This document shows, piece after piece, positions 1 to 64,000 of a stretch of 64,000 nucleotides of DNA (positions are counted from its first letter, which is position 1; each line of letters starts with the position of its first letter). The notes under the pieces are model-generated. The model was not told the DNA's origin. It made no database searches and saw only the letters and a list, made by a program, of their open reading frames with translations. The DNA is from Cupriavidus alkaliphilus (GTDB lineage Bacteria; Pseudomonadota; Gammaproteobacteria; Burkholderiales; Burkholderiaceae). The DNA is taken from positions 62,001-126,000 of the forward strand of contig NZ_FMAD01000014.1 in assembly GCF_900094595.1 (NCBI RefSeq), given 5' to 3'. A program made the translations under genes and the position numbers.

Positions 1-510
1 CTCCAGCTGGCGGCGCAGCGCGACGGTCTCGGGGCCGGCCTTCCAGGCATGCAGGATCTGGTCGCCGCCGGGCCGCTTCAGCCCCGGCAGCGCGTCGCGC
101 ATCATCTCGACGCCGGGCGACAGCAGCAGGCGGTCATAGGGCAGCACGCTGCCGCCCGCGAGGCGCACGGTCCGCTTGGCCGGGTCGATGGCGACCGCGG
201 TGTCGCGCACGAGTTGCACGCCGTGACGGCGCACCAGCGCGTCGTACGGCAGCGTCAGGTCGCCGAGCTGGCGGCTGCCGCCCAGCACCAGGTTCGACAA
301 CGGGCACGAGACAAAGGCCGGATTCGGTTCGACCAGCGTCACCTCGATCGCCTGCCCGCTCCATTCGCGCAGGTAGCGCGCCGCCGTGGCGCCGCCATAG
401 CCGCCGCCGACCACCACCACCCTGGCACGGGCCGCGGCGCGCGCCGGCCGGATCCCGGCCGTACCCAGTACTGCGGCGCCCGCGGCGCCGAGGAAGCTTC
501 GTCTGTGCAT
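1..510 (-). CDS. Flavocytochrome c sulfide dehydrogenase, flavoprotein subunit (3' part missing)
   Basis: Start ATG at 510; 170 codons are visible and the frame runs off the left edge. The N-terminus MHRRSFLGAAGAAVLG carries a twin-arginine motif (RRSFLG), so the protein is probably exported folded. It is followed by a Rossmann FAD-binding stretch VVVVGGGYGGATAARYL (about residues 32-48) and a CPLSN segment at the place where this family usually binds FAD covalently through Cys. It lies 12 nt after a small cytochrome c gene on the same strand, the usual pairing of FccA and FccB, which oxidise sulfide to sulfur and pass electrons to cytochrome c in the periplasm. Family known, exact substrate inferred. 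Confidence 0.75.
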   Translation of the reverse strand, partial: MHRRSFLGAAGAAVLGTAGIRPARAAARARVVVVGGGYGGATAARYLREWSGQAIEVTLVEPNPAFVSCPLSNLVLGGSRQLGDLTLPYDALVRRHGVQLVRDTAVAIDPAKRTVRLAGGSVLPYDRLLLSPGVEMMRDALPGLKRPGGDQILHAWKAGPETVALRRQLE

Positions 511-522
511 GGCTTGCTCCTG

Positions 523-900
523 TCAGCGCACGGCGGCAAACCACGCCGCGATCGCGGCGATCTGGTCGTCGCTGTAACCCTTGGCAATCTGGTGCATCAC
601 CGTGGCCGGGCGCGTGCCGGCCTTGAAGGCCTGCATCTGCGCGGCCAGCTCTGCCTGCGGGCGGCCGGCCAGCGGCGGGATCGTGCTGCCCGCCGGTGCC
701 CGGCCGGCCGGGCCATGGCAGCTGGTGCAGGCGGCGGCCTGGCTGCGCGCGCGCAGCGCGGCATCGGTGGCCGGGACAGGCGCCGCGGCGGGCGCACCGC
801 CCGGTGCGGCCGACAGGACCGGCTGGGCGCACAGCATCGCGGTCAGCAGCGCCCATCGCAGCGGCAGACGCCAGGCAGGCCGGGGGTTCGTTGTTGTCAT
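523..900 (-). CDS. Small periplasmic c-type cytochrome (FccA-like subunit)
   Basis: 125 residues. A hydrophobic signal peptide covers about residues 12-31 (cleavage near VLSAA-PGG). One haem-binding motif CTSCH lies near residues 58-62, and a methionine in the second half (TVMHQIAKGYSD) is a likely axial ligand. Class I cytochromes of this size with the ending GYSDDQIAAIAAWFA are typical partners of sulfide dehydrogenase flavoproteins, and the flavoprotein gene follows after 12 nt, so the two are almost certainly one transcript and one complex. The promoter should lie in 901-1011, after the terminator of the upstream dolP unit. Confidence 0.8.
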   Translation of the reverse strand: MTTTNPRPAWRLPLRWALLTAMLCAQPVLSAAPGGAPAAAPVPATDAALRARSQAAACTSCHGPAGRAPAGSTIPPLAGRPQAELAAQMQAFKAGTRPATVMHQIAKGYSDDQIAAIAAWFAAVR

Positions 901-1011
901 GGTCTCGCTCCGTCTGGGGCCGGTGCAGCGCTATCGCAGTCGGCGCAGTCAGCCGGCGTGGCAACCGTAGCACATTGGCCGGGCCCGGTGTGCGTTGCAA
1001 ACCGCAGAACG

Positions 1012-1040
1012 AAAAACGGCGCCCGCATATGCGGGCGCCG
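1012..1040 (-). terminator. Intrinsic terminator of the yraN-diaA-dolP unit
   Basis: Positions 1017-1040 are a perfect 24-nt palindrome (arms CGGCGCCCGCAT). Read on the minus strand it is followed by five T (A run at 1012-1016 on the plus strand). It lies 47 nt past the dolP stop, so it ends that transcript and separates it from the cytochrome/flavoprotein pair. Confidence 0.8.
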
Positions 1041-1086
1041 CCTTGACGGACCAGAGCCGGTCGGAGCCGGGCGAGCGCTGCGCGCT

Positions 1087-1965
1087 TCAGGGCAGGTTGC
1101 GGCCGGGCGGCAGCGCCACCGGCGAAGTGACCGGGGCCGCGACCGGCGCGGTGGTGGCGCCCGCGGGGCCGGCGGTACCCGGTGCCGCGCCGGCCGGCGC
1201 ATCGATCGGCCCGCCCACGCCCGGCACCGACTGCACCGGCGCCGGCGTGCCGACGCTGCCATCGAACGACGGGTTCTGCGAGGTCGAGGCCGCATCCAGG
1301 CGCGCGCGCTCGGTGTCGTTGACGTAGTCGAAGGCCTTGACCACCTTGGTCACGCCCGAGGCATTGCGCGCCACGTCGGTAGCGCGGTCGCCCTCGGCGC
1401 TGGTGACCACGCCGAGCAGGTAGACCACGCTCTTTTCCGTGGTGACCTTGATCGAGTTGGACGGCACGCCGTCGGCGGTCATCAGCAGCGTCTTGACCTT
1501 GCTGGTCAGGTAGGCGTCCTGGCTCTGGGTCATGAAGCCGGGCGAGTTGACCACCTCCAGCTCATTGATCACCACCCGCGCATTCTGCAGGCCACGCACG
1601 TACTGCTCGATCTGCTGCTTGACGCTGTCGTTCCTGGCCTCGCCGGTCAGCAGCACCTTGCGGTTGAACACGGTCACGTTGACGCGGGCCTGGCCGCTGT
1701 AGCGCGAGTTGATGGTGTTCTCGGCCTCGAGCTGCAGGCCGCGGTCGACGGTCTGGGTGGCAGCCGGGCGGCGGTCGGTGGCCATGGCCACGCCGGTGCC
1801 CATGGCGCCGGCGATCACCGGGAAGCAGCCGGCCAGCTGCGTGGCGCACACCAGCGCGGCCGCGGCCAGGCCGGCGCGGCCCAGGCCGGAACTGGCCAGC
1901 GGGCGGGAAGGATGGCGCGTGTCCGCGCCGTTCCGGGGAGCTTGCGTAGTGGGCAGATGGGTCAT
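1087..1965 (-). CDS. dolP: BON-domain outer-membrane lipoprotein, DolP (YraP) type
   Basis: 292 residues from ATG 1965, preceded by AAGGA at good spacing; an in-frame extension upstream has no such support. A hydrophobic segment ends in the lipobox LAGC with Cys47, so the mature protein is a lipoprotein. Two BON domains follow (about residues 75-135 and 145-210), which bind anionic phospholipid in E. coli DolP and support outer-membrane integrity. After them comes a roughly 70-residue Pro/Ala/Gly tail that E. coli DolP lacks. Order yraN-diaA-dolP matches the widely conserved neighbourhood of rsmI. A terminator follows the stop. Confidence 0.85.
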   Translation of the reverse strand: MTHLPTTQAPRNGADTRHPSRPLASSGLGRAGLAAAALVCATQLAGCFPVIAGAMGTGVAMATDRRPAATQTVDRGLQLEAENTINSRYSGQARVNVTVFNRKVLLTGEARNDSVKQQIEQYVRGLQNARVVINELEVVNSPGFMTQSQDAYLTSKVKTLLMTADGVPSNSIKVTTEKSVVYLLGVVTSAEGDRATDVARNASGVTKVVKAFDYVNDTERARLDAASTSQNPSFDGSVGTPAPVQSVPGVGGPIDAPAGAAPGTAGPAGATTAPVAAPVTSPVALPPGRNLP

Positions 1966-2020
1966 GCGGTCCTTGCTGTGTCGGGATGATAGGAATGGGA
2001 AGGTCGGCGGATGCGCGGCA

Positions 2021-2653
<633 letters not shown>

Positions 2654-2682
2654 TCATGTTTGCCGCTCATGTATGCCGTGCA

Positions 2683-3093
2683 TTATGACCCAGCCCCGGC
2701 GGCATCCAGGTCAAAGGCGTGCTGCAGCCACTCCAGCCGGCCGGGTTCGAGCGCTACCACGTCGAAGCGGCATGGCGGCACCCGGGCCAGCGTCGCCAGA
2801 TAGTGCCCCGCGGCCAGCAGCACGCGCCGCTGCTTGGCCGGCGTGACGCTGGCCGCTGCGCCGCCAAAGCCGCGCCCGCTGCGCTGGCGCACCTCGACGA
2901 ACACCAGCGTGCCGTCCGGCGCGCGCATGACCAGGTCGATCTCGCCGCCTTTGCAGCGATAATTGCGCACCACGGGCTCCAGGCCCTGGCGCCGCAAGTG
3001 GGCCAGGGCCCGGTCCTCTGCCTGCGCCCCGCGTGCCTGCCGGCTTGGCGCCTGCCTGCCCGGCACCTGCGTGGTGGATTTGAATGATCGCAT
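2683..3093 (-). CDS. yraN: UPF0102 family protein YraN
   Basis: 136 residues from ATG 3093 (a TTG one codon earlier is the only alternative). The body has the restriction-endonuclease-like fold pattern of UPF0102: [17 protein letters not shown], then [15 protein letters not shown] with conserved GEIDLV, then [10 protein letters not shown], the E-D-ExR arrangement of PD-(D/E)XK nucleases. The biological role of YraN is unknown. The family's second half [14 protein letters not shown] and RFDVVAL is present. Its start codon is only 18 nt from the start of rsmI on the other strand, so promoters of both must overlap coding DNA. Confidence 0.85.
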
Positions 3094-3111
3094 CAACGGA
3101 AGTTCTCAAGC

Positions 3112-4017
3112 ATGAGTGACTGGATCTCCCTGGCGGCAAGCCAGTCGTACCCGGCCGGCACGCTGTATGTCGTGGCGACGCCTATCGGCAATGTCGCCGA
3201 CCTGTCCCTGCGCGCGCTGCATGTGCTGGGGCTGGCCGACGCGGTTGCCTGCGAAGACACCCGCAATACCGGCCAGCTGCTGTCGCGCGTCGGCCTGCAG
3301 CGCCCGCTGGTGGCGGTGCACGAGCACAACGAGCGCGAGGCCGCGGGCCGCATCGCCGAACGCCTGGCGGCGGGCGAGCGCATTGCCTATGTCTCGGACG
3401 CCGGCACGCCGGGCATCTCCGACCCCGGCGCGCGGCTGGTCGAAGCGGTGCGCGCCGCCGGCCATCCGGTGGTGCCCCTGCCCGGTCCCAGTGCGGCGGT
3501 GGCGGCGCTGTCGGTGGCGGGCGACCTGCTCGATGCCGGCGCGGGCCGCTTCACCTTTGCCGGCTTCCTGCCGCCCAAGCCCAAGGCGCGCGCCGAGGCC
3601 ATCGCCCGGCTGGCGGGGCTGGACCACGCCTGGGTCTGCTACGAGGCGCCGCACCGCATCGCCGACACGCTCGCGGCGCTGGCCGCGGGCCTGCCGGGCG
3701 AGCGCCGGCTGCTGGTCGGGCGCGAGCTGACCAAGCTGTTCGAGGACATCGCCGTGATGCCGGTGGCGCAGGCGCCGGACTGGCTCGCGGCCGACCCGAA
3801 CCGGGCCAAGGGGGAATTCGTGCTGGTGGTGGAAGGTGCCGGCAGCGCCGCCGCCGATGGCCTGCCGGATGCCGAAGCGCAGCGCGTGCTGTCGCTGCTG
3901 CTGGCGGAACTGCCCGCCAAGCGCGCCGCCAAACTGGCGGCCGCGATCACCGGGGCGCAAACCGGCGCGCTGTATCAGCTGGCGCTGGCGCAGCGTGCCG
4001 GCGACGCCGACGATTGA
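3112..4017 (+). CDS. rsmI: 16S rRNA (cytidine-1402 2'-O)-methyltransferase RsmI
   Basis: 301 residues. Tetrapyrrole-methylase fold with the RsmI signatures VVATPIGN (residues 20-27), CEDTRNTG (47-54) and SDAGTPGISDPG (95-106), plus PGPSA shortly after; together these build the S-adenosylmethionine and rRNA sites. It methylates the 2'-OH of C1402 in the decoding centre of 16S rRNA. Start ATG 3112 has CGGAAG upstream. The gene is divergent from yraN with an 18-nt gap and convergent with the rlpA-like gene. Length and motifs are normal for the family. Confidence 0.95.
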   Translation: MSDWISLAASQSYPAGTLYVVATPIGNVADLSLRALHVLGLADAVACEDTRNTGQLLSRVGLQRPLVAVHEHNEREAAGRIAERLAAGERIAYVSDAGTPGISDPGARLVEAVRAAGHPVVPLPGPSAAVAALSVAGDLLDAGAGRFTFAGFLPPKPKARAEAIARLAGLDHAWVCYEAPHRIADTLAALAAGLPGERRLLVGRELTKLFEDIAVMPVAQAPDWLAADPNRAKGEFVLVVEGAGSAAADGLPDAEAQRVLSLLLAELPAKRAAKLAAAITGAQTGALYQLALAQRAGDADD

Positions 4018-4113
4018 GGGCACGGCCCGCGCGCGGGCACCGGCGCGGGCCTGCAGGTCAGAATGTAAGGAGGAAGTGTCAGCGCGCGGCGGCATGCGAC
4101 GGCGCTGACGCGC

Positions 4114-4881
4114 TCAGCGGCGCTTGGGCTTGACGGTCTTGCCGCTGGCCTTGGCCGCCTTGCGCGCCTTGGCGGGCGCCAGCGAATTGGCCAGTTCCGG
4201 CACGGACACGTCGTCATCGCCGCTGCCGTCGCCGGCCTCGGTGCCGCCGGCATCGACCTGCGGGCCCAGCGCGGCGACTTCGGTGCGGGTCAGGCGGCGG
4301 ATCTCGACGTTGGTGGCGCCGCGCTCGACAAAGCCCAGGCGGCGCGCCGCGCCCATGGACACGTCCAGTACGCGGTTGCCATGGTACGGCCCGCGGTCAT
4401 TGATGCGAAGCACTGCCACCTTGTTGTTGCGCAGGTTGCGCACCAGCACCCAGCTGTCCAGCGGCAGCGACGGATGCGCCGCGGTCATGGCGCGCATATC
4501 GAAGCGCTCGCCGTTGGCAGTCTTGCGGCCATGAAAGCCCTTGCCGTACCACGAGGCCACGCCGCGCTGCTCGAACGTGCCGATGTCGGCGCGCAGGCCT
4601 TCGAGCGAGTTGCCGCTGCGGCCTTCGTCGGGGTCATAGCCGAACAGGTTCCAGCTGCCGGTGTCGGGCGCGCGCGCGGAGGGCCTGGTCTCGACGCGGT
4701 CGGTCCGGGCGGACTTGCTGTTTTTTGCCGCGCGCGTGGGCACGGCCTCGCCGGCGTCGGCGCCGGCGGTATCGCTTTCAGGCGGCGTGGCACAAGCGGC
4801 CAGCACCACGGCGCATGCGGTGCATGCGCCGAGCTTGGCCAGCCGTTGCCAGCGCTTGGTGAGAGCGGAGATCTGTAACAT
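4114..4881 (-). CDS. rlpA: RlpA-like double-psi beta-barrel lipoprotein (probable septal lytic transglycosylase)
   Basis: 255 residues. N-terminal hydrophobic segment ends in LAAC, lipid Cys at residue 30. The RlpA barrel spans roughly residues 105-200: GVASWYGKGFHGRKTANGE, MTAAHPSLP, RINDRGPYHGNRVLDVS and a conserved Asp in NDRGP needed for glycan cleavage in known RlpA enzymes. The C-terminus is basic and Lys/Ala-rich (AKARKAAKASGKTVKPKRR) rather than a SPOR domain, so septal targeting by denuded glycan binding is not expected. Acts on peptidoglycan from the outer membrane side. It stands alone, divergent from the downstream hydrolase gene. Confidence 0.85.
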   Translation of the reverse strand: MLQISALTKRWQRLAKLGACTACAVVLAACATPPESDTAGADAGEAVPTRAAKNSKSARTDRVETRPSARAPDTGSWNLFGYDPDEGRSGNSLEGLRADIGTFEQRGVASWYGKGFHGRKTANGERFDMRAMTAAHPSLPLDSWVLVRNLRNNKVAVLRINDRGPYHGNRVLDVSMGAARRLGFVERGATNVEIRRLTRTEVAALGPQVDAGGTEAGDGSGDDDVSVPELANSLAPAKARKAAKASGKTVKPKRR

Positions 4882-4931
4882 GGGCGGCAGTCTAACATTG
4901 ACTGTTTGGGACTATCTCTTTCAATTTGTTA

Positions 4932-4953
4932 CGAAATCTGTGCGATTTCGCAC
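4932..4953. repeat. Two overlapping inverted repeats between rlpA and the hydrolase gene
   Basis: CGAAATC-N5-GATTTCG occupies 4932-4950 and GTGCGA-N2-TCGCAC occupies 4940-4953; the arms overlap so only one hairpin can form at a time, or they are nested operator half sites. The surrounding 4880-4960 stretch is clearly more AT-rich than the rest of the window, as expected for a promoter region of the divergent genes. No known regulator is recognised. Confidence 0.4.
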
Positions 4954-5141
4954 GATCGGGGCCTAATTGGGCGGAATCCCGCTTGTGGCAAGGGATTCAG
5001 GCCGATGCGGCGCGGCTCGCGCGGGGTACCCATTGATCACATGGAAGCCGCCGGGCGTGCCCAACCTTCCCGGCGCTACAATGCTGGGCATTGCCGCCGA
5101 TCGCGCCGCCACGAGGCCCGGGCCGGCCACCAAAGACCTCC

Positions 5142-5792
5142 ATGAAAGCCCTGCTCATTCCCGTCACGCCCTTCCAGCAGAACTGTTCCTTGCTGATCGA
5201 TGAAAGCACCGGCGCCGCCGCGGTCTGCGATCCCGGCGGCGACCTCGACCGCATCCGCGCCGCGGTGAAAGAGCAAGGCGTCACGCTGGAGAAGATCTTC
5301 CTGACGCACGGCCACGTCGACCATTGCGCCGGCGCCGCGGCGCTGTCGCGCGAACTCGGCATTCCCATCGAGGGCCCGCAGCAGGACGAGCGCTTCTGGA
5401 TCGAGCAGTTGCCCGAGCAGACGCGCCGCTTCGGCTTCGGCCACGCCGAGAGCTTCGAGCCCGACCGCTGGCTCGAGAACGGCGACACCGTGGCGTTCGG
5501 CAACGAAACTCTGGAGGTCTACCACTGCCCCGGCCATACCCCGGGCCACGTGGTGTTCTTCTCGCGTCCCAACCGGCTGGCCGTGGTCGGCGACGTGCTG
5601 TTCGCCGGGTCGATCGGCCGGACCGATTTCCCGCGCGGCAACCACGCCGACCTGATCCGCTCGATCCGCACGCGGCTGTGGCCGCTGGGCGAGGACGTGA
5701 CCTTTATCCCCGGGCACGGCCCGGTCTCGACCTTCGGCGAGGAGCGCCGCAACAACCCGTTCGTCGCCGATCACCTGGTCGACGCGGGCTGA
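5142..5792 (+). CDS. Metallo-beta-lactamase fold hydrolase (YcbL/glyoxalase II-like)
   Basis: 216 residues from ATG 5142. Contains the di-zinc motif THGHVDH (about residues 61-67), a later metal His in HCPGHTPGH, the bridging Asp in [17 protein letters not shown] and a final His in FIPGHGP. This short form without the C-terminal glyoxalase II substrate domain matches the YcbL group (type II glyoxalases or general thioester hydrolases in the cytoplasm). A TACAAT -10-like hexamer at 5077-5082 may serve it. The exonuclease-like gene begins 4 nt after its stop, implying translational coupling. Confidence 0.8.
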
Positions 5793-5796
5793 GGCC

Positions 5797-6453
5797 ATGG
5801 CCAAGCGACAGGCGCCCGACACCCGTCCCGAGATCTACGTCAGCACCGACGTCGAGGCCGATGGGCCGATCCCGGGGCCGCACTCGATGCTGTCCTTCGC
5901 CTCGGTGGCGATGCTGGCGGACAAGACCGTGCTCGGCACCTTCTCGGCCAACCTCGAAACCCTGCCCGGCGCCGCCGGCCACCCGGTGCAGATGCAGTGG
6001 TGGCAAACCCAGCCCGAAGCCTGGAGCGCCTGCCGGCGCGACCTGCAGCGCCCCGAGGACGCCATGGTGCGCTATGTCGAATGGGTCGAGGCCCTGCCGG
6101 GCAAGCCGGTCTTCGTCGCCTTTCCGGCGGGCTTCGATTTCACCTGGATGTTCTGGTACATGATGCGCTTCGCCGGGCGCTCGCCGTTCGGCTGGGCCGC
6201 GCTCGACGTCAAGACGCTGGGCTTCGCGCTGACCGGGCGGCCCTATCGCAAGACCGTCAAGGCGGCCTTCCCGGCCGGCTGGATGGATCCGCTGCCGCAC
6301 ACCCACGTGGCGCTCGACGATGCGATGGAACAGGGCGCGCTGTTCTGCAACATGCTGGCGACGCTACGCGAACGCGAAGCGGAGCTGGCAGCGCTGACGG
6401 CGGAAGAGGCAGCGAACGCAAGCGTGCCCTCACCTCCGCCGACATCGTCCTGA
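5797..6453 (+). CDS. DEDDh-type 3'-5' exonuclease-like protein
   Basis: 218 residues. The N-terminus [17 protein letters not shown] has the first acidic pair of the DEDD exonuclease fold (D18 and E20 region); [18 protein letters not shown] provides the second Asp segment, and the C-terminal [13 protein letters not shown] supplies the His-x(4)-Asp of DEDDh enzymes. So the catalytic set looks complete. Substrate is unknown; relatives are annotated only as exonuclease-domain proteins. It starts 4 nt after the upstream hydrolase and is probably co-translated with it. Confidence 0.7.
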
Positions 6454-6658
6454 TCGTCTGTTGCGCCGCGTCAAGCGCGGCGGCATGTCCCTTGCAGGCC
6501 TTCGCTCGCATCCGGCGCCAGCCCGGCTATAGTAGAAGCGAATATGGCGTTACCGGGCGAAACGAGCCATGACTAACCGGCGCACTTGCGCAGCCACGCC
6601 ATATGACGTTTGAGCATCCTGCCCGGACCGCGCGGCGCCTGCCGAGGAGGTGTCGATC

Positions 6659-6886
6659 ATGCGTTTCCCTACCGACCTGCACTTGAGAGACTTGGCCGGC
6701 CGGATCCATTGGCCGCATGCCACGCGGGACGCCACGCCCATTACCCATCGCCACTCCTCGGATGAGGACGCCGAAGTCGCCAAGGCCACGCTCTACGTCA
6801 GCACCGTGACGCTGGTGGTGCTGCTGGTGGTGCTGGCGGCCATCGCTTTCGGTCAGGAGGCCATGCACTGGCTGGGTGTTCATTAG
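6659..6886 (+). CDS. Small single-pass membrane protein, unknown function
   Basis: 75 residues from ATG 6659, with a strong ribosome site GAGGAGG at 6644-6650 (8-nt spacing), which decides this start over a GTG three codons earlier. The first half is soluble and His-rich (HWPHATRDATPITHRHSS), the second half has one membrane helix VSTVTLVVLLVVLAAIAFG (about residues 46-64) and a short tail. I do not recognise the family. It stands alone between the exonuclease-like gene and a convergent ArsC-like gene, with a shared terminator after it. Confidence 0.65.
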   Translation: MRFPTDLHLRDLAGRIHWPHATRDATPITHRHSSDEDAEVAKATLYVSTVTLVVLLVVLAAIAFGQEAMHWLGVH

Positions 6887-6921
6887 ACGACCCTGCCTGA
6901 AGCAGACTGCCTCGCAGACCG

Positions 6922-6953
6922 GCCGGCCCCCACACACCGTGGGGGCCGGTTTT
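6922..6953. terminator. Bidirectional intrinsic terminator
   Basis: GGCCGGCCCCCAC / GTGGGGGCCGG form a long GC stem with a short loop (ACACC region), followed by TTTTATTT on the plus strand. It serves the small membrane protein gene and, less perfectly, the convergent ArsC-like gene that ends at 6957. Confidence 0.75.
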
Positions 6954-6956
6954 ATT

Positions 6957-7316
6957 TCAGGCCAGCAGCGCCGCCACGTTCTCGGGCGGGCGCCCAATCG
7001 CCGCGCGGCGATTGCGCACCACCACCGGACGCTGCAGCAGGATCGGGTTGTCGGCCACCGCCGCCAGCAGCTCGGCATCGGTCAGGCCGGGGTCGGCCAG
7101 GCCCAGTTCGGCATAGGGGCCTTCGTTGTCGCGCAGCATCTCGCGCACCGGCACGCCCAGCAGGGTGTGCAACTGGCGCAGCGTCGACAGCGACGGCGGG
7201 TCCTTCAGGTACTCCACGATCTCCACCGGCTCTCCCAGCCGCTCGGCGGCGGCCTGGACCAGGGCGAGGGTCTCGCGCGACTTGGAGCAACGGGGGTTGT
7301 GGTAGATGGTGATCAT
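6957..7316 (-). CDS. ArsC family reductase (arsenate reductase / YfgD type)
   Basis: 119 residues with a thioredoxin-like ArsC fold. The N-terminal YHNPRCSKSRETL places the catalytic Cys at residue 10; QRPVVVRN and the later R residues match the oxyanion-binding arginines of glutaredoxin-coupled ArsC. The CSKSRETL form is that of the YfgD branch, whose arsenate activity in vivo is uncertain. No arsR, arsB or acr3 lies nearby, so a dedicated arsenic operon is not supported and a general redox role is possible. Confidence 0.8.
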   Translation of the reverse strand: MITIYHNPRCSKSRETLALVQAAAERLGEPVEIVEYLKDPPSLSTLRQLHTLLGVPVREMLRDNEGPYAELGLADPGLTDAELLAAVADNPILLQRPVVVRNRRAAIGRPPENVAALLA

Positions 7317-7488
7317 GGCAGGTCCTTTCTTGTGATGGCCGCGCCCCGCGGCGGGGCATCGGCACTAATGCGGTGCAAATCCATCCGCACTATATACAAG
7401 ACCGTGGCCGGCGCGCAGCATCATGCGGTGCAGCGCCACCGGCACGCATCCTGCGTTGCACCGGTTCTTGCCCCAGGCGCCATTTCCG

Positions 7489-8073
7489 ATGACCTCCATT
7501 CCTGCTTCCACCGCCGCGCCCCGCGGTCCTCGCACGCACCAGCCCTTTACGCTGCGTGACGCCACCCCCGCCGACATTGCCGCCATCCACGCCATCTACG
7601 CCCACCACGTGCAGCACGGCCGCGCCTCGTTCGAGGAAGTGCCGCCGAGCGCCGACGAGATGCAGTTGCGCCTTGCCGAAGTGCACCGCAAGGGCTTGCC
7701 CTACCTGGTCGCGGAGCGGGACGGCGAGGTGCTGGGCTACGCCTATGCCTCGGCCTACCGCGCGCGCAGCGCCTACCGCTTCGCCATCGAGGACTCGATC
7801 TACATCGACCACCGCCGCGTCGGCGAAGGCCTGGGCCAGGCGCTGCTGGCCGCGCTGATCGCCCGCTGCGAAACCGGTCCCTGGCGCCAGATGGTCGCCG
7901 TGATCGCGTGCACCGCCGCCGGCGAAGGCGCGGGCTCGCTGGCCGTGCACGAACGGCTGGGCTTCCGCACCGTCGGCCGGCTCGAGGCGGTGGGGTTCAA
8001 GCATGGACAGTGGATCGATACGGTGCTGATGCAGCGGGTGTTGGGCGCGGGGGCGGCGACGCTGCCGGTGTAG
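7489..8073 (+). CDS. GNAT N-acetyltransferase, phosphinothricin acetyltransferase-like
   Basis: 194 residues from ATG 7489. After a 20-residue Pro-rich leader comes a GNAT fold: LRDATPADIAAIHAIYAHHV, FEEVPPSADEM, GYAYASAYRARSAYRFAIEDSIYID and the acetyl-CoA loop RVGEGLGQALL, then ERLGFRTVGRLEAVGFKHGQWIDTVLMQR. This ending is characteristic of the Pat/Bar and methionine-sulfoximine acetyltransferase branch, which acetylate glutamate-analogue amines. The natural substrate here is unknown. It stands alone. Confidence 0.85.
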   Translation: MTSIPASTAAPRGPRTHQPFTLRDATPADIAAIHAIYAHHVQHGRASFEEVPPSADEMQLRLAEVHRKGLPYLVAERDGEVLGYAYASAYRARSAYRFAIEDSIYIDHRRVGEGLGQALLAALIARCETGPWRQMVAVIACTAAGEGAGSLAVHERLGFRTVGRLEAVGFKHGQWIDTVLMQRVLGAGAATLPV

Positions 8074-8169
8074 GCGGAATCGGCTGCGGCAAGTTCAGAC
8101 GTGTCTTATCGACGTGCAGGTGTCGCGGCTTCGACAATGCCTGTACTCTGTCATCAAAGGACACCGGAC

Positions 8170-8454
8170 ATGCTTGTGTCGGAAGAAACCAAACTTACGT
8201 TCATGCTTGACGCTCGGCTGCATGACGCATTCATCGCCGAAGCCGAGGCACGCGGGCGCACGCCCTCCGAAGCGCTTCAAGACCTGGTGCGCGCATACCT
8301 CGGTCACAGCGGCAGCATGCGCGACTACGAGGCCTTCCTGCGCAACAAGGTTGAAGCGTCCCGCGCATCGCTGCGCACTACAGGCGGCATCCCCGCAGAA
8401 CAGATCGAAGCGGAGTTTGCGGCCTGGCGCGCTGCAGCCCGGCGGAGAGTTTGA
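8170..8454 (+). CDS. Ribbon-helix-helix antitoxin of a ParD/RelB-like pair
   Basis: 94 residues from ATG 8170; AAAGGA 8 nt upstream supports this start over an earlier in-frame ATG. The N-terminus TKLTFMLDARLHDAFIAEAEARGRTPSEALQDLVRAYL has the beta strand, two helices and spacing of a ribbon-helix-helix DNA-binding domain; the rest is a charged tail likely to wrap the toxin. Its last codon overlaps the TTG start of the RelE-like gene by 4 nt. As in related modules it probably represses its own promoter, helped by the toxin. Confidence 0.75.
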   Translation: MLVSEETKLTFMLDARLHDAFIAEAEARGRTPSEALQDLVRAYLGHSGSMRDYEAFLRNKVEASRASLRTTGGIPAEQIEAEFAAWRAAARRRV

Positions 8455-8741
8455 GGGCTGTCTGGACAGCACTGGCCCGGCGCGATCGCACACTGATCTT
8501 CGACTTCATCGCCCAGGATGATGTCGAAGCCGCTGCTCGCCTGGATGAACGATTTCTCCACGCAGCGGAGCGTTTGTGCGCGTTCCCTGTACTGGCGCCG
8601 ACCGGGAGCGTGCAAGGCACCCGGGAATTGGTGGTTCACGAACACTATCGCCTGATCTATGAAATCGAAGGCGATACGGTGCTGGTGCTCGCGCTAGTGC
8701 ATACCTCGCGCTGTTGGCCACCGCTCGAATATCAGGCGTAA
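8451..8741 (+). CDS. RelE/ParE family toxin
   Basis: 96 residues beginning at TTG 8451, inside the antitoxin stop (TTGA overlap), so translation is coupled to and probably weaker than the antitoxin. The fold pattern is RelE/ParE: LARRDRTLIFDFIAQDDVEAA, two helices, then GTRELVVHEHYRLIYEIEGDTVLVLALVHTSRCWPP, the conserved R-E-L and Y-R-L-I-Y core. RelE enzymes cut mRNA in the ribosome and ParE poisons gyrase; which applies is not decidable from sequence. A bidirectional terminator follows. Confidence 0.78.
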   Translation: MRAVWTALARRDRTLIFDFIAQDDVEAAARLDERFLHAAERLCAFPVLAPTGSVQGTRELVVHEHYRLIYEIEGDTVLVLALVHTSRCWPPLEYQA

Positions 8742-8751
8742 CCCGGTCGCC

Positions 8752-8786
8752 TAAAAAAAACGCCACGGAAACCTCCGTGGCGTCTT
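8752..8786. terminator. Bidirectional intrinsic terminator
   Basis: ACGCCACGGA-AACC-TCCGTGGCGT makes a perfect 10-bp stem with a 4-nt loop. It is flanked by seven or eight A on the left and TCTTTCT on the right, so it can end both the toxin gene (plus) and the M20 peptidase gene (minus, ending at 8822). Confidence 0.85.
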
Positions 8787-8821
8787 TCTCGCAAAGCTCG
8801 GCGCCTTTGGCGCCAAAGGAC

Positions 8822-10090
8822 TTACTGCATCAGATCCGACAGCGCCAGCGCCACCACCTTGGTGGCACGGTTCAGGTCGTTCAGGCGCAGGTTCTCGTCG
8901 GAGTTGTGGCCGCGGGCTTCCATCAGCGTGCGCGGGCCGGCGCCGTACAGCACGGTGGGGATGCCGCGCTTGGTGTAGTGGCGCGCATCGGTGTAGAGCG
9001 GCACGCCCTGCACCGGGATTTCCACGCCGAAGACCGACTCGGCACGGCTCTTCAGCGCGCCGATCAGCTTTTCCACGCCCGGCAGTTCCGACAGCGGCTC
9101 GGCCAGGATGATGCGCTCGACCTTCACCTCGATGCCCGGGCGGTCCTTGGCGGCCTTCTCGACCACGGCACGGATCTCACCCTCGGCGTCGAAGCCGATT
9201 TCCTCGGGGATCATGCGGCGGTCGACGCGGAAGGTCACCAGGTCCGGCACCACGTTGGTGTTGATGCCGCCCTTGATCAGGCCGACGTTCAGCGTGGCGG
9301 TGTCGATGCCCGGCACCTTCGACTTGCGCGTGGCCAGCTCGGCGCGCAGGCCGTAGATGGCCTGCAGGATGTGGGTGGCGGCCTCGATCGCGTCGACGCC
9401 GGTGTGCGGCATGGCGGCGTGGCCCTGCTTGCCCTTGACCGTCACTTCGACGTGCAGGCAGCCGTTGTGCGACGAGGTGATGCCGTACGAGAACCCGGCC
9501 GAGATGGCGTAGTCAGCCTTGCTCAGGTTGTTGTCCAGCAGGAACTTCGGGCCGATGTCGCCGCCGGTTTCCTCGTCATAGGTGAACTGCAGCTCGACCG
9601 CGCCGTTGATCTTCGCGCCCTGCTTCTCGGCTTCCATCAGCGCCAGCACGGCATAGGTGTAGGTGGCAAAGTCCGACTTCGACACCGCCACGCCGCGGCC
9701 GTACATGACCGGGCCGTGCTCGCTGTCAGCCACTTCGCCGCCGTACGGATCCTTGGTCCAGCCCAGGCCGGGAGGCACCACGTCGCCGTGGGCGTTCATG
9801 GCGATGGTCGGGCCGCCGGTGCCGAACTGCTTGCGCACGATCAGGTTGGTGGCGCTGATCATGCCGGCGGCCTTGACCTGCTCGTCGGGCACCTTGTGGG
9901 CCTCCACCGCGAAGCCCAGGCCCTCCAGCAGTTCCTTGGCGCGCTTGCCGTGCGCGTCGCAATCGCCGGCCGGGTTGTCCGACGGCACCTTGACCAGTTC
10001 GGCCAGGAAGGCTTCCTGCTGCGGACGATGCTGGTCGATGAACTGCGTCAGCGTGGTTTCGATGGGGTTCATATTGTCTCGTGCGGTCAT
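8822..10090 (-). CDS. M20 family metallopeptidase (ArgE/DapE type)
   Basis: 422 residues from ATG 10090 (ATG 10072 is a possible shorter start). Di-zinc M20 fold: MNAHGDVVPPG with metal His and Asp around residue 110, GRGVAVSKSD, the catalytic pair in YDEETGGDIGP, a dimerisation lid in the middle and the C-terminal metal site near ARHYTKRGIPTVLYG. Family members deacylate acetylornithine, succinyl-diaminopimelate or other N-acyl amino acids; exact substrate is open. It is on the same strand as, and 56 nt after, the AllC-like hydrolase, so the two are likely one operon for breaking amide or ureido compounds. Confidence 0.85.
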   Translation of the reverse strand: MTARDNMNPIETTLTQFIDQHRPQQEAFLAELVKVPSDNPAGDCDAHGKRAKELLEGLGFAVEAHKVPDEQVKAAGMISATNLIVRKQFGTGGPTIAMNAHGDVVPPGLGWTKDPYGGEVADSEHGPVMYGRGVAVSKSDFATYTYAVLALMEAEKQGAKINGAVELQFTYDEETGGDIGPKFLLDNNLSKADYAISAGFSYGITSSHNGCLHVEVTVKGKQGHAAMPHTGVDAIEAATHILQAIYGLRAELATRKSKVPGIDTATLNVGLIKGGINTNVVPDLVTFRVDRRMIPEEIGFDAEGEIRAVVEKAAKDRPGIEVKVERIILAEPLSELPGVEKLIGALKSRAESVFGVEIPVQGVPLYTDARHYTKRGIPTVLYGAGPRTLMEARGHNSDENLRLNDLNRATKVVALALSDLMQ

Positions 10091-10146
10091 GACTTGTTCT
10101 CGTAACAACTGAAGGAGGTTCGGGTGGGGCTTCCGGGCGCGCTGGC

Positions 10147-11403
10147 TTACTGCGGCAGCCGGAAGTGCTCGACGAAATCGCTGAACACGCGCGCGGACAG
10201 TGCGGCATCCTCGGCGGTCATGGTTTCGGTGGGATGGTGGCTGATGCCGCCGTTGCCGCAGCGCACGAACAGCATGGCGACATCGGCGATGGCGGCAATG
10301 GCCATGGCGTCGTGGCCGGCGCCCGACGGCAGGTGGCGCACCGGCACGCCCTGGCGGGCGATGGCGGCGGCCCATTGCTCTTGCAGCCACGGGGCGCACG
10401 GAACGCTCCTGGCCTCGTGGGTCTTGCGGATCTGCGCGCGCACGTTGCGGCGCGCGCAGACGCGCTCGATCTCGGCCAGCACGTCGTTGACGGCGGCCTC
10501 GCGCTCGGCGTCCTCGCCGGCGCGGATGTCGATCGAGAACACGGCGCGGCCCGGCACCACGTTGGTGGCGCCGTTGGGCACGTTGAACTGGCCCACGGTG
10601 CCGACCAGGCCCGGCTTGCCGCCGCAGCGCTTCTCGATATAGAGGCCGATTTCGGCGCCGGCCATGGCGGCGTCGCGGCGCATGTCCATCGGCACGGTGC
10701 CGGCATGGCCGGCCAGGCCTTCGAGCTCGACCAGGAAGCGGGTCGCGCCGGAAATCGCGGTCACCACGCCCACCGGCAGGCCTTCGTTCAGCAGCACCGG
10801 ACCTTGCTCGATATGCACCTCGACAAAGGCCGCCACCTTGCTGCGGTCATGCTTTGCGGCGGGCAGCGCGGCGGCGTCGAAGCCGGCCTCGCGCATCACC
10901 TCGCGCATGGTCTTGCCGCTGTCGTCGAGGTTGTCCAGCACGTTGTTGTCGAACGTGCCGGCGATGGCGCGGCTGCCCAGCAGCGTGGCCTTGAAGCGCA
11001 CACCCTCTTCCTCGGCGAAGCCCACTACCTCGAGCGCGAACGGAAAGCGCTTGCCCTGCCGGTTCCATTCCGCCACGCACGCGATCGGCAGGATCACACC
11101 CAGGTTGCCGTCATAGCGGCCGGCGTCGCGCACGGTGTCGAAATGCGAGCCGGTCAGCAGCGCCGGCGCGTCGGGCGTGGTGCCCTCGTAGCGGCCGATC
11201 ACGTTGCCGGCGGCATCGCGGCGCACCGTCATGCCGGCCTGCTGCATCCACTCGGTCAGCTGCGCGGCGGCGCCGTGGTGGGCCTCGGTCAGGTAGGTGC
11301 GGGTGAGCATGCCGGGCTGCTCGGTGTGGACGGCCAGGGCGTCGGCCCAGGCCATGATGCGCGTGCCAGTCTCTGCGGCGGACGGCGACGGATTTGCTGC
11401 CAT
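10147..11403 (-). CDS. Allantoate amidohydrolase / N-carbamoyl-amino acid hydrolase family (AllC/HyuC)
   Basis: 418 residues from ATG 11403 with AGGAGA upstream. Signatures of the di-metal amidohydrolase branch of M20: GSHFDTVRDAGRYDGNLGV, VVGFAEEEGVRF, EVHIEQGPVL, GATRFLVELEGLAGHAGT and the C-terminal GAGHDAMAIA and HHPTETMT. The enzymes remove the carbamoyl group from allantoate or N-carbamoyl amino acids, giving ammonia and CO2. Head-to-head with dctA across a 395-bp regulatory gap and followed by an M20 peptidase. If allantoate is the substrate, the glyoxylate formed downstream would feed the gcl operon 8 kb away; that link is inference. Confidence 0.8.
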   Translation of the reverse strand: MAANPSPSAAETGTRIMAWADALAVHTEQPGMLTRTYLTEAHHGAAAQLTEWMQQAGMTVRRDAAGNVIGRYEGTTPDAPALLTGSHFDTVRDAGRYDGNLGVILPIACVAEWNRQGKRFPFALEVVGFAEEEGVRFKATLLGSRAIAGTFDNNVLDNLDDSGKTMREVMREAGFDAAALPAAKHDRSKVAAFVEVHIEQGPVLLNEGLPVGVVTAISGATRFLVELEGLAGHAGTVPMDMRRDAAMAGAEIGLYIEKRCGGKPGLVGTVGQFNVPNGATNVVPGRAVFSIDIRAGEDAEREAAVNDVLAEIERVCARRNVRAQIRKTHEARSVPCAPWLQEQWAAAIARQGVPVRHLPSGAGHDAMAIAAIADVAMLFVRCGNGGISHHPTETMTAEDAALSARVFSDFVEHFRLPQ

Positions 11404-11494
11404 GCGTGTCTCCTGCTGGAAGTGCGTGAAAGCCGCGGCGGCGTGGCTGGCGGGGTGCCAGTGCGGGCGGGACGCCCATGGCCGAAGCTCTATT

Positions 11495-11551
11495 CTGTGC
11501 GATTCATGGTAGCACAGTGAATTCAAAAATTGCATACAAAAATGATATGCA
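11495..11551. promoter_or_regulatory. Regulatory gap between the AllC-like gene and dctA with two inverted repeats
   Basis: The 395 bp from 11404 to 11798 hold no supported gene. CTGTGC-N11-GCACAG lies at 11495-11517 and TGCATA-N9-TATGCA at 11531-11551, in a locally AT-rich stretch. Both are the size of GntR-family operators, and a GntR (FCD) regulator gene follows dctA, so these are reasonable operator candidates for divergent control. The remaining 11560-11798 shows nothing clear. Confidence 0.4.
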
Positions 11552-11798
11552 CTATATTCGGTTCCACGTTCAGACAATCCGCTGCGGACAATCCGGTCCG
11601 GACAACGGATGGCGTGGAGTCCGCCCCAACAGGGGGGCTGTCCGCGCGGTGGCGAGTTCCCGACCCGGAGCCCTGCCCAGAACGTAAGGCCGGCAGCCCA
11701 CCCCAGCCGTCAGAGCAGCACGGGGCCGCCGGTGATTCCTGGATCGAAATGGGCCAGCCAGCGCACGGGCGCGGGACCGGCCCCGCACGGAGACAACC

Positions 11799-13196
11799 AT
11801 GCAGCACGCAGTTCCCTCGCAGCAGCGCCCGGGTACACCCCGCCTGCACACCCGCTTTACCCGCTCGCTGTTCGGCCAGGTGCTGATCGCCCTTGTGATC
11901 GGCACGGCACTGGGCCTGGCGTTTCCGGAATTTGCCGCCAAGCTCAAGCCGCTTGGCGATGCCTTTATCAAGCTGATCAAGATGCTGATCGGCCCGATCG
12001 TGTTCTGTGTGGTGGTGGCCGGCATCTGCGGCGCCGGCGAGCTGAAGAAGGTGGGCCGCGTCGGCATCAAGGCGGTGGTGTACTTCGAGATCGTCACCAC
12101 CATCGCGCTGGCGCTGGGCATCGTGCTGGCCTACGTGTTCCAGCCCGGCGTGGGCATGAACGTCGATCCCCGTTCGCTCGACGCCTCGGCTATCGCCGGC
12201 TTTATCGACAACGCGACCAAGGTCAAGGACCAGGGCACGGTCGACTTCCTGCTCAAGCTGATCCCCAATACCGTATTCGGCGCCTTCGCCAACGGCGACG
12301 TGCTGCAGGTGCTGGTGGTGTCGATCCTGTTCGGCTGCGCGCTGTCGCTGGTGGGCGAGCCCGGCCGGCCGCTGGTCAGCCTGATCGATACCTTCTCGCA
12401 CACGCTGTTCAAGATGATGGGCTTCATCATCAAGCTGGCGCCGCTGGGCGTGCTGGGCGCGGTGGCGTTCACGGTGGGCAAGTACGGCATCGGCTCGCTC
12501 AAGCAGCTGGGATTCCTGGTGCTGCTGTTCTACGGCGCGGTGATCGTGTTCGTGCTGGTGGTGCTGGGCGGCATCATGCGCGCCTGCGGTTTCTCGGTGA
12601 TCAAGCTGATCCGCTACCTGCGCGCCGAGCTGCTGGTGGTGCTGGGCACCGCCTCGTCCGACAGCGTGCTGCCGCAGGTGATGAAGAAGCTCGAGTTCAT
12701 GGGCGTGAAGAAGTCGGTGGTGGGCCTGGTGATCCCGACCGGCTACTCGTTCAACCTCGACGCGTTCTCGATCTACCTGACGCTGGCCGCGGTCTTTATC
12801 GCGCAGGCAACCAACACGCCGCTGGCGATGGCAGACCTGCTCGGCATCCTGGCAGTGGCGCTGATCACCTCCAAGGGCGCGCACGGCATTCCCGGCTCGG
12901 CCATCGTGATCCTGGCCGCGACGCTGTCGGCACACCCGGCGATCCCGGCGATCGGCCTGGTGCTGGTGCTGTCGGTGGACTGGTTTATCGGCATCGCGCG
13001 TGCGCTCGGCAACCTGATCGGCAACTGCGTCGCCACCGTGGTGGTGGCCGCGTGGGAGAAGGACATCGACCGCGCCCGGGCGCACGGAGTGTTGAACGGC
13101 ACCATCGAGGCGTCCGACCTGGATGCCGGCCTGGCCGCGATGGCGCAGGACGCCACCGCTGCGGCCATCGTGCCAGGCCCGGTCGCGGGGCGCTAG
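11799..13196 (+). CDS. dctA: C4-dicarboxylate:cation symporter, DctA family
   Basis: 465 residues. Typical DAACS transporter: LFGQVLIALVIGTALGLAFPE as first helix, FIKLIKMLIGPIVFCVVVAGI, the cytoplasmic APLGVLGAVAFTVGKYG, the re-entrant loop GTASSDSVLPQVM, the substrate site VIPTGYSFNLDAFSIYLT and the second loop SKGAHGIPGSAIVILAATL. Members import succinate, fumarate, malate, and sometimes orotate, with protons or sodium. A 20-residue N-terminal extension precedes the first helix. The GntR regulator begins 48 nt downstream on the same strand and may control it. Confidence 0.9.
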   Translation: MQHAVPSQQRPGTPRLHTRFTRSLFGQVLIALVIGTALGLAFPEFAAKLKPLGDAFIKLIKMLIGPIVFCVVVAGICGAGELKKVGRVGIKAVVYFEIVTTIALALGIVLAYVFQPGVGMNVDPRSLDASAIAGFIDNATKVKDQGTVDFLLKLIPNTVFGAFANGDVLQVLVVSILFGCALSLVGEPGRPLVSLIDTFSHTLFKMMGFIIKLAPLGVLGAVAFTVGKYGIGSLKQLGFLVLLFYGAVIVFVLVVLGGIMRACGFSVIKLIRYLRAELLVVLGTASSDSVLPQVMKKLEFMGVKKSVVGLVIPTGYSFNLDAFSIYLTLAAVFIAQATNTPLAMADLLGILAVALITSKGAHGIPGSAIVILAATLSAHPAIPAIGLVLVLSVDWFIGIARALGNLIGNCVATVVVAAWEKDIDRARAHGVLNGTIEASDLDAGLAAMAQDATAAAIVPGPVAGR

Positions 13197-13243
13197 AATC
13201 ACGCATCTCCCCCACCGCGCAGCCTCTGCGCAAGTGCGCTGCC

Positions 13244-13936
13244 ATGCCCGAGCATATCGATCCTGACATGACTGCCGAAGCGATTGCCGACGACATCGTC
13301 GCGGCGATCGTTTCGCACCGCCTGCCGCCCGGCACCAAGCTGCGCGAGGAGGCGCTGGCCAGCGTCTACCGCGTCAGCCGCACCAAGGTGCGCGCGGCGC
13401 TGCTGATGCTGTCCAAGGACAAGGTCATCCAGATCGTGCCGGACAAAGGGGCGTTCGTGGCCAAGCCGAGCGCCGAGGAGGCGCGCGAGGTGTTCGCGGT
13501 GCGCCGCATCCTCGAAGCCGCGCTGGCGCGCGAGTTTGTCGCCAAGGCCACCGCCGCCGACTACAAGCGCATCGACCGCCACCTGGCGGCCGAGCGCAAG
13601 TCGCTGGCGGGCAACGATGCCCAGGTGCGCACCCGGCTGCTGGGCGACTTCCATATCGTGCTGGCCGAAGTGGTAGGCAACGGCGTGCTGACCGAGATGA
13701 TGCGCGAGCTGTCGACGCGCAGCGCGGTCATCACCATGTTGTACCAGTCGCGCCGCGACGCGGCCTGCTCGTCGGACGAGCACCGCGAGTTCATCGAGGC
13801 GGCGCGTGCCGGCGATGTCGAGCGCGCCGTCACGCTGATGGTGGACCACCTGGGCCATGTGGAAGGGGCGCTGCATTTCGAGGAAACCGCGCCGGTGGCG
13901 CGTGGTAAGGACCTCGTTGCCGCGCTGCTGGCCTAG
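13244..13936 (+). CDS. GntR family transcriptional regulator, FCD (FadR) subfamily
   Basis: 230 residues from ATG 13244. Winged helix-turn-helix at residues 10-70 (AIADDIVAAIVSHRLPPGTKLREEALASVYRVS region, then LLMLSKDKVIQIVPDKGAFVAKPS). The FCD ligand domain follows with metal-binding residues in FHIVLAEVVGN and DEHREFIEAARAGD plus a final VDHLGHVE. FCD regulators sense carboxylates and usually repress a neighbouring catabolic or transport gene; the adjacent dctA and the divergent amidohydrolase are the natural candidates. Separated from dctA by 48 nt, probably co-transcribed. Confidence 0.88.
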   Translation: MPEHIDPDMTAEAIADDIVAAIVSHRLPPGTKLREEALASVYRVSRTKVRAALLMLSKDKVIQIVPDKGAFVAKPSAEEAREVFAVRRILEAALAREFVAKATAADYKRIDRHLAAERKSLAGNDAQVRTRLLGDFHIVLAEVVGNGVLTEMMRELSTRSAVITMLYQSRRDAACSSDEHREFIEAARAGDVERAVTLMVDHLGHVEGALHFEETAPVARGKDLVAALLA

Positions 13937-13992
13937 GCGCGACGCACCCGCCCGCCTTCACCTTCCCTCCTTCTTCCGCCTTTGCCGGCCGC

Positions 13993-14006
13993 TTGATGTG
14001 AGTCAA
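13993..14006 (+). promoter_or_regulatory. FNR/ANR-type oxygen-response box ahead of a candidate small RNA
   Basis: TTGAT-GTGA-GTCAA matches the FNR/ANR family recognition pattern (TTGAT-N4-GTCAA or ATCAA) at nine or ten of ten defined positions. Its centre (13999.5) is about 41.5 bp before 14041, the classic class II activator distance, and CAAACT at 14029-14034 sits where a weak -10 is expected. No protein gene starts within 500 bp downstream. A second FNR-type box precedes hemN in this window. Confidence 0.55.
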
Positions 14007-14040
14007 AGCACCCCGGGCCGCCCGCGCGCAAACTTCATCT

Positions 14041-14144
14041 CGCCATGAAGACGCGGGGGCGCACTTCATGAGCACTTGCCTGCCGGCACCTCATCGTCGG
14101 CAGGCTGCCCGCACGCTGCAACGGTGTGCGGGCTTTCTTTTTTC
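14041..14144 (+). ncRNA. Candidate FNR-controlled small RNA
   Basis: About 100 nt between the predicted start (near 14041) and a strong terminator, with no protein gene. Hairpin 1: CATGAAG (14044-14050) pairs with CTTCATG (14064-14070). Hairpin 2: GCCTGCCG (14078-14085) pairs with CGGCAGGC (14098-14105), its 12-nt loop containing CACCTCAT, complementary to a GAGG-type ribosome site plus ATG. Hairpin 3: GCCCGCAC (14107-14114) pairs with GTGCGGGC (14126-14133), followed by TTTCTTTTTTC. Start at a 5' hairpin, open or loop pairing region and rho-independent end fit an Hfq-type regulator. Alternatives: 3' UTR of the GntR gene, or a leader with an 8-codon ORF at 14045-14071. Confidence 0.5.
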
Positions 14145-14194
14145 TGAGGACGGGGTTCCGCGGCGCCGAATGGCGCGCTGCCCCGCGGCCTCGA

Positions 14195-14226
14195 ACCGGT
14201 GCCGTCCCGCACCGGTTTTTCCCTTT
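14195..14226 (+). terminator. Second intrinsic terminator in the gene-free stretch
   Basis: ACCGGTGC (14195-14202) and GCACCGGT (14209-14216) form a perfect 8-bp stem with a 6-nt loop, followed by T-rich sequence TTTTTCCCTTTT. It lies 60 nt after the terminator of the candidate small RNA. It either backs up that terminator or ends a second short transcript from 14146-14194, which itself can fold (CGGGG at 14151-14155 with CCCCG at 14181-14185). The rest of the gap to 14528 shows nothing further. Confidence 0.6.
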
Positions 14227-14528
14227 TCCGACAGCAGGTTGCGGTGCGCGGCGCCTGCGCCCGGGAGAGCCGCCTGGTCGGCTCGTGTGCATCCCGCGCG
14301 GGCTTGCGCGCCGGCTCCACGTGAAAAGCGAATCCCGCCTTCGGGTTAGGATGCCGCAGGCCCTGCCAGAGGCCCGCGCCGTCCCGCCATGCTGCGGTGG
14401 CAGCCGCACACGATAACAATCACAGGGAGACCGCCATGCGCCATCGCGCGATACCTGCCGTGCCGCCGCACCGCCGGCGCTAGCCCTCGCCTGAATCCGC
14501 CCTGCTTCCCGATCGAAAAGGACTTCCC

Positions 14529-15332
14529 ATGCCCAGCGCCTTTCGCCCCGACGCCTTTGCCGGCAAGACCGTATTCGTCGCCGGCGCCTCGTCCGGCATC
14601 AACCTTGGCATCGCGCACGGCTTTGCGCGCGCCGGCGCCCGGCTGGCGCTGATCAGCCGCACCGCCGAGCGCATCCAGGCCGCCGCCGACACCATCACCG
14701 CGGCCGGCGGCACCGCCATCGGCATGGCCGCCGACGTGCGCGACTACGCCGCGGTGGAAGCCGCCCTTGTGCGTGCGCAGGACGAACTGGGCCCGATCGA
14801 CGTGGTCATCTCCGGCGCCGCCGGCAATTTCCTGGCGCCCGTGGTCGGCATGTCGGCCAATGCCTTCAAGACCGTGGTCGATATCGACCTGCTCGGCACC
14901 TTCAACGTGTTCCGCGCCAGCTTCGACCACCTCAACAAGCCGGGTGCGTCGCTGATCGCGATCACCGCGCCGCAGGCGGTCAACGCCATGATGTTCCAGG
15001 CCCATGCCTGCGCCGCCAAGGCCGGCATCAACATGCTGATCAAGTGCCTGGCGATGGAATGGGGACCGGCCGGGGTGCGCGTGAACGGCATCTCGCCTGG
15101 CCCGATCGCCGACACCGAAGGCATGGCGCGGCTGGCGCCGACGCCGGAGATGGAGGCCCGCTACAAGGCGCGCCTGGCGTTGCGCGACTACGGCACCAAG
15201 GACGACATCGCCGACGCCGCGATGTACCTGAGCAGCGACAACGCTCGCTACGTCACCGGCACCATCCTCGACTGCGACGGCGGCAGCAAGCTCGGCGACG
15301 CCTCGGCCGACGCGCTGAAGAAGCCGCAATAG
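14529..15332 (+). CDS. Short-chain dehydrogenase/reductase of the 2,4-dienoyl-CoA reductase type
   Basis: 267 residues; AAGGA precedes ATG 14529. Cofactor motif VAGASSGINLG (residues 16-26), SRTAERI suggesting NADP preference, and SGAAGNFLAPV in place of the usual NNAG. The normal YxxxK of SDR enzymes is absent: the active lysine is in CAAKAGINMLIKCLAMEWGP and the residue four before it is Ala, as in 2,4-dienoyl-CoA reductases, which use a different Tyr. NGISPGPIADTEG and the C-terminal VTGTILDCDGGS agree. First of three genes for unsaturated or aromatic acyl-CoA breakdown, with two crotonase enzymes following. Confidence 0.8.
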   Translation: MPSAFRPDAFAGKTVFVAGASSGINLGIAHGFARAGARLALISRTAERIQAAADTITAAGGTAIGMAADVRDYAAVEAALVRAQDELGPIDVVISGAAGNFLAPVVGMSANAFKTVVDIDLLGTFNVFRASFDHLNKPGASLIAITAPQAVNAMMFQAHACAAKAGINMLIKCLAMEWGPAGVRVNGISPGPIADTEGMARLAPTPEMEARYKARLALRDYGTKDDIADAAMYLSSDNARYVTGTILDCDGGSKLGDASADALKKPQ

Positions 15333-15385
15333 CCGGCGGTACCGGATCTCGCACCCGCAACGACACAGAAACCAGGAGAACCACC

Positions 15386-16165
15386 ATGACGGCAACCGTC
15401 CTCTACCAGGCCAGCGAAGGCGTGGCCACGCTGACCCTGAACCGCCCGGACGTGCTCAATGCACTGAACGCCGACATCCTGCGCGAACTGCGCGAGGCCG
15501 TGGACCGCGCCGCGGCCGATGCCGAGGTGCGCGCCGTGCTGCTGACCGGCGCCGGCCGCGGCTTCTGCGCCGGCGCCGACCTGGCCGCGCGCCAGGGCGG
15601 CGGAGTGACCGATTCCGGCACGCTGCTGCGCGAGCGCTACCACCCGATCATCATGGCGCTGCGCGAGATGCCCAAGCCGGTCATCACCGCGGTCAACGGC
15701 GTCGCCGCCGGTGCCGGCATGAGCCTGGCGCTGGCGGGCGACGTGGTGCTGGCGGCGCGCTCGGCCAGCTTCCTGCAGGCGTTCTCCAAGATCGGCCTGA
15801 TCCCGGATGCCGGCAGCACCTACTTCCTGCCGCGCTACGCCGGCGAGATGCGCGCCCGCGCGCTGGCCATCCTGGCCGAGAAGATCGACGCGGAAGAAGC
15901 CCACCGCATCGGCCTGGTGTGGAAGGTCCATGACGACGCCGCGCTGCAGGACGAGGCCGGCAAGCTGGCCCGCCACCTGGCGACCATGCCGACCATGGCC
16001 TACGCCATGATCAAGCAAGCCCTCAACCAGAGTTTCGGCAACGACCTGGCCGCGCAGCTGGAAGTCGAAGCCACGCTGCAGTCGCGCGCCAGCCGCAGCG
16101 AAGACTGCAAGGAAGGCGTCGCTGCCTTCGTCGAGAAGCGCAAGCCGCAGTTCAAGGGCCGCTGA
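15386..16165 (+). CDS. Enoyl-CoA hydratase/isomerase, PaaG-like
   Basis: 259 residues from ATG 15386 (AGGAGA upstream). Crotonase fold: TLNRPDVLNALN, the first oxyanion-hole segment GRGFCAGADLAAR, the second AVNGVAAGAGMSLALAGDVVLA and AFSKIGLIPDAGSTYFLPR. The Asp in IPDAG and the absence of Glu at the two hydratase positions match PaaG, 1,2-epoxyphenylacetyl-CoA isomerase, more than hydratases. Start lies 53 nt after the SDR stop. No other paa genes are near, so a role in general unsaturated fatty acid degradation is equally possible. Confidence 0.8.
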   Translation: MTATVLYQASEGVATLTLNRPDVLNALNADILRELREAVDRAAADAEVRAVLLTGAGRGFCAGADLAARQGGGVTDSGTLLRERYHPIIMALREMPKPVITAVNGVAAGAGMSLALAGDVVLAARSASFLQAFSKIGLIPDAGSTYFLPRYAGEMRARALAILAEKIDAEEAHRIGLVWKVHDDAALQDEAGKLARHLATMPTMAYAMIKQALNQSFGNDLAAQLEVEATLQSRASRSEDCKEGVAAFVEKRKPQFKGR

Positions 16166-16207
16166 GCGCGGCGACTGCCACCACCGCCACTTCGAAGGAG
16201 CCCGCGC

Positions 16208-17041
16208 ATGAGCGCCAGCAATGAACGTATCCTCGTGACGATCGAAGACGGCGTCGCCGACGTCCGCCTGAACCGCCCCGACAAGATGAACGCGCTCGAC
16301 CAGGCCATGTTCGACGCCCTGATCGAGACCGGCGAACAGCTCGCGCGCCTGCCGGAGCTGCGCGCGGTGGTGCTGTCCGGCGAAGGTCGCGCCTTCTGCG
16401 CGGGCCTGGACATGGGCCGCATGGCCGGCATGTTGTCGGAGGATGCGGGCGCGTCGCAGCCCGACAGCATCGGCGCGGGCCGGCTCGGCCAACGCACCCA
16501 CGGCCTCTCCAACCGCCCGCAGTACGCCTGCATGGTCTGGCGCGAGCTGCCGGTGCCGGTCTTTGCCGCCGTGCATGGCGTGGCCTTCGGCGGCGGCCTG
16601 CAGGTGGCGCTGGGCGCGGATGTGCGCTACGTCGCGCCGGATGCCAGGCTGTCCGTGATGGAGCTGAAGTGGGGGCTGGTGCCCGACATGGCGGGCATGG
16701 TGCTGACGCGCGGGCTGGTGCGCCCGGATGTGCTGCGCGAGCTGATCTACAGCGCGCGCGTGCTCAGCGGCAGCGAGGCGTGCGCGCTGGGGCTGGGCAC
16801 CTACCTTGCCGACGACCCGCGCGCCGCGGCACTGGCCGCCGCGCGCGAAGTCGCGCTGAAGAATCCGGATGCGATCCGCGCCGCCAAGCGGCTGATGGCG
16901 GTGGCCGAGGGCGGCGACCACGCCGCCATCCTGCGGGCCGAGTCCGACGAGCAGGACCGGCTGGTGGGCTCGCCCAACCAGCGCGAGGCGGTGCTGGCCA
17001 ACCTCGAGAAACGCGCGCCGCGCTTCACGCCGGCAAGCTGA
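16208..17041 (+). CDS. Crotonase family enoyl-CoA hydratase/isomerase
   Basis: 277 residues, GAAGGAG ahead of ATG 16208. Crotonase signatures: RLNRPDKMNALDQAMFDAL, oxyanion segment GEGRAFCAGLDMGRM (about residues 58-72), a 30-residue insertion with RTHGLSNRPQ, then AAVHGVAFGGGLQVALGADVRY and MELKWGLVPDMAGM. The Asp in VPDMAG sits where isomerases carry their base, and the hydratase Glu pair is not obvious. Third gene of the acyl-CoA operon, 42 nt after the PaaG-like gene. Substrate unknown. Confidence 0.8.
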   Translation: MSASNERILVTIEDGVADVRLNRPDKMNALDQAMFDALIETGEQLARLPELRAVVLSGEGRAFCAGLDMGRMAGMLSEDAGASQPDSIGAGRLGQRTHGLSNRPQYACMVWRELPVPVFAAVHGVAFGGGLQVALGADVRYVAPDARLSVMELKWGLVPDMAGMVLTRGLVRPDVLRELIYSARVLSGSEACALGLGTYLADDPRAAALAAAREVALKNPDAIRAAKRLMAVAEGGDHAAILRAESDEQDRLVGSPNQREAVLANLEKRAPRFTPAS

Positions 17042-17051
17042 AGCCGGTCGC

Positions 17052-17432
17052 TCAGCGCCTGGCATGGTGGTGGCGCCGCCGGCGCCACCACAGCGCATAG
17101 ATCGCCACGTTCACCACCAGCACCACCAGGCCGAGCCACAGCTGCACCGCGGGCGTCAGCCCCGCCGGATAGATCAGCGGCAACAGGTAGCGCTCGACAA
17201 AGCCGCCGCTGTAGCCGGCCTGCCCGGCAGCCCGGCGCAGCATGTTTTCCAGCGGCGTCAGCGGGCAGATCCAGCCGGCCCATTCGATCAGCACGCCCCA
17301 CACCGCGGCGGGCAGGTGCACCCACGCGGCACGCGGCCAGCGCAATACCAGCAGGCCGCCCGCCACCACGAACACGATGAACAGCGCGTGCGCGATCACG
17401 ACAAGGTCGGCCAGCCAGGCGGCGATCGGCAT
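17052..17432 (-). CDS. DUF2784 family membrane protein
   Basis: 126 residues with about four membrane helices (starting at residues 6, 28, 85 and 100). Conserved features of DUF2784: an N-terminal DLVVIAHALFIVFVVAGGLL, WVHLPAAVWGVLIEWAGWICPLTPLEN and YSGGFVERYLLPLIYPAGL, then a Trp/Arg-rich C-terminus. Function is unknown. It lies 17 nt downstream of a LysR regulator on the same strand and may share its transcript; it converges on the crotonase gene with a 10-nt gap. Confidence 0.85.
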   Translation of the reverse strand: MPIAAWLADLVVIAHALFIVFVVAGGLLVLRWPRAAWVHLPAAVWGVLIEWAGWICPLTPLENMLRRAAGQAGYSGGFVERYLLPLIYPAGLTPAVQLWLGLVVLVVNVAIYALWWRRRRHHHARR

Positions 17433-17449
17433 CGTATGCGGCGGCGGCC

Positions 17450-18370
17450 TCAGTTGCCGCCCGCCGTGTCCATCCAGTAGCCCGGGCGCGCGAACTGCGC
17501 CTTCAGGTGCTCGATGAAGAAGCGGATCTTGGCCGGTACCGGACGCTGCTGCGGGTACACGGCAAGGATGTCGTAGGCGGGCAGCGCGTATTCGTCCAGC
17601 ACCGTGATCAGCTCGCCGCTCTCCAGTTGCGGCAGGATTTCCCAGGTGGAACGCCAGCCCAGGCCCAGGCCCTCGCCGGTCCAGCGGTGCAGCAGCTCGC
17701 CGTCATTGCAGTCCAGGTTGCCGTTGACGCGCACGGTCACGGTCTTGCCGTTCTGGCTGAAGTACCAGCCGCGCTGCTGGCCGCCCTGCAGGTTGAACGC
17801 CAGGCAATTGTGCTGGGCCAGGTCGTCCAGCGTTTGCGGCACGCCGTATTTGGCGAAGTACGCCGGCGTGCCGCACACCACGCGCTTGTTCGACGCCAGC
17901 TTGATCGCGACGAAGTTCGGATCGATGGCGCCGCCGATGCGGATGCCGACGTCATAGCCCTCGCGCACCAGGTCGACCACGCGGTCGGTCAGGTTGAACG
18001 AGATCTGCACCTCGGGGTTGCTGGCCAGGAACGCCGGCGCGTGCGGCGCCACGTGCTTGCGCCCGAACGCCGCCGGCGCCGACACGATCAGGTGGCCGGT
18101 GGCCTTGTGCTTGCCTTCGGCGATCAGCATCTCGGCGCGGTCGAGGTCGGCCAGCGCCTTCTTGCACTGCTCCATGAACACCGCGCCCTGTTCGGTCACG
18201 GCGATGCGGCGCGTGGACCGGTGCAGCAGCTTGACGCCGATGCGGGCTTCTAGCGCGTTGATGCGGCGGCCGATCATCACCGGCGTGACGTTCTGCGTCA
18301 GCGCCGCGGCCGCCATGCTGCCGTGCTCCACCACGGCGATAAAGGCTTCGATTTGCTTGAGTTTGTCCAT
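17450..18370 (-). CDS. LysR family transcriptional regulator
   Basis: 306 residues from ATG 18370. N-terminal winged helix-turn-helix (MDKLKQIEAFIAVVEHGSMA, then ALEARIGVKLLHRSTRRIAVTEQG), followed by a two-lobe substrate domain (GHLIVSAPAAFGRKHVAPH onward). The RRINALE variant of the recognition region and the NFVAIKLASNKRVVCGTPAYFA body fit the large DsdC/AaeR-like subgroup. No divergent target is adjacent: the upstream neighbour points the same way. Target and effector are unknown. Confidence 0.88.
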   Translation of the reverse strand: MDKLKQIEAFIAVVEHGSMAAAALTQNVTPVMIGRRINALEARIGVKLLHRSTRRIAVTEQGAVFMEQCKKALADLDRAEMLIAEGKHKATGHLIVSAPAAFGRKHVAPHAPAFLASNPEVQISFNLTDRVVDLVREGYDVGIRIGGAIDPNFVAIKLASNKRVVCGTPAYFAKYGVPQTLDDLAQHNCLAFNLQGGQQRGWYFSQNGKTVTVRVNGNLDCNDGELLHRWTGEGLGLGWRSTWEILPQLESGELITVLDEYALPAYDILAVYPQQRPVPAKIRFFIEHLKAQFARPGYWMDTAGGN

Positions 18371-18518
18371 CGGATATAGGTCTCCCGGGCGCCATTGTGC
18401 GGCATCGCCGGGGTTGTGGCATCCCTGAGCGGCTGATGGACCGGATCGAAGCCGCCGCATAAGGGCCGCTGCCGGGTGCCGCCACGGGCACGGGGCGGCA
18501 CCCGTTGCGTGAGCGGCG

Positions 18519-19211
18519 TCAGCCCGCGCCCGCCGTGTGCTTGCCGAGCTGCGCGTTCAGTTCGGCCGCCTCGCCCAGCACATGGGCCAGGCGCCGCAGC
18601 GGCCGGCTGCATTGCAGATGCAGGTACAGGTAGCAGGCGGCGCCGATCACCACCATCACGCCGTAAAGCCACAGCAGCGTGCCGGCCACGGCCTGCTGGC
18701 GCGGCAGCGCGGCCAGCACCGCGGCGGCCGGCGCCAGCGCCAGCAGCACCGCCAGCATGCGCGCCGCGCCCTCCCACAGCCGCAGCTGCAGCGCCACGCG
18801 CCGCTGGCGTGCCTGCAGCTGCTGCGGCGGGATCCGCGCCAGCCGGCGCAGCAGCGCGTCTTCGGCGGCGCTGTCGCGGTCCAGTTCGGCGGCCTGCCAG
18901 CGCAGCGGATGGCGCAGCCGCGCCAGCACCGTGCCGGCACGGGCCAGCCCCGCGCCGACATAGCACGCGGCCGCCAGCGCCAGCAGGGCCTCGAAGCCGC
19001 GCAGCGACCAGAGCGGTACGGCGTGCTTCAGCCCCAGGCGCCACACGGCCAGGCCGGCGCCACACAGGATCGTCGCGGCCAGCGCCGCGACAAAGCCGAG
19101 CCACAGCGCGCGCCCGAGCCGGCTGTCCGGCGCGGCGGCAGGCGCGGACTCAGGCGAGGCGGCGGCAAGCGCTTGCAGCAGTTCATAGGTGGACGGCAGC
19201 CTGGAATACAT
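18519..19211 (-). CDS. Four-helix membrane protein, unknown function
   Basis: 230 residues from ATG 19211; upstream in-frame codons to 19328 look like a random extension, but no clear ribosome site marks either start. Two pairs of membrane helices (LWLGFVAALAATILCGAGLAV; ALLALAAACYVGAGLA; MLAVLLALAPAAAVLAALP; LLWLYGVMVVIGAACYLYL) flank a basic, Gln/Arg-rich cytoplasmic helix that may be a coiled coil (residues 105-150). I do not recognise the family. It is divergent from gcl with a 275-bp gap that should hold the gcl promoter. Confidence 0.65.
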   Translation of the reverse strand: MYSRLPSTYELLQALAAASPESAPAAAPDSRLGRALWLGFVAALAATILCGAGLAVWRLGLKHAVPLWSLRGFEALLALAAACYVGAGLARAGTVLARLRHPLRWQAAELDRDSAAEDALLRRLARIPPQQLQARQRRVALQLRLWEGAARMLAVLLALAPAAAVLAALPRQQAVAGTLLWLYGVMVVIGAACYLYLHLQCSRPLRRLAHVLGEAAELNAQLGKHTAGAG

Positions 19212-19486
19212 GGTCGGCCCGGATGGCAGGAAATGCCGCCATTTTGCCGCAGTGCGCCGCGGCGGCACGCTGGTGTACCCAGTGCTGCGCGGCGTGTCCG
19301 TACCGTCACACCACATATCCAATGGCATGCATCCGCGACCCTGCGCCGACCAGCCGACGTGGCTTTCCAGCCCATATTGCGTACTACAGGTATCGAATCA
19401 ACTGATCGCTCTTCTGTTTATCCCAACCGGCCTGCGGGAATAGGATCAACTCCAACGAAATTCCCACCATTACCGGAGACAAGATC

Positions 19487-21271
<1,785 letters not shown>

Positions 21272-21293
21272 GCAACACCATTCCAGCATGGAA

Positions 21294-21315
21294 CGCGCGG
21301 GCCACGGCCCGCGCG
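21294..21315. repeat. Hairpin between gcl and hyi
   Basis: CGCGCGGGCC and GGCCCGCGCG are separated by 2 nt, so 9 bp can close over a 4-nt loop. There is no T run, so it is not a typical terminator; it may protect the gcl mRNA end or mark a processing site. Confidence 0.6.
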
Positions 21316-21384
21316 AATCCAGTGCCCCCCTGCAGCAGGGCTCCACACCGGCGGAGCGACAACACAATTAAACCGGAGAGACTC

Positions 21385-22167
21385 ATGACTAAACTTGCGG
21401 CCAACCTCACCATGCTGTTCAACGAGGCGGGTTTTCTCGACCGCTTCGAAGCCGCCGCGCGCGCGGGCTTCCGCGGCGTGGAATTCCTGTTTCCCTATGC
21501 GTTCCACGCGGACCAGATCGCTGACCGCCTGAACCGCTTCCAGCTGGACCTGGTGCTGCACAACCTGCCCGCCGGCAAGTGGGATGCGGGCGAGCGCGGC
21601 ATTGCCTGCCACCCGGACCGCGTCGGCGAGTTCCAGGACGGCGTGGGCGAAGCCATCAAGTACGCCAAGGTGCTGGGCGTGCGCCAGCTGAACTGCCTGG
21701 TCGGCATCCTGCCGCAGAACGTCAAGCGCGAGCAGGCGCAGGAAACGCTGGTGGAAAACCTGCGCTTCGCCGCCGGCGCGCTGGCCGCCGAGCATATCGA
21801 CCTGCTGATCGAGCCGATCAACACCTTCGACATCCCCGGCTTCTTCCTGTCGCGCACGCAGCAGGCGCTGGACCTGATCACCCAGGTCAACGCGCCCAAC
21901 CTGTACGTGCAGTACGACATCTATCACATGCAGCGGATGGAAGGCGAGATCGCCAATACCATCAAGGCCAACCTGCCGAAGATCAAGCACATCCAGCTGG
22001 CCGACAACCCGGGCCGCAACGAGCCGGGCACGGGCGAGCTGAACTACCAGTACCTGTTCAAGTTCCTGGACGAGATCGGCTACACCGGCTGGATCGGCTG
22101 CGAGTACAAGCCGAAGACCACCACCGAAGCCGGCCTGGGCTGGCGCGCCGCGCACGGCGTGCAGTAA
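21385..22167 (+). CDS. hyi: Hydroxypyruvate isomerase
   Basis: 260 residues from ATG 21385 (CCGGAGAG upstream). TIM-barrel of the xylose-isomerase-like family: ANLTMLFNEAGFLDRFEAAA at the start, GVEFLFPYAF, LIEPINTFDIPGFFL with the metal Glu, YVQYDIYHMQRMEG with Asp and His ligands and IGCEYKPK. Interconverts hydroxypyruvate and tartronate semialdehyde, linking the gcl pathway with serine/hydroxypyruvate pools. Operon position directly after gcl is the standard arrangement. Confidence 0.95.
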   Translation: MTKLAANLTMLFNEAGFLDRFEAAARAGFRGVEFLFPYAFHADQIADRLNRFQLDLVLHNLPAGKWDAGERGIACHPDRVGEFQDGVGEAIKYAKVLGVRQLNCLVGILPQNVKREQAQETLVENLRFAAGALAAEHIDLLIEPINTFDIPGFFLSRTQQALDLITQVNAPNLYVQYDIYHMQRMEGEIANTIKANLPKIKHIQLADNPGRNEPGTGELNYQYLFKFLDEIGYTGWIGCEYKPKTTTEAGLGWRAAHGVQ

Positions 22168-22245
22168 GCGCTGCGCGCTGCCGTCGTATCCCGCTACTAC
22201 CTACACGAACCAAGACACATTTAATCTCAAGCAAGGAGACATCAC

Positions 22246-23166
22246 ATGGCAACCACTCGCAACGTCGGCTTCATCGGCCTGGGCATCATGGGCGCACCGA
22301 TGGCGGGCCACCTGCGCGCCGCCGGCCACACGCTGTTCGTGCATGACGTCAACCCGGCCCCGCAGGCGCTGGTCGATGCAGGCGTGACCGTCTGCACCAG
22401 CGCCGAGGAAGTCGCCAAGCGTGCCGACATCATCGTCATCATGGTGCCGGACACGCCGCACGTGGAAGCGGTGCTGTTCAGCGAGAAGGGCGTGGCGGCC
22501 GCGTTCAAGGCGGCCGGCAAGGAAGCCAGCTACAGCAAGATCGTGGTCGACATGAGCTCGATCTCGCCGATCGCCACCAAGGACTTCGCCGCGCGCATCA
22601 ACAAGCTGGGCGCTTCGTACCTGGACGCGCCGGTTTCGGGCGGTGAAGTGGGCGCCAAGGCCGCGTCGCTGACGATCATGGTCGGCGGCCCGCAGGAGGC
22701 CTTCGACCAGGTCAAGCCGCTGTTCGAGCTGATGGGCAAGAACATCACGCTGGTGGGCGGCAACGGCGACGGCCAGACCACCAAGGTGGCCAACCAGATC
22801 ATCGTCGCGCTGAACATCCAGGCCGTCTCCGAAGCGCTGCTGTTCGCCTCCAAGGCCGGCGCCGATCCGGCCAAGGTGCGCGAAGCGCTGATGGGCGGCT
22901 TTGCCGCGTCGCGCATCCTGGAAGTGCACGGCGACCGCATGGTCAAGCGCACCTTCGACCCGGGCTTCCGCATCGAGCTGCACCAGAAGGACCTGAACCT
23001 GGCGCTGCAGGGCGCCAAGGCGCTGGGCGTGGCGCTGCCCAACACCGCCACCGCGCAGGAGCTGTTCAATACCTGCTCGGCCAACGGCCTGGGCAAGCAG
23101 GACCACTCGGCCCTGTGCCGCGCGATCGAGATCATGTCGAACCACCAGATCGCTAACGCCAAGTAA
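22246..23166 (+). CDS. glxR: Tartronate-semialdehyde reductase (2-hydroxy-3-oxopropionate reductase)
   Basis: 306 residues, AAGGAGA before ATG 22246. Beta-hydroxyacid dehydrogenase family: Rossmann GFIGLGIMGAPMAGHLRAAGH (here residues 8-28 in part), substrate motif DAPVSGGEVGAKAASL, catalytic Lys in TTKVANQIIVALN (about residue 180) and the C-terminal QKDLNLAL. Reduces tartronate semialdehyde to D-glycerate with NAD(P)H. About 12 residues longer than E. coli GlxR, mainly in ACGKEAS-like insertion around residue 85. Third gene of the gcl operon. Confidence 0.93.
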   Translation: MATTRNVGFIGLGIMGAPMAGHLRAAGHTLFVHDVNPAPQALVDAGVTVCTSAEEVAKRADIIVIMVPDTPHVEAVLFSEKGVAAAFKAAGKEASYSKIVVDMSSISPIATKDFAARINKLGASYLDAPVSGGEVGAKAASLTIMVGGPQEAFDQVKPLFELMGKNITLVGGNGDGQTTKVANQIIVALNIQAVSEALLFASKAGADPAKVREALMGGFAASRILEVHGDRMVKRTFDPGFRIELHQKDLNLALQGAKALGVALPNTATAQELFNTCSANGLGKQDHSALCRAIEIMSNHQIANAK

Positions 23167-23177
23167 GCAGCAACCCG

Positions 23178-23200
23178 TCGTCCCCGCCCAGCGGGGACGA
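23178..23200. repeat. Hairpin between glxR and ttuD
   Basis: TCGTCCCCGC and GCGGGGACGA pair perfectly over a 3-nt loop (CCA), 11 nt past the glxR stop. No T run follows. Same type of element as at other junctions of this operon. Confidence 0.65.
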
Positions 23201-23211
23201 CACGCTTTGCA

Positions 23212-23256
23212 GTACCGCTTTGTACCCACTGCGTACCCGAAGTACCCGGCGTACCC
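23212..23256 (+). repeat. Five GTACC repeats at about 10-bp spacing
   Basis: GTACC(C) begins at 23212, 23222, 23233, 23242 and 23251, spacings of 10, 11, 9 and 9 bp, so all copies face nearly the same side of the helix. It lies inside the operon between glxR and the ttuD start at 23277. It could be a protein-binding array or a structured stretch near the ttuD ribosome site; no regulator is known to me with this pattern. Confidence 0.6.
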
Positions 23257-23276
23257 GTCAGCACCCAGGATTCTTC

Positions 23277-24590
23277 ATGCTCGTCACCGAACCCCAAGCC
23301 GCCCTGCTGTCGCCCCAGCGCACCGCAGCCAACGCTGAACCGCGCGCGCTGCTGCGCGACCTGTTCGATACCGCGGTCGCCTCCGTCAGCGCCAGCCACT
23401 GCCTGCCGCCGCATCTGCCCTCGCCGCCGAAGGGCCGCACCGTGGTGATCGGCGCCGGCAAGGCCGCCGCGGCAATGGCGCAGGCGGTGGAAGCGAACTG
23501 GCAAGGCGAGCTGTCGGGGCTGGTGGTGACGCGCTACGGCCACGGCGCCGATTGCAAGCGCATCGAAGTGGTCGAAGCCGCCCACCCGGTTCCCGACGAA
23601 GCCGGCGCGCGCGCCGCGCAGCGCATGGTGGAACTGGTGCAGGGCCTGAGCGCCGACGACCTGGTGCTGTGCCTGATCTCCGGCGGCGGCTCCGCGCTGC
23701 TGGCGGCGCCCGCGCCGGGCCTGACGCTGGCCGACAAGCAGGCCGTGAACAAGGCGCTGCTCAGGAGCGGCGCCAGCATCGGCGAGATGAACTGCGTGCG
23801 CAAGCACCTGTCGGCCCTCAAGGGCGGCCGCCTGGCGCTGCACTGCGCGCCGGCACGTGTCGAAACGCTGCTGATTTCCGATATTCCCGGCGATGACCCG
23901 ACCCTTATCGCCAGCGGCCCGACGCTGCCTGACGCGACCACCTGCGCCGATGCGCTGGCGGTGATCGCCAAGTACGGCATCGAGGTGCCGGCCAACGTGC
24001 GCGCGCACCTGGAGAGCGGTGCCGGCGAAACCCCCAAGCCTGGCGATGCGCGCTTCAACGGCCATCGCAGCGTGACGCTGGCCACCGCGCAGCAGGCGCT
24101 GGAAGCCGCCGCGGCGCGTGCGCGCGAACTGGGCTTCGAGGCCCATATCCTGTCCGACTGCATCGAGGGCGAAGCGCGCGAAGTGGCCGAAGTGCATGCC
24201 GCGATCGCGCGCCAGGTGGCGCAGCGCGGCCAGCCCTTCGGCAAGCCCTGCGTGATCCTGTCCGGCGGCGAGACCACCGTGACCGTGCGCGGCAAGGGCC
24301 GCGGCGGCCGCAATGCCGAGTTCCTGCTGGCACTGGCGGTGGCGCTCGACGGCCTGCCCGGCGTGCACGCCATCGCCGGCGACACCGACGGCATCGACGG
24401 TTCGGAAGACAACGCCGGCGCCATGCTGTCGCCCGACACCCTGACCCGTGCCGGCGCGCGCGGGCTCAATGCGCGTGCGCACCTCGACAACAACGACGGC
24501 TACGGTTTCTTCGCCGGCCTGGAAGACCTGATCGTCACCGGCCCGACCCGCACCAACGTGAACGATTTCCGCGCGATCCTGATCGTCTGA
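23277..24590 (+). CDS. ttuD: Glycerate 2-kinase (TtuD/GckA, MOFRL family)
   Basis: 437 residues from ATG 23277 (AGGA 7 nt upstream). MOFRL-type glycerate kinase: VVIGAGKAAAAMAQAVE (residues 58-74), EAAHPVPDE, CLISGGGSALLAAP, INxVRKHLS-type EMNCVRKHLSALKGGRLA, and the C-terminal LSGGETTVTVRGKGRGGRNA plus DTDGIDG. Phosphorylates D-glycerate to 2-phosphoglycerate, which enolase and the pyruvate kinase encoded next turn into pyruvate. Fourth gene of the operon; preceded by a hairpin and GTACC repeats. Confidence 0.93.
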   Translation: MLVTEPQAALLSPQRTAANAEPRALLRDLFDTAVASVSASHCLPPHLPSPPKGRTVVIGAGKAAAAMAQAVEANWQGELSGLVVTRYGHGADCKRIEVVEAAHPVPDEAGARAAQRMVELVQGLSADDLVLCLISGGGSALLAAPAPGLTLADKQAVNKALLRSGASIGEMNCVRKHLSALKGGRLALHCAPARVETLLISDIPGDDPTLIASGPTLPDATTCADALAVIAKYGIEVPANVRAHLESGAGETPKPGDARFNGHRSVTLATAQQALEAAAARARELGFEAHILSDCIEGEAREVAEVHAAIARQVAQRGQPFGKPCVILSGGETTVTVRGKGRGGRNAEFLLALAVALDGLPGVHAIAGDTDGIDGSEDNAGAMLSPDTLTRAGARGLNARAHLDNNDGYGFFAGLEDLIVTGPTRTNVNDFRAILIV

Positions 24591-24621
24591 CGATCGCCGC
24601 CAACGTAGTACCGACTGACTC

Positions 24622-24639
24622 GCGGCGCCGACGCGCCGC
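24622..24639. repeat. Hairpin between ttuD and pyk
   Basis: GCGGCGC and GCGCCGC pair over CGAC, about 30 nt past the ttuD stop and 25 nt before the pyk start. No T run. Confidence 0.5.
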
Positions 24640-24664
24640 TACCGAGAATGGAAGAGGAGACATC

Positions 24665-26128
24665 ATGAGACGCCAGCGCAAAGCGAAGATCGTGGCCACG
24701 CTCGGCCCCGCCAGCACCGACATCGCGGTGATCCGCGCGCTGTTCGAGGCCGGCGCCGACGTGTTCCGGCTGAACTTCAGCCACGGCACGCACGACGACC
24801 ACCGCGCGCGCTACGACGCGGTGCGCCAGGTCGAGGCCGAGACCGGTCGCCCCATCGCCGTGCTGGCCGACCTGCAGGGCCCCAAGCTGCGCATCGGCAC
24901 CTTCGCCGCCGGCAAGGTCGCGGTGCGCACCGGCGATGTGTTCGTGCTCGACAGCGACCCGACCCCGGGCGACGGCACCCGCGTCTACCTGCCGCACCCG
25001 GAGCTGTTCCAGGCCGCGCAACCCGGCCAGTCGCTGCTGATCGACGACGGCAAGGTGCGCCTGGCGATCGAGTCGGTCACCACCGGCACCATCACCACGC
25101 GCGTCGCCAACAATGGCTCGCTGTCCGACCGCAAGGGCGTGAACGTGCCCGACGCGGTGATTCCCATCCCCGCGCTGACCGAGAAGGACCGCAAGGACCT
25201 GGACTTCGCGCTGTCGCTGGGCGCCGACTGGATCGGCCTGTCGTTCGTGCAGCGCCCGTCCGACATCGTCGAGGCGCGCGAGATCGTCGGCACCCGTGCC
25301 GGCATCCTGTCCAAGATCGAGAAGCCGGCCGCGCTGCAGCAGCTGGAAGAGATCGTGCGGGTGTCCGATTCGGTGATGGTGGCGCGCGGCGACCTCGGCG
25401 TGGAGCTGCCGCCCGAGCGCGTGCCGGGCGTGCAGAAGCGCATCCTGCGCGTGTGCCGCCAGCTGGGCAAGCCGGTGGTGATCGCCACGCAGATGCTGGA
25501 GTCGATGATCGACTCACCGGTGCCGACCCGCGCCGAAGCGTCGGACGTGGCCAGCGCCATCTATGAAGGCGCCGATGCGGTGATGCTGTCGGCCGAGTCG
25601 GCCAACGGCCGCTACCCGGTGCAGGCGGTGTCGATGATGAACCGCATCGTCACCGAGGTGGAGCGCGACCCGCTGTACCGCAACCTGCTCGACGCCCAGC
25701 ACGAGACCCCGCTGAACACGCGCCAGGATGCCATTTGCGCCGCGCTGCGCGAAGTCACGCACATCATCGGCGCCGCCGCGACGGTGACCTATACCTCGTC
25801 CGGCTCGACCGCGCTGCGCGCCGCGCGCGAACGGCCGTGCGCGCCGATCGTCAGCATCACGCCGAACCTGGAGATCGCCCGCCGGCTGGCGATCGCGTGG
25901 GGCATCCACTCCACCGTGAGCCCGGACGTGCAGAGCGTCGATGAAATGGTCGAAGCCGCCACGCGCGCCGCCGTCGCCGAAGGCTACGCCGCGCCGGGTG
26001 ACCAGATCACCATCGCCGCCGGCATGCCCTTCGGCCAGGGCGGTACCACCAACCTGCTGCGCGTGGCCGAAGTCAGCGCCAGCGTGGTGGCCGCCGCGCC
26101 TGCCGCACGCGAGGCCGCACTGGCCTGA
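24665..26128 (+). CDS. pyk: Pyruvate kinase (gcl-operon isoenzyme)
   Basis: 487 residues, GAGGAGA before ATG 24665. All key regions present: KIVATLGPAS, LNFSHGTHDDH, DLQGPKLRIG, SKIEKPAALQQ with the catalytic Lys, MVARGDLGVELPPERVP with metal Asp, and QMLESMIDSPVPTRAEASD, then the C-terminal regulatory domain. Makes pyruvate and ATP from PEP. Its place after glycerate 2-kinase means the operon runs from glyoxylate to pyruvate with only enolase missing; similar pyk copies (ttuE) close tartrate and glycerate operons elsewhere. A double terminator follows. Confidence 0.95.
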   Translation: MRRQRKAKIVATLGPASTDIAVIRALFEAGADVFRLNFSHGTHDDHRARYDAVRQVEAETGRPIAVLADLQGPKLRIGTFAAGKVAVRTGDVFVLDSDPTPGDGTRVYLPHPELFQAAQPGQSLLIDDGKVRLAIESVTTGTITTRVANNGSLSDRKGVNVPDAVIPIPALTEKDRKDLDFALSLGADWIGLSFVQRPSDIVEAREIVGTRAGILSKIEKPAALQQLEEIVRVSDSVMVARGDLGVELPPERVPGVQKRILRVCRQLGKPVVIATQMLESMIDSPVPTRAEASDVASAIYEGADAVMLSAESANGRYPVQAVSMMNRIVTEVERDPLYRNLLDAQHETPLNTRQDAICAALREVTHIIGAAATVTYTSSGSTALRAARERPCAPIVSITPNLEIARRLAIAWGIHSTVSPDVQSVDEMVEAATRAAVAEGYAAPGDQITIAAGMPFGQGGTTNLLRVAEVSASVVAAAPAAREAALA

Positions 26129-26173
26129 GCGCGCGCTCGCGCGTTCCCGCGCCGGAACCGCCAGGCCATGACG

Positions 26174-26257
26174 GAACCGGGTGCAAACCCGGTTCTTCGC
26201 TTTGCCGCACACCGCCCGCATTGCCCGTCTCCAGGGTGAGTGGGCGGTGTTTTTTTT
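26174..26257 (+). terminator. Double terminator after the gcl operon
   Basis: First hairpin: GAACCGGGT (26174-26182) with ACCCGGTTC (26187-26195), 4-nt loop. Second: CACCGCCC (26210-26217) with GGGCGGTG (26242-26249), followed directly by eight T (26250-26257), a strong rho-independent end. Together they insulate pyk from the metallopeptidase gene. Confidence 0.8.
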
Positions 26258-26370
26258 GGGGTGCCGCGCGCATCCGCCGGCACGGCGCGACGCCGCAACG
26301 AGCACCGAAGCGCGGATTGCTATACTGAATTCCACTTTCCTCACCCTCTTTCCCAAGCAGCGGAGCCCCC

Positions 26371-27240
26371 ATGCGCCTAGATGACGAAGCCGAAAGCCAG
26401 CACGTTGAAGACCGCCGCGGCGGATTCGGCGGTCTTGGCGGCAAGTCGATCGGCATCGGCACGGTGATCATCGCGCTGGCGGCGTCGTACTTCTTCGGCA
26501 TCGACCCGATGCTGATCATGCAGGGCGCGTCGGTGCTGCAGGGCTCCGGCCCGCAGCAGCAACAGCAGCAGGTCAACCGGCCGCCGGCGACGGACCAGAT
26601 GACCGTGTTCACGCGCAAGGTGCTGGGCAATACCGAGCGCACCTGGCAACACATCTTCGAAACCCAGCTCAACCGCCGCTATGCGCCGCCCACGCTGGTG
26701 CTGTTCTCCGGCGCCACGCCCACGGCATGCGGCACCGGCCAGTCGGCGATGGGCCCGTTCTACTGCCCCGGCGACCAGAAGGTCTATATCGACCTGGCCT
26801 TCTATGACGAATTGCGCCAGCGCTTCGGCGCCAGCGGCGACTTCGCCCAGGCCTATGTGATCGCGCACGAGATCGGCCACCATGTGCAGAACCTGCTCGG
26901 CGTCTCGGACAAGGTCGACAGCGCGCGCCGCCGCATGGGCGAGGCCCAGGCCAACCAGCTGTCGGTGCGCATGGAGCTGCAGGCCGACTGCCTCGCCGGG
27001 GTCTGGGCCGCCACCGCGCAGCGCGCCAACCAGCAACTGCTGGAACCGGGCGATATCGAGGAAGGCCTGAAGGCCGCCGCCGCGATCGGCGACGACCGGC
27101 TGCAGCGCCAGTCGCAGGGCTATGTCGTCCCGGAAGCCTTTACCCACGGCTCGAGCGAGCAGCGCGTGCGCTGGCTGCGCCGCGGCATCGAGTCCGGCGA
27201 CATCCGCAAGTGCGACGCCTTCGCCGCGCGCGACCTGTAG
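26371..27240 (+). CDS. ypfJ: YpfJ-type neutral zinc metallopeptidase, membrane-anchored
   Basis: 289 residues. Cytoplasmic N-terminus RRGGFGGLGGKSIGIGTVII leads into one membrane helix (about residues 28-45), then a Gln-rich linker, then the peptidase domain. Zinc motif HEIGHH at residues 166-171 and the downstream RMELQADCLAGVWA with third-ligand Glu or Asp are those of the YpfJ/zinicin-like family. YFCPGDQ-like FYCPGDQKVYIDLAFY is also conserved. Physiological substrate unknown. Stands alone between two terminator regions. Confidence 0.88.
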   Translation: MRLDDEAESQHVEDRRGGFGGLGGKSIGIGTVIIALAASYFFGIDPMLIMQGASVLQGSGPQQQQQQVNRPPATDQMTVFTRKVLGNTERTWQHIFETQLNRRYAPPTLVLFSGATPTACGTGQSAMGPFYCPGDQKVYIDLAFYDELRQRFGASGDFAQAYVIAHEIGHHVQNLLGVSDKVDSARRRMGEAQANQLSVRMELQADCLAGVWAATAQRANQQLLEPGDIEEGLKAAAAIGDDRLQRQSQGYVVPEAFTHGSSEQRVRWLRRGIESGDIRKCDAFAARDL

Positions 27241-27291
27241 TTCCCGGCCCCGCCCCCAACCTCCGTGGGGGCCGGCAATGTGATGTTTGCG

Positions 27292-27321
27292 TTGTCCGGG
27301 CCGCGCTTCCCTGTCTATAAT
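27292..27321 (+). promoter_or_regulatory. Probable sigma-70 promoter of the RND pump gene
   Basis: TTGTCC (27292-27297) and a perfect TATAAT (27316-27321) are separated by 18 bp. This gives a leader of about 215 nt before the pump start at 27545. The leader (27330-27544) has no ORF with a ribosome site and some GC-rich dyads (CCGGTCCGGCG, CCCGCCGGACCC). Confidence 0.6.
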
Positions 27322-27544
27322 CGCCCGGCAAGGCCGCAGTATGGCGGCCGGTCCGGCGTTGATCCTTACCGATCCTTCCCGCCGCAGCGCCGGGTCCATT
27401 CCCGCCGGACCCCCGTACCCCCGGTACGCGCGCCACTTGCCGCAGTCGTTTGCGGCGTCTCCGCACCCAAGCCGTTCCGTTCCAACCGCACCGGAGCCAC
27501 GGCGATCTTCATTTGCCGTGCGCCCGTGCCAGCCCTGACCTGAC

Positions 27545-30500
27545 ATGGCGTCGTTTTTCCTGAAGCGCCCGGCGTTCGCCTGGGTGCTGGCCATCCTGAC
27601 CGTGGTGGCGGGCCTGCTGGCCCTGAACCGCATTCCCATCGCCCAGTACCCGGCGGTGGCGCCCCCGACGGTGATCATCTATGCCGATTACCCCGGCGCG
27701 TCCGCGCGCACGGTGGAAGATCGCGTCACCGCGGTGCTGGAGCAGCAGATGCACGGCATTCCGGGCCTGCTCTACCTCGATTCCAGCAGCGAGGGCGGCA
27801 CCGCCACGGTGACGCTGGGTTTCCGCCAGGGCACCGATCCGCAGCTGGCGCAGGTCAACGTGCGCAACCGCGTGGCCCAGGCCGAGCCGCTGCTGCCCGA
27901 GGCGGTGCGCCGCGGCGGAGTCTATGTCGACCAGGCCAGCAGCAGCGCCTTCATGTATGTGTCGCTGGTGTCGGACAGCGGCCAGCTCGACGAAACCGCG
28001 CTGGGCGACTTCGCCGCCGGCTCAGTGCTGCCGCTGCTGCGCCGCCTGCCCGGCATCGGCAAGGCCGAGCCCTACGGTGCCGAGTACGCCCTGCGGATCT
28101 GGTTCGACCCGGAAAAGCTGCACGCCTTCAACCTGACCACGGCCGAGGTCGAGGCCGCCATCCGCGCGCGCAACGGCAACGTCACGCCGGGCCAGCTTGG
28201 CGGCGCGCCGGCGGTGCCGGGCCAGCCGTTCCAGGCAATCGTGCGCCCGCCCGCGCCGATGAGCGACGCGCAGGCTTTCGGGCGCATCGTGGTGCGCGCC
28301 GCCACCGACGGCTCGGCGGTGCTGCTGCGCGACGTGGCGCGGGTGGAACTGGCCGCCAGCGACTACCGCTACGGCTCCACGCTGAACACGCGCAACGCCG
28401 CCTCGATCGGCCTGAAGCTGGCCGACGGCGCCAACGTGCTGCAGACCTCGCGCACCGTGCGCGCCGCGCTGGATGCCGCCAGCAAGGGCTTCCCGGGCGA
28501 CGTGCGCTACGAGATCTCATATGACGGCGCCACCTTCGTGCAGGCGTCGATTTCGCGCGTGGTGCTGACGCTGATCGAGGCCACGGTGCTGGTGTTCCTG
28601 ATCCTGTACCTGTTCCTCGGCAACCTGCGCGCCACGCTGATCCCCTGCATCGTGGTGCCGGTGTCGCTGCTGGGCACGGTCGCGTGCCTGTACGCGCTGG
28701 GCCTGTCGCTGAACGTGATCACGCTGTTCGGGGTGGTGCTCGCGATCGGCATCCTGGTCGACGATGCCATCGTCGTGGTGGAAAACGTCGAGCGCATCAT
28801 GCGCACCGACGGTGTCGGTGCGATGCAGGCCGCGGCGCGCTCGATGCGCGAAGTCTCCGGCGCGCTGGTCGCGGTGACGCTGGTGCTGTGCGCGGTGTTC
28901 GTGCCGATGGCGTTCTTCGGCAGCGCGGTGGGCGTGATCTACCGGCATTTCGCCGTGACGCTGGCGGTATCGATCGCGTTCTCGCTGTTCTTTGCGCTGA
29001 CGCTGGCGCCGGCGATGTGCGCCAGCCTGCTGCGCCACAGCGCCGCGCCCGCGCGCGGGCCGCTGGCGTGGTTCGATGCGCGCTTTGCCGCTTTCACCGC
29101 ACGCTATGCCGGCTGGGTGCAGGCGCTGCAGCGCCGCCGGCTGCGCTGGCTGGCGGTGTACCTGGCGCTGACGCTGGCGTGCGGCTATGCGCTGTGGAAG
29201 ATGCCGAGCGGCTTCCTGCCGGAAGAGGACACCGGCGAGATCGTGGTCGACGTGGAGCTGCCCGCCGGCAGCACGCAGGCCGACACGCGCCGGCTGGTTG
29301 CCAGCCTCGAGCAGTGGATGCGCGACCAGCGCTACCCGGTGCGCTCCAGCTTTGCCGTGCTGGGCTGGTCCAGCGGCGGCAGCGGCGAGCAGCGCGCCAG
29401 CCTCTTCATCGGCCTGACCGACTGGAAGGCGCGCGGGCGCGAGCACACCGCGCAGGCGGTGCTGGAGCGGCTTGCGGCGGGCCTGGAAAGCTGGCCCGGC
29501 CGCGGCGCCGCGCAACTGTTCGCCTACAACAGCTCGGCGCTGCCGGAACTGGGCAGCATCGGCGGCCTGGACATGCGCCTGGTGGCGCGCCAGCCGGTGG
29601 GGCGCGAGGCGCTCTTCGCCGCGCGCGACAAGCTGATCGAGCGGGCCAGGCAAGACCCGGTGCTGGGCGAGGTGCGCGCCACCACCGGCCAGCCGGTGCC
29701 GGCGCTGGACCTGAAGATCGACTACCGCAAGGCCGAGGCCTTCGGCGTCGATGCCGAAGCCGTGCACCACACGCTGTCGGCGACGCTGGGCTCGCGCTAT
29801 ATCGACGAAGTGGCGCGCGAAGGCCGGGTACGGCGCGTGATCCTGCAGGCCGACGCCCCGTTCCGCATGCAGCCGGACCAGCTGGCACGGGTGCATGTGC
29901 GCAACGCACAGGGGGCGATGGTGTCGCTGGCCGCCTTTGCCTCGCTGGAATGGGGGCAAGGCGAAGTCACGCTGGAGCGCTTCGACGGCTTCAGCTCGGT
30001 GCGCATCAATGCCGAAGTGGCGCCGGGCTACACCACCGGCGCGGCGATGACGCGGCTGGCGGAACTGGTGCGCGAGCTGGGTCCCGAATTCGACGTGCGC
30101 TGGACCGGGCGCGCCTACGAGCAGGAGCAGACCGGCACGCAGGCGCCGTGGCTGTTCGCGCTGTCGCTGCTGTTTATCTTCCTGTGCCTGGTGGCCCTGT
30201 ATGAAAGCTGGACGCTGCCGCTGGCGGTGATCGCGATCGTGCCGACCGGCCTGATGGGCGCGGCCGCAGCGATCTGGCTGCGCGGCATGCCCAACGACGT
30301 CTACTTCAAGGTGGGGGTGGTGGTGATCATGGGGCTGGCGGCCAAGAACGCCATCCTGATCGTCGAATACGCCGAGCAGCTGCGGCGCGGCGCCGCGGGC
30401 GCGATGGACGTGGTCGAAGCCGCCACGCGCGCGGCGCGCCAGCGGCTGCGGCCGGTGGTGATGACCTCGCTGGCGTTCGTGCTGGGCGTGGTGCCGCTGG

Positions 30501-30676
30501 CCATCAGCACCGGCCCGGGCGCGGGCGCGCAGCAGGCGGTCGGCACCGGCGTGCTGGGCGGCATGCTAGGTGCGACGGTGCTGGGCACGCTGGCGGTGCC
30601 GCTGCTGTACGCGGCCATCGCGCGCCGCTTGCCGCGCGCGCAGCCGGCGCCGGAACAAGCGGCAGCTACGGAATAG
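27545..30676 (+). CDS. RND efflux transporter, AcrB/HAE1 family
   Basis: 1043 residues. Starts MASFFLKRPAFAWVLAILTV as the first helix of AcrB-like pumps; two large periplasmic loops and 12 helices fit. Proton relay residues are present: the double Asp in GILVDDAIVVVENV (fourth helix), Lys in MGLAAKNAILIVEYAE (tenth helix) and Arg in QRLRPVVMTS. Drives drug or hydrophobe export as the inner-membrane part of a tripartite pump. Unusually, no membrane-fusion adaptor, outer-membrane channel or TetR-type regulator is adjacent, so it must borrow partners. Substrate range cannot be read from the sequence. Confidence 0.9.
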   Translation: MASFFLKRPAFAWVLAILTVVAGLLALNRIPIAQYPAVAPPTVIIYADYPGASARTVEDRVTAVLEQQMHGIPGLLYLDSSSEGGTATVTLGFRQGTDPQLAQVNVRNRVAQAEPLLPEAVRRGGVYVDQASSSAFMYVSLVSDSGQLDETALGDFAAGSVLPLLRRLPGIGKAEPYGAEYALRIWFDPEKLHAFNLTTAEVEAAIRARNGNVTPGQLGGAPAVPGQPFQAIVRPPAPMSDAQAFGRIVVRAATDGSAVLLRDVARVELAASDYRYGSTLNTRNAASIGLKLADGANVLQTSRTVRAALDAASKGFPGDVRYEISYDGATFVQASISRVVLTLIEATVLVFLILYLFLGNLRATLIPCIVVPVSLLGTVACLYALGLSLNVITLFGVVLAIGILVDDAIVVVENVERIMRTDGVGAMQAAARSMREVSGALVAVTLVLCAVFVPMAFFGSAVGVIYRHFAVTLAVSIAFSLFFALTLAPAMCASLLRHSAAPARGPLAWFDARFAAFTARYAGWVQALQRRRLRWLAVYLALTLACGYALWKMPSGFLPEEDTGEIVVDVELPAGSTQADTRRLVASLEQWMRDQRYPVRSSFAVLGWSSGGSGEQRASLFIGLTDWKARGREHTAQAVLERLAAGLESWPGRGAAQLFAYNSSALPELGSIGGLDMRLVARQPVGREALFAARDKLIERARQDPVLGEVRATTGQPVPALDLKIDYRKAEAFGVDAEAVHHTLSATLGSRYIDEVAREGRVRRVILQADAPFRMQPDQLARVHVRNAQGAMVSLAAFASLEWGQGEVTLERFDGFSSVRINAEVAPGYTTGAAMTRLAELVRELGPEFDVRWTGRAYEQEQTGTQAPWLFALSLLFIFLCLVALYESWTLPLAVIAIVPTGLMGAAAAIWLRGMPNDVYFKVGVVVIMGLAAKNAILIVEYAEQLRRGAAGAMDVVEAATRAARQRLRPVVMTSLAFVLGVVPLAISTGPGAGAQQAVGTGVLGGMLGATVLGTLAVPLLYAAIARRLPRAQPAPEQAAATE

Positions 30677-30678
30677 AA

Positions 30679-30765
30679 AAACGCCTGCCTGGCGAAGAGA
30701 GAAGGAGGAGGAGGTCGGCCGGGCAGGCGGGAGAGAAAACATGCGGCCACCGCAGTGGCCGCGTC
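30679..30765 (-). terminator. Terminator region of the secreted repeat protein gene
   Basis: On the minus strand GCGGCCAC (30762-30755) pairs with GTGGCCGC (30750-30743) and is followed by ATGTTTTCTCTC; further on CGCCTGCC/GGCAGGCG (30729-30722 and 30689-30682) runs into five T. Either can end the gene that stops at 30790. The second stem also lies just after the RND stop and may end that transcript less efficiently. Confidence 0.6.
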
Positions 30766-30789
30766 GGGTCTTGGGGCAGACCCGGGGGA

Positions 30790-31203
30790 TCAGACGCGAT
30801 AGCCGTACAGCGAACCGTCGCCGGAGCGCGAATTGTCGAGCGCGCGTTCGGCCACGTCACCGGTGAAGGTGTGCGTGCCTTCGCTGAAGGTATCGAACTT
30901 GCCGCGCTTCGAGATCTCGCCGCTGAAGCTGTGCGCCCCTTCGCTGAAGGTGTCGAACTTGCCATCGCGGCGCGAGCCTTCCGAGTACGGATCGAAGCGG
31001 CCGGTGCGGGCGCCGTCGGTGTAGGTGTCGAACTTGCCTTGCTTGGCGCCGTCCGTATACACATCGTACTTGCCGACCCGCAGCGCGTCGGCATACACAT
31101 CAAACTTGCCAACCTTGCTGGCAGCGGGGGCAGCCATCGCCGCAGCGGACGCGGCTACCGCCGCGAACACGAGCGCGCCGCCAAGGATACGTCTGGCGAT
31201 CAT
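30790..31203 (-). CDS. Secreted protein with six GKFDxY-type repeats, unknown function
   Basis: 137 residues from ATG 31203, with AAGGAG at ideal spacing. Signal peptide about residues 1-25 (cut near AMA-AP). Then six repeats starting at G32, G44, G56, G68, G81 and G101, consensus G-[KR]-[FY]-D-x-[YF]-[STA]-[DE]-G; the first four are 12-13 residues apart, the last two 20 with an added HSFSGEI/HTFTGDV segment. D-x-Y-x-[DE]-G spacing resembles calcium-loop spacing, but this is only a resemblance. No catalytic motif. I do not recognise a characterised family. Stands alone, convergent with the RND gene. Confidence 0.75.
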   Translation of the reverse strand: MIARRILGGALVFAAVAASAAAMAAPAASKVGKFDVYADALRVGKYDVYTDGAKQGKFDTYTDGARTGRFDPYSEGSRRDGKFDTFSEGAHSFSGEISKRGKFDTFSEGTHTFTGDVAERALDNSRSGDGSLYGYRV

Positions 31204-31472
31204 TTGGGACTCCTTCAACTGATTTCGTCGTTCTTTCTTGTAGGTCCGGGATGAGACTCCGGCCGCTCTGCAATCTATGTTGCGATGCGAGCACGGACTG
31301 AAGATTAGTCACAGCCCGCGCCAGCAGAAATACCGCTGCGACGAATGGTGCGTTGCGAGTCGTGAAACGACTGGCTTGCCGATGAATGGTGTCCACGGAT
31401 CGCCGGCGACACGCCGCTACGGGCGGGTGCGCGTGGCGGCGGCCGCACCCGCGAGGGCGCGCCCGCGGCTGT

Positions 31473-31892
31473 TCAAAGGGTGTACTGGCCGCTGGCTTCG
31501 GGCTGGAACGCGATCTCGGCGACAGTCACCTCCTGCTGGCGGCCATCCGGCAGGCGGTAGCTGACGGTCTGGCCGGTGCGCGCGCCGAGCAGCGCCTGGC
31601 CCACCGGCGACAGCACCGACAGCCGGCCCGCGTCGAAATCGGCGGCGTCGGGATACACCAGGGTCCAGTCGCGCGGCGCCTGCTCGCCCGGCAGCGTGCA
31701 CACCACGCGGGTGTTCATGGTCACCACGTCGGTCGGAATCTCTTCGGGCGCGACGATGGTGGCGCGCGCCAGCAGGCTGTCGAGCATGTCCTCGATCTGC
31801 GCGGAGCCGGCGCGGCTGGCGATGCGCTCCAGGCGGGTGACGTCGAGTTCGGTCAGGTACAGGGTGGCGGTCTGGGTCTTGGTGGCCGTCAT
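31473..31892 (-). CDS. rnk: Rnk-type regulator with GreA/GreB C-terminal domain
   Basis: 139 residues from ATG 31892; GGAGG upstream decides the start over a long in-frame extension. N-terminal short coiled coil (TELDVTRLERIASRAGSAQIEDMLDSLLARA), then the GreA/GreB C-terminal fold: DVVTMNTRVVC, WTLVYPDAADFDAGRLSVLSPVGQALLGARTGQTVSYRLPDG. Rnk binds RNA polymerase without the cleavage-stimulating acidic tip and was named for raising nucleoside diphosphate kinase levels in E. coli. Stands alone. Confidence 0.88.
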   Translation of the reverse strand: MTATKTQTATLYLTELDVTRLERIASRAGSAQIEDMLDSLLARATIVAPEEIPTDVVTMNTRVVCTLPGEQAPRDWTLVYPDAADFDAGRLSVLSPVGQALLGARTGQTVSYRLPDGRQQEVTVAEIAFQPEASGQYTL

Positions 31893-32410
31893 GGCGGGTC
31901 CTCCGGCAGTCGTGGGTGGGCGCGGCCGGCCTGCATGGCGGGCGGCGGCGGTCAGGTCTTGCGGGGTTGGCGTGCCGCGCAGCGGCGCGCGCATCAACGG
32001 ATCGGCAAAAGCGTTGCGGCGATCGCCGGCAACAACGGAAACGCTGGCTCGGGCCCGGTTCGGCCCGGGCCCCGCTATGGGAGACGAATCAGGCTGGGAA
32101 CCGGGCGGAATCAGGCGGTGCGCTGATCCGGCGGGGAGACATCGCGCGCTTGGCGCGCTGGGGCAGGCTGGGGGCCAGGGCGACCGCGGACGCGTGCGCG
32201 CGGCCGGTCCGCAGCGGGCGGACAGGCGCATCGGGCATCGGCGTCAGGCGATCGGTCATGGCACTGTGGAAAAGGATAAGCGGCAGCGGCTGGCGTACTG
32301 CAATGGCGAGCCCCGAAGTGGTGGCTCACCTGCCTTGCCGCCCCGGTTCGTGCACCGCGCTGGTGCGAAGCCGGAGCAACCATCGTAGCACAGCGCCGCG
32401 TTCGGGGTCG
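31893..32410. other. 518-bp stretch without a supported gene
   Basis: Between rnk and the MerR gene. Contains a GC hairpin (GGGCCCG near 32051 with CGGGCCC near 32067) and a 56-codon minus-strand ORF (32259 to 32090) with no ribosome site. Nothing else is convincing. It presumably holds the rnk promoter close to 31900-32000. Confidence 0.4.
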
Positions 32411-32842
32411 TCACCCGTTAGTGGCATGGCACTCACAGCCCGCCCCGGCCGCCGCCTGCTGCAGGTTCTGCAGGATGCCGCATGCGCTGGCGGGCTGGTG
32501 ATGGCGGCAGGTTTCGCGCAGTGTGCGCAGCTGGCCTTCGAGTGCCTCCAGCGCCACGCGCTGGGCATGGATCTGGGCGATCTGGCGGTCCAGCAGCGTG
32601 TTGATGTCATCGCAGTCCTGCGACGGGTTGCGCTCGAACTCGCGCAGCCGCCTGACGTCCGACAGGCTCATCCCCAGCGAACGGCAATGGCGCACGAAGT
32701 TCAGCTGCACCACATGGCCCTCGTCATAGCGGCGGTAGCCGTTGGCCTCGCGCCGGGGCGCGTCGAGCAGCCCTTCGCGCTCGTAATAACGGATGGTCTC
32801 GACATCGCAGCCGCTGGACCGTGACAGTTCACCGATACGCAT
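32411..32842 (-). CDS. MerR family regulator, Cd/Pb/Zn-sensing type (CadR/PbrR-like)
   Basis: 143 residues from ATG 32842, chosen because AAGGAA precedes it and the earlier ATG (32860) abuts the operator dyad. MerR HTH: MRIGELSRSSGCDVETIRYYE, GLLDAPRREANGYRRYDE. Coiled-coil dimer helix follows. Metal cysteines match PbrR/CadR: Cys12, the Cys in PSQDCDDINTLL and the C-terminal cluster ACGILQNL...GCECH. Such regulators twist a 19-20-bp spacer promoter on metal binding. No P-type ATPase or other efflux gene is next to it, so its target lies elsewhere or is the small secreted protein across the gap. Confidence 0.88.
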   Translation of the reverse strand: MRIGELSRSSGCDVETIRYYEREGLLDAPRREANGYRRYDEGHVVQLNFVRHCRSLGMSLSDVRRLREFERNPSQDCDDINTLLDRQIAQIHAQRVALEALEGQLRTLRETCRHHQPASACGILQNLQQAAAGAGCECHATNG

Positions 32843-32860
32843 GTGCCTGTTCCTTGCCAT

Positions 32861-32881
32861 ACCCTGTAACGACTACAGGGT
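32861..32881. promoter_or_regulatory. MerR-type operator dyad
   Basis: ACCCTGTA-N5-TACAGGGT, a perfect 8-bp dyad of the size and sequence class bound by PbrR/CadR regulators (compare arms CTATAG and TACAGGGT known from that group). It lies directly upstream of the regulator's own start. Flanking -35 and -10 elements are weak on both strands, so which direction is metal-controlled is uncertain. Confidence 0.7.
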
Positions 32882-33031
32882 TGGCGATAGTGTAGGCCAG
32901 TCTGCCGCATCCTGCAGAGGGGCCGAAGCCCGCTGCAACCGTCCGTGTGCTACCGCCGCCACGGCGGCGCCGTCGCGGTGCGGCATCCTGTAGAATTCCT
33001 TCCACTTTCACCGATAAGCCGTCCCCTGTCC

Positions 33032-33415
33032 GTGCGCGCCCTGCGGCTGCTCCTGCTGGTCATGATGCTGGCCTTCCTGCCCCTGCCGGGCTGGGCGGCC
33101 GCATTCGCGCACGCGGTGGTGTCCACCACCGAAGCCGCGGCCGTACCTGTCGCTGCGCCCGGCATCGAGAATGCCGGCGATGCCGCCGAAGCGAATCCAG
33201 CCGCCATCACAGGCGACCCTGCAGGCGATCCCCTGCCGCTTCCCGAAGCCGCCGAGCCGCAATGGCAGCCCGGCGCCGACCTGGCCGAGCAACTGCTGCC
33301 CGCCACCCCGTTGCGCCTGGCCCCCTGGGCCGGCCGTGCGGGGCCGCCGCGCTATGCCGGCGCCCTGCTGCCCGAACCCGACCTGCCGCGGCTGCCGCGA
33401 CCGCCACGCGCCTAA
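33032..33415 (+). CDS. Small exported Pro/Ala-rich protein, unknown function
   Basis: 127 residues if started at GTG 33032, which begins right at a signal peptide (RALRLLLLVMMLAFLPLPGWAA, cut near residue 23); there is no good ribosome site, so the start is uncertain. The mature part is rich in Ala, Pro, Glu and Asp with no Cys and no known motif. A TAGAAT -10-like hexamer is at 32991-32996. The size, signal peptide and position beside a metal-type MerR regulator recall CzcI-like small metal-resistance proteins, but no His-rich metal site is seen. Spacing 126 nt to htpX. Confidence 0.5.
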   Translation: MRALRLLLLVMMLAFLPLPGWAAAFAHAVVSTTEAAAVPVAAPGIENAGDAAEANPAAITGDPAGDPLPLPEAAEPQWQPGADLAEQLLPATPLRLAPWAGRAGPPRYAGALLPEPDLPRLPRPPRA

Positions 33416-33541
33416 TCCCCTGTGGCGCGGCCCGGCCGCGCCCGCCCCGAACCCGCGTGCCGCGCACGAGTGCGGCGCGCGCCTGCGGTCCGACCGCACC
33501 TTTGCGCCGCATGGCGCGACCCACCACTGCTCCACACTCAC

Positions 33542-34420
33542 ATGAAACGCGTACTGCTTTTCCTGGCGACCAACCTCGCCGTCATGCTTGTCCTCAGCAT
33601 CACCGCCAGTGTGCTCGGGGTGAACCGCTTCCTGACCGCCAACGGGCTGAACCTGGGCATGCTGCTGGCGTTCGCCGCGCTGATGGGCTTCGGCGGCGCC
33701 TTTATCTCGCTGCTGATGTCCAAGACCATCGCCAAGTGGTCGACCGGCGCGCAGGTGATCACCCATCCCAGCACCAGCACTGAACTGTGGCTGGTGCAGA
33801 CCGTCGAGAAGCTGGCGCAGCGCGCCGGGCTGCCGATGCCGGAAGTGGCCATCTACGAGGGCGAGCCCAATGCCTTCGCCACCGGGGCCACCAAGAACAG
33901 CTCGCTGGTGGCGGTCTCCACTGGCCTGCTGCAATCGATGTCGCACGAAGAGGTCGAGGCCGTGCTCGCGCACGAGGTCGCGCACGTGGCCAACGGCGAC
34001 ATGGTCACGCTGACGCTGATCCAGGGCGTGGTCAACACCTTCGTCATCTTCCTGGCGCGCGTGGTCGGGTACTTCGTCGATTCGATGCTGCGCAAGAACG
34101 ACGAGGAGTCGAGCGGCCCCGGCATCGGCTACATGGTCACGGTGATCGTGTGCGAGATCGTGTTCGGCATCCTGGCCAGCATCATCGTGGCCTGGTTCTC
34201 GCGCCGCCGCGAGTTCCGCGCCGATGCCGGCGCCGCCGGCATGATGGGCACCCCCACGCCGATGGTCGCGGCCCTGCGCCGCCTGGGCGGGCTGGATCCG
34301 GACGGGCTGCCGCAGAACATGCAGGCAATGGGCATCGCCGGCGGCAAGTCGTGGATGGCGCTGTTCTCGAGCCACCCGCCGATCGAGCAGCGCATCGCCG
34401 CGCTGCAGTCGGCGCGCTGA
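33542..34420 (+). CDS. htpX: HtpX membrane zinc protease
   Basis: 292 residues from ATG 33542. Two N-terminal membrane helices ([20 protein letters not shown] and [21 protein letters not shown]), zinc motif HEVAH at residues 144-148, third ligand Glu in [14 protein letters not shown] near residue 224, and two further helices between. M48 protease of the inner membrane that helps FtsH remove damaged membrane proteins; often heat- or envelope-stress-induced in other bacteria. Length and motif order are normal. Confidence 0.95.
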
Positions 34421-34430
34421 CGCCAGCGGC

Positions 34431-34835
34431 TCAGTCGAACACCCGGCCGCGCAGCGACTTGACCTGGCTGCGCTGGCTCTTGCTCTCCAGCCGGCGCTGG
34501 CGCGACGCCAGCGTCGGCCGCGTCGGCCGGCGCACGCGCGGCGGCGTGGCCACGCTGCGCACCAGCTCGTGCAGGCGCCGCACCGCATCGTCCCGGTTCT
34601 GGTCCAGGCTGCGGAACTGCTGTGCCTTGATCACCACCACCCCATCGCGCGTGATGCGGTGGTCATGCAGCGCCAGCAACCGTTCCTTGTGATCAGACGC
34701 GAGCGACGACACGCGCACGTCATAGCGCAGGTGCACGGCATTGGACACCTTGTTGATGTTCTGGCCGCCCGCCCCCTGGGCCCGGATCGCGGTGATCAGG
34801 TATTCGTGGTGAGGGATGACGAGGTCGTCGGTCAT
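34431..34835 (-). CDS. arfB: Ribosome-rescue peptidyl-tRNA hydrolase ArfB (YaeJ)
   Basis: 134 residues from ATG 34835. GGQ catalytic motif at residues 23-25 within RAQGAGGQNINKVSNAVHLRYD, followed by a linker and a basic C-terminal tail (RRPTRPTLASRQRRLESKSQR) that enters the empty mRNA channel. No stop-codon-recognition domain, which separates it from RF1/RF2. Releases peptides from ribosomes stalled at mRNA ends. Convergent with htpX, 10-nt gap. Confidence 0.93.
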   Translation of the reverse strand: MTDDLVIPHHEYLITAIRAQGAGGQNINKVSNAVHLRYDVRVSSLASDHKERLLALHDHRITRDGVVVIKAQQFRSLDQNRDDAVRRLHELVRSVATPPRVRRPTRPTLASRQRRLESKSQRSQVKSLRGRVFD

Positions 34836-35144
34836 GCCTCGAATCATAGCAAGGGCGTCCAGGGCTAGCGCCACCCACAGGCGATTCCGACGCCATAGGT
34901 TAGCTGGTTGCGCGTGCCGCGCTGGGTCACGATCGGGCTGTCGGGGGCCGCATCGGCCGACGCTGGCGGACGGCCCTTGCCGGGGAAAATCCTGCCAACC
35001 GTGGCTATAACGGTACTTGTCGAAGCGCTATTGTTTCCATCGAGGAAATGAAGCATCGCCATGCTTTGCCTTTTATTCCGGATGACACATGATGAGATCA
35101 GCTTCGCTGATCCACGCAGTGCCGAAGTCACTCGGAGCTTCTTC

Positions 35145-36905
35145 ATGCGTCCCCGTCTCACCACCCTGTTCGACCGCCTCTGGGAACAAGCCGTGCGCAC
35201 GCCGCAGCGTTTCGTGGTGCTGTCGTTCGCGGTGGCCGCGATGCTGCTGGTCTTGTTCTTCGTGCATGGCCTGGGGCTGCTGCGCGACCACCAGATCCAG
35301 TCGCTGCATCAGGACCAGCAGCTGCAGGTCGCCGGCATCAGTTCCGTGCTCAACATCGAGGCCGAGCGGCTGATGGGCATGCGCGGCTATGCGCAGCACC
35401 TGATCCGGCTGCAGAGCGGCCCGCATGCGATCGCACCCGATCCGCCGCTGAAGGCCGCCTACGACCACCGCAACGACGCCGTGTGGACGCTGCCGGCACC
35501 AGAGGGCGATGCGGTGCTGCTCGGCGTCGGCCCGGCCGCGCTCGCCGGCCTGGACGGATTCTCCCGCCGCGACGCCGACCTGCTGGCGGGCCTGTACGTG
35601 GCCCGCGGGCTGAGCCACCTGATCAGCGCCGAACCGGTCAACCCGCTGGTGGCGCGCAAGCTTACCTATGTCTCGACCAACGGCTTTTTCGTCGCCTATC
35701 CGCCAGTGCCGCCCGCCGACGCCGCCGCCACGCTGCGTCGCATCGCCGCCGCCGGCTATCTGCGCCAACACCTCCCCGAAGCCAATCCCGGCCAGTCCAT
35801 GCGCTGGCACTTCGCCCCCGCCGCCGACGGCGCGCCGGACGGATATCTGTCGCTCAGCGTGCCGGTCTACCTGGCCCGGCAATTCCGCGGCGTGGCGATC
35901 ATGGAAATCTCGCAGCGCAGCCTGGACGCGTATCTGACCCGGACCACACGCCAGGACGTGCAGCGCTTCCTGGTCGATGCCGACGGCAACCTGGTTGGCA
36001 CCAGCACGGGCGACGTCAGGCGTGGCGAAACGCTGTCCGAAGTCCTGCCGGCGTCGTGGCGCGAAGCCACGGCGCAGGAAATGTTCCGGCGCGGTTCGGG
36101 TACGCTGCGGGCCGCGGACGGCAGCCGTATCCTGTTCCAGCGCATCGGCAACAGCAGCCTGGCGCTGGTCGATTACTTCTCGGGCACGGACCTGCTGCTG
36201 CGCACGGCGTCGCATCTGAGCGCCGTGCTCGCCGCCAGCGCGCTGGCGCTGGCACTGCTGATGTGGGTCACCCTGCAGGGCATCGGCAAGCTGTTCTCGC
36301 ACTATCAGGCGCGCGGCGATGCGCTGCGCGAGCTGGCCGCAACCGACGCGCTGACCGGCCTGGCCAACCGCCGCGGGCTCGAGGCGCGCTTCGCCATCGA
36401 ATACCAGCACAGCCGGCGCGACCAGGCGCCGATGTCGATGCTGATGATCGACATCGACCGCTTCAAGCGCATCAACGACCACTGGGGCCACGCCAGCGGC
36501 GACCGCGTGCTGGCGGCCCTGGCCGGGGTGATGCGCGCCACGGTCCGGGCCATCGACGTGCCGGCGCGCGTGGGCGGCGAGGAGTTCGCCGTGCTGCTGC
36601 CGCGCACCGCGCTGGAAGAGGCGGCCCGGATCGCCGAGCGCCTGCGCAAGACCATTGGCCAGACCGCATGCGCGCCGGCCGCGGACGCGGCAGACCAGGA
36701 AGAGATCCGGTTCACGGTATCGATTGGCGTGGCGGACATGGGCGTGGACGGCACCGACGGCCTCGACGCCATGATGCAAGTCGCGGATCGCAGGCTGTAT
36801 GCGGCCAAGGCGGCGGGCCGTAACCGCGTGGTCAGCGATGACCGCGTATCGGAACCGGCCGCGGCGCAGGAGGCCCCGGTGGTCGCATCACACATCGGAA
36901 ATTGA
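35145..36905 (+). CDS. Diguanylate cyclase with two-helix periplasmic sensor
   Basis: 586 residues from ATG 35145 (CGGAG upstream); 28 upstream in-frame codons lack support. Membrane helix at about 22-45, a large periplasmic sensor to about 350 (ligand unknown), second helix 356-381, then GGDEF domain: TDALTGLANRRG, MIDIDRFKRINDHWGH and the signature GGEEF at 477-481. RAID at 468-471, five residues before, is an intact RxxD inhibitory site, so activity should be limited by its product cyclic di-GMP. No EAL domain. The 309-bp gap upstream (34836-35144) shows no gene. The stop lies 1 nt from the 3' end of the convergent tRNA gene. Confidence 0.92.
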   Translation: MRPRLTTLFDRLWEQAVRTPQRFVVLSFAVAAMLLVLFFVHGLGLLRDHQIQSLHQDQQLQVAGISSVLNIEAERLMGMRGYAQHLIRLQSGPHAIAPDPPLKAAYDHRNDAVWTLPAPEGDAVLLGVGPAALAGLDGFSRRDADLLAGLYVARGLSHLISAEPVNPLVARKLTYVSTNGFFVAYPPVPPADAAATLRRIAAAGYLRQHLPEANPGQSMRWHFAPAADGAPDGYLSLSVPVYLARQFRGVAIMEISQRSLDAYLTRTTRQDVQRFLVDADGNLVGTSTGDVRRGETLSEVLPASWREATAQEMFRRGSGTLRAADGSRILFQRIGNSSLALVDYFSGTDLLLRTASHLSAVLAASALALALLMWVTLQGIGKLFSHYQARGDALRELAATDALTGLANRRGLEARFAIEYQHSRRDQAPMSMLMIDIDRFKRINDHWGHASGDRVLAALAGVMRATVRAIDVPARVGGEEFAVLLPRTALEEAARIAERLRKTIGQTACAPAADAADQEEIRFTVSIGVADMGVDGTDGLDAMMQVADRRLYAAKAAGRNRVVSDDRVSEPAAAQEAPVVASHIGN

Positions 36906-36906
36906 T

Positions 36907-36982
36907 TGGCGCGCCCGGCTGGGATCGAACCAGCAACCCCTGCCTTCGGAGGGCAGTACTCTATCCATTGAGCTACGGGCGC
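36907..36982 (-). tRNA. tRNA-Arg (anticodon CCG)
   Basis: Read on the minus strand: acceptor GCGCCCG pairs with CGGGCGC, D arm GCTCAATGGATAGAGT, anticodon stem CTGCC/GGCAG with loop CTCCGAA (anticodon CCG, reads CGG), T arm GCTGG-TTCGATC-CCAGC, discriminator G and encoded CCA (36909-36907). 76 nt. No integrase or repeated 3' end is nearby, so it is not marked as an integration site. Confidence 0.97.
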
Positions 36983-37159
36983 ACAGGACGGTTTTGCAAC
37001 CGGTTTTGCGGGTACAGCGGTTGCGGCGGGCGAATGCCGCCGCAGGAAAGTCGCATAGGATACCGCTTTTGCCCGGCGCCGTCCATGCGGGGCCGATACA
37101 GGCGCCTGGGAACGTCTCGCAACCGCCGCTTTTTGGCACTGGCAGGGGGGCTTTGGCGC

Positions 37160-37446
37160 TATAATCGCCAGCTATTTGCGTCAAATCGTGCCCGTCGCGC
37201 CGTCGGCGCAACGAGTCGACCGGGGTCAAATCCGGGCGGCTGGTTGTAGGCGACAATCGGGCCCCGGTCCGGGAGACAGTCCGAGGTACGCAAATGGCAA
37301 CAGACCCAAGTCAGGCAAGGGCCGCAGGGGAGCGCGGGCGGTCCGGATGGGGCCGGATAGTGGTCAGCGAAGGGCCACACCAGGGCCAGAAAAAGCAAGC
37401 CGAGCGTAAGCGGCCAGAAGGTTTCCTGCAAAACTGAGAGTTCTGT
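37160..37446 (+). promoter_or_regulatory. Promoter -10 and long leader of the diheme cytochrome gene
   Basis: Perfect TATAAT at 37160-37165, flanked by TGGCG (37154-37158) and CGCCA (37166-37170); a -35 TTGGCA (37133-37138) is 21 bp away, longer than ideal. If used, the leader is about 275 nt, GC-rich with several dyads (for example CCCGGTCCGGG around 37263) and no ORF with a ribosome site. I do not recognise a known RNA motif in it. 36983-37150 holds the tRNA promoter and nothing else seen. Confidence 0.4.
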
Positions 37447-38364
37447 ATGAGCGACGTCCACAACGAACACCCCGAGCACGAGTCTCCCATCAAAACCCCG
37501 AAGCAGTTGATCGCAGTCGTGATCGCGGCGTTCCTGGTGCCGATCATCGTGATCATCCTGCTGGTCAACTTCGTCGGACACGGCTCGACCGAGAGCGCCG
37601 GCGCGAGTACCGCCGCCGAAGCCGTCAACGATCGCATCAAGCCGGTCGCCTCGCTCGAAATCAAGGACCCCAACGCGCCGCGCGTGTTCAAGACCGGCGA
37701 ACAGGTCTACAAGGAAATCTGCGCTGCCTGCCACGCCACCGGCGCGGCGGGTGCGCCCAAGCACGGTACCGCCGGCGACTGGACCGCGCGTATCGGCCAG
37801 GGCTTCGACGGCCTGATGAAGTCGGTGCTCAACGGCAAGGGCGCGATGCCGCCGCGCGCCGGCAGCACGCCGGACGACTACACCGATTACGAACTGGCCC
37901 GCGCCGTGGTCTACCTGGCCGATTCCGGTGGCGCCAAGTTCCCCGAGCCGGCGGCCCCGGCCGCTGCCGCGCCGGCCACGGCCGCAGCCCCGGAAGCGGC
38001 TGCCCCGGCTGCCCCGGCTGCCGCGGCGGCTCCGGCCCCCGCTGCTCCGGCAGCCGCAGCACCCGCACCGGCCGCCACCGCTGCCGCGCCGGCCGCCACC
38101 GCTGCCGCGCCGGCAGCTGCCTCGGCGGAAGTGGGCAAGAAGGTCTACGAACAGGTCTGCGCGGCGTGTCACGCCGCCGGCGTGGCCGGTGCGCCCAAGT
38201 TCGGCGACAAGGCCGCCTGGGCGCCGCGCCTGAAGGAAGGCATGGATGCGGTCCACAACTTCGCGCTCAAGGGCAAGGGCGTGATGCCGCCCAAGGGCGG
38301 CTATGCCGGCCCGGACGCCGACGTGATCGCCGCGTCGGACTACATGGCCAACGCCGCCAAGTAA
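37447..38364 (+). CDS. Membrane-anchored diheme c-type cytochrome
   Basis: 305 residues. One N-terminal membrane helix (LIAVVIAAFLVPIIVIILLVNFVG, residues 17-40) without a cleavage site, then two cytochrome c domains with haem motifs CAACHATG (near residue 94) and CAACHAAG (near 237), each followed by GAPK. The domains are joined by about 65 residues of Ala/Pro, which would act as a flexible arm. Both domains are of the small cytochrome c5/CycA-like type and each has a late Met ligand (GAMPPRAG; GVMPPKGG). Likely passes electrons between the bc1 complex and terminal oxidases. Terminator follows. Confidence 0.88.
   Translation: MSDVHNEHPEHESPIKTPKQLIAVVIAAFLVPIIVIILLVNFVGHGSTESAGASTAAEAVNDRIKPVASLEIKDPNAPRVFKTGEQVYKEICAACHATGAAGAPKHGTAGDWTARIGQGFDGLMKSVLNGKGAMPPRAGSTPDDYTDYELARAVVYLADSGGAKFPEPAAPAAAAPATAAAPEAAAPAAPAAAAAPAPAAPAAAAPAPAATAAAPAATAAAPAAASAEVGKKVYEQVCAACHAAGVAGAPKFGDKAAWAPRLKEGMDAVHNFALKGKGVMPPKGGYAGPDADVIAASDYMANAAK
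38068..38109 (+). repeat. Perfect 21-bp tandem repeat in the cytochrome linker
   Basis: Two identical 21-bp units (38068-38088 and 38089-38109), each coding for seven residues of the linker (PAATAAA). Exact identity at the DNA level means recent duplication, so the linker length may vary between strains. Confidence 0.85.
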
Positions 38365-38380
38365 GCCGGCACTGCGCTGA

Positions 38381-38412
38381 CAAAAAAACCCGCCTTGCGC
38401 GGGTTTTTTTTC
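38381..38412. terminator. Bidirectional intrinsic terminator
   Basis: ACCCGC (38388-38393) and GCGGGT (38399-38404) with loop CTTGC, seven A on the left and eight T on the right. Ends the cytochrome gene on the plus strand and hemN on the minus strand. Confidence 0.88.
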
Positions 38413-38438
38413 GTCCGGCCCGGGGCCGAGGTTGCGCG

Positions 38439-39911
38439 CTACACCACGCGCGAGTAGCGCGGCACGATGCGGATCGGCTGGGCGCCGTCGTTGGCGGCGC
38501 GCGCGCCGTTGTCGACCGGCCGGGCGGCGTCGTCGCGCAGGTAGCGGTCGAACACCATCGCCACGCGGCGCACCAGCAGCCGGCCCAGCGGCGTCACGGT
38601 GATGCGGCCGGGCTCGCAGCGCACCAGCCCGTCCGCGGCCAGGCGGTCGAGGTCGGCCAGTTCTGCCGAGAACGTCAGGTTGAAATCGATGCCATGCCGC
38701 GCCTCGATCGCCGGCAGCTCGAGCACCCCATTGCACATCAGGTCGCCGATGATCTCGCGCCGCAGGTGGTCGTCGGCCGTCATCGCCACGCCCCGCGCCA
38801 GCGGCAGGCGGCCCTGGTCGAGCGCGCCGTAGTAGTCGTCGAGCGTGCGCGCGTTCTGCACGTAGCGCCCCGCGATCGCGCCGATGGCCGAGATGCCGAG
38901 GCCGACCTGGTCGTAGCCGGCATGCGTCGAATAGCCCTGGAAGTTGCGCTGCAGCCGGCCCTCGCGCTGGGCCACGGCGAGGTCGTCGTCGGGCAGCGCG
39001 AAGTGGTCCATGCCGATATAGACATAGCCCTCGGCGGTCAGCCGCTCGATCGTCGAGACCAGGATGTCGAGCTTCTCGCCGGCCGGCGGCAATGCGTTTT
39101 CGTCGATGCGGCGCTGGGGCTTGAACACGTGCGGCAGGTGGGCGTAGCTGTAGACCGAAAGGCGGTCTGGCCGCAGCGCCAGCACCTGGTCGATGGTGCG
39201 GCCGAAGCGCGCCGCGGTCTGGTGCGGCAGGCCGTAGATCAGATCCAGGCTGACCGAGCGAAAGCCCAGCGCGCGCGCGGCATCGACCACGGCGCGGGTC
39301 TCCTCGAACGGCTGGATGCGGTGGATGGCCTGCTGCACCTCGGGGTCGAAATCCTGCACGCCCAGGCTGACGCGGTTGAAGCCCAGTTCGGCCAGCAGCG
39401 CCATGCGGTCCTGGTCGACGCGGCGCGGGTCGATCTCGATCGAGTGCTCGCCGTCGGCCGCCAGCGCGAAATGCGTGTTCAGCAGCGCCATCACGCGACG
39501 CATTTCCTCCGGGTTCAGGAAGGTCGGCGTGCCGCCGCCCCAGTGCGACTGGATCACCTGCCGGCGCGTGCCCAGGCGCCCGGCCACCAGCGCCATCTCG
39601 CGGCCCAGGTAGCTGACGTAGCGCGCGCTGCGGCCGTGGTCGCGGGTGATGATCTTGTTGCAGCCGCAGTAGTAGCAGATGTTTTCGCAGAACGGGATAT
39701 GCAGGTACAGCGACAGCGGCGCCGGCGCGTCGGCGCGGCAGGCGTCCAGCGCGTCGTGGTACAGCGACAGGTCGGGGCCGTTGCGGAAGCGGTCGGCGGT
39801 CGGGTACGAGGTATAGCGCGGACCGTTGCCGTCGATGCGCCCGGCCAGCGCGCGGAAGTCGGAGAGCGCGCGGCGGTCGAGCGCGGGGGAAGTCATGGCA
39901 GACGGATTCAT
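38439..39911 (-). CDS. hemN: Oxygen-independent coproporphyrinogen III dehydrogenase
   Basis: 490 residues (ATG 39896 is a shorter alternative). Radical-SAM motif with Cys75, Cys79 and Cys82 in [15 protein letters not shown], the extra fourth Cys84 typical of true Hem[13 protein letters not shown] at the N-terminus (needed for a second SAM), [11 protein letters not shown] and [15 protein letters not shown]. These separate HemN from HemW. Decarboxylates coproporphyrinogen III to protoporphyrinogen IX without oxygen. An FNR-type box lies 61 bp upstream, so expression should rise under low oxygen. A terminator shared with the cytochrome gene follows. Confidence 0.95.
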
Positions 39912-39971
39912 GGGGGCGCGGGGGAATGGGTATGCGACACGTCATCGTAGGACCGGGCCGGCGCCCGCAGC

Positions 39972-39985
39972 TTGACCGCCGTCAA
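39972..39985 (-). promoter_or_regulatory. FNR/ANR-type box upstream of hemN
   Basis: TTGAC-CGCC-GTCAA, a perfect palindrome of the FNR/ANR pattern (TTGAT-N4-ATCAA with T to C changes at both inner positions). It is centred 67 bp before the hemN start. FNR-type control of hemN is well established in several proteobacteria. Confidence 0.7.
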
Positions 39986-40107
39986 GCGCGGGCCTGAGCC
40001 CACCAGCCCCGTCCCCGCTGACATGCACGCGTACGTCACATTGGCGTCATGAGTGCCGGGTACGCTGCGCGCCACCGCGCCCGCGCGCGTTCCGTCCTGT
40101 CCCAGCC

Positions 40108-41235
40108 ATGTCACTTTTCCGCCGATCCACCACGCCCGCGCCGTACCCACCGCTGCGCGACCACCCGCCGGCACATGCCGGCCGGCGCCGGCTGCTTGCC
40201 GCGACCGGCATGGCGCTGGCGCTGCCTGCGTTGGCTGCGCTGGCCCAGGCGCCGCGCACGGTGGTGGTCGGGCATCTGGTCGACCGCAACGGCGCGCAGT
40301 CGGACCTGGCGCGCGACTACCTCGCCGGCGCCAAGGTCATGTTCGACGCGGTCAACGCCACCGGCGGCCCGGTGCGGATCCAGCATGTGGTGCGCGATGC
40401 GGACCCGGATCCGCGCCGCGCGCTGGCGCAGGCGGTGTCGCTGGCCGATACCGAGCATGCAGGGCTGCTGTTCGGCCCCGGCGACCGGCTGCTGCCCGTG
40501 CTGGCGTCATCGACCGAACTGGCCCGGCGCGGCATGCAGATCGTCGCGCCGCTGTCAGGGCTGGCGCTGTCCGCCGACCATGTCTGGTTCACGCGGGCCG
40601 ACTACCAGGCCGAACTCGACGCGGCCGCGCAACAGTTGCGCGGCTACGGGCTGACGCACATCGCGCTGGCCGTGGCGCCGGACTTTGCGGTGTCGTCGCT
40701 GGCCCGGCTGGAAGCGCAAACCGGCACCCGCGCGGTGTTGCTCGAAGGCAGCGGCGATGCCGCGGCGCGGCGCATCGCGGCATCGCGTCCGGGCGCGGTG
40801 ATCGTCGCGGGCGACACCCTGGCCTATGCCGAACTGGGCCGGGCGCTGGCGGCGCAGGGTTGGTATGGCTTCCTGGTCGGCCTGTCCGCGGTCAGCGCCA
40901 ATGCCGCGCGCGAGATCCTGGGCCGCGGCTACGCCGGCGGGCTGGTGCTGACCCAGGTCGCGCCCGGCCCGCAGCAGGCAACGTTGCGGGTGGTGAAGGA
41001 ACATGTGGCGCGCATGAAGCAGTACCTGGACGAGCCGCCGTCGCCGGCGACGCTGGCCGGCTATATCGGCGCCGCCTGGCTGGCGCGGGCGCTGCAGGGC
41101 CTGCGCCCGGGCGGCCCGGCGGAACTGCGGCGCGCGCTGCAGAGCCGCGTCGACGTGGGCGACTTCACGCTCGACTTCACGCGCGAGCAGCGCGGCTCGC
41201 AGTACGTCACGCTGGCGGTGTCGGGCGCACGGTAG
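40108..41235 (+). CDS. Periplasmic binding protein, type 1 fold (branched-chain amino acid ABC-like)
   Basis: 375 residues. The N-terminus has a basic region and RRRLLAATGMALALPALAALAQA, a signal with a twin-arginine-like start. The body matches the Peripla_BP_6 family: VVVGHLVDRNGAQSDLARDYLAGAKVMFDAVNATGG, then LLFGPGDRLLPVLASSTELARRGMQIVAPLSG, Rossmann-like lobes and a C-terminal TLAGYIGAAWLARALQG. No permease or ATPase gene is adjacent. It may be a stand-alone receptor or serve a transporter elsewhere. Divergent from hemN. Confidence 0.75.
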   Translation: MSLFRRSTTPAPYPPLRDHPPAHAGRRRLLAATGMALALPALAALAQAPRTVVVGHLVDRNGAQSDLARDYLAGAKVMFDAVNATGGPVRIQHVVRDADPDPRRALAQAVSLADTEHAGLLFGPGDRLLPVLASSTELARRGMQIVAPLSGLALSADHVWFTRADYQAELDAAAQQLRGYGLTHIALAVAPDFAVSSLARLEAQTGTRAVLLEGSGDAAARRIAASRPGAVIVAGDTLAYAELGRALAAQGWYGFLVGLSAVSANAAREILGRGYAGGLVLTQVAPGPQQATLRVVKEHVARMKQYLDEPPSPATLAGYIGAAWLARALQGLRPGGPAELRRALQSRVDVGDFTLDFTREQRGSQYVTLAVSGAR

Positions 41236-41258
41236 CGATGCGATAGCGCCGCGGCGGC

Positions 41259-43364
41259 TCAGCCGGCGGCCGTCTTGCCGCCGTTGCCGCCATTCCCGAG
41301 CAGCGCCTTGAGCGCGCCGAGGCGGTCCTTGGGACTCATCGCCGGGGTCGCGTCGACCGGCGCGGGCGCCTCTTCGAGCTTCATCTCGCCGATAAAGCGC
41401 GAGGGCTGGCACGAGTAGGTCTCGCGCGCACGCTTGCGCTTCTTGCACCAGCTGACATGCAGGCTGCGCTGCGCGCGTGTAATGCCCACGTACATCAGGC
41501 GCCGCTCCTCCTCGATCTTCTCGTCGCTCATGTCCTCGTCCTCGCGGCAATGGGGCAGGATGCCCTCCTCCACGCCGACCAGGAACACATGCGGATACTC
41601 CAGACCCTTGGACGCATGCAGCGTGGACAGCCGCACCGCGTCGGGATCTTCCTCGCGGCCCTCGAGCATGCTCATCAGCGCCACGGTCTGGGTCAGTTCC
41701 AGCAGGTTCTTGCCGTCGCTGCCGAAGCCGTCGGCGGTGTCGAAGCCGGTGGCCTCCCCGCCGTCCGCGCCTTCGGGCTTGGTGCCCTTGCGCTTGAGCC
41801 AGTCGAGGAATTCCAGGGTATTGGTCCAGCGCGACTGCGCCTGCCGCTCGTCGAAGCTGTCGTACAGGTAGGCCTCGTAGTGGATGCCGGCCATCAGGTC
41901 GTCGAGCACCTCGGTGGCCGGGTCCTTCGCCGCACGGTCGGCCAGCCGCACCATCGATTCGCAGAACACGCGCAGCGGTTCCAGCTGGCGCGGCTGCAGC
42001 TTGCCCTCGATGCCACCCATCATCGCCGCCTCGAACAGCGAAACCTTGGCCTGGCCGGCGAACGTGCCCAGCACTTCCAGCGTGGTGTTGCCGACGCCGC
42101 GGCGCGGCGTGGTGATGGCGCGGATAAAGGCGGGATCGTCGTCGGGATTGGCGATCAGGCGCAGGTAGGCGCAGATGTCCTTGATCTCGGCCTTGTCGAA
42201 GAAGCTCTGGCCGCCCGACAACACGTACGGGATGCGCTCGCGCCGCAGGATCTGCTCGAACAACCGCGCCTGGTGATTGCCGCGGTACAGGATGGCGTAG
42301 TCGCGGAACTGCGCGCGGCGCTCGAACTTGTGCGCCGACAGGCGGAACACCACCGACTCGGCCTCGTGCTCCTCGTCGTTCATCGGGTGGATGGCGATGG
42401 GGTCGCCCATGCCGTGCTCGCTCCACAGCTTCTTGTCGAACAGCTTGGGATTGTTGGCGATGACGGCGTTGGCCGCTTCCAGGATGCGCACGGTGGAGCG
42501 GTAGTTCTGCTCCAGCTTGATCACCTTCAGGTCCGGGAAGTCGGTCTGCAGCCCGCGCAGGTTGTCCAGCGTGGCGCCGCGCCAGCCATAGATGGCCTGG
42601 TCGTCGTCGCCCACCGCGGTGAAGGCCGGCGCGCGCAGGTGCGAGCCGCCGGCGAGCAGCTTGAGCAGCTGGTACTGGCAGGCATTGGTGTCCTGGTATT
42701 CGTCGACCAGGAAGTAGCGCAACCGGTTCTGCCACTTGAGTTGTACCGCTTCATTGCGCGCGAACAGTTCCGCGGGCAGCCGGATCAAATCGTCGAAATC
42801 CACCGCCTGGTAAGCGTTCAGCGTGGCGACGTAGTTGCGGTAGACCAGCGCGGCCTGGTGCTCGTCTGCATTGGCGGCCTGCGCGATCGCGGCCTCGGGG
42901 TCGACCATGCCGTTCTTCCACAGCGAGATCGTGCTTTGCACGCCGCGGATCAGCTTTTTGTCGGTGGTGCCCAGCTGCTCCTGGATCAGGCCGAAGCAGT
43001 CGTCCGAATCCATGATCGAAAACTGCGGCTTCAGGCCGACGTGCTCGGCTTCCATGCGCAGGATCTGCACCCCCAGCGAGTGGAAGGTACAGACCGTCAG
43101 CTGCTTGAGCGGAATGCGCTTGCCCTCGCGCGTGGTCTTGCCTTCCATCAGCTTGCCGATGCGCTCCTGCATTTCCTTGGCCGCCTTGTTGGTAAACGTG
43201 ACGGCGGCGATATGGCGCGGCTCGAAGCCTTTGTCCTCGATCAGATGCGCGATCTTCTGCGTGATCACCCGGGTCTTGCCGGAGCCCGCGCCGGCCAGCA
43301 CCAGGCAAGGCCCGTCCAGGTAGCGGACGGCTTCGGATTGTGCGGGGTTCAGGCCATGGGTCAT
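41259..43364 (-). CDS. rep: ATP-dependent DNA helicase Rep
   Basis: 701 residues from ATG 43364; the earlier in-frame start would add an unlikely 23 residues. Superfamily 1A helicase: Q motif LNPAQSEAVRY, Walker A LAGAGSGKTRVIT (residues 23-35), VTFTNKAAKEM, YFLVDEYQDTNACQYQLL (motif II DEYQ), AVGDDDQAIYGWRGA, LEQNYRS, VRLSTLHASKGLEYPHVFLVG and EEERRLMYVGITRAQ. Closer to Rep than to UvrD by the opening motifs. Moves 3'-5' on DNA and clears proteins ahead of replication forks. C-terminal PAPVDATPAM region is non-conserved. Confidence 0.93.
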   Translation of the reverse strand: MTHGLNPAQSEAVRYLDGPCLVLAGAGSGKTRVITQKIAHLIEDKGFEPRHIAAVTFTNKAAKEMQERIGKLMEGKTTREGKRIPLKQLTVCTFHSLGVQILRMEAEHVGLKPQFSIMDSDDCFGLIQEQLGTTDKKLIRGVQSTISLWKNGMVDPEAAIAQAANADEHQAALVYRNYVATLNAYQAVDFDDLIRLPAELFARNEAVQLKWQNRLRYFLVDEYQDTNACQYQLLKLLAGGSHLRAPAFTAVGDDDQAIYGWRGATLDNLRGLQTDFPDLKVIKLEQNYRSTVRILEAANAVIANNPKLFDKKLWSEHGMGDPIAIHPMNDEEHEAESVVFRLSAHKFERRAQFRDYAILYRGNHQARLFEQILRRERIPYVLSGGQSFFDKAEIKDICAYLRLIANPDDDPAFIRAITTPRRGVGNTTLEVLGTFAGQAKVSLFEAAMMGGIEGKLQPRQLEPLRVFCESMVRLADRAAKDPATEVLDDLMAGIHYEAYLYDSFDERQAQSRWTNTLEFLDWLKRKGTKPEGADGGEATGFDTADGFGSDGKNLLELTQTVALMSMLEGREEDPDAVRLSTLHASKGLEYPHVFLVGVEEGILPHCREDEDMSDEKIEEERRLMYVGITRAQRSLHVSWCKKRKRARETYSCQPSRFIGEMKLEEAPAPVDATPAMSPKDRLGALKALLGNGGNGGKTAAG

Positions 43365-43636
43365 GCGGGGCGGGCGTTCGGGGGCGGCGGCGGAATTGGC
43401 GGAAGACGGCGGGATTTGCCAGCGCCCCGGCAATGGAGGGCGGCAAAGCTGGCGATGTTAACACGCTCGTCGCAGCGGGTCAGTCAGCGCCATGCGCAAC
43501 CGCGGGCCCGGCTGTGTCATCGGCGTAACACTTCGTAAAGAACGGAGCCAATGGCATAACGCGACACTCTAACCAGTGTGTCCCCCGGTCCGCCGGATCG
43601 CTTGGGCATGCACAAATCATCACATCGGAGCCAACA

Positions 43637-43864
43637 ATGAAAACCATGCAAACTTTGACCAAGGTGACCCTGATCGGCATGACGGTCGCGGCCTTTGCCG
43701 GTTGCGCGGACATGACCCCGAAACAACGTAACACCGCCATCGGCGCCGGTGCCGGCGCGGTGGGCGGCGCCATCCTGACCGACGGCAGCGCGCTGGGTAC
43801 GCTGGGCGGCGCGGCAGTGGGCGGCGTGATCGGCAACGTCGTCACCGACGAGAAGAAGAAGTAA
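43637..43864 (+). CDS. Small glycine-zipper lipoprotein (OsmB-like)
   Basis: 75 residues. Signal and lipobox AAFAGC with lipid Cys near residue 23, then MTPKQRNTAIGAGAGAVGGAILTDGSALGTLGGAAVGGVIGNVVTDEKKK in which Gly recurs every four residues (glycine zipper, two hairpin helices). Such small outer-membrane lipoproteins are often stress-induced; exact role unknown. The 272-bp gap upstream has a small dyad (ACACT-N6-AGTGT at about 43566) and no clear promoter. Confidence 0.8.
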   Translation: MKTMQTLTKVTLIGMTVAAFAGCADMTPKQRNTAIGAGAGAVGGAILTDGSALGTLGGAAVGGVIGNVVTDEKKK

Positions 43865-43907
43865 GGCCACACCGCGCAGCAGTGGTACGGCGGGCCTCTG
43901 CCGTGGT

Positions 43908-43936
43908 TTGACAAAGGCCGGGGCCTCCCGTACATT
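43908..43936 (+). promoter_or_regulatory. Sigma-70 promoter of the glycine-cleavage operon
   Basis: Perfect -35 TTGACA (43908-43913), 17-bp spacer, -10 TACATT (43931-43936, five of six). Transcription would begin near 43943, directly at the riboswitch. One of the best promoters in the window, so control is expected mainly at the riboswitch terminator. Confidence 0.8.
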
Positions 43937-43944
43937 GCGCGCAT

Positions 43945-44170
43945 CCGACCGGGAGAGCGCGCATCGCTTGCGCCGCCGAAGGGGTATCACCCGAAAACTC
44001 TCAGGCACCACGGACCGGTCGGATCGGCATGCAACATGCACACGATGCATGCCGCACTCTGGAGAGCGGCACCCGCCATTCGTGGCGAGCGTGCCCACCG
44101 AAGGGGCGCGCGAGGATGGGGTCCATGGGATCCGCCTCGTAATCTCTCAGGTATCGAGGACAGAGGGGTC
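43945..44170 (+). promoter_or_regulatory. Tandem glycine riboswitch
   Basis: Two glycine aptamers in a row. Aptamer 1 (43945-44024): CGACCGGGAGAGCG opening, CCGCCGAAGGGG, ACCCGAAAACTCTCAGGCACC and closing GGACCGGTCGG. Aptamer 2 (44056-44168): CTCTGGAGAGCGGC, CCACCGAAGGGGC, AATCTCTCAGGTA and closing GGACAGAGG. Both carry the conserved GGAGAG / CCGAAGG / CTCTCAGG core. It sits 100 nt ahead of gcvT and is followed by a terminator hairpin, so glycine binding should allow read-through (ON switch), as in characterised glycine riboswitches. Confidence 0.96.
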
Positions 44171-44234
44171 ATCCGCCGCAGCGGATCGCTTGCCATATTG
44201 GCGTAGCGAAGGTTGCGGCGGATGACCCTTTTTT
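44166..44234 (+). terminator. Riboswitch expression-platform terminator
   Basis: GGGTCATCCGCCGC (44166-44179) pairs perfectly with GCGGCGGATGACCC (44215-44228), followed by six T (44229-44234). The left arm begins inside the closing stem of aptamer 2, so glycine-stabilised aptamer folding would compete with terminator formation. A second, inner stem (GCGGATCGCTTGCC region) lies within the loop. Confidence 0.85.
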
Positions 44235-44268
44235 GTTTTCGCCAACCGAGACTGCCCCCGAGGATTCC

Positions 44269-45396
44269 ATGACGCTCCAGGCCACGCCCCTCAACGCTAT
44301 CCACCGCGCCCTCGGCGCCCGCATGGTCGACTTCGGCGGCTGGGACATGCCGGTCAACTATGGCTCGCAGATCGAAGAGCACAACGCCGTGCGCAGCGAC
44401 GCCGGCATGTTCGACGTCTCGCACATGTGCGTGGTCGATCTCGCCGGAGCCAATACCCGCAGCTTCCTGCGCGGCCTGCTGGCCAACAACGTCGACAAGC
44501 TGCAGACCCCCGGCAAGGCACTCTACTCCTGCATGCTCGACGAAAACGGCGGCGTCATCGACGACCTGATCGTCTATTTCTTCGCCGAGGACCGTTTCCG
44601 CCTGGTGGTCAACGCCGGCACCGCGGTGGGCGATATCGACTGGATCCGCGCCCGCAACGACGCCACCGGCAGCGGCGTGACCATCACGCCGCGCCGTGAG
44701 GACGTTGCGCCCGAGGGGGTAGAGCCGCTGGCGATCGTCGCGGTGCAAGGGCCCAACGCCCGCGCCAAGGTGTGGAGCACCTTCCCGTCGACCCAGCCTT
44801 CCGATGCGCTCAAGCCGTTCAACGCCGTGGTGGTGCAGGACCCCGCCCTCGGCGAAGTGATGGTGGCGCGCACCGGCTACACCGGCGAAGACGGCTTCGA
44901 GCTGGTGGTGCCGGCCGCCAGCGTCGCCGGCCTGTGGGAAAAACTGAATGCCGCGGGCGTGCGTCCGGCCGGCCTGGGTGCGCGCGACACGCTGCGCCTG
45001 GAAGCCGGCATGAACCTGTACGGCCAGGACATGGATATCAAGGTCTCGCCGCTGGACGCGGGCCTGGCGTGGACCGTCGACCTGCAGAGCGAGCGCGACT
45101 TCACCGGCAAGGCGGCGCTGGCTGCGGCCGGTTCGCGCCAGCAGTTCCTCGGCCTGATCCTGCGTGACAAAGGCGGCGTGCTGCGCGCCCATCAGAAGGT
45201 CATCACCCCAGCCGGTGACGGTGAAATCACCAGCGGCACCTTCAGCCCCTCGCTGTCGCAATCGATCGCTTTCGCGCGCCTGCCCCACGGCGTGAACGTG
45301 GGCGACACCGTGCAGGTCGAGATCCGCGACCGCAAACTCAACGCGACTGTGGTTAAACTGCCGTTTGTGCGTCATGGCAAGGCACTCGTGAGCTAA
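44269..45396 (+). CDS. gcvT: Glycine cleavage system T protein (aminomethyltransferase)
   Basis: 375 residues from ATG 44269 with GAGGA upstream. Folate-binding fold with [37 protein letters not shown], the catalytic Asp region, and [14 protein letters not shown], then [20 protein letters not shown]. Transfers the one-carbon unit of the aminomethyl-lipoyl H protein to tetrahydrofolate and frees ammonia. First gene of gcvT-gcvH-gcvP-sdaA, under the glycine riboswitch. Confidence 0.97.
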
Positions 45397-45428
45397 GGGA
45401 AAGCCCCGCTCACCCAACGGTCGCCCTC

Positions 45429-45455
45429 GCCTGCCGGCAGCGTTGCCGGGCAGGC
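45429..45455. repeat. Hairpin between gcvT and gcvH
   Basis: GCCTGCC-GGCA pairs with TGCC-(G)-GGCAGGC over GCGT, with one bulged G. No T run follows. One of three hairpins at the junctions of this operon. Confidence 0.55.
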
Positions 45456-45496
45456 ATCACCCAAACAAGAAACAGATCTGAATCCGGAGAACCTTC

Positions 45497-45877
45497 ATGA
45501 ATTTCCCCGCTGACCTCAAGTACACCGAGTCGCATGAGTGGGTGCGCGTCGAAGCCGATGGCACGCTCACCATCGGCATCACCGACCACGCCCAGGACGC
45601 GCTGGGCGACATCGTCTTCCTGGAACTGCCCGAGGTGGGCAAGTCGGTCGGTGCCGGCGACGCGCTGGCCGTGGTGGAATCGGTGAAGGCCGCGTCCGAC
45701 ATCTACGCACCCGTGGCCGGCGAAGTGATCGCCGTCAACGAAGCCGCCACCGCGGCGCCGGAAAGCGTCAACGCCGACGCCTTCGATGCGTGGCTGTTCA
45801 AGCTCAAGCCGGCCAACGGCGACGACGTCAACGGCCTGATGTCGGCCGACGCCTACAAGGCCAGCGTCGGCGCCTGA
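45497..45877 (+). CDS. gcvH: Glycine cleavage system H protein
   Basis: 126 residues, CCGGAGAA ahead of ATG 45497. Lipoyl domain with [33 protein letters not shown] and the lipoylated Lys64 in [22 protein letters not shown] and the C-terminal WLFKLKP follow. Shuttles the aminomethyl group between the P, T and L proteins. The L protein (lipoamide dehydrogenase) gene is not in this window. Confidence 0.97.
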
Positions 45878-45883
45878 TCGCCC

Positions 45884-45907
45884 GCCGGTCCCGCGCCAGG
45901 GACCGGC
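45884..45907. repeat. Hairpin between gcvH and gcvP
   Basis: GCCGGTCCC and GGGACCGGC pair perfectly over GCGCCA, 6 nt past the gcvH stop. No T run. Confidence 0.65.
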
Positions 45908-45975
45908 ACCCCGCATTCGCGGCGCCGCGGCACGGCTGACCACCTGCCGCTGCGCCCCCCACGAGGTTCTTGCCC

Positions 45976-48918
<2,943 letters not shown>

Positions 48919-48952
48919 GCCGGCACCCCGGCCAGAAGCTAAGCTGTACTCA

Positions 48953-48975
48953 GGGCGCCGCGCAACGCGGCGCCC
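48953..48975. repeat. Hairpin between gcvP and sdaA
   Basis: GGGCGCCGCG and CGCGGCGCCC pair perfectly over CAA. No T run, so transcription likely continues into sdaA. Confidence 0.65.
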
Positions 48976-49011
48976 GCCGGCCTGGTCCGGCGTCAAAACT
49001 GGAGGCCGTCC

Positions 49012-50388
<1,377 letters not shown>

Positions 50389-50444
50389 CGGCGGCGCGGC
50401 GTATCATGGCGGCGTTCCCCCGGCCAAACAACAAGAGGACGGCC

Positions 50445-51182
50445 ATGCAGACCTTCCACCAGCTGTTCGACGAGACCTCGTCCACCTTCACCTACCTGCT
50501 GATCGACGCCGCCACCGGGGACGCGCTGCTGATCGATCCGGTCGACCACCAGCTCGAGCGCGACCTGCAACTGCTGCAAGCGACCGGGGCGCGCCTGGTG
50601 TGGGTGATCGAGACCCATGCCCATGCCGACCACATCACCTCGGCCGGCCACCTGGCCCTGCAGACCGGCGCGCATACCGCCGCGCCGTCCGGCTGCGACA
50701 TCAAGCCCGCACACAAGCAGCTGATCGACGGCGATACCGTCGCCTTCGGCAAGCAGGTGCTGCGCGCCATCCATACGCCCGGGCACACCGCCGGCAGCAT
50801 GAGCTACCTGTGGGAGGAAGCCACCGCCGACGGCATCGTGCGCCGCGTCTTCACCGGCGATGCGCTGCTGATCGACGGCTGCGGCCGCACCGATTTCCAG
50901 TCCGGCGACGCCGGCACGCTGTACGACAGCCTGACCCGCAAGCTGTTCGCGCTGCCCGACGATACGCTGGTCTATCCGGCCCATGACTACAAGGGCCGCA
51001 CCGTCTCCACCATCGGCCATGAACGCGCGCACAACAGCCGCGTCGCCGGCCGCACGCGCGAGCAGTTCGTCGAGATGATGCGCAACCTGAACCTGCCGCG
51101 CCCCAAGCTGATCGATGTCGCCGTGCCCGCCAACCAGCGCCTGGGCCTGCGCGACGGCGAAAGCGTGCCGCACGGCGCCTGA
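50445..51182 (+). CDS. Persulfide dioxygenase, ETHE1-like
   Basis: 245 residues from ATG 50445 (AGAGGA upstream). Metallo-beta-lactamase fold with THAHADH at residues 57-63, [40 protein letters not shown] and [17 protein letters not shown], the ETHE1 signatures; the CGRTDFQ-GD-TLY stretch is diagnostic. ETHE1 oxidises glutathione persulfide to sulfite with one Fe(II). Follows sdaA after 56 nt and precedes an OsmC gene by 28 nt. With the sulfide dehydrogenase at the left edge, sulfur detoxification appears twice in this window. No rhodanese or DUF442 partner is adjacent. Confidence 0.88.
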
Positions 51183-51210
51183 ATTCCTTCCCAACCCCAG
51201 GAGTCCCTGC

Positions 51211-51684
51211 ATGTCCACCTACACCGCTGAAGTCCTGTGGCAACGCGACGGACAGGATTTCGCCGGCAACCGCTACAGCCGCCGGCATCTGCTGCGCTTC
51301 GACGGCGGCGCCGAAGTGCCGGGCTCGTCGTCGCCCCATGTGGTGCCGCTGCCGATGTCCGACGCCAGCGCGGTCGACCCGGAAGAGATGTTCATCGCCT
51401 CGCTGTCCAGCTGCCACATGCTGTGGTTCCTGTCGCTGGCGGCAAAGCAGCGCCTGGTCGTCGACCGCTACCTGGACGCCGCCACCGGTGTGATGGAAAA
51501 GAACGCCGACGGGCGCATGGCGATGACGGTAGTGACGCTGCGCCCGCAGGTGACGTTTGGCGGCGCGGGCGAACCCACGCGCGATCAGCTCGACGCCCTG
51601 CACCACGCCGCGCACGAGGCCTGCTTTATCGCCAACTCGGTTCGCACCGAGGTGCGCTGCGAACCGGTGTACGCCGGCGCCTAG
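51211..51684 (+). CDS. OsmC/Ohr family peroxiredoxin-like protein
   Basis: 157 residues from ATG 51211 (CAGGAG upstream). OsmC fold with two redox Cys: Cys68 in MFIASLSSCHMLWFLSLA and Cys138 in HHAAHEACFIANSV. Pattern MSTYTAEVLWQRDGQDFAGNRYSRRHLLRF belongs to the YhfA/OsmC-like branch rather than classical Ohr. Expected to reduce organic hydroperoxides or handle persulfides with dihydrolipoyl reductants. Follows the persulfide dioxygenase by 28 nt, so the two probably act together. Confidence 0.87.
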   Translation: MSTYTAEVLWQRDGQDFAGNRYSRRHLLRFDGGAEVPGSSSPHVVPLPMSDASAVDPEEMFIASLSSCHMLWFLSLAAKQRLVVDRYLDAATGVMEKNADGRMAMTVVTLRPQVTFGGAGEPTRDQLDALHHAAHEACFIANSVRTEVRCEPVYAGA

Positions 51685-51705
51685 CCGCCACGGACACACA
51701 CGGCC

Positions 51706-52563
51706 ATGCCGGCCAGCGCGCCCGCCGCCGCCACGGCCCCATCGGCGCCGCCACGGACGGCGCGGGCGCGCCGGTGGGGGTGGCTGGCCGCGGCCGTGGC
51801 CGGGCTTGCCGCGATCGCCATGCTGCAGGACCACTTCCTCTATTTTCCCGAACGCGCGTCGGTCGACGACATGGTCTCGTCCGGGCTGCGCGCCTGGCCG
51901 GGTCCGGATGATTTCCGCGGACTGGTGGCCGAGCCGCCCGGCCCGGTGCGGGCCACCGCCATGGTGTTTCACGGCAATGCCGGACATGCCGGGCATCGCG
52001 ACTACTACGCCAGCGCGCTGGCGTCGCTGGGCATCCGCGTGATCCTGGCCGAGTATCCCGGGTACGGACCGCGCACGGGCACGCTGGGCGAGCGCAGCTT
52101 CGTCGCCGACGCGGAACGATCGATTGCGCTGGCGCGGCGCCAGTACGACGGGCCGCTGCTGCTGATCGGGGAATCGCTGGGGGCAGGCGTCGCGGCGGCC
52201 GCGGCGGCGCGCCAGCGCGAGCACGTTGCCGGGGTCCTGCTGATCACGCCGTGGGACAGGCTGTCCCATCTGGCCGCGCACCATTACCCGTGGCTGCCGG
52301 CAGGCTGGGTCCTGCGCGACCGCTACGACAGCGTCGCCAACCTCGCGGGCTTCGGGCGCCCGGTGATGGTGGCGGTGGCCGAACGCGACACCATCGTGCC
52401 GGCACGCTACGGCGAGGCGCTGCATGCGTCGCTGGGCGAACCGCGGCGGCTGACGGTGATCGAGGGGGCCGGCCACAACGACTGGATCCGGCACGTGGAC
52501 CGGGCCTGGTGGCAGGACGCCACTGCGTTCCTGCTGGCCCCACCTCCCACACAAACAAAATAA
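51706..52563 (+). CDS. Membrane-anchored alpha/beta hydrolase (BEM46/ABHD13-like)
   Basis: 285 residues. One N-terminal membrane helix (GWLAAAVAGLAAIAMLQDHF, about residues 25-44) followed by LYFPERASVDD, typical of the BEM46 group. Nucleophile elbow GESLGAG with Ser157, oxyanion region VFHGNAGHAGH, Asp in VAERDTIVPARYGEAL and His in EGAGHNDWIRH complete the triad. Substrate unknown; homologues are lipase- or thioesterase-like. Starts 21 nt after osmC, so possibly the last gene of that run. Confidence 0.82.
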   Translation: MPASAPAAATAPSAPPRTARARRWGWLAAAVAGLAAIAMLQDHFLYFPERASVDDMVSSGLRAWPGPDDFRGLVAEPPGPVRATAMVFHGNAGHAGHRDYYASALASLGIRVILAEYPGYGPRTGTLGERSFVADAERSIALARRQYDGPLLLIGESLGAGVAAAAAARQREHVAGVLLITPWDRLSHLAAHHYPWLPAGWVLRDRYDSVANLAGFGRPVMVAVAERDTIVPARYGEALHASLGEPRRLTVIEGAGHNDWIRHVDRAWWQDATAFLLAPPPTQTK

Positions 52564-52586
52564 CATCACGCCGCCAAAACGCTGAT

Positions 52587-52615
52587 TTGACTTACCCCTG
52601 CGGGCCGCAAATACT
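52587..52615 (+). promoter_or_regulatory. Sigma-70 promoter of the glycine-zipper protein gene
   Basis: TTGACT (52587-52592), 17-bp spacer, AATACT (52610-52615). Gives a leader of about 80 nt to the start at 52701. Confidence 0.55.
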
Positions 52616-52700
52616 GGCCTTCACAGAACGGACTTGCCGCTTGCCCACCGGGCGGTGCGTTTAGCGCTTGCAGCGCCGACATCCTTTGGGGGAACACCAC

Positions 52701-53192
52701 ATGAACCTACGCCTGCTTCGCAAGCCGTATCTCGCGCTCGGCGCGCTGGCCGCGGCTTGCACCCTGGTGCCGGCCCAGGCCATGGCGCAGAACAAGCCGG
52801 TGGCCTACCCGGCCAAGGGCCAGAGCCAGCAACAGCAGGCCAGCGACGACGGCGCGTGCTACAGCTGGGCCAAGCAGCAAAGCGGCGTGGATCCTGCCCA
52901 GGCGGCCAACGCGCCGCCGCCGGCCCAGGCGCAAGGTGGCCAGCGCGTGCGGGGAGCGGCGGGCGGCGCCGCCGCAGGGGCCGTCGCGGGTGCGATTGCG
53001 GGCGACGCCGGCAAGGGCGCGGCGATCGGCGCTGCAACGGGTACGGTCGCCGGCGGCATGGCGCACCGCCAGTCGCGCCGTCAGGCAAATGCGGCCAACC
53101 AGCAGGCTGCAGCCAACGCCAGCCAGGCAATGGGCTCGTATTACCAGGCCTGGGGTGCCTGCATGGAGGGGCGCGGCTACAGCGTCAAATAA
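52701..53192 (+). CDS. Exported glycine-zipper protein (YMGG-like)
   Basis: 163 residues from ATG 52701 (GGGGGAA upstream). Signal peptide to about residue 29 (AQAMA-QNK). A Gln-rich segment with a Cys (GACYSWAKQQSG), then the glycine zipper VRGAAGGAAAGAVAGAIAGDAGKGAAIGAATGTVAGG (residues 85-121, quoted in part: GAAAGAVAGAIAGD), then a Gln/Ala-rich helix and a C-terminal YYQAWGACMEGRGYSV with a second Cys that could pair with the first. Found in many proteobacterial periplasms or outer membranes; role unknown. Confidence 0.8.
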   Translation: MNLRLLRKPYLALGALAAACTLVPAQAMAQNKPVAYPAKGQSQQQQASDDGACYSWAKQQSGVDPAQAANAPPPAQAQGGQRVRGAAGGAAAGAVAGAIAGDAGKGAAIGAATGTVAGGMAHRQSRRQANAANQQAAANASQAMGSYYQAWGACMEGRGYSVK

Positions 53193-53216
53193 GACAGCGG
53201 GCGGCCCGGTGCAGGC

Positions 53217-54332
53217 TCAGGAGGCCCACCGGTCACACGCCTTGCGCACGGTTTCGCGCTGGCTGCGCGCCTCCGCGTCGACCTGGCGCAGCCAGTGCGC
53301 GTCGCCGTCGCGGCGCTCGGCCAGCGCGCGGATATTGGCCAGCGCCTCGAGCGAGCCGAGCACCTCGGCATGCGGCACCAACGCGTCGCAGATCGACAGG
53401 ATGTGGTCCGCGATCGGCATGCGGGTCAGTTCGTTGGGGTGCACGTACTCGCCCTCCAGCCCGAAACGGCAGGCCTGGAAGCGGTTGAAGGTGTACACCA
53501 GGTAGTCGTCTTCCTGCGGCATGAACGGGCGCGACAGCAGCAGGTAGCGCGCCAGCATCTGGATATACGCGGCGATATCGCAGGCGCGCTGCACCGTCAG
53601 CGGCGTGTCCATCACGCGGACCTCGATGGTGCCGAACTCCGGCTTGGGACGGATATCCCAGTAGAAGTCCTTCATGCTTTCGATCACGCCGGTGTTGCGC
53701 ATCTTCTCGAAGTACGCGGTGAAGGCATCCCAAGTCAGCAGAAACGGCGCGCGCCCGCTCATCGGAAAGGCCGCGACCGAATTCAGCCGCGCCGACGCAA
53801 AACCGGTATCGACCCCCTGCACATACGGCGAAGACGCCGCCAGCGCGACGAAGTGCGGCACATAGCGGCCGATGGCGTGCAGCAGGAACAGCGATTCGTC
53901 GGCGCTGGGGCAGCCGATATGCACGTGCTGGCCGAACACGGTGAACTGCTTGGCCAGGTAGCCGTACAGCTCGGAGATGTACTGGTAGCGCGGCGAATCG
54001 GAGATGGTGCGGTCGGACCATTGCTGGAACGGATGCGTGCCGCCGCCGGCAATGCCCAGGTTCAGCGAGTGCGACGCCGCCACCATCAGGTCGCGCATCA
54101 CGGTCAGCTCCTGCAGCGCCTGCTGGTAGCTGTGGCAGATGCCGGTGCTGATTTCGATCATCGACGGACTGATCTCGGGCTTGATGTCGCCGGCATGCTC
54201 GGCACCCTTGAGCGCGCGCAGCAGGTCGGGCGCGAACGGCGCCAGGTCATAGTCGTGCCGGTTGACCAGCTGCAGCTCCAGCTCGACGCCGAAGGTCAGC
54301 GCCTCGGATTGCTTGAACGGTTCGAGCGACAT
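53217..54332 (-). CDS. ybdK: Carboxylate-amine ligase YbdK (glutamate-cysteine ligase type 2)
   Basis: 371 residues, nearly the length of E. coli YbdK (372). GCS2 family: [11 protein letters not shown] (Mg/ATP Glu pair), [49 protein letters not shown], and [17 protein letters not shown]. YbdK has weak glutamate-cysteine ligase activity; its main role is not known. Its ATG overlaps the stop of the upstream antiporter gene (TGATG), so the two are translationally coupled. Confidence 0.9.
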
Positions 54333-55558
54333 CAGCGCCCTCCTCCATTGGCCCGGATATCGACGCGGACTTCGCCTGCGTAGCGCAGCGCCCAGGCCGC
54401 GATCACGGGACCGAAAAGTTGTTCGATGGCCAGCGCGCACAGGATGATGGCGGCGAGCGGCTGCCCGGTGCCCGGGTAGAGGCGCGCGACGTCATGCATC
54501 AGCAGGTAGGCCAGGCCAGACATCGGCGCGAGCGCCAGCCCCAGCGCCATGCACTGGCGCAGGCTCAGGCCGGAGAACGAGCCCAGCGACACCACCCCGG
54601 CCAGCTTGGCAACGTGGCGCAGCACCACCAGCGCGATGGCGTAGACGCCGCCCACGGCCCAGTCCTGCGCCGTCAGCGGCAGGCCCAGCGACACCACCAT
54701 GACGATGATCAGCAGGCTGCCGGCGCTGCCGAAATGCGGCGGCCACACGTGCGGCTGGTTGTCCTGGTGCTTGAACACCACGCCTGCCAGCATCAGTGTC
54801 AGCGGCATCGACAATTTTAGTACCCGGGTCAGCGCCAGCGTGAACAGCACCAGGCCCACCAGCACCAGGAAGCTGTAGTGGTCGTCGGCCGACATGCGGT
54901 CGTAGATGGCATGGCCGAGCTTGCCCACCACCCAGGCCAGCAGGCACGAGCCCACCAGCAGGTACAGCGGGTGCAGCAGCGCGGCGCCGAGGTTGCCGTA
55001 TTCCGAATGCAGCCACCCGGTGGCGACCTGCACGATGGCGGCGGCATAGATGCTGTTGAGCGCGGCCATGGCCAGCAGCCGCTCGGTGACCTGCCCGTCG
55101 GCGCGCAGTTCGTTCTTGAGCTGCAGCACGATGGTGGGCGAGGTGCTGACCGCGATGCCGCCGGCGAGGATGGCCACGCCGGGCGAGGCGCCGATCCACT
55201 GCAGCACCGCCGCCACCAGCCCCCAGGTCAGCAGGCTTTCGAAGGCACTGGTCAGCAGCAGCCAGCGGTTGGCGCGCAGCCAGGTCAGCGAAAGCCGGTG
55301 CCCGAGTTCGAACAAGGCCAGCGCCAGCGCCATATCGATCAGGATACGGGTCTGGTTGATCATGTTCTCGTCGACGATGCCGCGGCCCAGCATGCCGGCG
55401 CACAGCCCCGCCGCGGCGTAGCCGACGATGCGCGGGCAGCGCAGCCAGCGCCGGCTCAATTCGCCCGCCAGGCCGGCGCCGACCAGGGCCAGCCCGACCC
55501 AGAAGAGGCCGCCGGGCGCGAGCGGGAGGCTAGGAAAAAGTTGGCTCAGTCCATTCAT
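54332..55558 (-). CDS. CPA2-type cation:proton antiporter (membrane domain only)
   Basis: 408 residues from ATG 55558. About 11-12 membrane helices, starting with [20 protein letters not shown] and containing the Na/H exchanger fold core: [52 protein letters not shown] with the half-broken helix and conserved Asn/Asp region replaced by Asn-rich sequence. No TrkA-N/RCK domain, unlike KefB/KefC, so glutathione gating is unlikely. Exchanges Na or K for protons. Coupled by TGATG to ybdK, an unusual pairing that might bring a glutathione-like product near the transporter. Confidence 0.82.
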
Positions 55559-55649
55559 GGCGACATGGTAATGTAAGCACTTCACAATCCATGTCAGTGA
55601 TTGTCCGACACCGCACTAAACGCGCGGCTTATTTCGGTCATCTTCCTGT

Positions 55650-55680
55650 AAAAAACGCCATCTGCGGATGGCGTTCTTTA
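55650..55680. terminator. Bidirectional intrinsic terminator after the TPR gene
   Basis: AACGCCATC (55654-55662), loop TGCG, GATGGCGTT (55667-55675); six A before it and CTTTA after. On the minus strand the stem is followed by six T, so it ends the TPR protein transcript, 50 nt past its stop. Confidence 0.85.
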
Positions 55681-55724
55681 CATACCTTACATCTTCAGCC
55701 GTTTCCAGGGCCGCGAGAGACGTT

Positions 55725-57689
55725 TCAGACGCCCCACACCTTCCATACCGGGCGTGTGGCTTTCAACGCCGACTCGACCTGCCCATACAGGGCGCGCGTG
55801 GCGCCCTGCGCGGCACCGCGAGCGCGCGCCTGGTCGAAGTAACCCAGCGCGGCTTCGCGTTGTCCCTGGCCGAGCGCCGACTGCACCGCGCGCAGGTACA
55901 CCTCGGCGTCCCAGTCGTCACGCGCGGCGAAGGCCGCGACGAAGTCCGCCAGCGCCGCGTCGTGGCGGCGCGCGGCGTTGTGCACCAGGCCGCGCTGCAC
56001 GCGTGGTCCGGCCTGGTCCTGCGGATCGCCCTCGGTCAGCGCCACCGCCTGCTCGAACAGCGGCAGCGCGCGCTCGGGCTCGCCCAGGTCGCGCCAGACC
56101 TGGCCGAAACGGTTGTACAGCCAGGCATCTTCCACCAGCAGCGCGCGCCGCTGCTGGGTCTCGATCTCGGCCAGCGCATCGGTGCGGTCGTGCTCGTCCA
56201 TGCCGGCCATGCGCGCCTGCAGCAGCGCGGCATAGTAGGCGCGCGCATGCGCCATCGGGTGCGCGGCCTCGCTGCGGGCTTCCACCGGCAGCGCGTCCAG
56301 GCGCGCATCCATGTGCGCCATCGCGGCGCGCGCGGCCTCGGTCGGCTCGGCGCCGCCAAGCGCCTTCCAGGCAGCGATCATGCGGCTGAAGGCCCAGGTC
56401 ACGTCGGCCGGGTTGCGCTCGAGCGGGTAGCGGTTAAGCACCTCCCCCGCCAGCTCGGCCACCTTCTGGTGCTGGCCGGCGTCGGCGTGGCAATCGAGCA
56501 GGTCGATCCAGTGCTCGATGAACTCGCTGGCGGCCATGCCCTGGCGGTGCAGCGCGATGCGCTCGTCGGCGTGCGCGGCGTCGGCCGGCAGGCTGCGCGC
56601 CAACAGCCGGCACAGCAGCGAATAGACATGGGGGTCGGCATTGCCCCCATGGCCGGCGGCATCGCCCTCGCCCGTGGCGAAATACCGGTCGAAGCGCGCC
56701 ACGCCCGCGCGCCCGGCCTGCACCAGCAGCGGGCGCAGCGCGGCCTCGGCGGCCGGCACCTCGTCGATGAACTCGCCCAGCGCCATCGCAGCGCGGTAGT
56801 AGCCGGCGCCGTCGTCGGACTGGTCGGTCAGCGTGAAGCGCAGCCACGGCTCGCGCTCGGCAGGGGCGGCGCCGTCGCCGCGCTGCGCCAGCTGGTGGCG
56901 CCAGGCCAGCTCGCGTACCTGGCTCTGCGGGTCCGGGACCTGGCGCAGGTAGACGCCGAGGTCTTCCAGCGCGCCTTGCACGTCACCGACGCCATGGCGC
57001 AGCGGGGCCCGGAGCCGGCGCGCCTCGGGGTGGTCCGGGTGCTCGGCCAGCACGCGCGCGGCCTGGTCGGCAGCGACGGCATCGCCGGCCGCGGCATCGA
57101 GCTCCAGCAGGTGCGGGTTGTCCAGCGCGACCCGGCCCAGGCAGACCCGCATCAGCGGCTCCGCCGGCACGCCGGCGGCCTCGGTGCGGGCGATGTAGTC
57201 CGACACCAGCGGGGCGATATCGTCGGCACCCAGGTCGGGGTTGCGCACCATCAGGTCGTACCAGTAGCGCGCGGCGCCGGCGATGTCGCCCAGCCGCAGC
57301 GCCGCCAGGCCGGCGTGGAAATGCGCGGCCCATTCGCCCGTCAGCAGGCCGCTGCGCTGCGCGGCCTCATGCAGCCATGGGCGGGCCTCGGCATCGCGGC
57401 CCAGGCTCATCAGCATGGCGCCGTAGCGGTGCGCGATCACGCCGCGCGAGACCCAGCGGTGCGGCGGCTGCAGCGGCAGCGTGTCGAGCCGCGCCAGCGC
57501 CTCGTCCAGCACCGCCAGCGCGGCGCCGGCATCGCCGTTGTCAAAGTGCAGCCGCGCCCGCAGCGTGACGAAATCCACCACCTCGGGGCGCGCCAGCGAC
57601 AACTGGTCGGCAATCTGCAGCGCTTCGGCGAAGCGCCCCTGGTTGGCTAGCCCGATGGCGTGGTCGTAGCTGGCTTCCTGCTCGGACAC
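55725..57689 (-). CDS. Large tetratricopeptide-repeat protein
   Basis: 654 residues from GTG 57689, with AGGAG 8 nt upstream that fixes the start. No signal peptide or membrane helix. At least six TPR-like helical pairs are visible (YDHAIGLANQGRFAEALQIADQ at the start; HFHAGLAALRLGDIAGAARYW; RALPLFEQAVALTEGDPQDQA; AALADFVAAFAARDDWDAEVYLRA near the end), with Ala- and Arg-rich helices in between. Likely a cytoplasmic scaffold. No enzyme domain. Function unknown. Confidence 0.8.
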   Translation of the reverse strand: MSEQEASYDHAIGLANQGRFAEALQIADQLSLARPEVVDFVTLRARLHFDNGDAGAALAVLDEALARLDTLPLQPPHRWVSRGVIAHRYGAMLMSLGRDAEARPWLHEAAQRSGLLTGEWAAHFHAGLAALRLGDIAGAARYWYDLMVRNPDLGADDIAPLVSDYIARTEAAGVPAEPLMRVCLGRVALDNPHLLELDAAAGDAVAADQAARVLAEHPDHPEARRLRAPLRHGVGDVQGALEDLGVYLRQVPDPQSQVRELAWRHQLAQRGDGAAPAEREPWLRFTLTDQSDDGAGYYRAAMALGEFIDEVPAAEAALRPLLVQAGRAGVARFDRYFATGEGDAAGHGGNADPHVYSLLCRLLARSLPADAAHADERIALHRQGMAASEFIEHWIDLLDCHADAGQHQKVAELAGEVLNRYPLERNPADVTWAFSRMIAAWKALGGAEPTEAARAAMAHMDARLDALPVEARSEAAHPMAHARAYYAALLQARMAGMDEHDRTDALAEIETQQRRALLVEDAWLYNRFGQVWRDLGEPERALPLFEQAVALTEGDPQDQAGPRVQRGLVHNAARRHDAALADFVAAFAARDDWDAEVYLRAVQSALGQGQREAALGYFDQARARGAAQGATRALYGQVESALKATRPVWKVWGV

Positions 57690-57785
57690 GTACTGCTCCT
57701 ATGGATTGAAAAGTGCGAGTGCGGGATTATGCGCCAATGGCGGGGATCGGGATCTGGTCTGGCCAGCCGCAGGCATCCGGAAAAG

Positions 57786-57811
57786 AAAAACGCCGCCCGC
57801 AGGCAGCGTTC
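57786..57811 (-). terminator. Intrinsic terminator of the binding-protein gene
   Basis: On the minus strand AACGCTGCC pairs with GGCGGCGTT (one G-U) over TGCG, followed by TTTTTCTTTT. Located 30 nt past the stop at 57840. Confidence 0.78.
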
Positions 57812-57839
57812 TTCCCATGCGCCAGGCGCGGCCGGCAGC

Positions 57840-58991
57840 TTACTTGCCGCCCACCGTCTCCAGCACCGTCCACTTGCCGCCCACGACCTTGTAGACCGTG
57901 ATGCCGCCGTCCTTCAGGTCGCCGCGCGCGTCATACGCCAGGGTCTTGGTGGTCACGCCCTGCATGTTGGTGGCGGCCAGCACCGGCAGGTAGCGCGCCG
58001 GATCGGTCGAGCCGGCCTTGACCATGGCCGTCATCATCGCGGTGGCGCCGTCATAGGCGTACGGCGAGTAGGTCTGGACCTTCGAGCCGAAACGCTTCTC
58101 GTACTTCTTCTCGTACGCGGCGCCGCCGGGCATCTGGTCCAGCGGCAGGCCGGCCAGCGACACCACGGTACCTTCCGCGGCCGGGCCGGCGAGCTTCAGG
58201 AAGTTGTCGGTCTTGGACATTTCGCCCGACACCAGCGGGGCCTTGATGCCCAGTTCCTTGACCTGCTTGGCCATCGGCGCGGACTGGGTCTCGGCGCCGC
58301 CGTAAAAGATGATGTCCGGGTTGCTGCGCTTGATGTTGGTCAGCACCGCCTTGAAGTCGACCGCCTTGTCGTTGGTGAACTCGCGGCGCACGATCTTGCC
58401 CCCGGCGGCCTTGGCGGCCTTTTCGAACTCGTCGGCCAGGCCCTGGCCGTAGGCGGTGCGGTCATCGACGACGGCGATGTTCTTCGCGCCCAGCTTCTTC
58501 ACCACGAAGGCGCCGATCACCGAACCCTGCTGGGTGTCGGAGGTCATCATGCGGAAGGTGGTCTTGAAGCCCTGCTTGGTGTATTCCGGCGCGGTCGCCA
58601 TGGCGATCTGCGGAATGCCGGCGCGGTTGTAGACCATCGATGCCGGGATGGTGGTGCCCGAGTTGAAGTGGCCCAGCATGCCCTGAATGCCGTTGTCGAC
58701 CAGCTTCTGCGCGACCACCGAACCGGTCTTGGGATCGGCCTGGTCGTCTTCGGAAACCAGCACGAACTTGACTTCCTTGCCGCCGATCTTGGGCTTGGTG
58801 GCGTTCATGTCCTCGATCGCGAGGACGATGCCGTTCTGCATGTCCTTGCCGTACTGGGCCTGGCCGCCGGTCATCGGGCCGGCATAGCCCAGCTTGATTT
58901 CCTGCGCCTGCGCGAACGCGGCGGAGGCGGCGGTCAGGCCGGCCAGGGTCAGGGCAACGGTCATTGCCGTCTTGTGGAAGGTCGAGCTCAT
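57840..58991 (-). CDS. Branched-chain amino acid ABC transporter, substrate-binding protein (LivK/LivJ-like)
   Basis: 383 residues from ATG 58991 (AAGGAG upstream). Signal peptide 1-28 (ASAAFAQA-QEI). Peripla_BP_6/Leu-Ile-Val-binding fold: IKLGYAGPMTGGQAQYGKDMQNGIVLAIEDMNA, VLVSEDDQADPKTGSVVAQKLVDNGI, GHFNSGTTIPASMVYNRAGIPQI and YSPYAYDGATAMM. This is the highly expressed Liv-binding type of beta-proteobacteria. No LivH/M/G/F genes adjoin, so the membrane parts are elsewhere. Own terminator follows; gene stands as a single unit between the TPR gene and putA. Confidence 0.88.
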   Translation of the reverse strand: MSSTFHKTAMTVALTLAGLTAASAAFAQAQEIKLGYAGPMTGGQAQYGKDMQNGIVLAIEDMNATKPKIGGKEVKFVLVSEDDQADPKTGSVVAQKLVDNGIQGMLGHFNSGTTIPASMVYNRAGIPQIAMATAPEYTKQGFKTTFRMMTSDTQQGSVIGAFVVKKLGAKNIAVVDDRTAYGQGLADEFEKAAKAAGGKIVRREFTNDKAVDFKAVLTNIKRSNPDIIFYGGAETQSAPMAKQVKELGIKAPLVSGEMSKTDNFLKLAGPAAEGTVVSLAGLPLDQMPGGAAYEKKYEKRFGSKVQTYSPYAYDGATAMMTAMVKAGSTDPARYLPVLAATNMQGVTTKTLAYDARGDLKDGGITVYKVVGGKWTVLETVGGK

Positions 58992-59149
58992 CAGATCTCC
59001 TTGGGTCCCAAATGGTGCCGATGTGGTGCCGTTGCCGGCAGTTGTATTGCGGCGCGGCCTGGCAGTGCCGCGCCGTGCTTTCTCTGCGCGGCGCGGCGGG
59101 ATCGCCGCCATCGCCGCGCGCTTCGACATGACGCCGTCCGAGGGTTGCC

Positions 59150-62100
59150 TCAGCCGATCGTCATCAAACTGGCATTGCCGCCCGCGGCCGCGGTGTTGAC
59201 CGAGAGCGAGCGCTCGATCAGCAGGCGGTCGAGCGCAATGTTCGGATCACCCTGCGCCAGGCCCTGCACGCCGATGATCGGACCGGGACGCGCCGCGACC
59301 TGCTCGCACACCGTGCGCAGCTGGTCCGAATCGCCGTGGTGCAGCACCGCATCGATTGCCGTGTCCGCCGCGGTCCAGTCGGCCACCATGCGGACGCGCG
59401 ATTGTACGCCCTTAGGCAGGCGCGCAAACAGCCCCCGGCCGACAGGGTTGTCCAGCCATACGGCCTCGGCGCCGACGGTCAGCACGGCGCCCAGTTGCAG
59501 GGCCAGGTCGGCCTCCTGCGCGGCCAGGCACAGCACCCGCTCGCGCGCCAGCAGGGTGTAGGTGTTGCGCTCGCCGGTGGGGCCCGCCAGCGTCACCGCC
59601 AGGCCCGAGGCCGAGGCCTCGGCGAAGCGCTCGCAGGCGGCCGCCACCTCGGGCAGCTCGCGGCGCGCCCACTCGCGGAAGGCCTCGGTGGCGCGCACGG
59701 CATCGTCGTCCGGCCCCACCGTCTGGGCGCCGCCGGCGCCGGCATTGACGTCGGCCGCGCGCACGCTGCGCGCCACCGCGTCCTGCGGACAGACCGACAG
59801 CAGCCGGTGCAGGTAGAGCGGGCCGCCCGCCTTGGGGCCGGTACCCGACAGCGCCTCGCCGCCGAATGGCTGCACCCCCACCACCGCGCCGACGATATTG
59901 CGGTTCACATACAGGTTGCCCACCTGGGCCCGGCTGACGATGAACGAGATGGTCTCGTCGATGCGGGTATGGATGCCCAGCGTCAGGCCATAGCCGGTGC
60001 CGTTGATCTGGCTGACCATGTGGTCCAGCGCCGCGCGCGGGAAACGCACCACGTGCAGCACCGGGCCGAAGACCTCGCGCTTGAGCTCCTCGATGCTGTC
60101 CAGCTCGATCAGCGTCGGCGGCACGAAGGTGCCATGGCGGCAGCTGGCGCCCTGCGCCGCGTTGGGATCGGCCTGGTGGACGCGGCGGCCCTTGGCGCGC
60201 ATCGCATCGATATGGCGCACGATGCCGGCGCGCGCTTCTTCGTCGATCACCGGGCCGACGTCGGTCGACAGCCGATCCGGGTTGCCCATGTTCAGTTCCT
60301 GCATCGCGCCCTTGAGCATATCCAGCACGCGGTCGGCCACGTCCTCCTGCAGGCACAGCACGCGCAGCGCCGAGCAGCGCTGGCCGGCCGAGTCGAAGGC
60401 GGAGTTGACCACGTCGCCGACCACCTGCTCGGCCAGCGCCGACGAGTCGACGATCATCGCGTTCTGGCCGCCGGTTTCCGCGATCAGCGGAATCGGGCGG
60501 CCGGCGGCGTCCAGGCGCCCGGCGACGTTGCGCTGCAGGATGCGCGCGACCTCGGTCGAGCCGGTGAACATCACGCCCTTGACGCGGGCATCGCCCACCA
60601 GCGCGGCACCCACGGTCTCGCCGCGGCCCGGCAGCAGCTGCACCGCGCCGGCCGGCACGCCGGCCTCGCGCAGCAACTTCACCGCGGCGGCGGCGATCAG
60701 CGGAGTCTGCTCGGCGGGCTTGGCCAGCACCGGGTTGCCCGCCGCCAGCGCGGCCGCCACCTGGCCGGTAAAGATCGCCAGCGGGAAGTTCCACGGGCTG
60801 ATGCAGACCACCGGGCCCAGCGGGCGATGGGTCTCGTTGTCGAAGCCGCGGCGCACCTCGGCGGCGTAGTAGCGCAGGAAGTCCACCGCCTCGCGCACTT
60901 CGGCGATGGCATTGGAGAAGGTCTTGCCGGCTTCGCGCATGATGATGCCCATCAGCGACTGCATCTGGGCTTCCATCAGGTCGGCGGCGCGTTCCAGCGC
61001 GGCCGCGCGCACGTCCGGCGGCGTCGCCTGCCAGATCGGCGCGGCATTGACCGCGGCCTGCAGCGCGGCGTCGACTTCGGCCTGGCCGGCTTCGGTGACC
61101 TGGCCGACCACGTCGCGGTGATCGGCGGGGTTCAGCACGGGCGTGGTGACGGCACCGGCCGAGCGCGGCACGTCGGCGCCCAGCATCGGCTCGGCAACGT
61201 GGCGCTCGCTGGTGCCCGCCAGCAAGGCCGACGACAGCGACGCCAGCCGGTGTTCGTTGGCCAGGTCGATGCCGGCCGAGTTGGGACGGCTCTTGCCGTA
61301 CAGCGTGCGCGGCGACGGAATGCGCGGATGCGGCAGGCCGAGCACGCCTTCGTCGCGATGCATGGCCTCGACCACGGCCACCGGATCGGCAACCAGCTCG
61401 TCGAGCGAGATGGTGTCGTCGGCGATGCGGTTGACGAAGGAAGTGTTGGCGCCGTTCTCCAGCAGCCGGCGCACCAGGTAGGCCAGCAGCGTTTCATGCG
61501 TGCCGACCGGCGCGTAGATGCGGCAGGGCCGGTTGAACTTGCCGTCGGCGGTGGGGCCCACCACCTGGTCGTACAGCGGCTCGCCCATGCCGTGCAGGCA
61601 CTGGAACTCATACTGGCCCGGGTAGTAGCTGTGGCCGGCGATCTGGTAGATGGCCGACAGCGTGTGCGCGTTGTGCGTGGCGAACTGCGGGTAGATCGCG
61701 TCCGGCACCGACAGCAGCTTGCGCGCGCAGGCGATGTACGACACATCGGTGTAGACCTTGCGCGTATAGACCGGATAGCCTTCCAGCCCTTCCACCTGGG
61801 CGCGCTTGATCTCGCTGTCCCAGTAGGCGCCCTTTACCAGGCGGATCATCAGGCGGTGGCGGCTGCGGCGGGCCAGGTCGATCAGGTAGTCGATCACGAA
61901 CGGGCAGCGCTTCTGGTAGCCCTGCACCACGAAGCCGATGCCGTTCCAGCCGGCCAGCTCGGGCTCGAAGCACAGGCGCTCGAGCAGGTCCAGCGAGATC
62001 TCGAGGCGGTCGGCTTCTTCTGCGTCGATATTGATGCCGATGTCGTACTGGCGCGCCAGCAGCGTCAGCGACTTCAGGCGCTCGTACAGTTCGCCCACCA

Positions 62101-63133
62101 CGCGCTCGTGCTGCGCGCGGCTGTAGCGCGGGTGCAGCGCCGACAGCTTGATCGAGATGCCCGGGCCCTCATAGATGCCGCGGCCGCGCGAGGCCTGGCC
62201 GATGGCGTGGATGGCCTGCTCGTACGACGCCAGGTAGCGCGCGGCATCGGCCTCGGTCATGGCGGCCTCGCCCAGCATGTCGTAGGAGTAGCGGAAACCC
62301 TCGGCCTCGTAGCGGCGCGCGTTGGCCAGCGCCTCGGAAATGGTCTCGCCGGTGACGAACTGCTCGCCCATCAGGCGCATCGCCATGTCCACGCCCTTGC
62401 GGATCAGCGGCTCGCCGCCCTTGCCGATGATGCGCGTGAGCGCGCGGGTCAGGCCCGATTCGGTATGGGTGGCGACCAGCTTGCCGGTCAGCAGCAGGCC
62501 CCAGGTGGCGGCGTTGACGAACAGCGACGGGCTCTGGCCCAGGTGTGACTGCCAGTTGGCGCCGCTGATCTTGTCGCGGATCAGCGCGTCCCGCGTGGCC
62601 TTGTCGGGAATGCGCAGCAGCGCCTCGGCCAGGCACATCAGCGCCACGCCTTCCTGCGACGACAGCGAGAATTCCTGGATCAGCCCCTGCACCAGGCCCT
62701 CGCGCCCAGTGCCGACCTTCTGCTCGCGCAAGCGCGTCGCCAGTGCCTTGGCCATCTTGATCGCGGCCTCGGCCTGCTGTTGCGGCAGGCGCGCCTGCTC
62801 CAGCAGCACCGGCACGCAATCGGTTTCAGGGCGGCGATAGGCCGAGGTGATGGCGGCGCGCAGCACCGACTGCGGCTGGATGCTTTGCGCGAATTCCAGG
62901 AAGGGCTGCGGCACGCCGTCGCCATGCAGCGCATCCGCGCCGTCGCTGGCCTCGCCCTCGGCACCGGCCGCGCCGGATTCGTACGGCAGGTGGCCGCGCT
63001 CGATCTGCTCGAGATAGCAGAAGATGGCCTGCTTGATCAGCCAGTGCGGGGTGCGGTCGATGGATTGGGCAACGCGCTTGAGGCGGTCGCGCGAGGCGTC
63101 ATCGAGCTTGACGCCGAGGGTGGTGGTGGCCAT
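59150..63133 (-). CDS. putA: Trifunctional proline utilisation protein PutA
   Basis: 1327 residues from ATG 63133 (GGAGA 9 nt upstream). Residues 1-45 form a ribbon-helix-helix DNA-binding domain (TTLGVKLDDASRDRLKRVAQ onward). Proline dehydrogenase barrel at about 190-560: GISIKLSALHPRYS, NIDAEEADRLEISLDLLE, MIRLVKGAYWDSEIKRAQ. P5C dehydrogenase at about 650-1100: CISPWNFPLAIFTGQ, FTGSTEVARILQRN and the catalytic Cys in SAGQRCSALR. A C-terminal domain closes the long form. Oxidises proline to glutamate at the membrane and represses its own promoter when proline is low. GTTGCA motifs upstream fit. Confidence 0.97.
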   Translation of the reverse strand: MATTTLGVKLDDASRDRLKRVAQSIDRTPHWLIKQAIFCYLEQIERGHLPYESGAAGAEGEASDGADALHGDGVPQPFLEFAQSIQPQSVLRAAITSAYRRPETDCVPVLLEQARLPQQQAEAAIKMAKALATRLREQKVGTGREGLVQGLIQEFSLSSQEGVALMCLAEALLRIPDKATRDALIRDKISGANWQSHLGQSPSLFVNAATWGLLLTGKLVATHTESGLTRALTRIIGKGGEPLIRKGVDMAMRLMGEQFVTGETISEALANARRYEAEGFRYSYDMLGEAAMTEADAARYLASYEQAIHAIGQASRGRGIYEGPGISIKLSALHPRYSRAQHERVVGELYERLKSLTLLARQYDIGINIDAEEADRLEISLDLLERLCFEPELAGWNGIGFVVQGYQKRCPFVIDYLIDLARRSRHRLMIRLVKGAYWDSEIKRAQVEGLEGYPVYTRKVYTDVSYIACARKLLSVPDAIYPQFATHNAHTLSAIYQIAGHSYYPGQYEFQCLHGMGEPLYDQVVGPTADGKFNRPCRIYAPVGTHETLLAYLVRRLLENGANTSFVNRIADDTISLDELVADPVAVVEAMHRDEGVLGLPHPRIPSPRTLYGKSRPNSAGIDLANEHRLASLSSALLAGTSERHVAEPMLGADVPRSAGAVTTPVLNPADHRDVVGQVTEAGQAEVDAALQAAVNAAPIWQATPPDVRAAALERAADLMEAQMQSLMGIIMREAGKTFSNAIAEVREAVDFLRYYAAEVRRGFDNETHRPLGPVVCISPWNFPLAIFTGQVAAALAAGNPVLAKPAEQTPLIAAAAVKLLREAGVPAGAVQLLPGRGETVGAALVGDARVKGVMFTGSTEVARILQRNVAGRLDAAGRPIPLIAETGGQNAMIVDSSALAEQVVGDVVNSAFDSAGQRCSALRVLCLQEDVADRVLDMLKGAMQELNMGNPDRLSTDVGPVIDEEARAGIVRHIDAMRAKGRRVHQADPNAAQGASCRHGTFVPPTLIELDSIEELKREVFGPVLHVVRFPRAALDHMVSQINGTGYGLTLGIHTRIDETISFIVSRAQVGNLYVNRNIVGAVVGVQPFGGEALSGTGPKAGGPLYLHRLLSVCPQDAVARSVRAADVNAGAGGAQTVGPDDDAVRATEAFREWARRELPEVAAACERFAEASASGLAVTLAGPTGERNTYTLLARERVLCLAAQEADLALQLGAVLTVGAEAVWLDNPVGRGLFARLPKGVQSRVRMVADWTAADTAIDAVLHHGDSDQLRTVCEQVAARPGPIIGVQGLAQGDPNIALDRLLIERSLSVNTAAAGGNASLMTIG

Positions 63134-63258
63134 TGCGGGCAATTCTCCGAAAGACTGGAGCCGCCGCCGGTGCTACCTCGTCCGTGCCGACAGGCAGGGG
63201 CGCGCGACCGGCCGCAGCCTGTGAGCTGGCGCGATCTTACTCCCGAAAATCACCAAGG

Positions 63259-63304
63259 TGCAACCTAGTGCAACCCTATCGAAAACCCTAATCCAACGGT
63301 TGCA
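63259..63304 (-). promoter_or_regulatory. Probable PutA operator: three GTTGCA sites
   Basis: GTTGCA appears on the minus strand at 63264-63259 and 63274-63269 (10 bp apart, both within GGTTGCAC), and on the plus strand at 63299-63304. GTTGCA is the established binding consensus of the E. coli PutA ribbon-helix-helix domain, and this PutA has that domain. The sites lie 126-171 bp before the putA start, in 63134-63327, between putA and priA. Confidence 0.65.
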
Positions 63305-63327
63305 CCACCCTCCACATCGCCGGCCCG

Positions 63328-64000
63328 CTAGATCCGCAACGGATCGATTTCCAGCTGCCAGCGCACCCCCTTCGCCTCCGTGCCGACCGCTGCGAAAGTC
63401 TGTACCCACTCGGCCACAAACCGTTGCAGTACCGGGCGCGCGGTGGCTTCGACCAGCATCTGCGCACGCTCGCGGTTGAACACCCGCACCATCGACATCG
63501 GCACCGGGTCATGCAGTTGCACCTCCGGCGCCAGGGTGCACTGTTCGGCATGCCGGCGTGCGGCCTCCAGGAACTGCAGCGCCCGCTCCAGCTGCCCGTG
63601 TTCCGCCGTGACCAGCACCTGGAAGCAGAACGGGGGCAACCCGGCCTGGCGCCGCTCGCGCAACTGGCTGGCCGCGAATCCATCATAGTCATGGCGCGTC
63701 AGGGCCTGCAATGCCGGGGTATCGGGATAGCGGGTCTGGATCAACACCTCGCCCGGCAGCCCGGCCCGCCCTGCCCGCCCCGCTACCTGCATCAGCGACG
63801 CAAACAGGTGCTCGGCGGCGCGGAAGTCATGGCTGAACATGGCCGCGTCCGGATGCACGATGCCCACCAGGGTCACGCGCTGGAAGTCATGCCCCTTGGC
63901 CACCATCTGCGTGCCCACCAGGATGTCGACCTCGCCCGCGTGGACCTCGTCGAACATGGCCTGCGCGCTGCCCTTGCGACGCGTGGAATCGGCATCGATG
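63328..64000 (-). CDS. priA: Primosomal replication helicase PriA (C-terminal part)
   Basis: Only the last 223 codons are in the window; the start is beyond the right edge. The visible part holds the end of the helicase core: DILVGTQMVAKGHDFQRVTLVGIVHPDAAMF, then SLMQVAGRAGRAGLPGEVLIQT (motif VI) and the C-terminal domain (LPPFCFQVLVTAEHG, then MSMVRVFNRERAQMLVEA). PriA restarts stalled replication forks. The zinc-binding cysteines lie upstream of this fragment. Confidence 0.93.
   Translation of the reverse strand, partial: IDADSTRRKGSAQAMFDEVHAGEVDILVGTQMVAKGHDFQRVTLVGIVHPDAAMFSHDFRAAEHLFASLMQVAGRAGRAGLPGEVLIQTRYPDTPALQALTRHDYDGFAASQLRERRQAGLPPFCFQVLVTAEHGQLERALQFLEAARRHAEQCTLAPEVQLHDPVPMSMVRVFNRERAQMLVEATARPVLQRFVAEWVQTFAAVGTEAKGVRWQLEIDPLRI

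Follow-up and report, generated by a model that had tools for sequence, protein, structure and literature searches.

Between a gene for a GntR/FCD-family regulator and a gene for a short-chain dehydrogenase (SDR), the window analysed here (the whole stretch of 64,000 nucleotides, C26:62001-126000 of the source genome G000, which comprises 6.1 Mb in 34 contigs) contains an FNR/ANR-type box followed by a series of potential hairpins. The first-pass annotation had proposed that this was an oxygen-controlled RNA of about 100 nucleotides with an FNR/ANR box at class II distance and its own terminator. The question is whether the locus is an RNA gene in its own right, and which of its parts would matter for function. 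The features on which the following analysis relies are listed below.

13244-13936, plus strand: GntR/FCD-family regulator gene (gntR), the 5' neighbour, outside the RNA gene; from gene reading
13993-14006, plus strand: FNR/ANR(DNR)-type box TTGATGTGAGTCAA; from a motif scan, the box being kept across the family
14029-14034, plus strand: −10-like element CAAACT, at −12 to −7 if +1 is 14041; from alignment columns
14041-14144, plus strand: predicted non-coding RNA of about 100 nt, type A sibling; 5' end placed by class II spacing, 3' end by the terminator
14042-14073, plus strand: hairpin 1 (HP1), the best-conserved part of the RNA; from folding and the alignment of copies
14053-14062, plus strand: HP1 tip GCG-GGGG-CGC, near-invariant in types A, B and C
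14078-14105, plus strand: hairpin 2 (HP2), with loop ACCUCAUC at 14088-14095, lineage-specific; from folding and comparison
14107-14144, plus strand: intrinsic terminator, composed of a hairpin (14107-14133) and a U-rich tail; from folding
14529-15332: SDR gene, downstream, with its ATG at 14529

The box TTGATGTGAGTCAA lies 57 bp downstream of the gntR stop (13936) and is the sole perfect match to TTGATNNNNRTCAA within the window. When one mismatch was allowed, 6 matches were found on both strands of the 64 kb, compared with 1.37 expected (palindromes being counted twice). Its centre at 13999.5, combined with the class II spacing of −41.5, places the predicted +1 at 14041, immediately before HP1, which starts at 14042; the 14-bp box at about 41.5 bp from the predicted RNA start was correctly located by the first-pass annotation. 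The −10-like CAAACT begins 22 nt past the end of the box. A second FNR-type box had been reported at hemN, and we found it as TTGACCGCCGTCAA at positions 39972-39985, 60 bp before the ATG of a hemN-like ORF (38439-39911, minus strand) that was named from its cysteine motif. Elsewhere in the window, two tandem glycine riboswitch aptamers are present at 43940-44173 on the plus strand (59.9 and 43.7 bits).

As for the RNA itself, the segment 14033-14142 folds into HP1, HP2 and the terminator with a minimum free energy of −59.9 (compare with −37.9±3.3 for 200 shuffled sequences), which corresponds to a z score of −6.67, and 0 of the 200 shuffles was equally good. The eight perfect pairs attributed earlier to the terminator are present and enclose four further pairs, two of them G-U. 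A second terminator-like hairpin was observed 3' of the RNA's own terminator, at 14193-14218. The claim that no protein gene starts within 500 bp had to be corrected, as the ATG of the SDR gene is 488 bp past 14041 and 385 bp past 14144. In agreement with the absence of any named RNA in the first-pass annotation, no Rfam family reached its gathering threshold at the locus. Taken together, a box at class II distance with a −10 element and, judged by sequence only, a non-coding product ending at its own terminator are what an FNR-activated small RNA would present, and they support the view that the locus is an RNA gene, terminated on its own and read from a putative promoter of the class II FNR type. 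The best overall explanation, to which we assign a probability of about 0.8, is a stand-alone gene for a non-coding RNA of about 100 nt, one of several Cupriavidus siblings that would be made on oxygen loss.

We searched for relatives of this locus at several scales. A DNA search of 60 genomes, 36 of them from the own genus, gave matches in 32, of which 31 were own-genus, and 30 loci were retrieved; the one match outside the genus (G037) was 24 nt long. A box TTGAYNNNNRTCAA was present in all 30 retrieved loci and ended 46-47 nt before the loop in the 28 of 28 that were measured. The covariance model R1, built on the RNA alone from 27 sequences and searched in 398 genomes of the family, matched 59 own-genus genomes and many others weakly. 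Nine of these weak matches were inspected (own-genus L074, L075 and L078; L080-L085 in others) and discarded as a tRNA followed by a terminator or as unrelated sequences, three own-genus matches being such chance tRNA-plus-terminator combinations. The model R2, which extends from the box to HP1, was searched in the same 398 family genomes and in 399 genomes drawn from the order. In the family it gave 145 matches in 59 own-genus genomes, with 1 to 5 per genome, and no match in 338 other genomes, the 20 of these that were listed including no own-genus entry; its single weak match elsewhere in the family (G201) proved on inspection to be devoid of an HP1-type hairpin and terminator. In the order draw, three own-genus genomes matched and the other 396 of the 399 did not (20 of the latter were listed). 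These large-scale searches used stricter filters, so that weak matches may be lost. One own-genus genome, G012, which is 54% complete, had no match in the DNA search and is absent from the later matches.

We also scanned a title-bearing genome collection for the box followed by GNNGCGGGGGCGC at the right distance. The 80 loci listed (81 stretches) comprised 62 from Cupriavidus, two from Ralstonia sp. 25mfcol4.1, two from Burkholderiaceae bacterium 16 and 14 from scattered groups; when these last 14 were folded and inspected, none showed an HP1 stem followed by a terminator. The genus that holds the relatives is Cupriavidus, and nothing convincing was found outside it with R2 in the 398 family and 399 order-drawn genomes.

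For the final count, a copy had to show the core GCGGGG(G)CG, the stem, the terminator and, unless a contig end intervened, a box with no more than two mismatches; this gave 144 copies in 59 genomes: 52 of type A, 63 of type B, 28 of type C and one variant. Eleven loci were rejected at this step, namely chance ones, L300, and L077, a type B copy truncated where its contig ends. Upstream sequence is missing for one copy (L250), hence the 143 copies used for box counts, and the two plasmid records described below (L252 and L253) are outside the 144. The helix rule of a first count had missed 18 loci (ten real and eight chance) and passed the false cores L080 and L225. In a second count, 20 chance cores were removed but a real copy (L066, with a one-mismatch box) was lost as well, leaving 140 copies on which the neighbour-gene, linker and folding statistics rest. 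Type B was found in all 59 genomes, type A, to which the window locus belongs, in 52, and type C in 28; in G000, types B and C are located at C28:208194-208294 and C14:99554-99650, respectively. The seven genomes with a single copy (G001, G016, G020, G032, G034, G195 and G208) always carry type B, which may thus be the oldest type. The three types look like paralogues that share one predicted layout across Cupriavidus.

How strictly is this layout kept? Among the 143 copies with upstream sequence, the box TTRAYNNNNRTCAA was perfect in 138, had one mismatch in 4 (all of type B) and two mismatches in 1 (the variant). When positions were drawn at random from these loci and the best of five spacings was taken, boxes with no more than one mismatch turned up at a frequency of 0.2%, a figure that includes the real sites. 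The loop follows the box end at a distance of 44-47 nt in types A, B and C, and of 48 nt in the variant. When 55 copies of all types were aligned, the −10 columns 39 (A) and 43 (T) were kept in 54, and the spacer before them was variable; the −10 is usually CAnnnT in type A, mostly TAnnAT in type B and TAGAAT in type C, always at the same position. Expressed as bits per column of this alignment, conservation amounts to 1.71 in the box half-sites, 0.43 in the box centre, 0.36 in the spacer, 0.99 in the −10 hexamer, 1.67 in HP1, 1.93 in the HP1 tip and 0.35 in the six end columns. The promoter and the hairpin are constrained and the intervening sequence is not. Box, spacing, −10 element, HP1 and terminator recur jointly across the genus, and this joint recurrence is beyond chance. 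The proposal of an RNA gene therefore withstood the comparison with relatives, where the stem is conserved and 142 of the 143 boxes have at most one mismatch.

This conservation bears on another reading of the locus, according to which the RNA is no more than a processed or read-through tail of the gntR mRNA, and the box a chance resemblance to a promoter. Type A indeed follows gntR in 51 of 52 copies, and the gntR match stops, at its 3' side, 71-223 nt before the loop. However, the same box, spacing, hairpin and terminator are found in types B and C behind other genes, a ferritin-like gene for 22 of 63 type B copies and an HU-like gene for 20 of 25 type C copies, or on plasmids, and both the box and the −10 are conserved, which makes a mere gntR tail highly improbable. 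On the downstream side, a gene for a solute-binding protein follows type B in 48 of 63 copies. As for type A, the sequence 3' of it differs on inspection between species, and the idea of an attenuator of the downstream gene was rejected for this reason.

Plasmid searches gave no match with type A and three Cupriavidus records with type B. One type B copy is on pHG1 of C. necator H16 (L252, 216720-228927), between phaP2/nap and hmpA, and another on a C. taiwanensis plasmid (L253). The pHG1 copy sits in a nap/hmpA/hemerythrin region and, from our reading of the DNA, is preceded by a ferritin-like coding remnant that does not appear in the gene table.

Within the RNA, the near-invariant element is the HP1 tip GCG-GGGG-CGC, which types A, B and C have in common: all 55 aligned copies agree in columns 63-71, and 54 of 55 in column 72. 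The two exceptions among the 144 copies are L008, with one G fewer, and L072 (GCGT). Since copies were selected by the core GCGGGG(G)CG, this invariance is in part by construction; nevertheless, every real own-genus match retrieved with R1 or R2 carries the core, and R1 did not demand it. In HP1, 95.6% of the cells are paired, compared with 28.7-54.7% in slid versions of the helix. Three pairs show two-sided changes, a count reached by 34 of 500 shuffles. Per 500 shuffles, the observed value was reached by 2 for cells paired, 2 for cells with a two-sided change, 469 for pair types and 1 for the covariation score, which is 0.092; two of the six slid versions score about as high (0.091 and 0.093). 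Covariation is limited because HP1 varies little: the hairpin is clear and its covariation modest. When the 119 distinct RNAs were folded singly, exactly three hairpins were obtained in 117 and the G-run was in an apical loop in 118, with median z scores of −5.1 for type A, −6.1 for type B and −4.2 for type C (worst value −0.44). The terminator stem shows sequence changes with pairing kept at several pairs.

HP2, in contrast to the shared tip, is wholly different between types A, B and C. The first-pass annotation had singled out its C-rich, anti-Shine-Dalgarno-like loop. The loop is there, but CACCTCAT occurs in close type A relatives only, and it was rejected as the functional core since the second hairpin is another one in the remaining type A RNAs and in types B and C. 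The earlier reader seems to have seen a real gene, whose transcription is predicted, and to have made a good guess at its control; conservation lies elsewhere than in the part that this reader took to be functional. In type B, the loop of the second hairpin varies and the linker is nearly invariant (CTTGTCTACCCGTTTCC in most of the 63 copies).

The HP1 sequence could also be read as a small mRNA, either through an 8-codon ORF within the hairpin (AUG AAG ... UCA UGA) or through a G-rich ribosome site followed by an AUG that opens a second ORF. The 8-codon ORF is present in 38 of 52 type A and 58 of 63 type B copies, many of which read MKTRGRTS or MEMRGRSS with a stop that overlaps the second AUG, and a 15-codon ORF exists in 11 of 25 type C copies. 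Yet the 8-codon ORF is missing from 14 of 52 type A, 5 of 63 type B and all 25 type C copies, and for the second ORF, 11 of 140 copies have no AUG and 99 of 140 have no stop before the end of the terminator. Moreover, the HP1 columns that vary freely outside type C (61, 62 and 73) belong to bulges or internal loops, third codon positions are nearly invariant, and in type A copies without the second AUG (column 79), both partners have changed so that the pair is preserved. No ORF is kept across the 140 copies checked; as the frame is not conserved, peptide coding was rejected, and we see almost no chance for it.

We then looked at the occurrence of the tip outside the three types. In 4 genomes, TGCGGGGGCGC occurs 56 times; 50 of these loci were folded (30 and 20), and the six others are four known A or B copies and two occurrences in G003. 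Apart from copies of the three types, a single one of the 50 folded loci (G023, L333) combines the tip hairpin with a terminator, and five other loci have tip pairs and no terminator. The variant RNA of G023 (L301, G023:C1:1864314-1864401, minus strand) also has the G-tetraloop tip, borne by a stem unrelated to HP1, and a terminator. Upstream of it lie an FNR-type box with two mismatches and, spaced much as in the other copies, a −10-like CAAGAT.

A tip that is near-invariant across three otherwise different types, and that is borne on a different stem in G023, could indicate a protein-binding decoy that titrates an RNA-binding protein without oxygen, instead of an RNA that acts by base pairing. 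The known decoys RsmY and RsmZ carry several motifs, whereas one motif is present per RNA here. In addition, the type B linker is also nearly invariant, which suggests pairing, and we have no candidate protein. A decoy is therefore rather unlikely, and a base-pairing RNA is preferred.

What would read the box? Ten proteins of the genome score above the cut-off for a Crp-type helix-turn-helix. Two of these Crp-family proteins (L284 and L285) combine an N-terminal cysteine cluster with an LETVSR helix, as expected of FNR, and L293 has an RETVSR helix and no cysteine cluster. The genome also encodes hfq. The most serious competitor to oxygen control is that the box is read mainly by DNR, the NO-responsive paralogue of FNR, in which case the RNAs would report nitrogen oxides, as in denitrification, rather than the lack of oxygen. 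The N-terminal cysteine cluster of two candidate regulators argues against this, since FNR has such a cluster and DNR as a rule lacks it; so does the presence of type B in all 59 genomes, denitrification not being known as universal in Cupriavidus. On the other side, the pHG1 copy is near nap and hmpA, and L293, a third Crp-family protein with an E..SR helix, lacks the cluster. According to the portion of PMC1274295 available, DNR orthologues exist in three Ralstonia species and the DNR motif CTTGATnnnnATCAAG is hard to tell from an FNR box, so that the box cannot separate FNR from DNR. Against L293 as the DNR-type regulator, the arginine that precedes its glutamate, as in CRP, goes with a different third base of the box (PMC1274295). 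We consider control mainly by DNR unlikely, if clearly the strongest of the alternatives, and keep FNR as the preferred regulator.

With FNR, or possibly DNR, as a class II activator, a fall in oxygen would lead to synthesis of the RNA, as the family to which the box belongs suggests. From its form and from precedent, the RNA would base-pair with mRNAs, its U-tail probably being bound by Hfq, and this pairing may repress functions that are dispensable without oxygen. The G-rich HP1 tip shared by the siblings could be their common contact, through kissing-loop pairing to C-rich sites or by binding a protein. A private second contact of each sibling could come from its linker, such as CUUGUCUACCCGUUUCC in type B. 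This split between common and private targets is the least certain step of the explanation. For one 10-mer of the type B linker, the complement AAACGGGTAG was searched in 6 genomes: 28 sites were found, 6 of which are in the RNA genes themselves, compared with 45 for the reversed control. There was thus no enrichment of AAACGGGTAG and no target from this single 10-mer in the six genomes, which, like the modest covariation of HP1 and the two-mismatch box of the G023 variant, weighs against the proposed explanation. Four Cupriavidus genomes share one of these sites, an inverted repeat CTACCCG..CGGGTAG directly before a −10-like TACACTATA (L266 at G000:C29:93702, L265, L271 and L279). It looks like an operator-promoter and, given its position before a −10-like sequence, is probably not transcribed.

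A broader proposal, which we find plausible though rather short of an even bet, is that of an anaerobic RNA hub: up to three or more dispersed siblings, each under its own class II FNR promoter, would share a near-invariant G-tetraloop module (GCG-GGGG-CGC) and differ by private linker seeds, and the module could be moved to a new stem and be carried on megaplasmids. If true, RNAs controlled by FNR would have a new architecture, in which siblings share a loop as their seed and obey a single oxygen switch.

Hydrogen oxidation, denitrification and bioplastic production, for which Cupriavidus species serve as model hosts, all depend on oxygen supply. In the literature searched, mostly at title level, we found neither an earlier description of this RNA nor any oxygen-controlled regulatory RNA described in Cupriavidus. 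A transcription start site study of C. metallidurans, based on cultures with copper and on controls, reports in the part available 35 candidate orphan sRNAs, which may overlap the RNAs predicted here (PMC7563307). With a promoter, boundaries and three sibling types defined by sequence, RNA control of the aerobic-anaerobic switch becomes testable in C. necator H16.

How do these RNAs compare with known systems? Rfam holds an FnrS model, and FnrS was not among the weak Rfam matches at the locus in E-value searches; by Rfam sequence and structure, the RNA does not belong to FnrS. The weak matches that were obtained are far below threshold, with 15.9 bits for RF02278 (threshold 50), 19.5 for RF02231 sX12 (106) and 16.4 for RF02837 anti-hemB (49.5), so that the RNA is not a member of these families either, and such scores probably reflect the generic shape of a hairpin plus a terminator. 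RF02278, the Betaproteobacteria toxic sRNA (bdhR1, similar to Bordetella S17), is likewise a short RNA with a C-rich stretch and a terminator, but a C-rich loop is not conserved in the Cupriavidus family. For S17, the available part of PMC11722255 describes a sigma-A promoter and a conserved 27-nt region near a C/U-rich loop.

FnrS of Enterobacteriaceae is Hfq-dependent and has its own terminator, and the N. meningitidis counterpart of the gonococcal fnrS is AniS. The FNR site of E. coli FnrS is of class II, centred at −41.5, in the part of PMC3032703 available, and FnrS is FNR-controlled and represses more than 30 mRNAs in that of PMC8139620. The Cupriavidus RNA resembles FnrS as a predicted small RNA with a class II FNR-type site, and it differs by its three sibling types with 1 to 5 copies per genome. 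The siblings are best read, by analogy, as trans-acting RNAs that would work like FnrS and not as FnrS members by sequence. Closer in phylogeny is the fnrS of N. gonorrhoeae, also betaproteobacterial, which the same part of PMC3032703 presents as a single such RNA with a class II FNR site, a 5' stem-loop, an unstructured stretch and a terminator, flanked by bacterioferritin genes; the likeness is by description only. These flanks recall the ferritin-like gene that precedes type B in 22 of 63 copies, and the ferritin-type neighbours could reflect shared ancestry or coincidence. The Neisseria siblings NgncR_162/163 and their meningococcal equivalents are likewise paralogous sRNAs that share parts of their sequence; FNR activation is not among their features in the descriptions available, whereas the Cupriavidus siblings are dispersed, each with its own box.

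The Cupriavidus RNAs would add a case, beside FnrS and the gonococcal RNA as partly described, in which FNR drives a small RNA and no kinship in sequence has been detected. By their predicted promoter and form they belong to a known functional kind, the FNR-controlled RNAs; by their sequence and sibling arrangement they appear to constitute a new genus-wide RNA family, outside the Rfam families tested.
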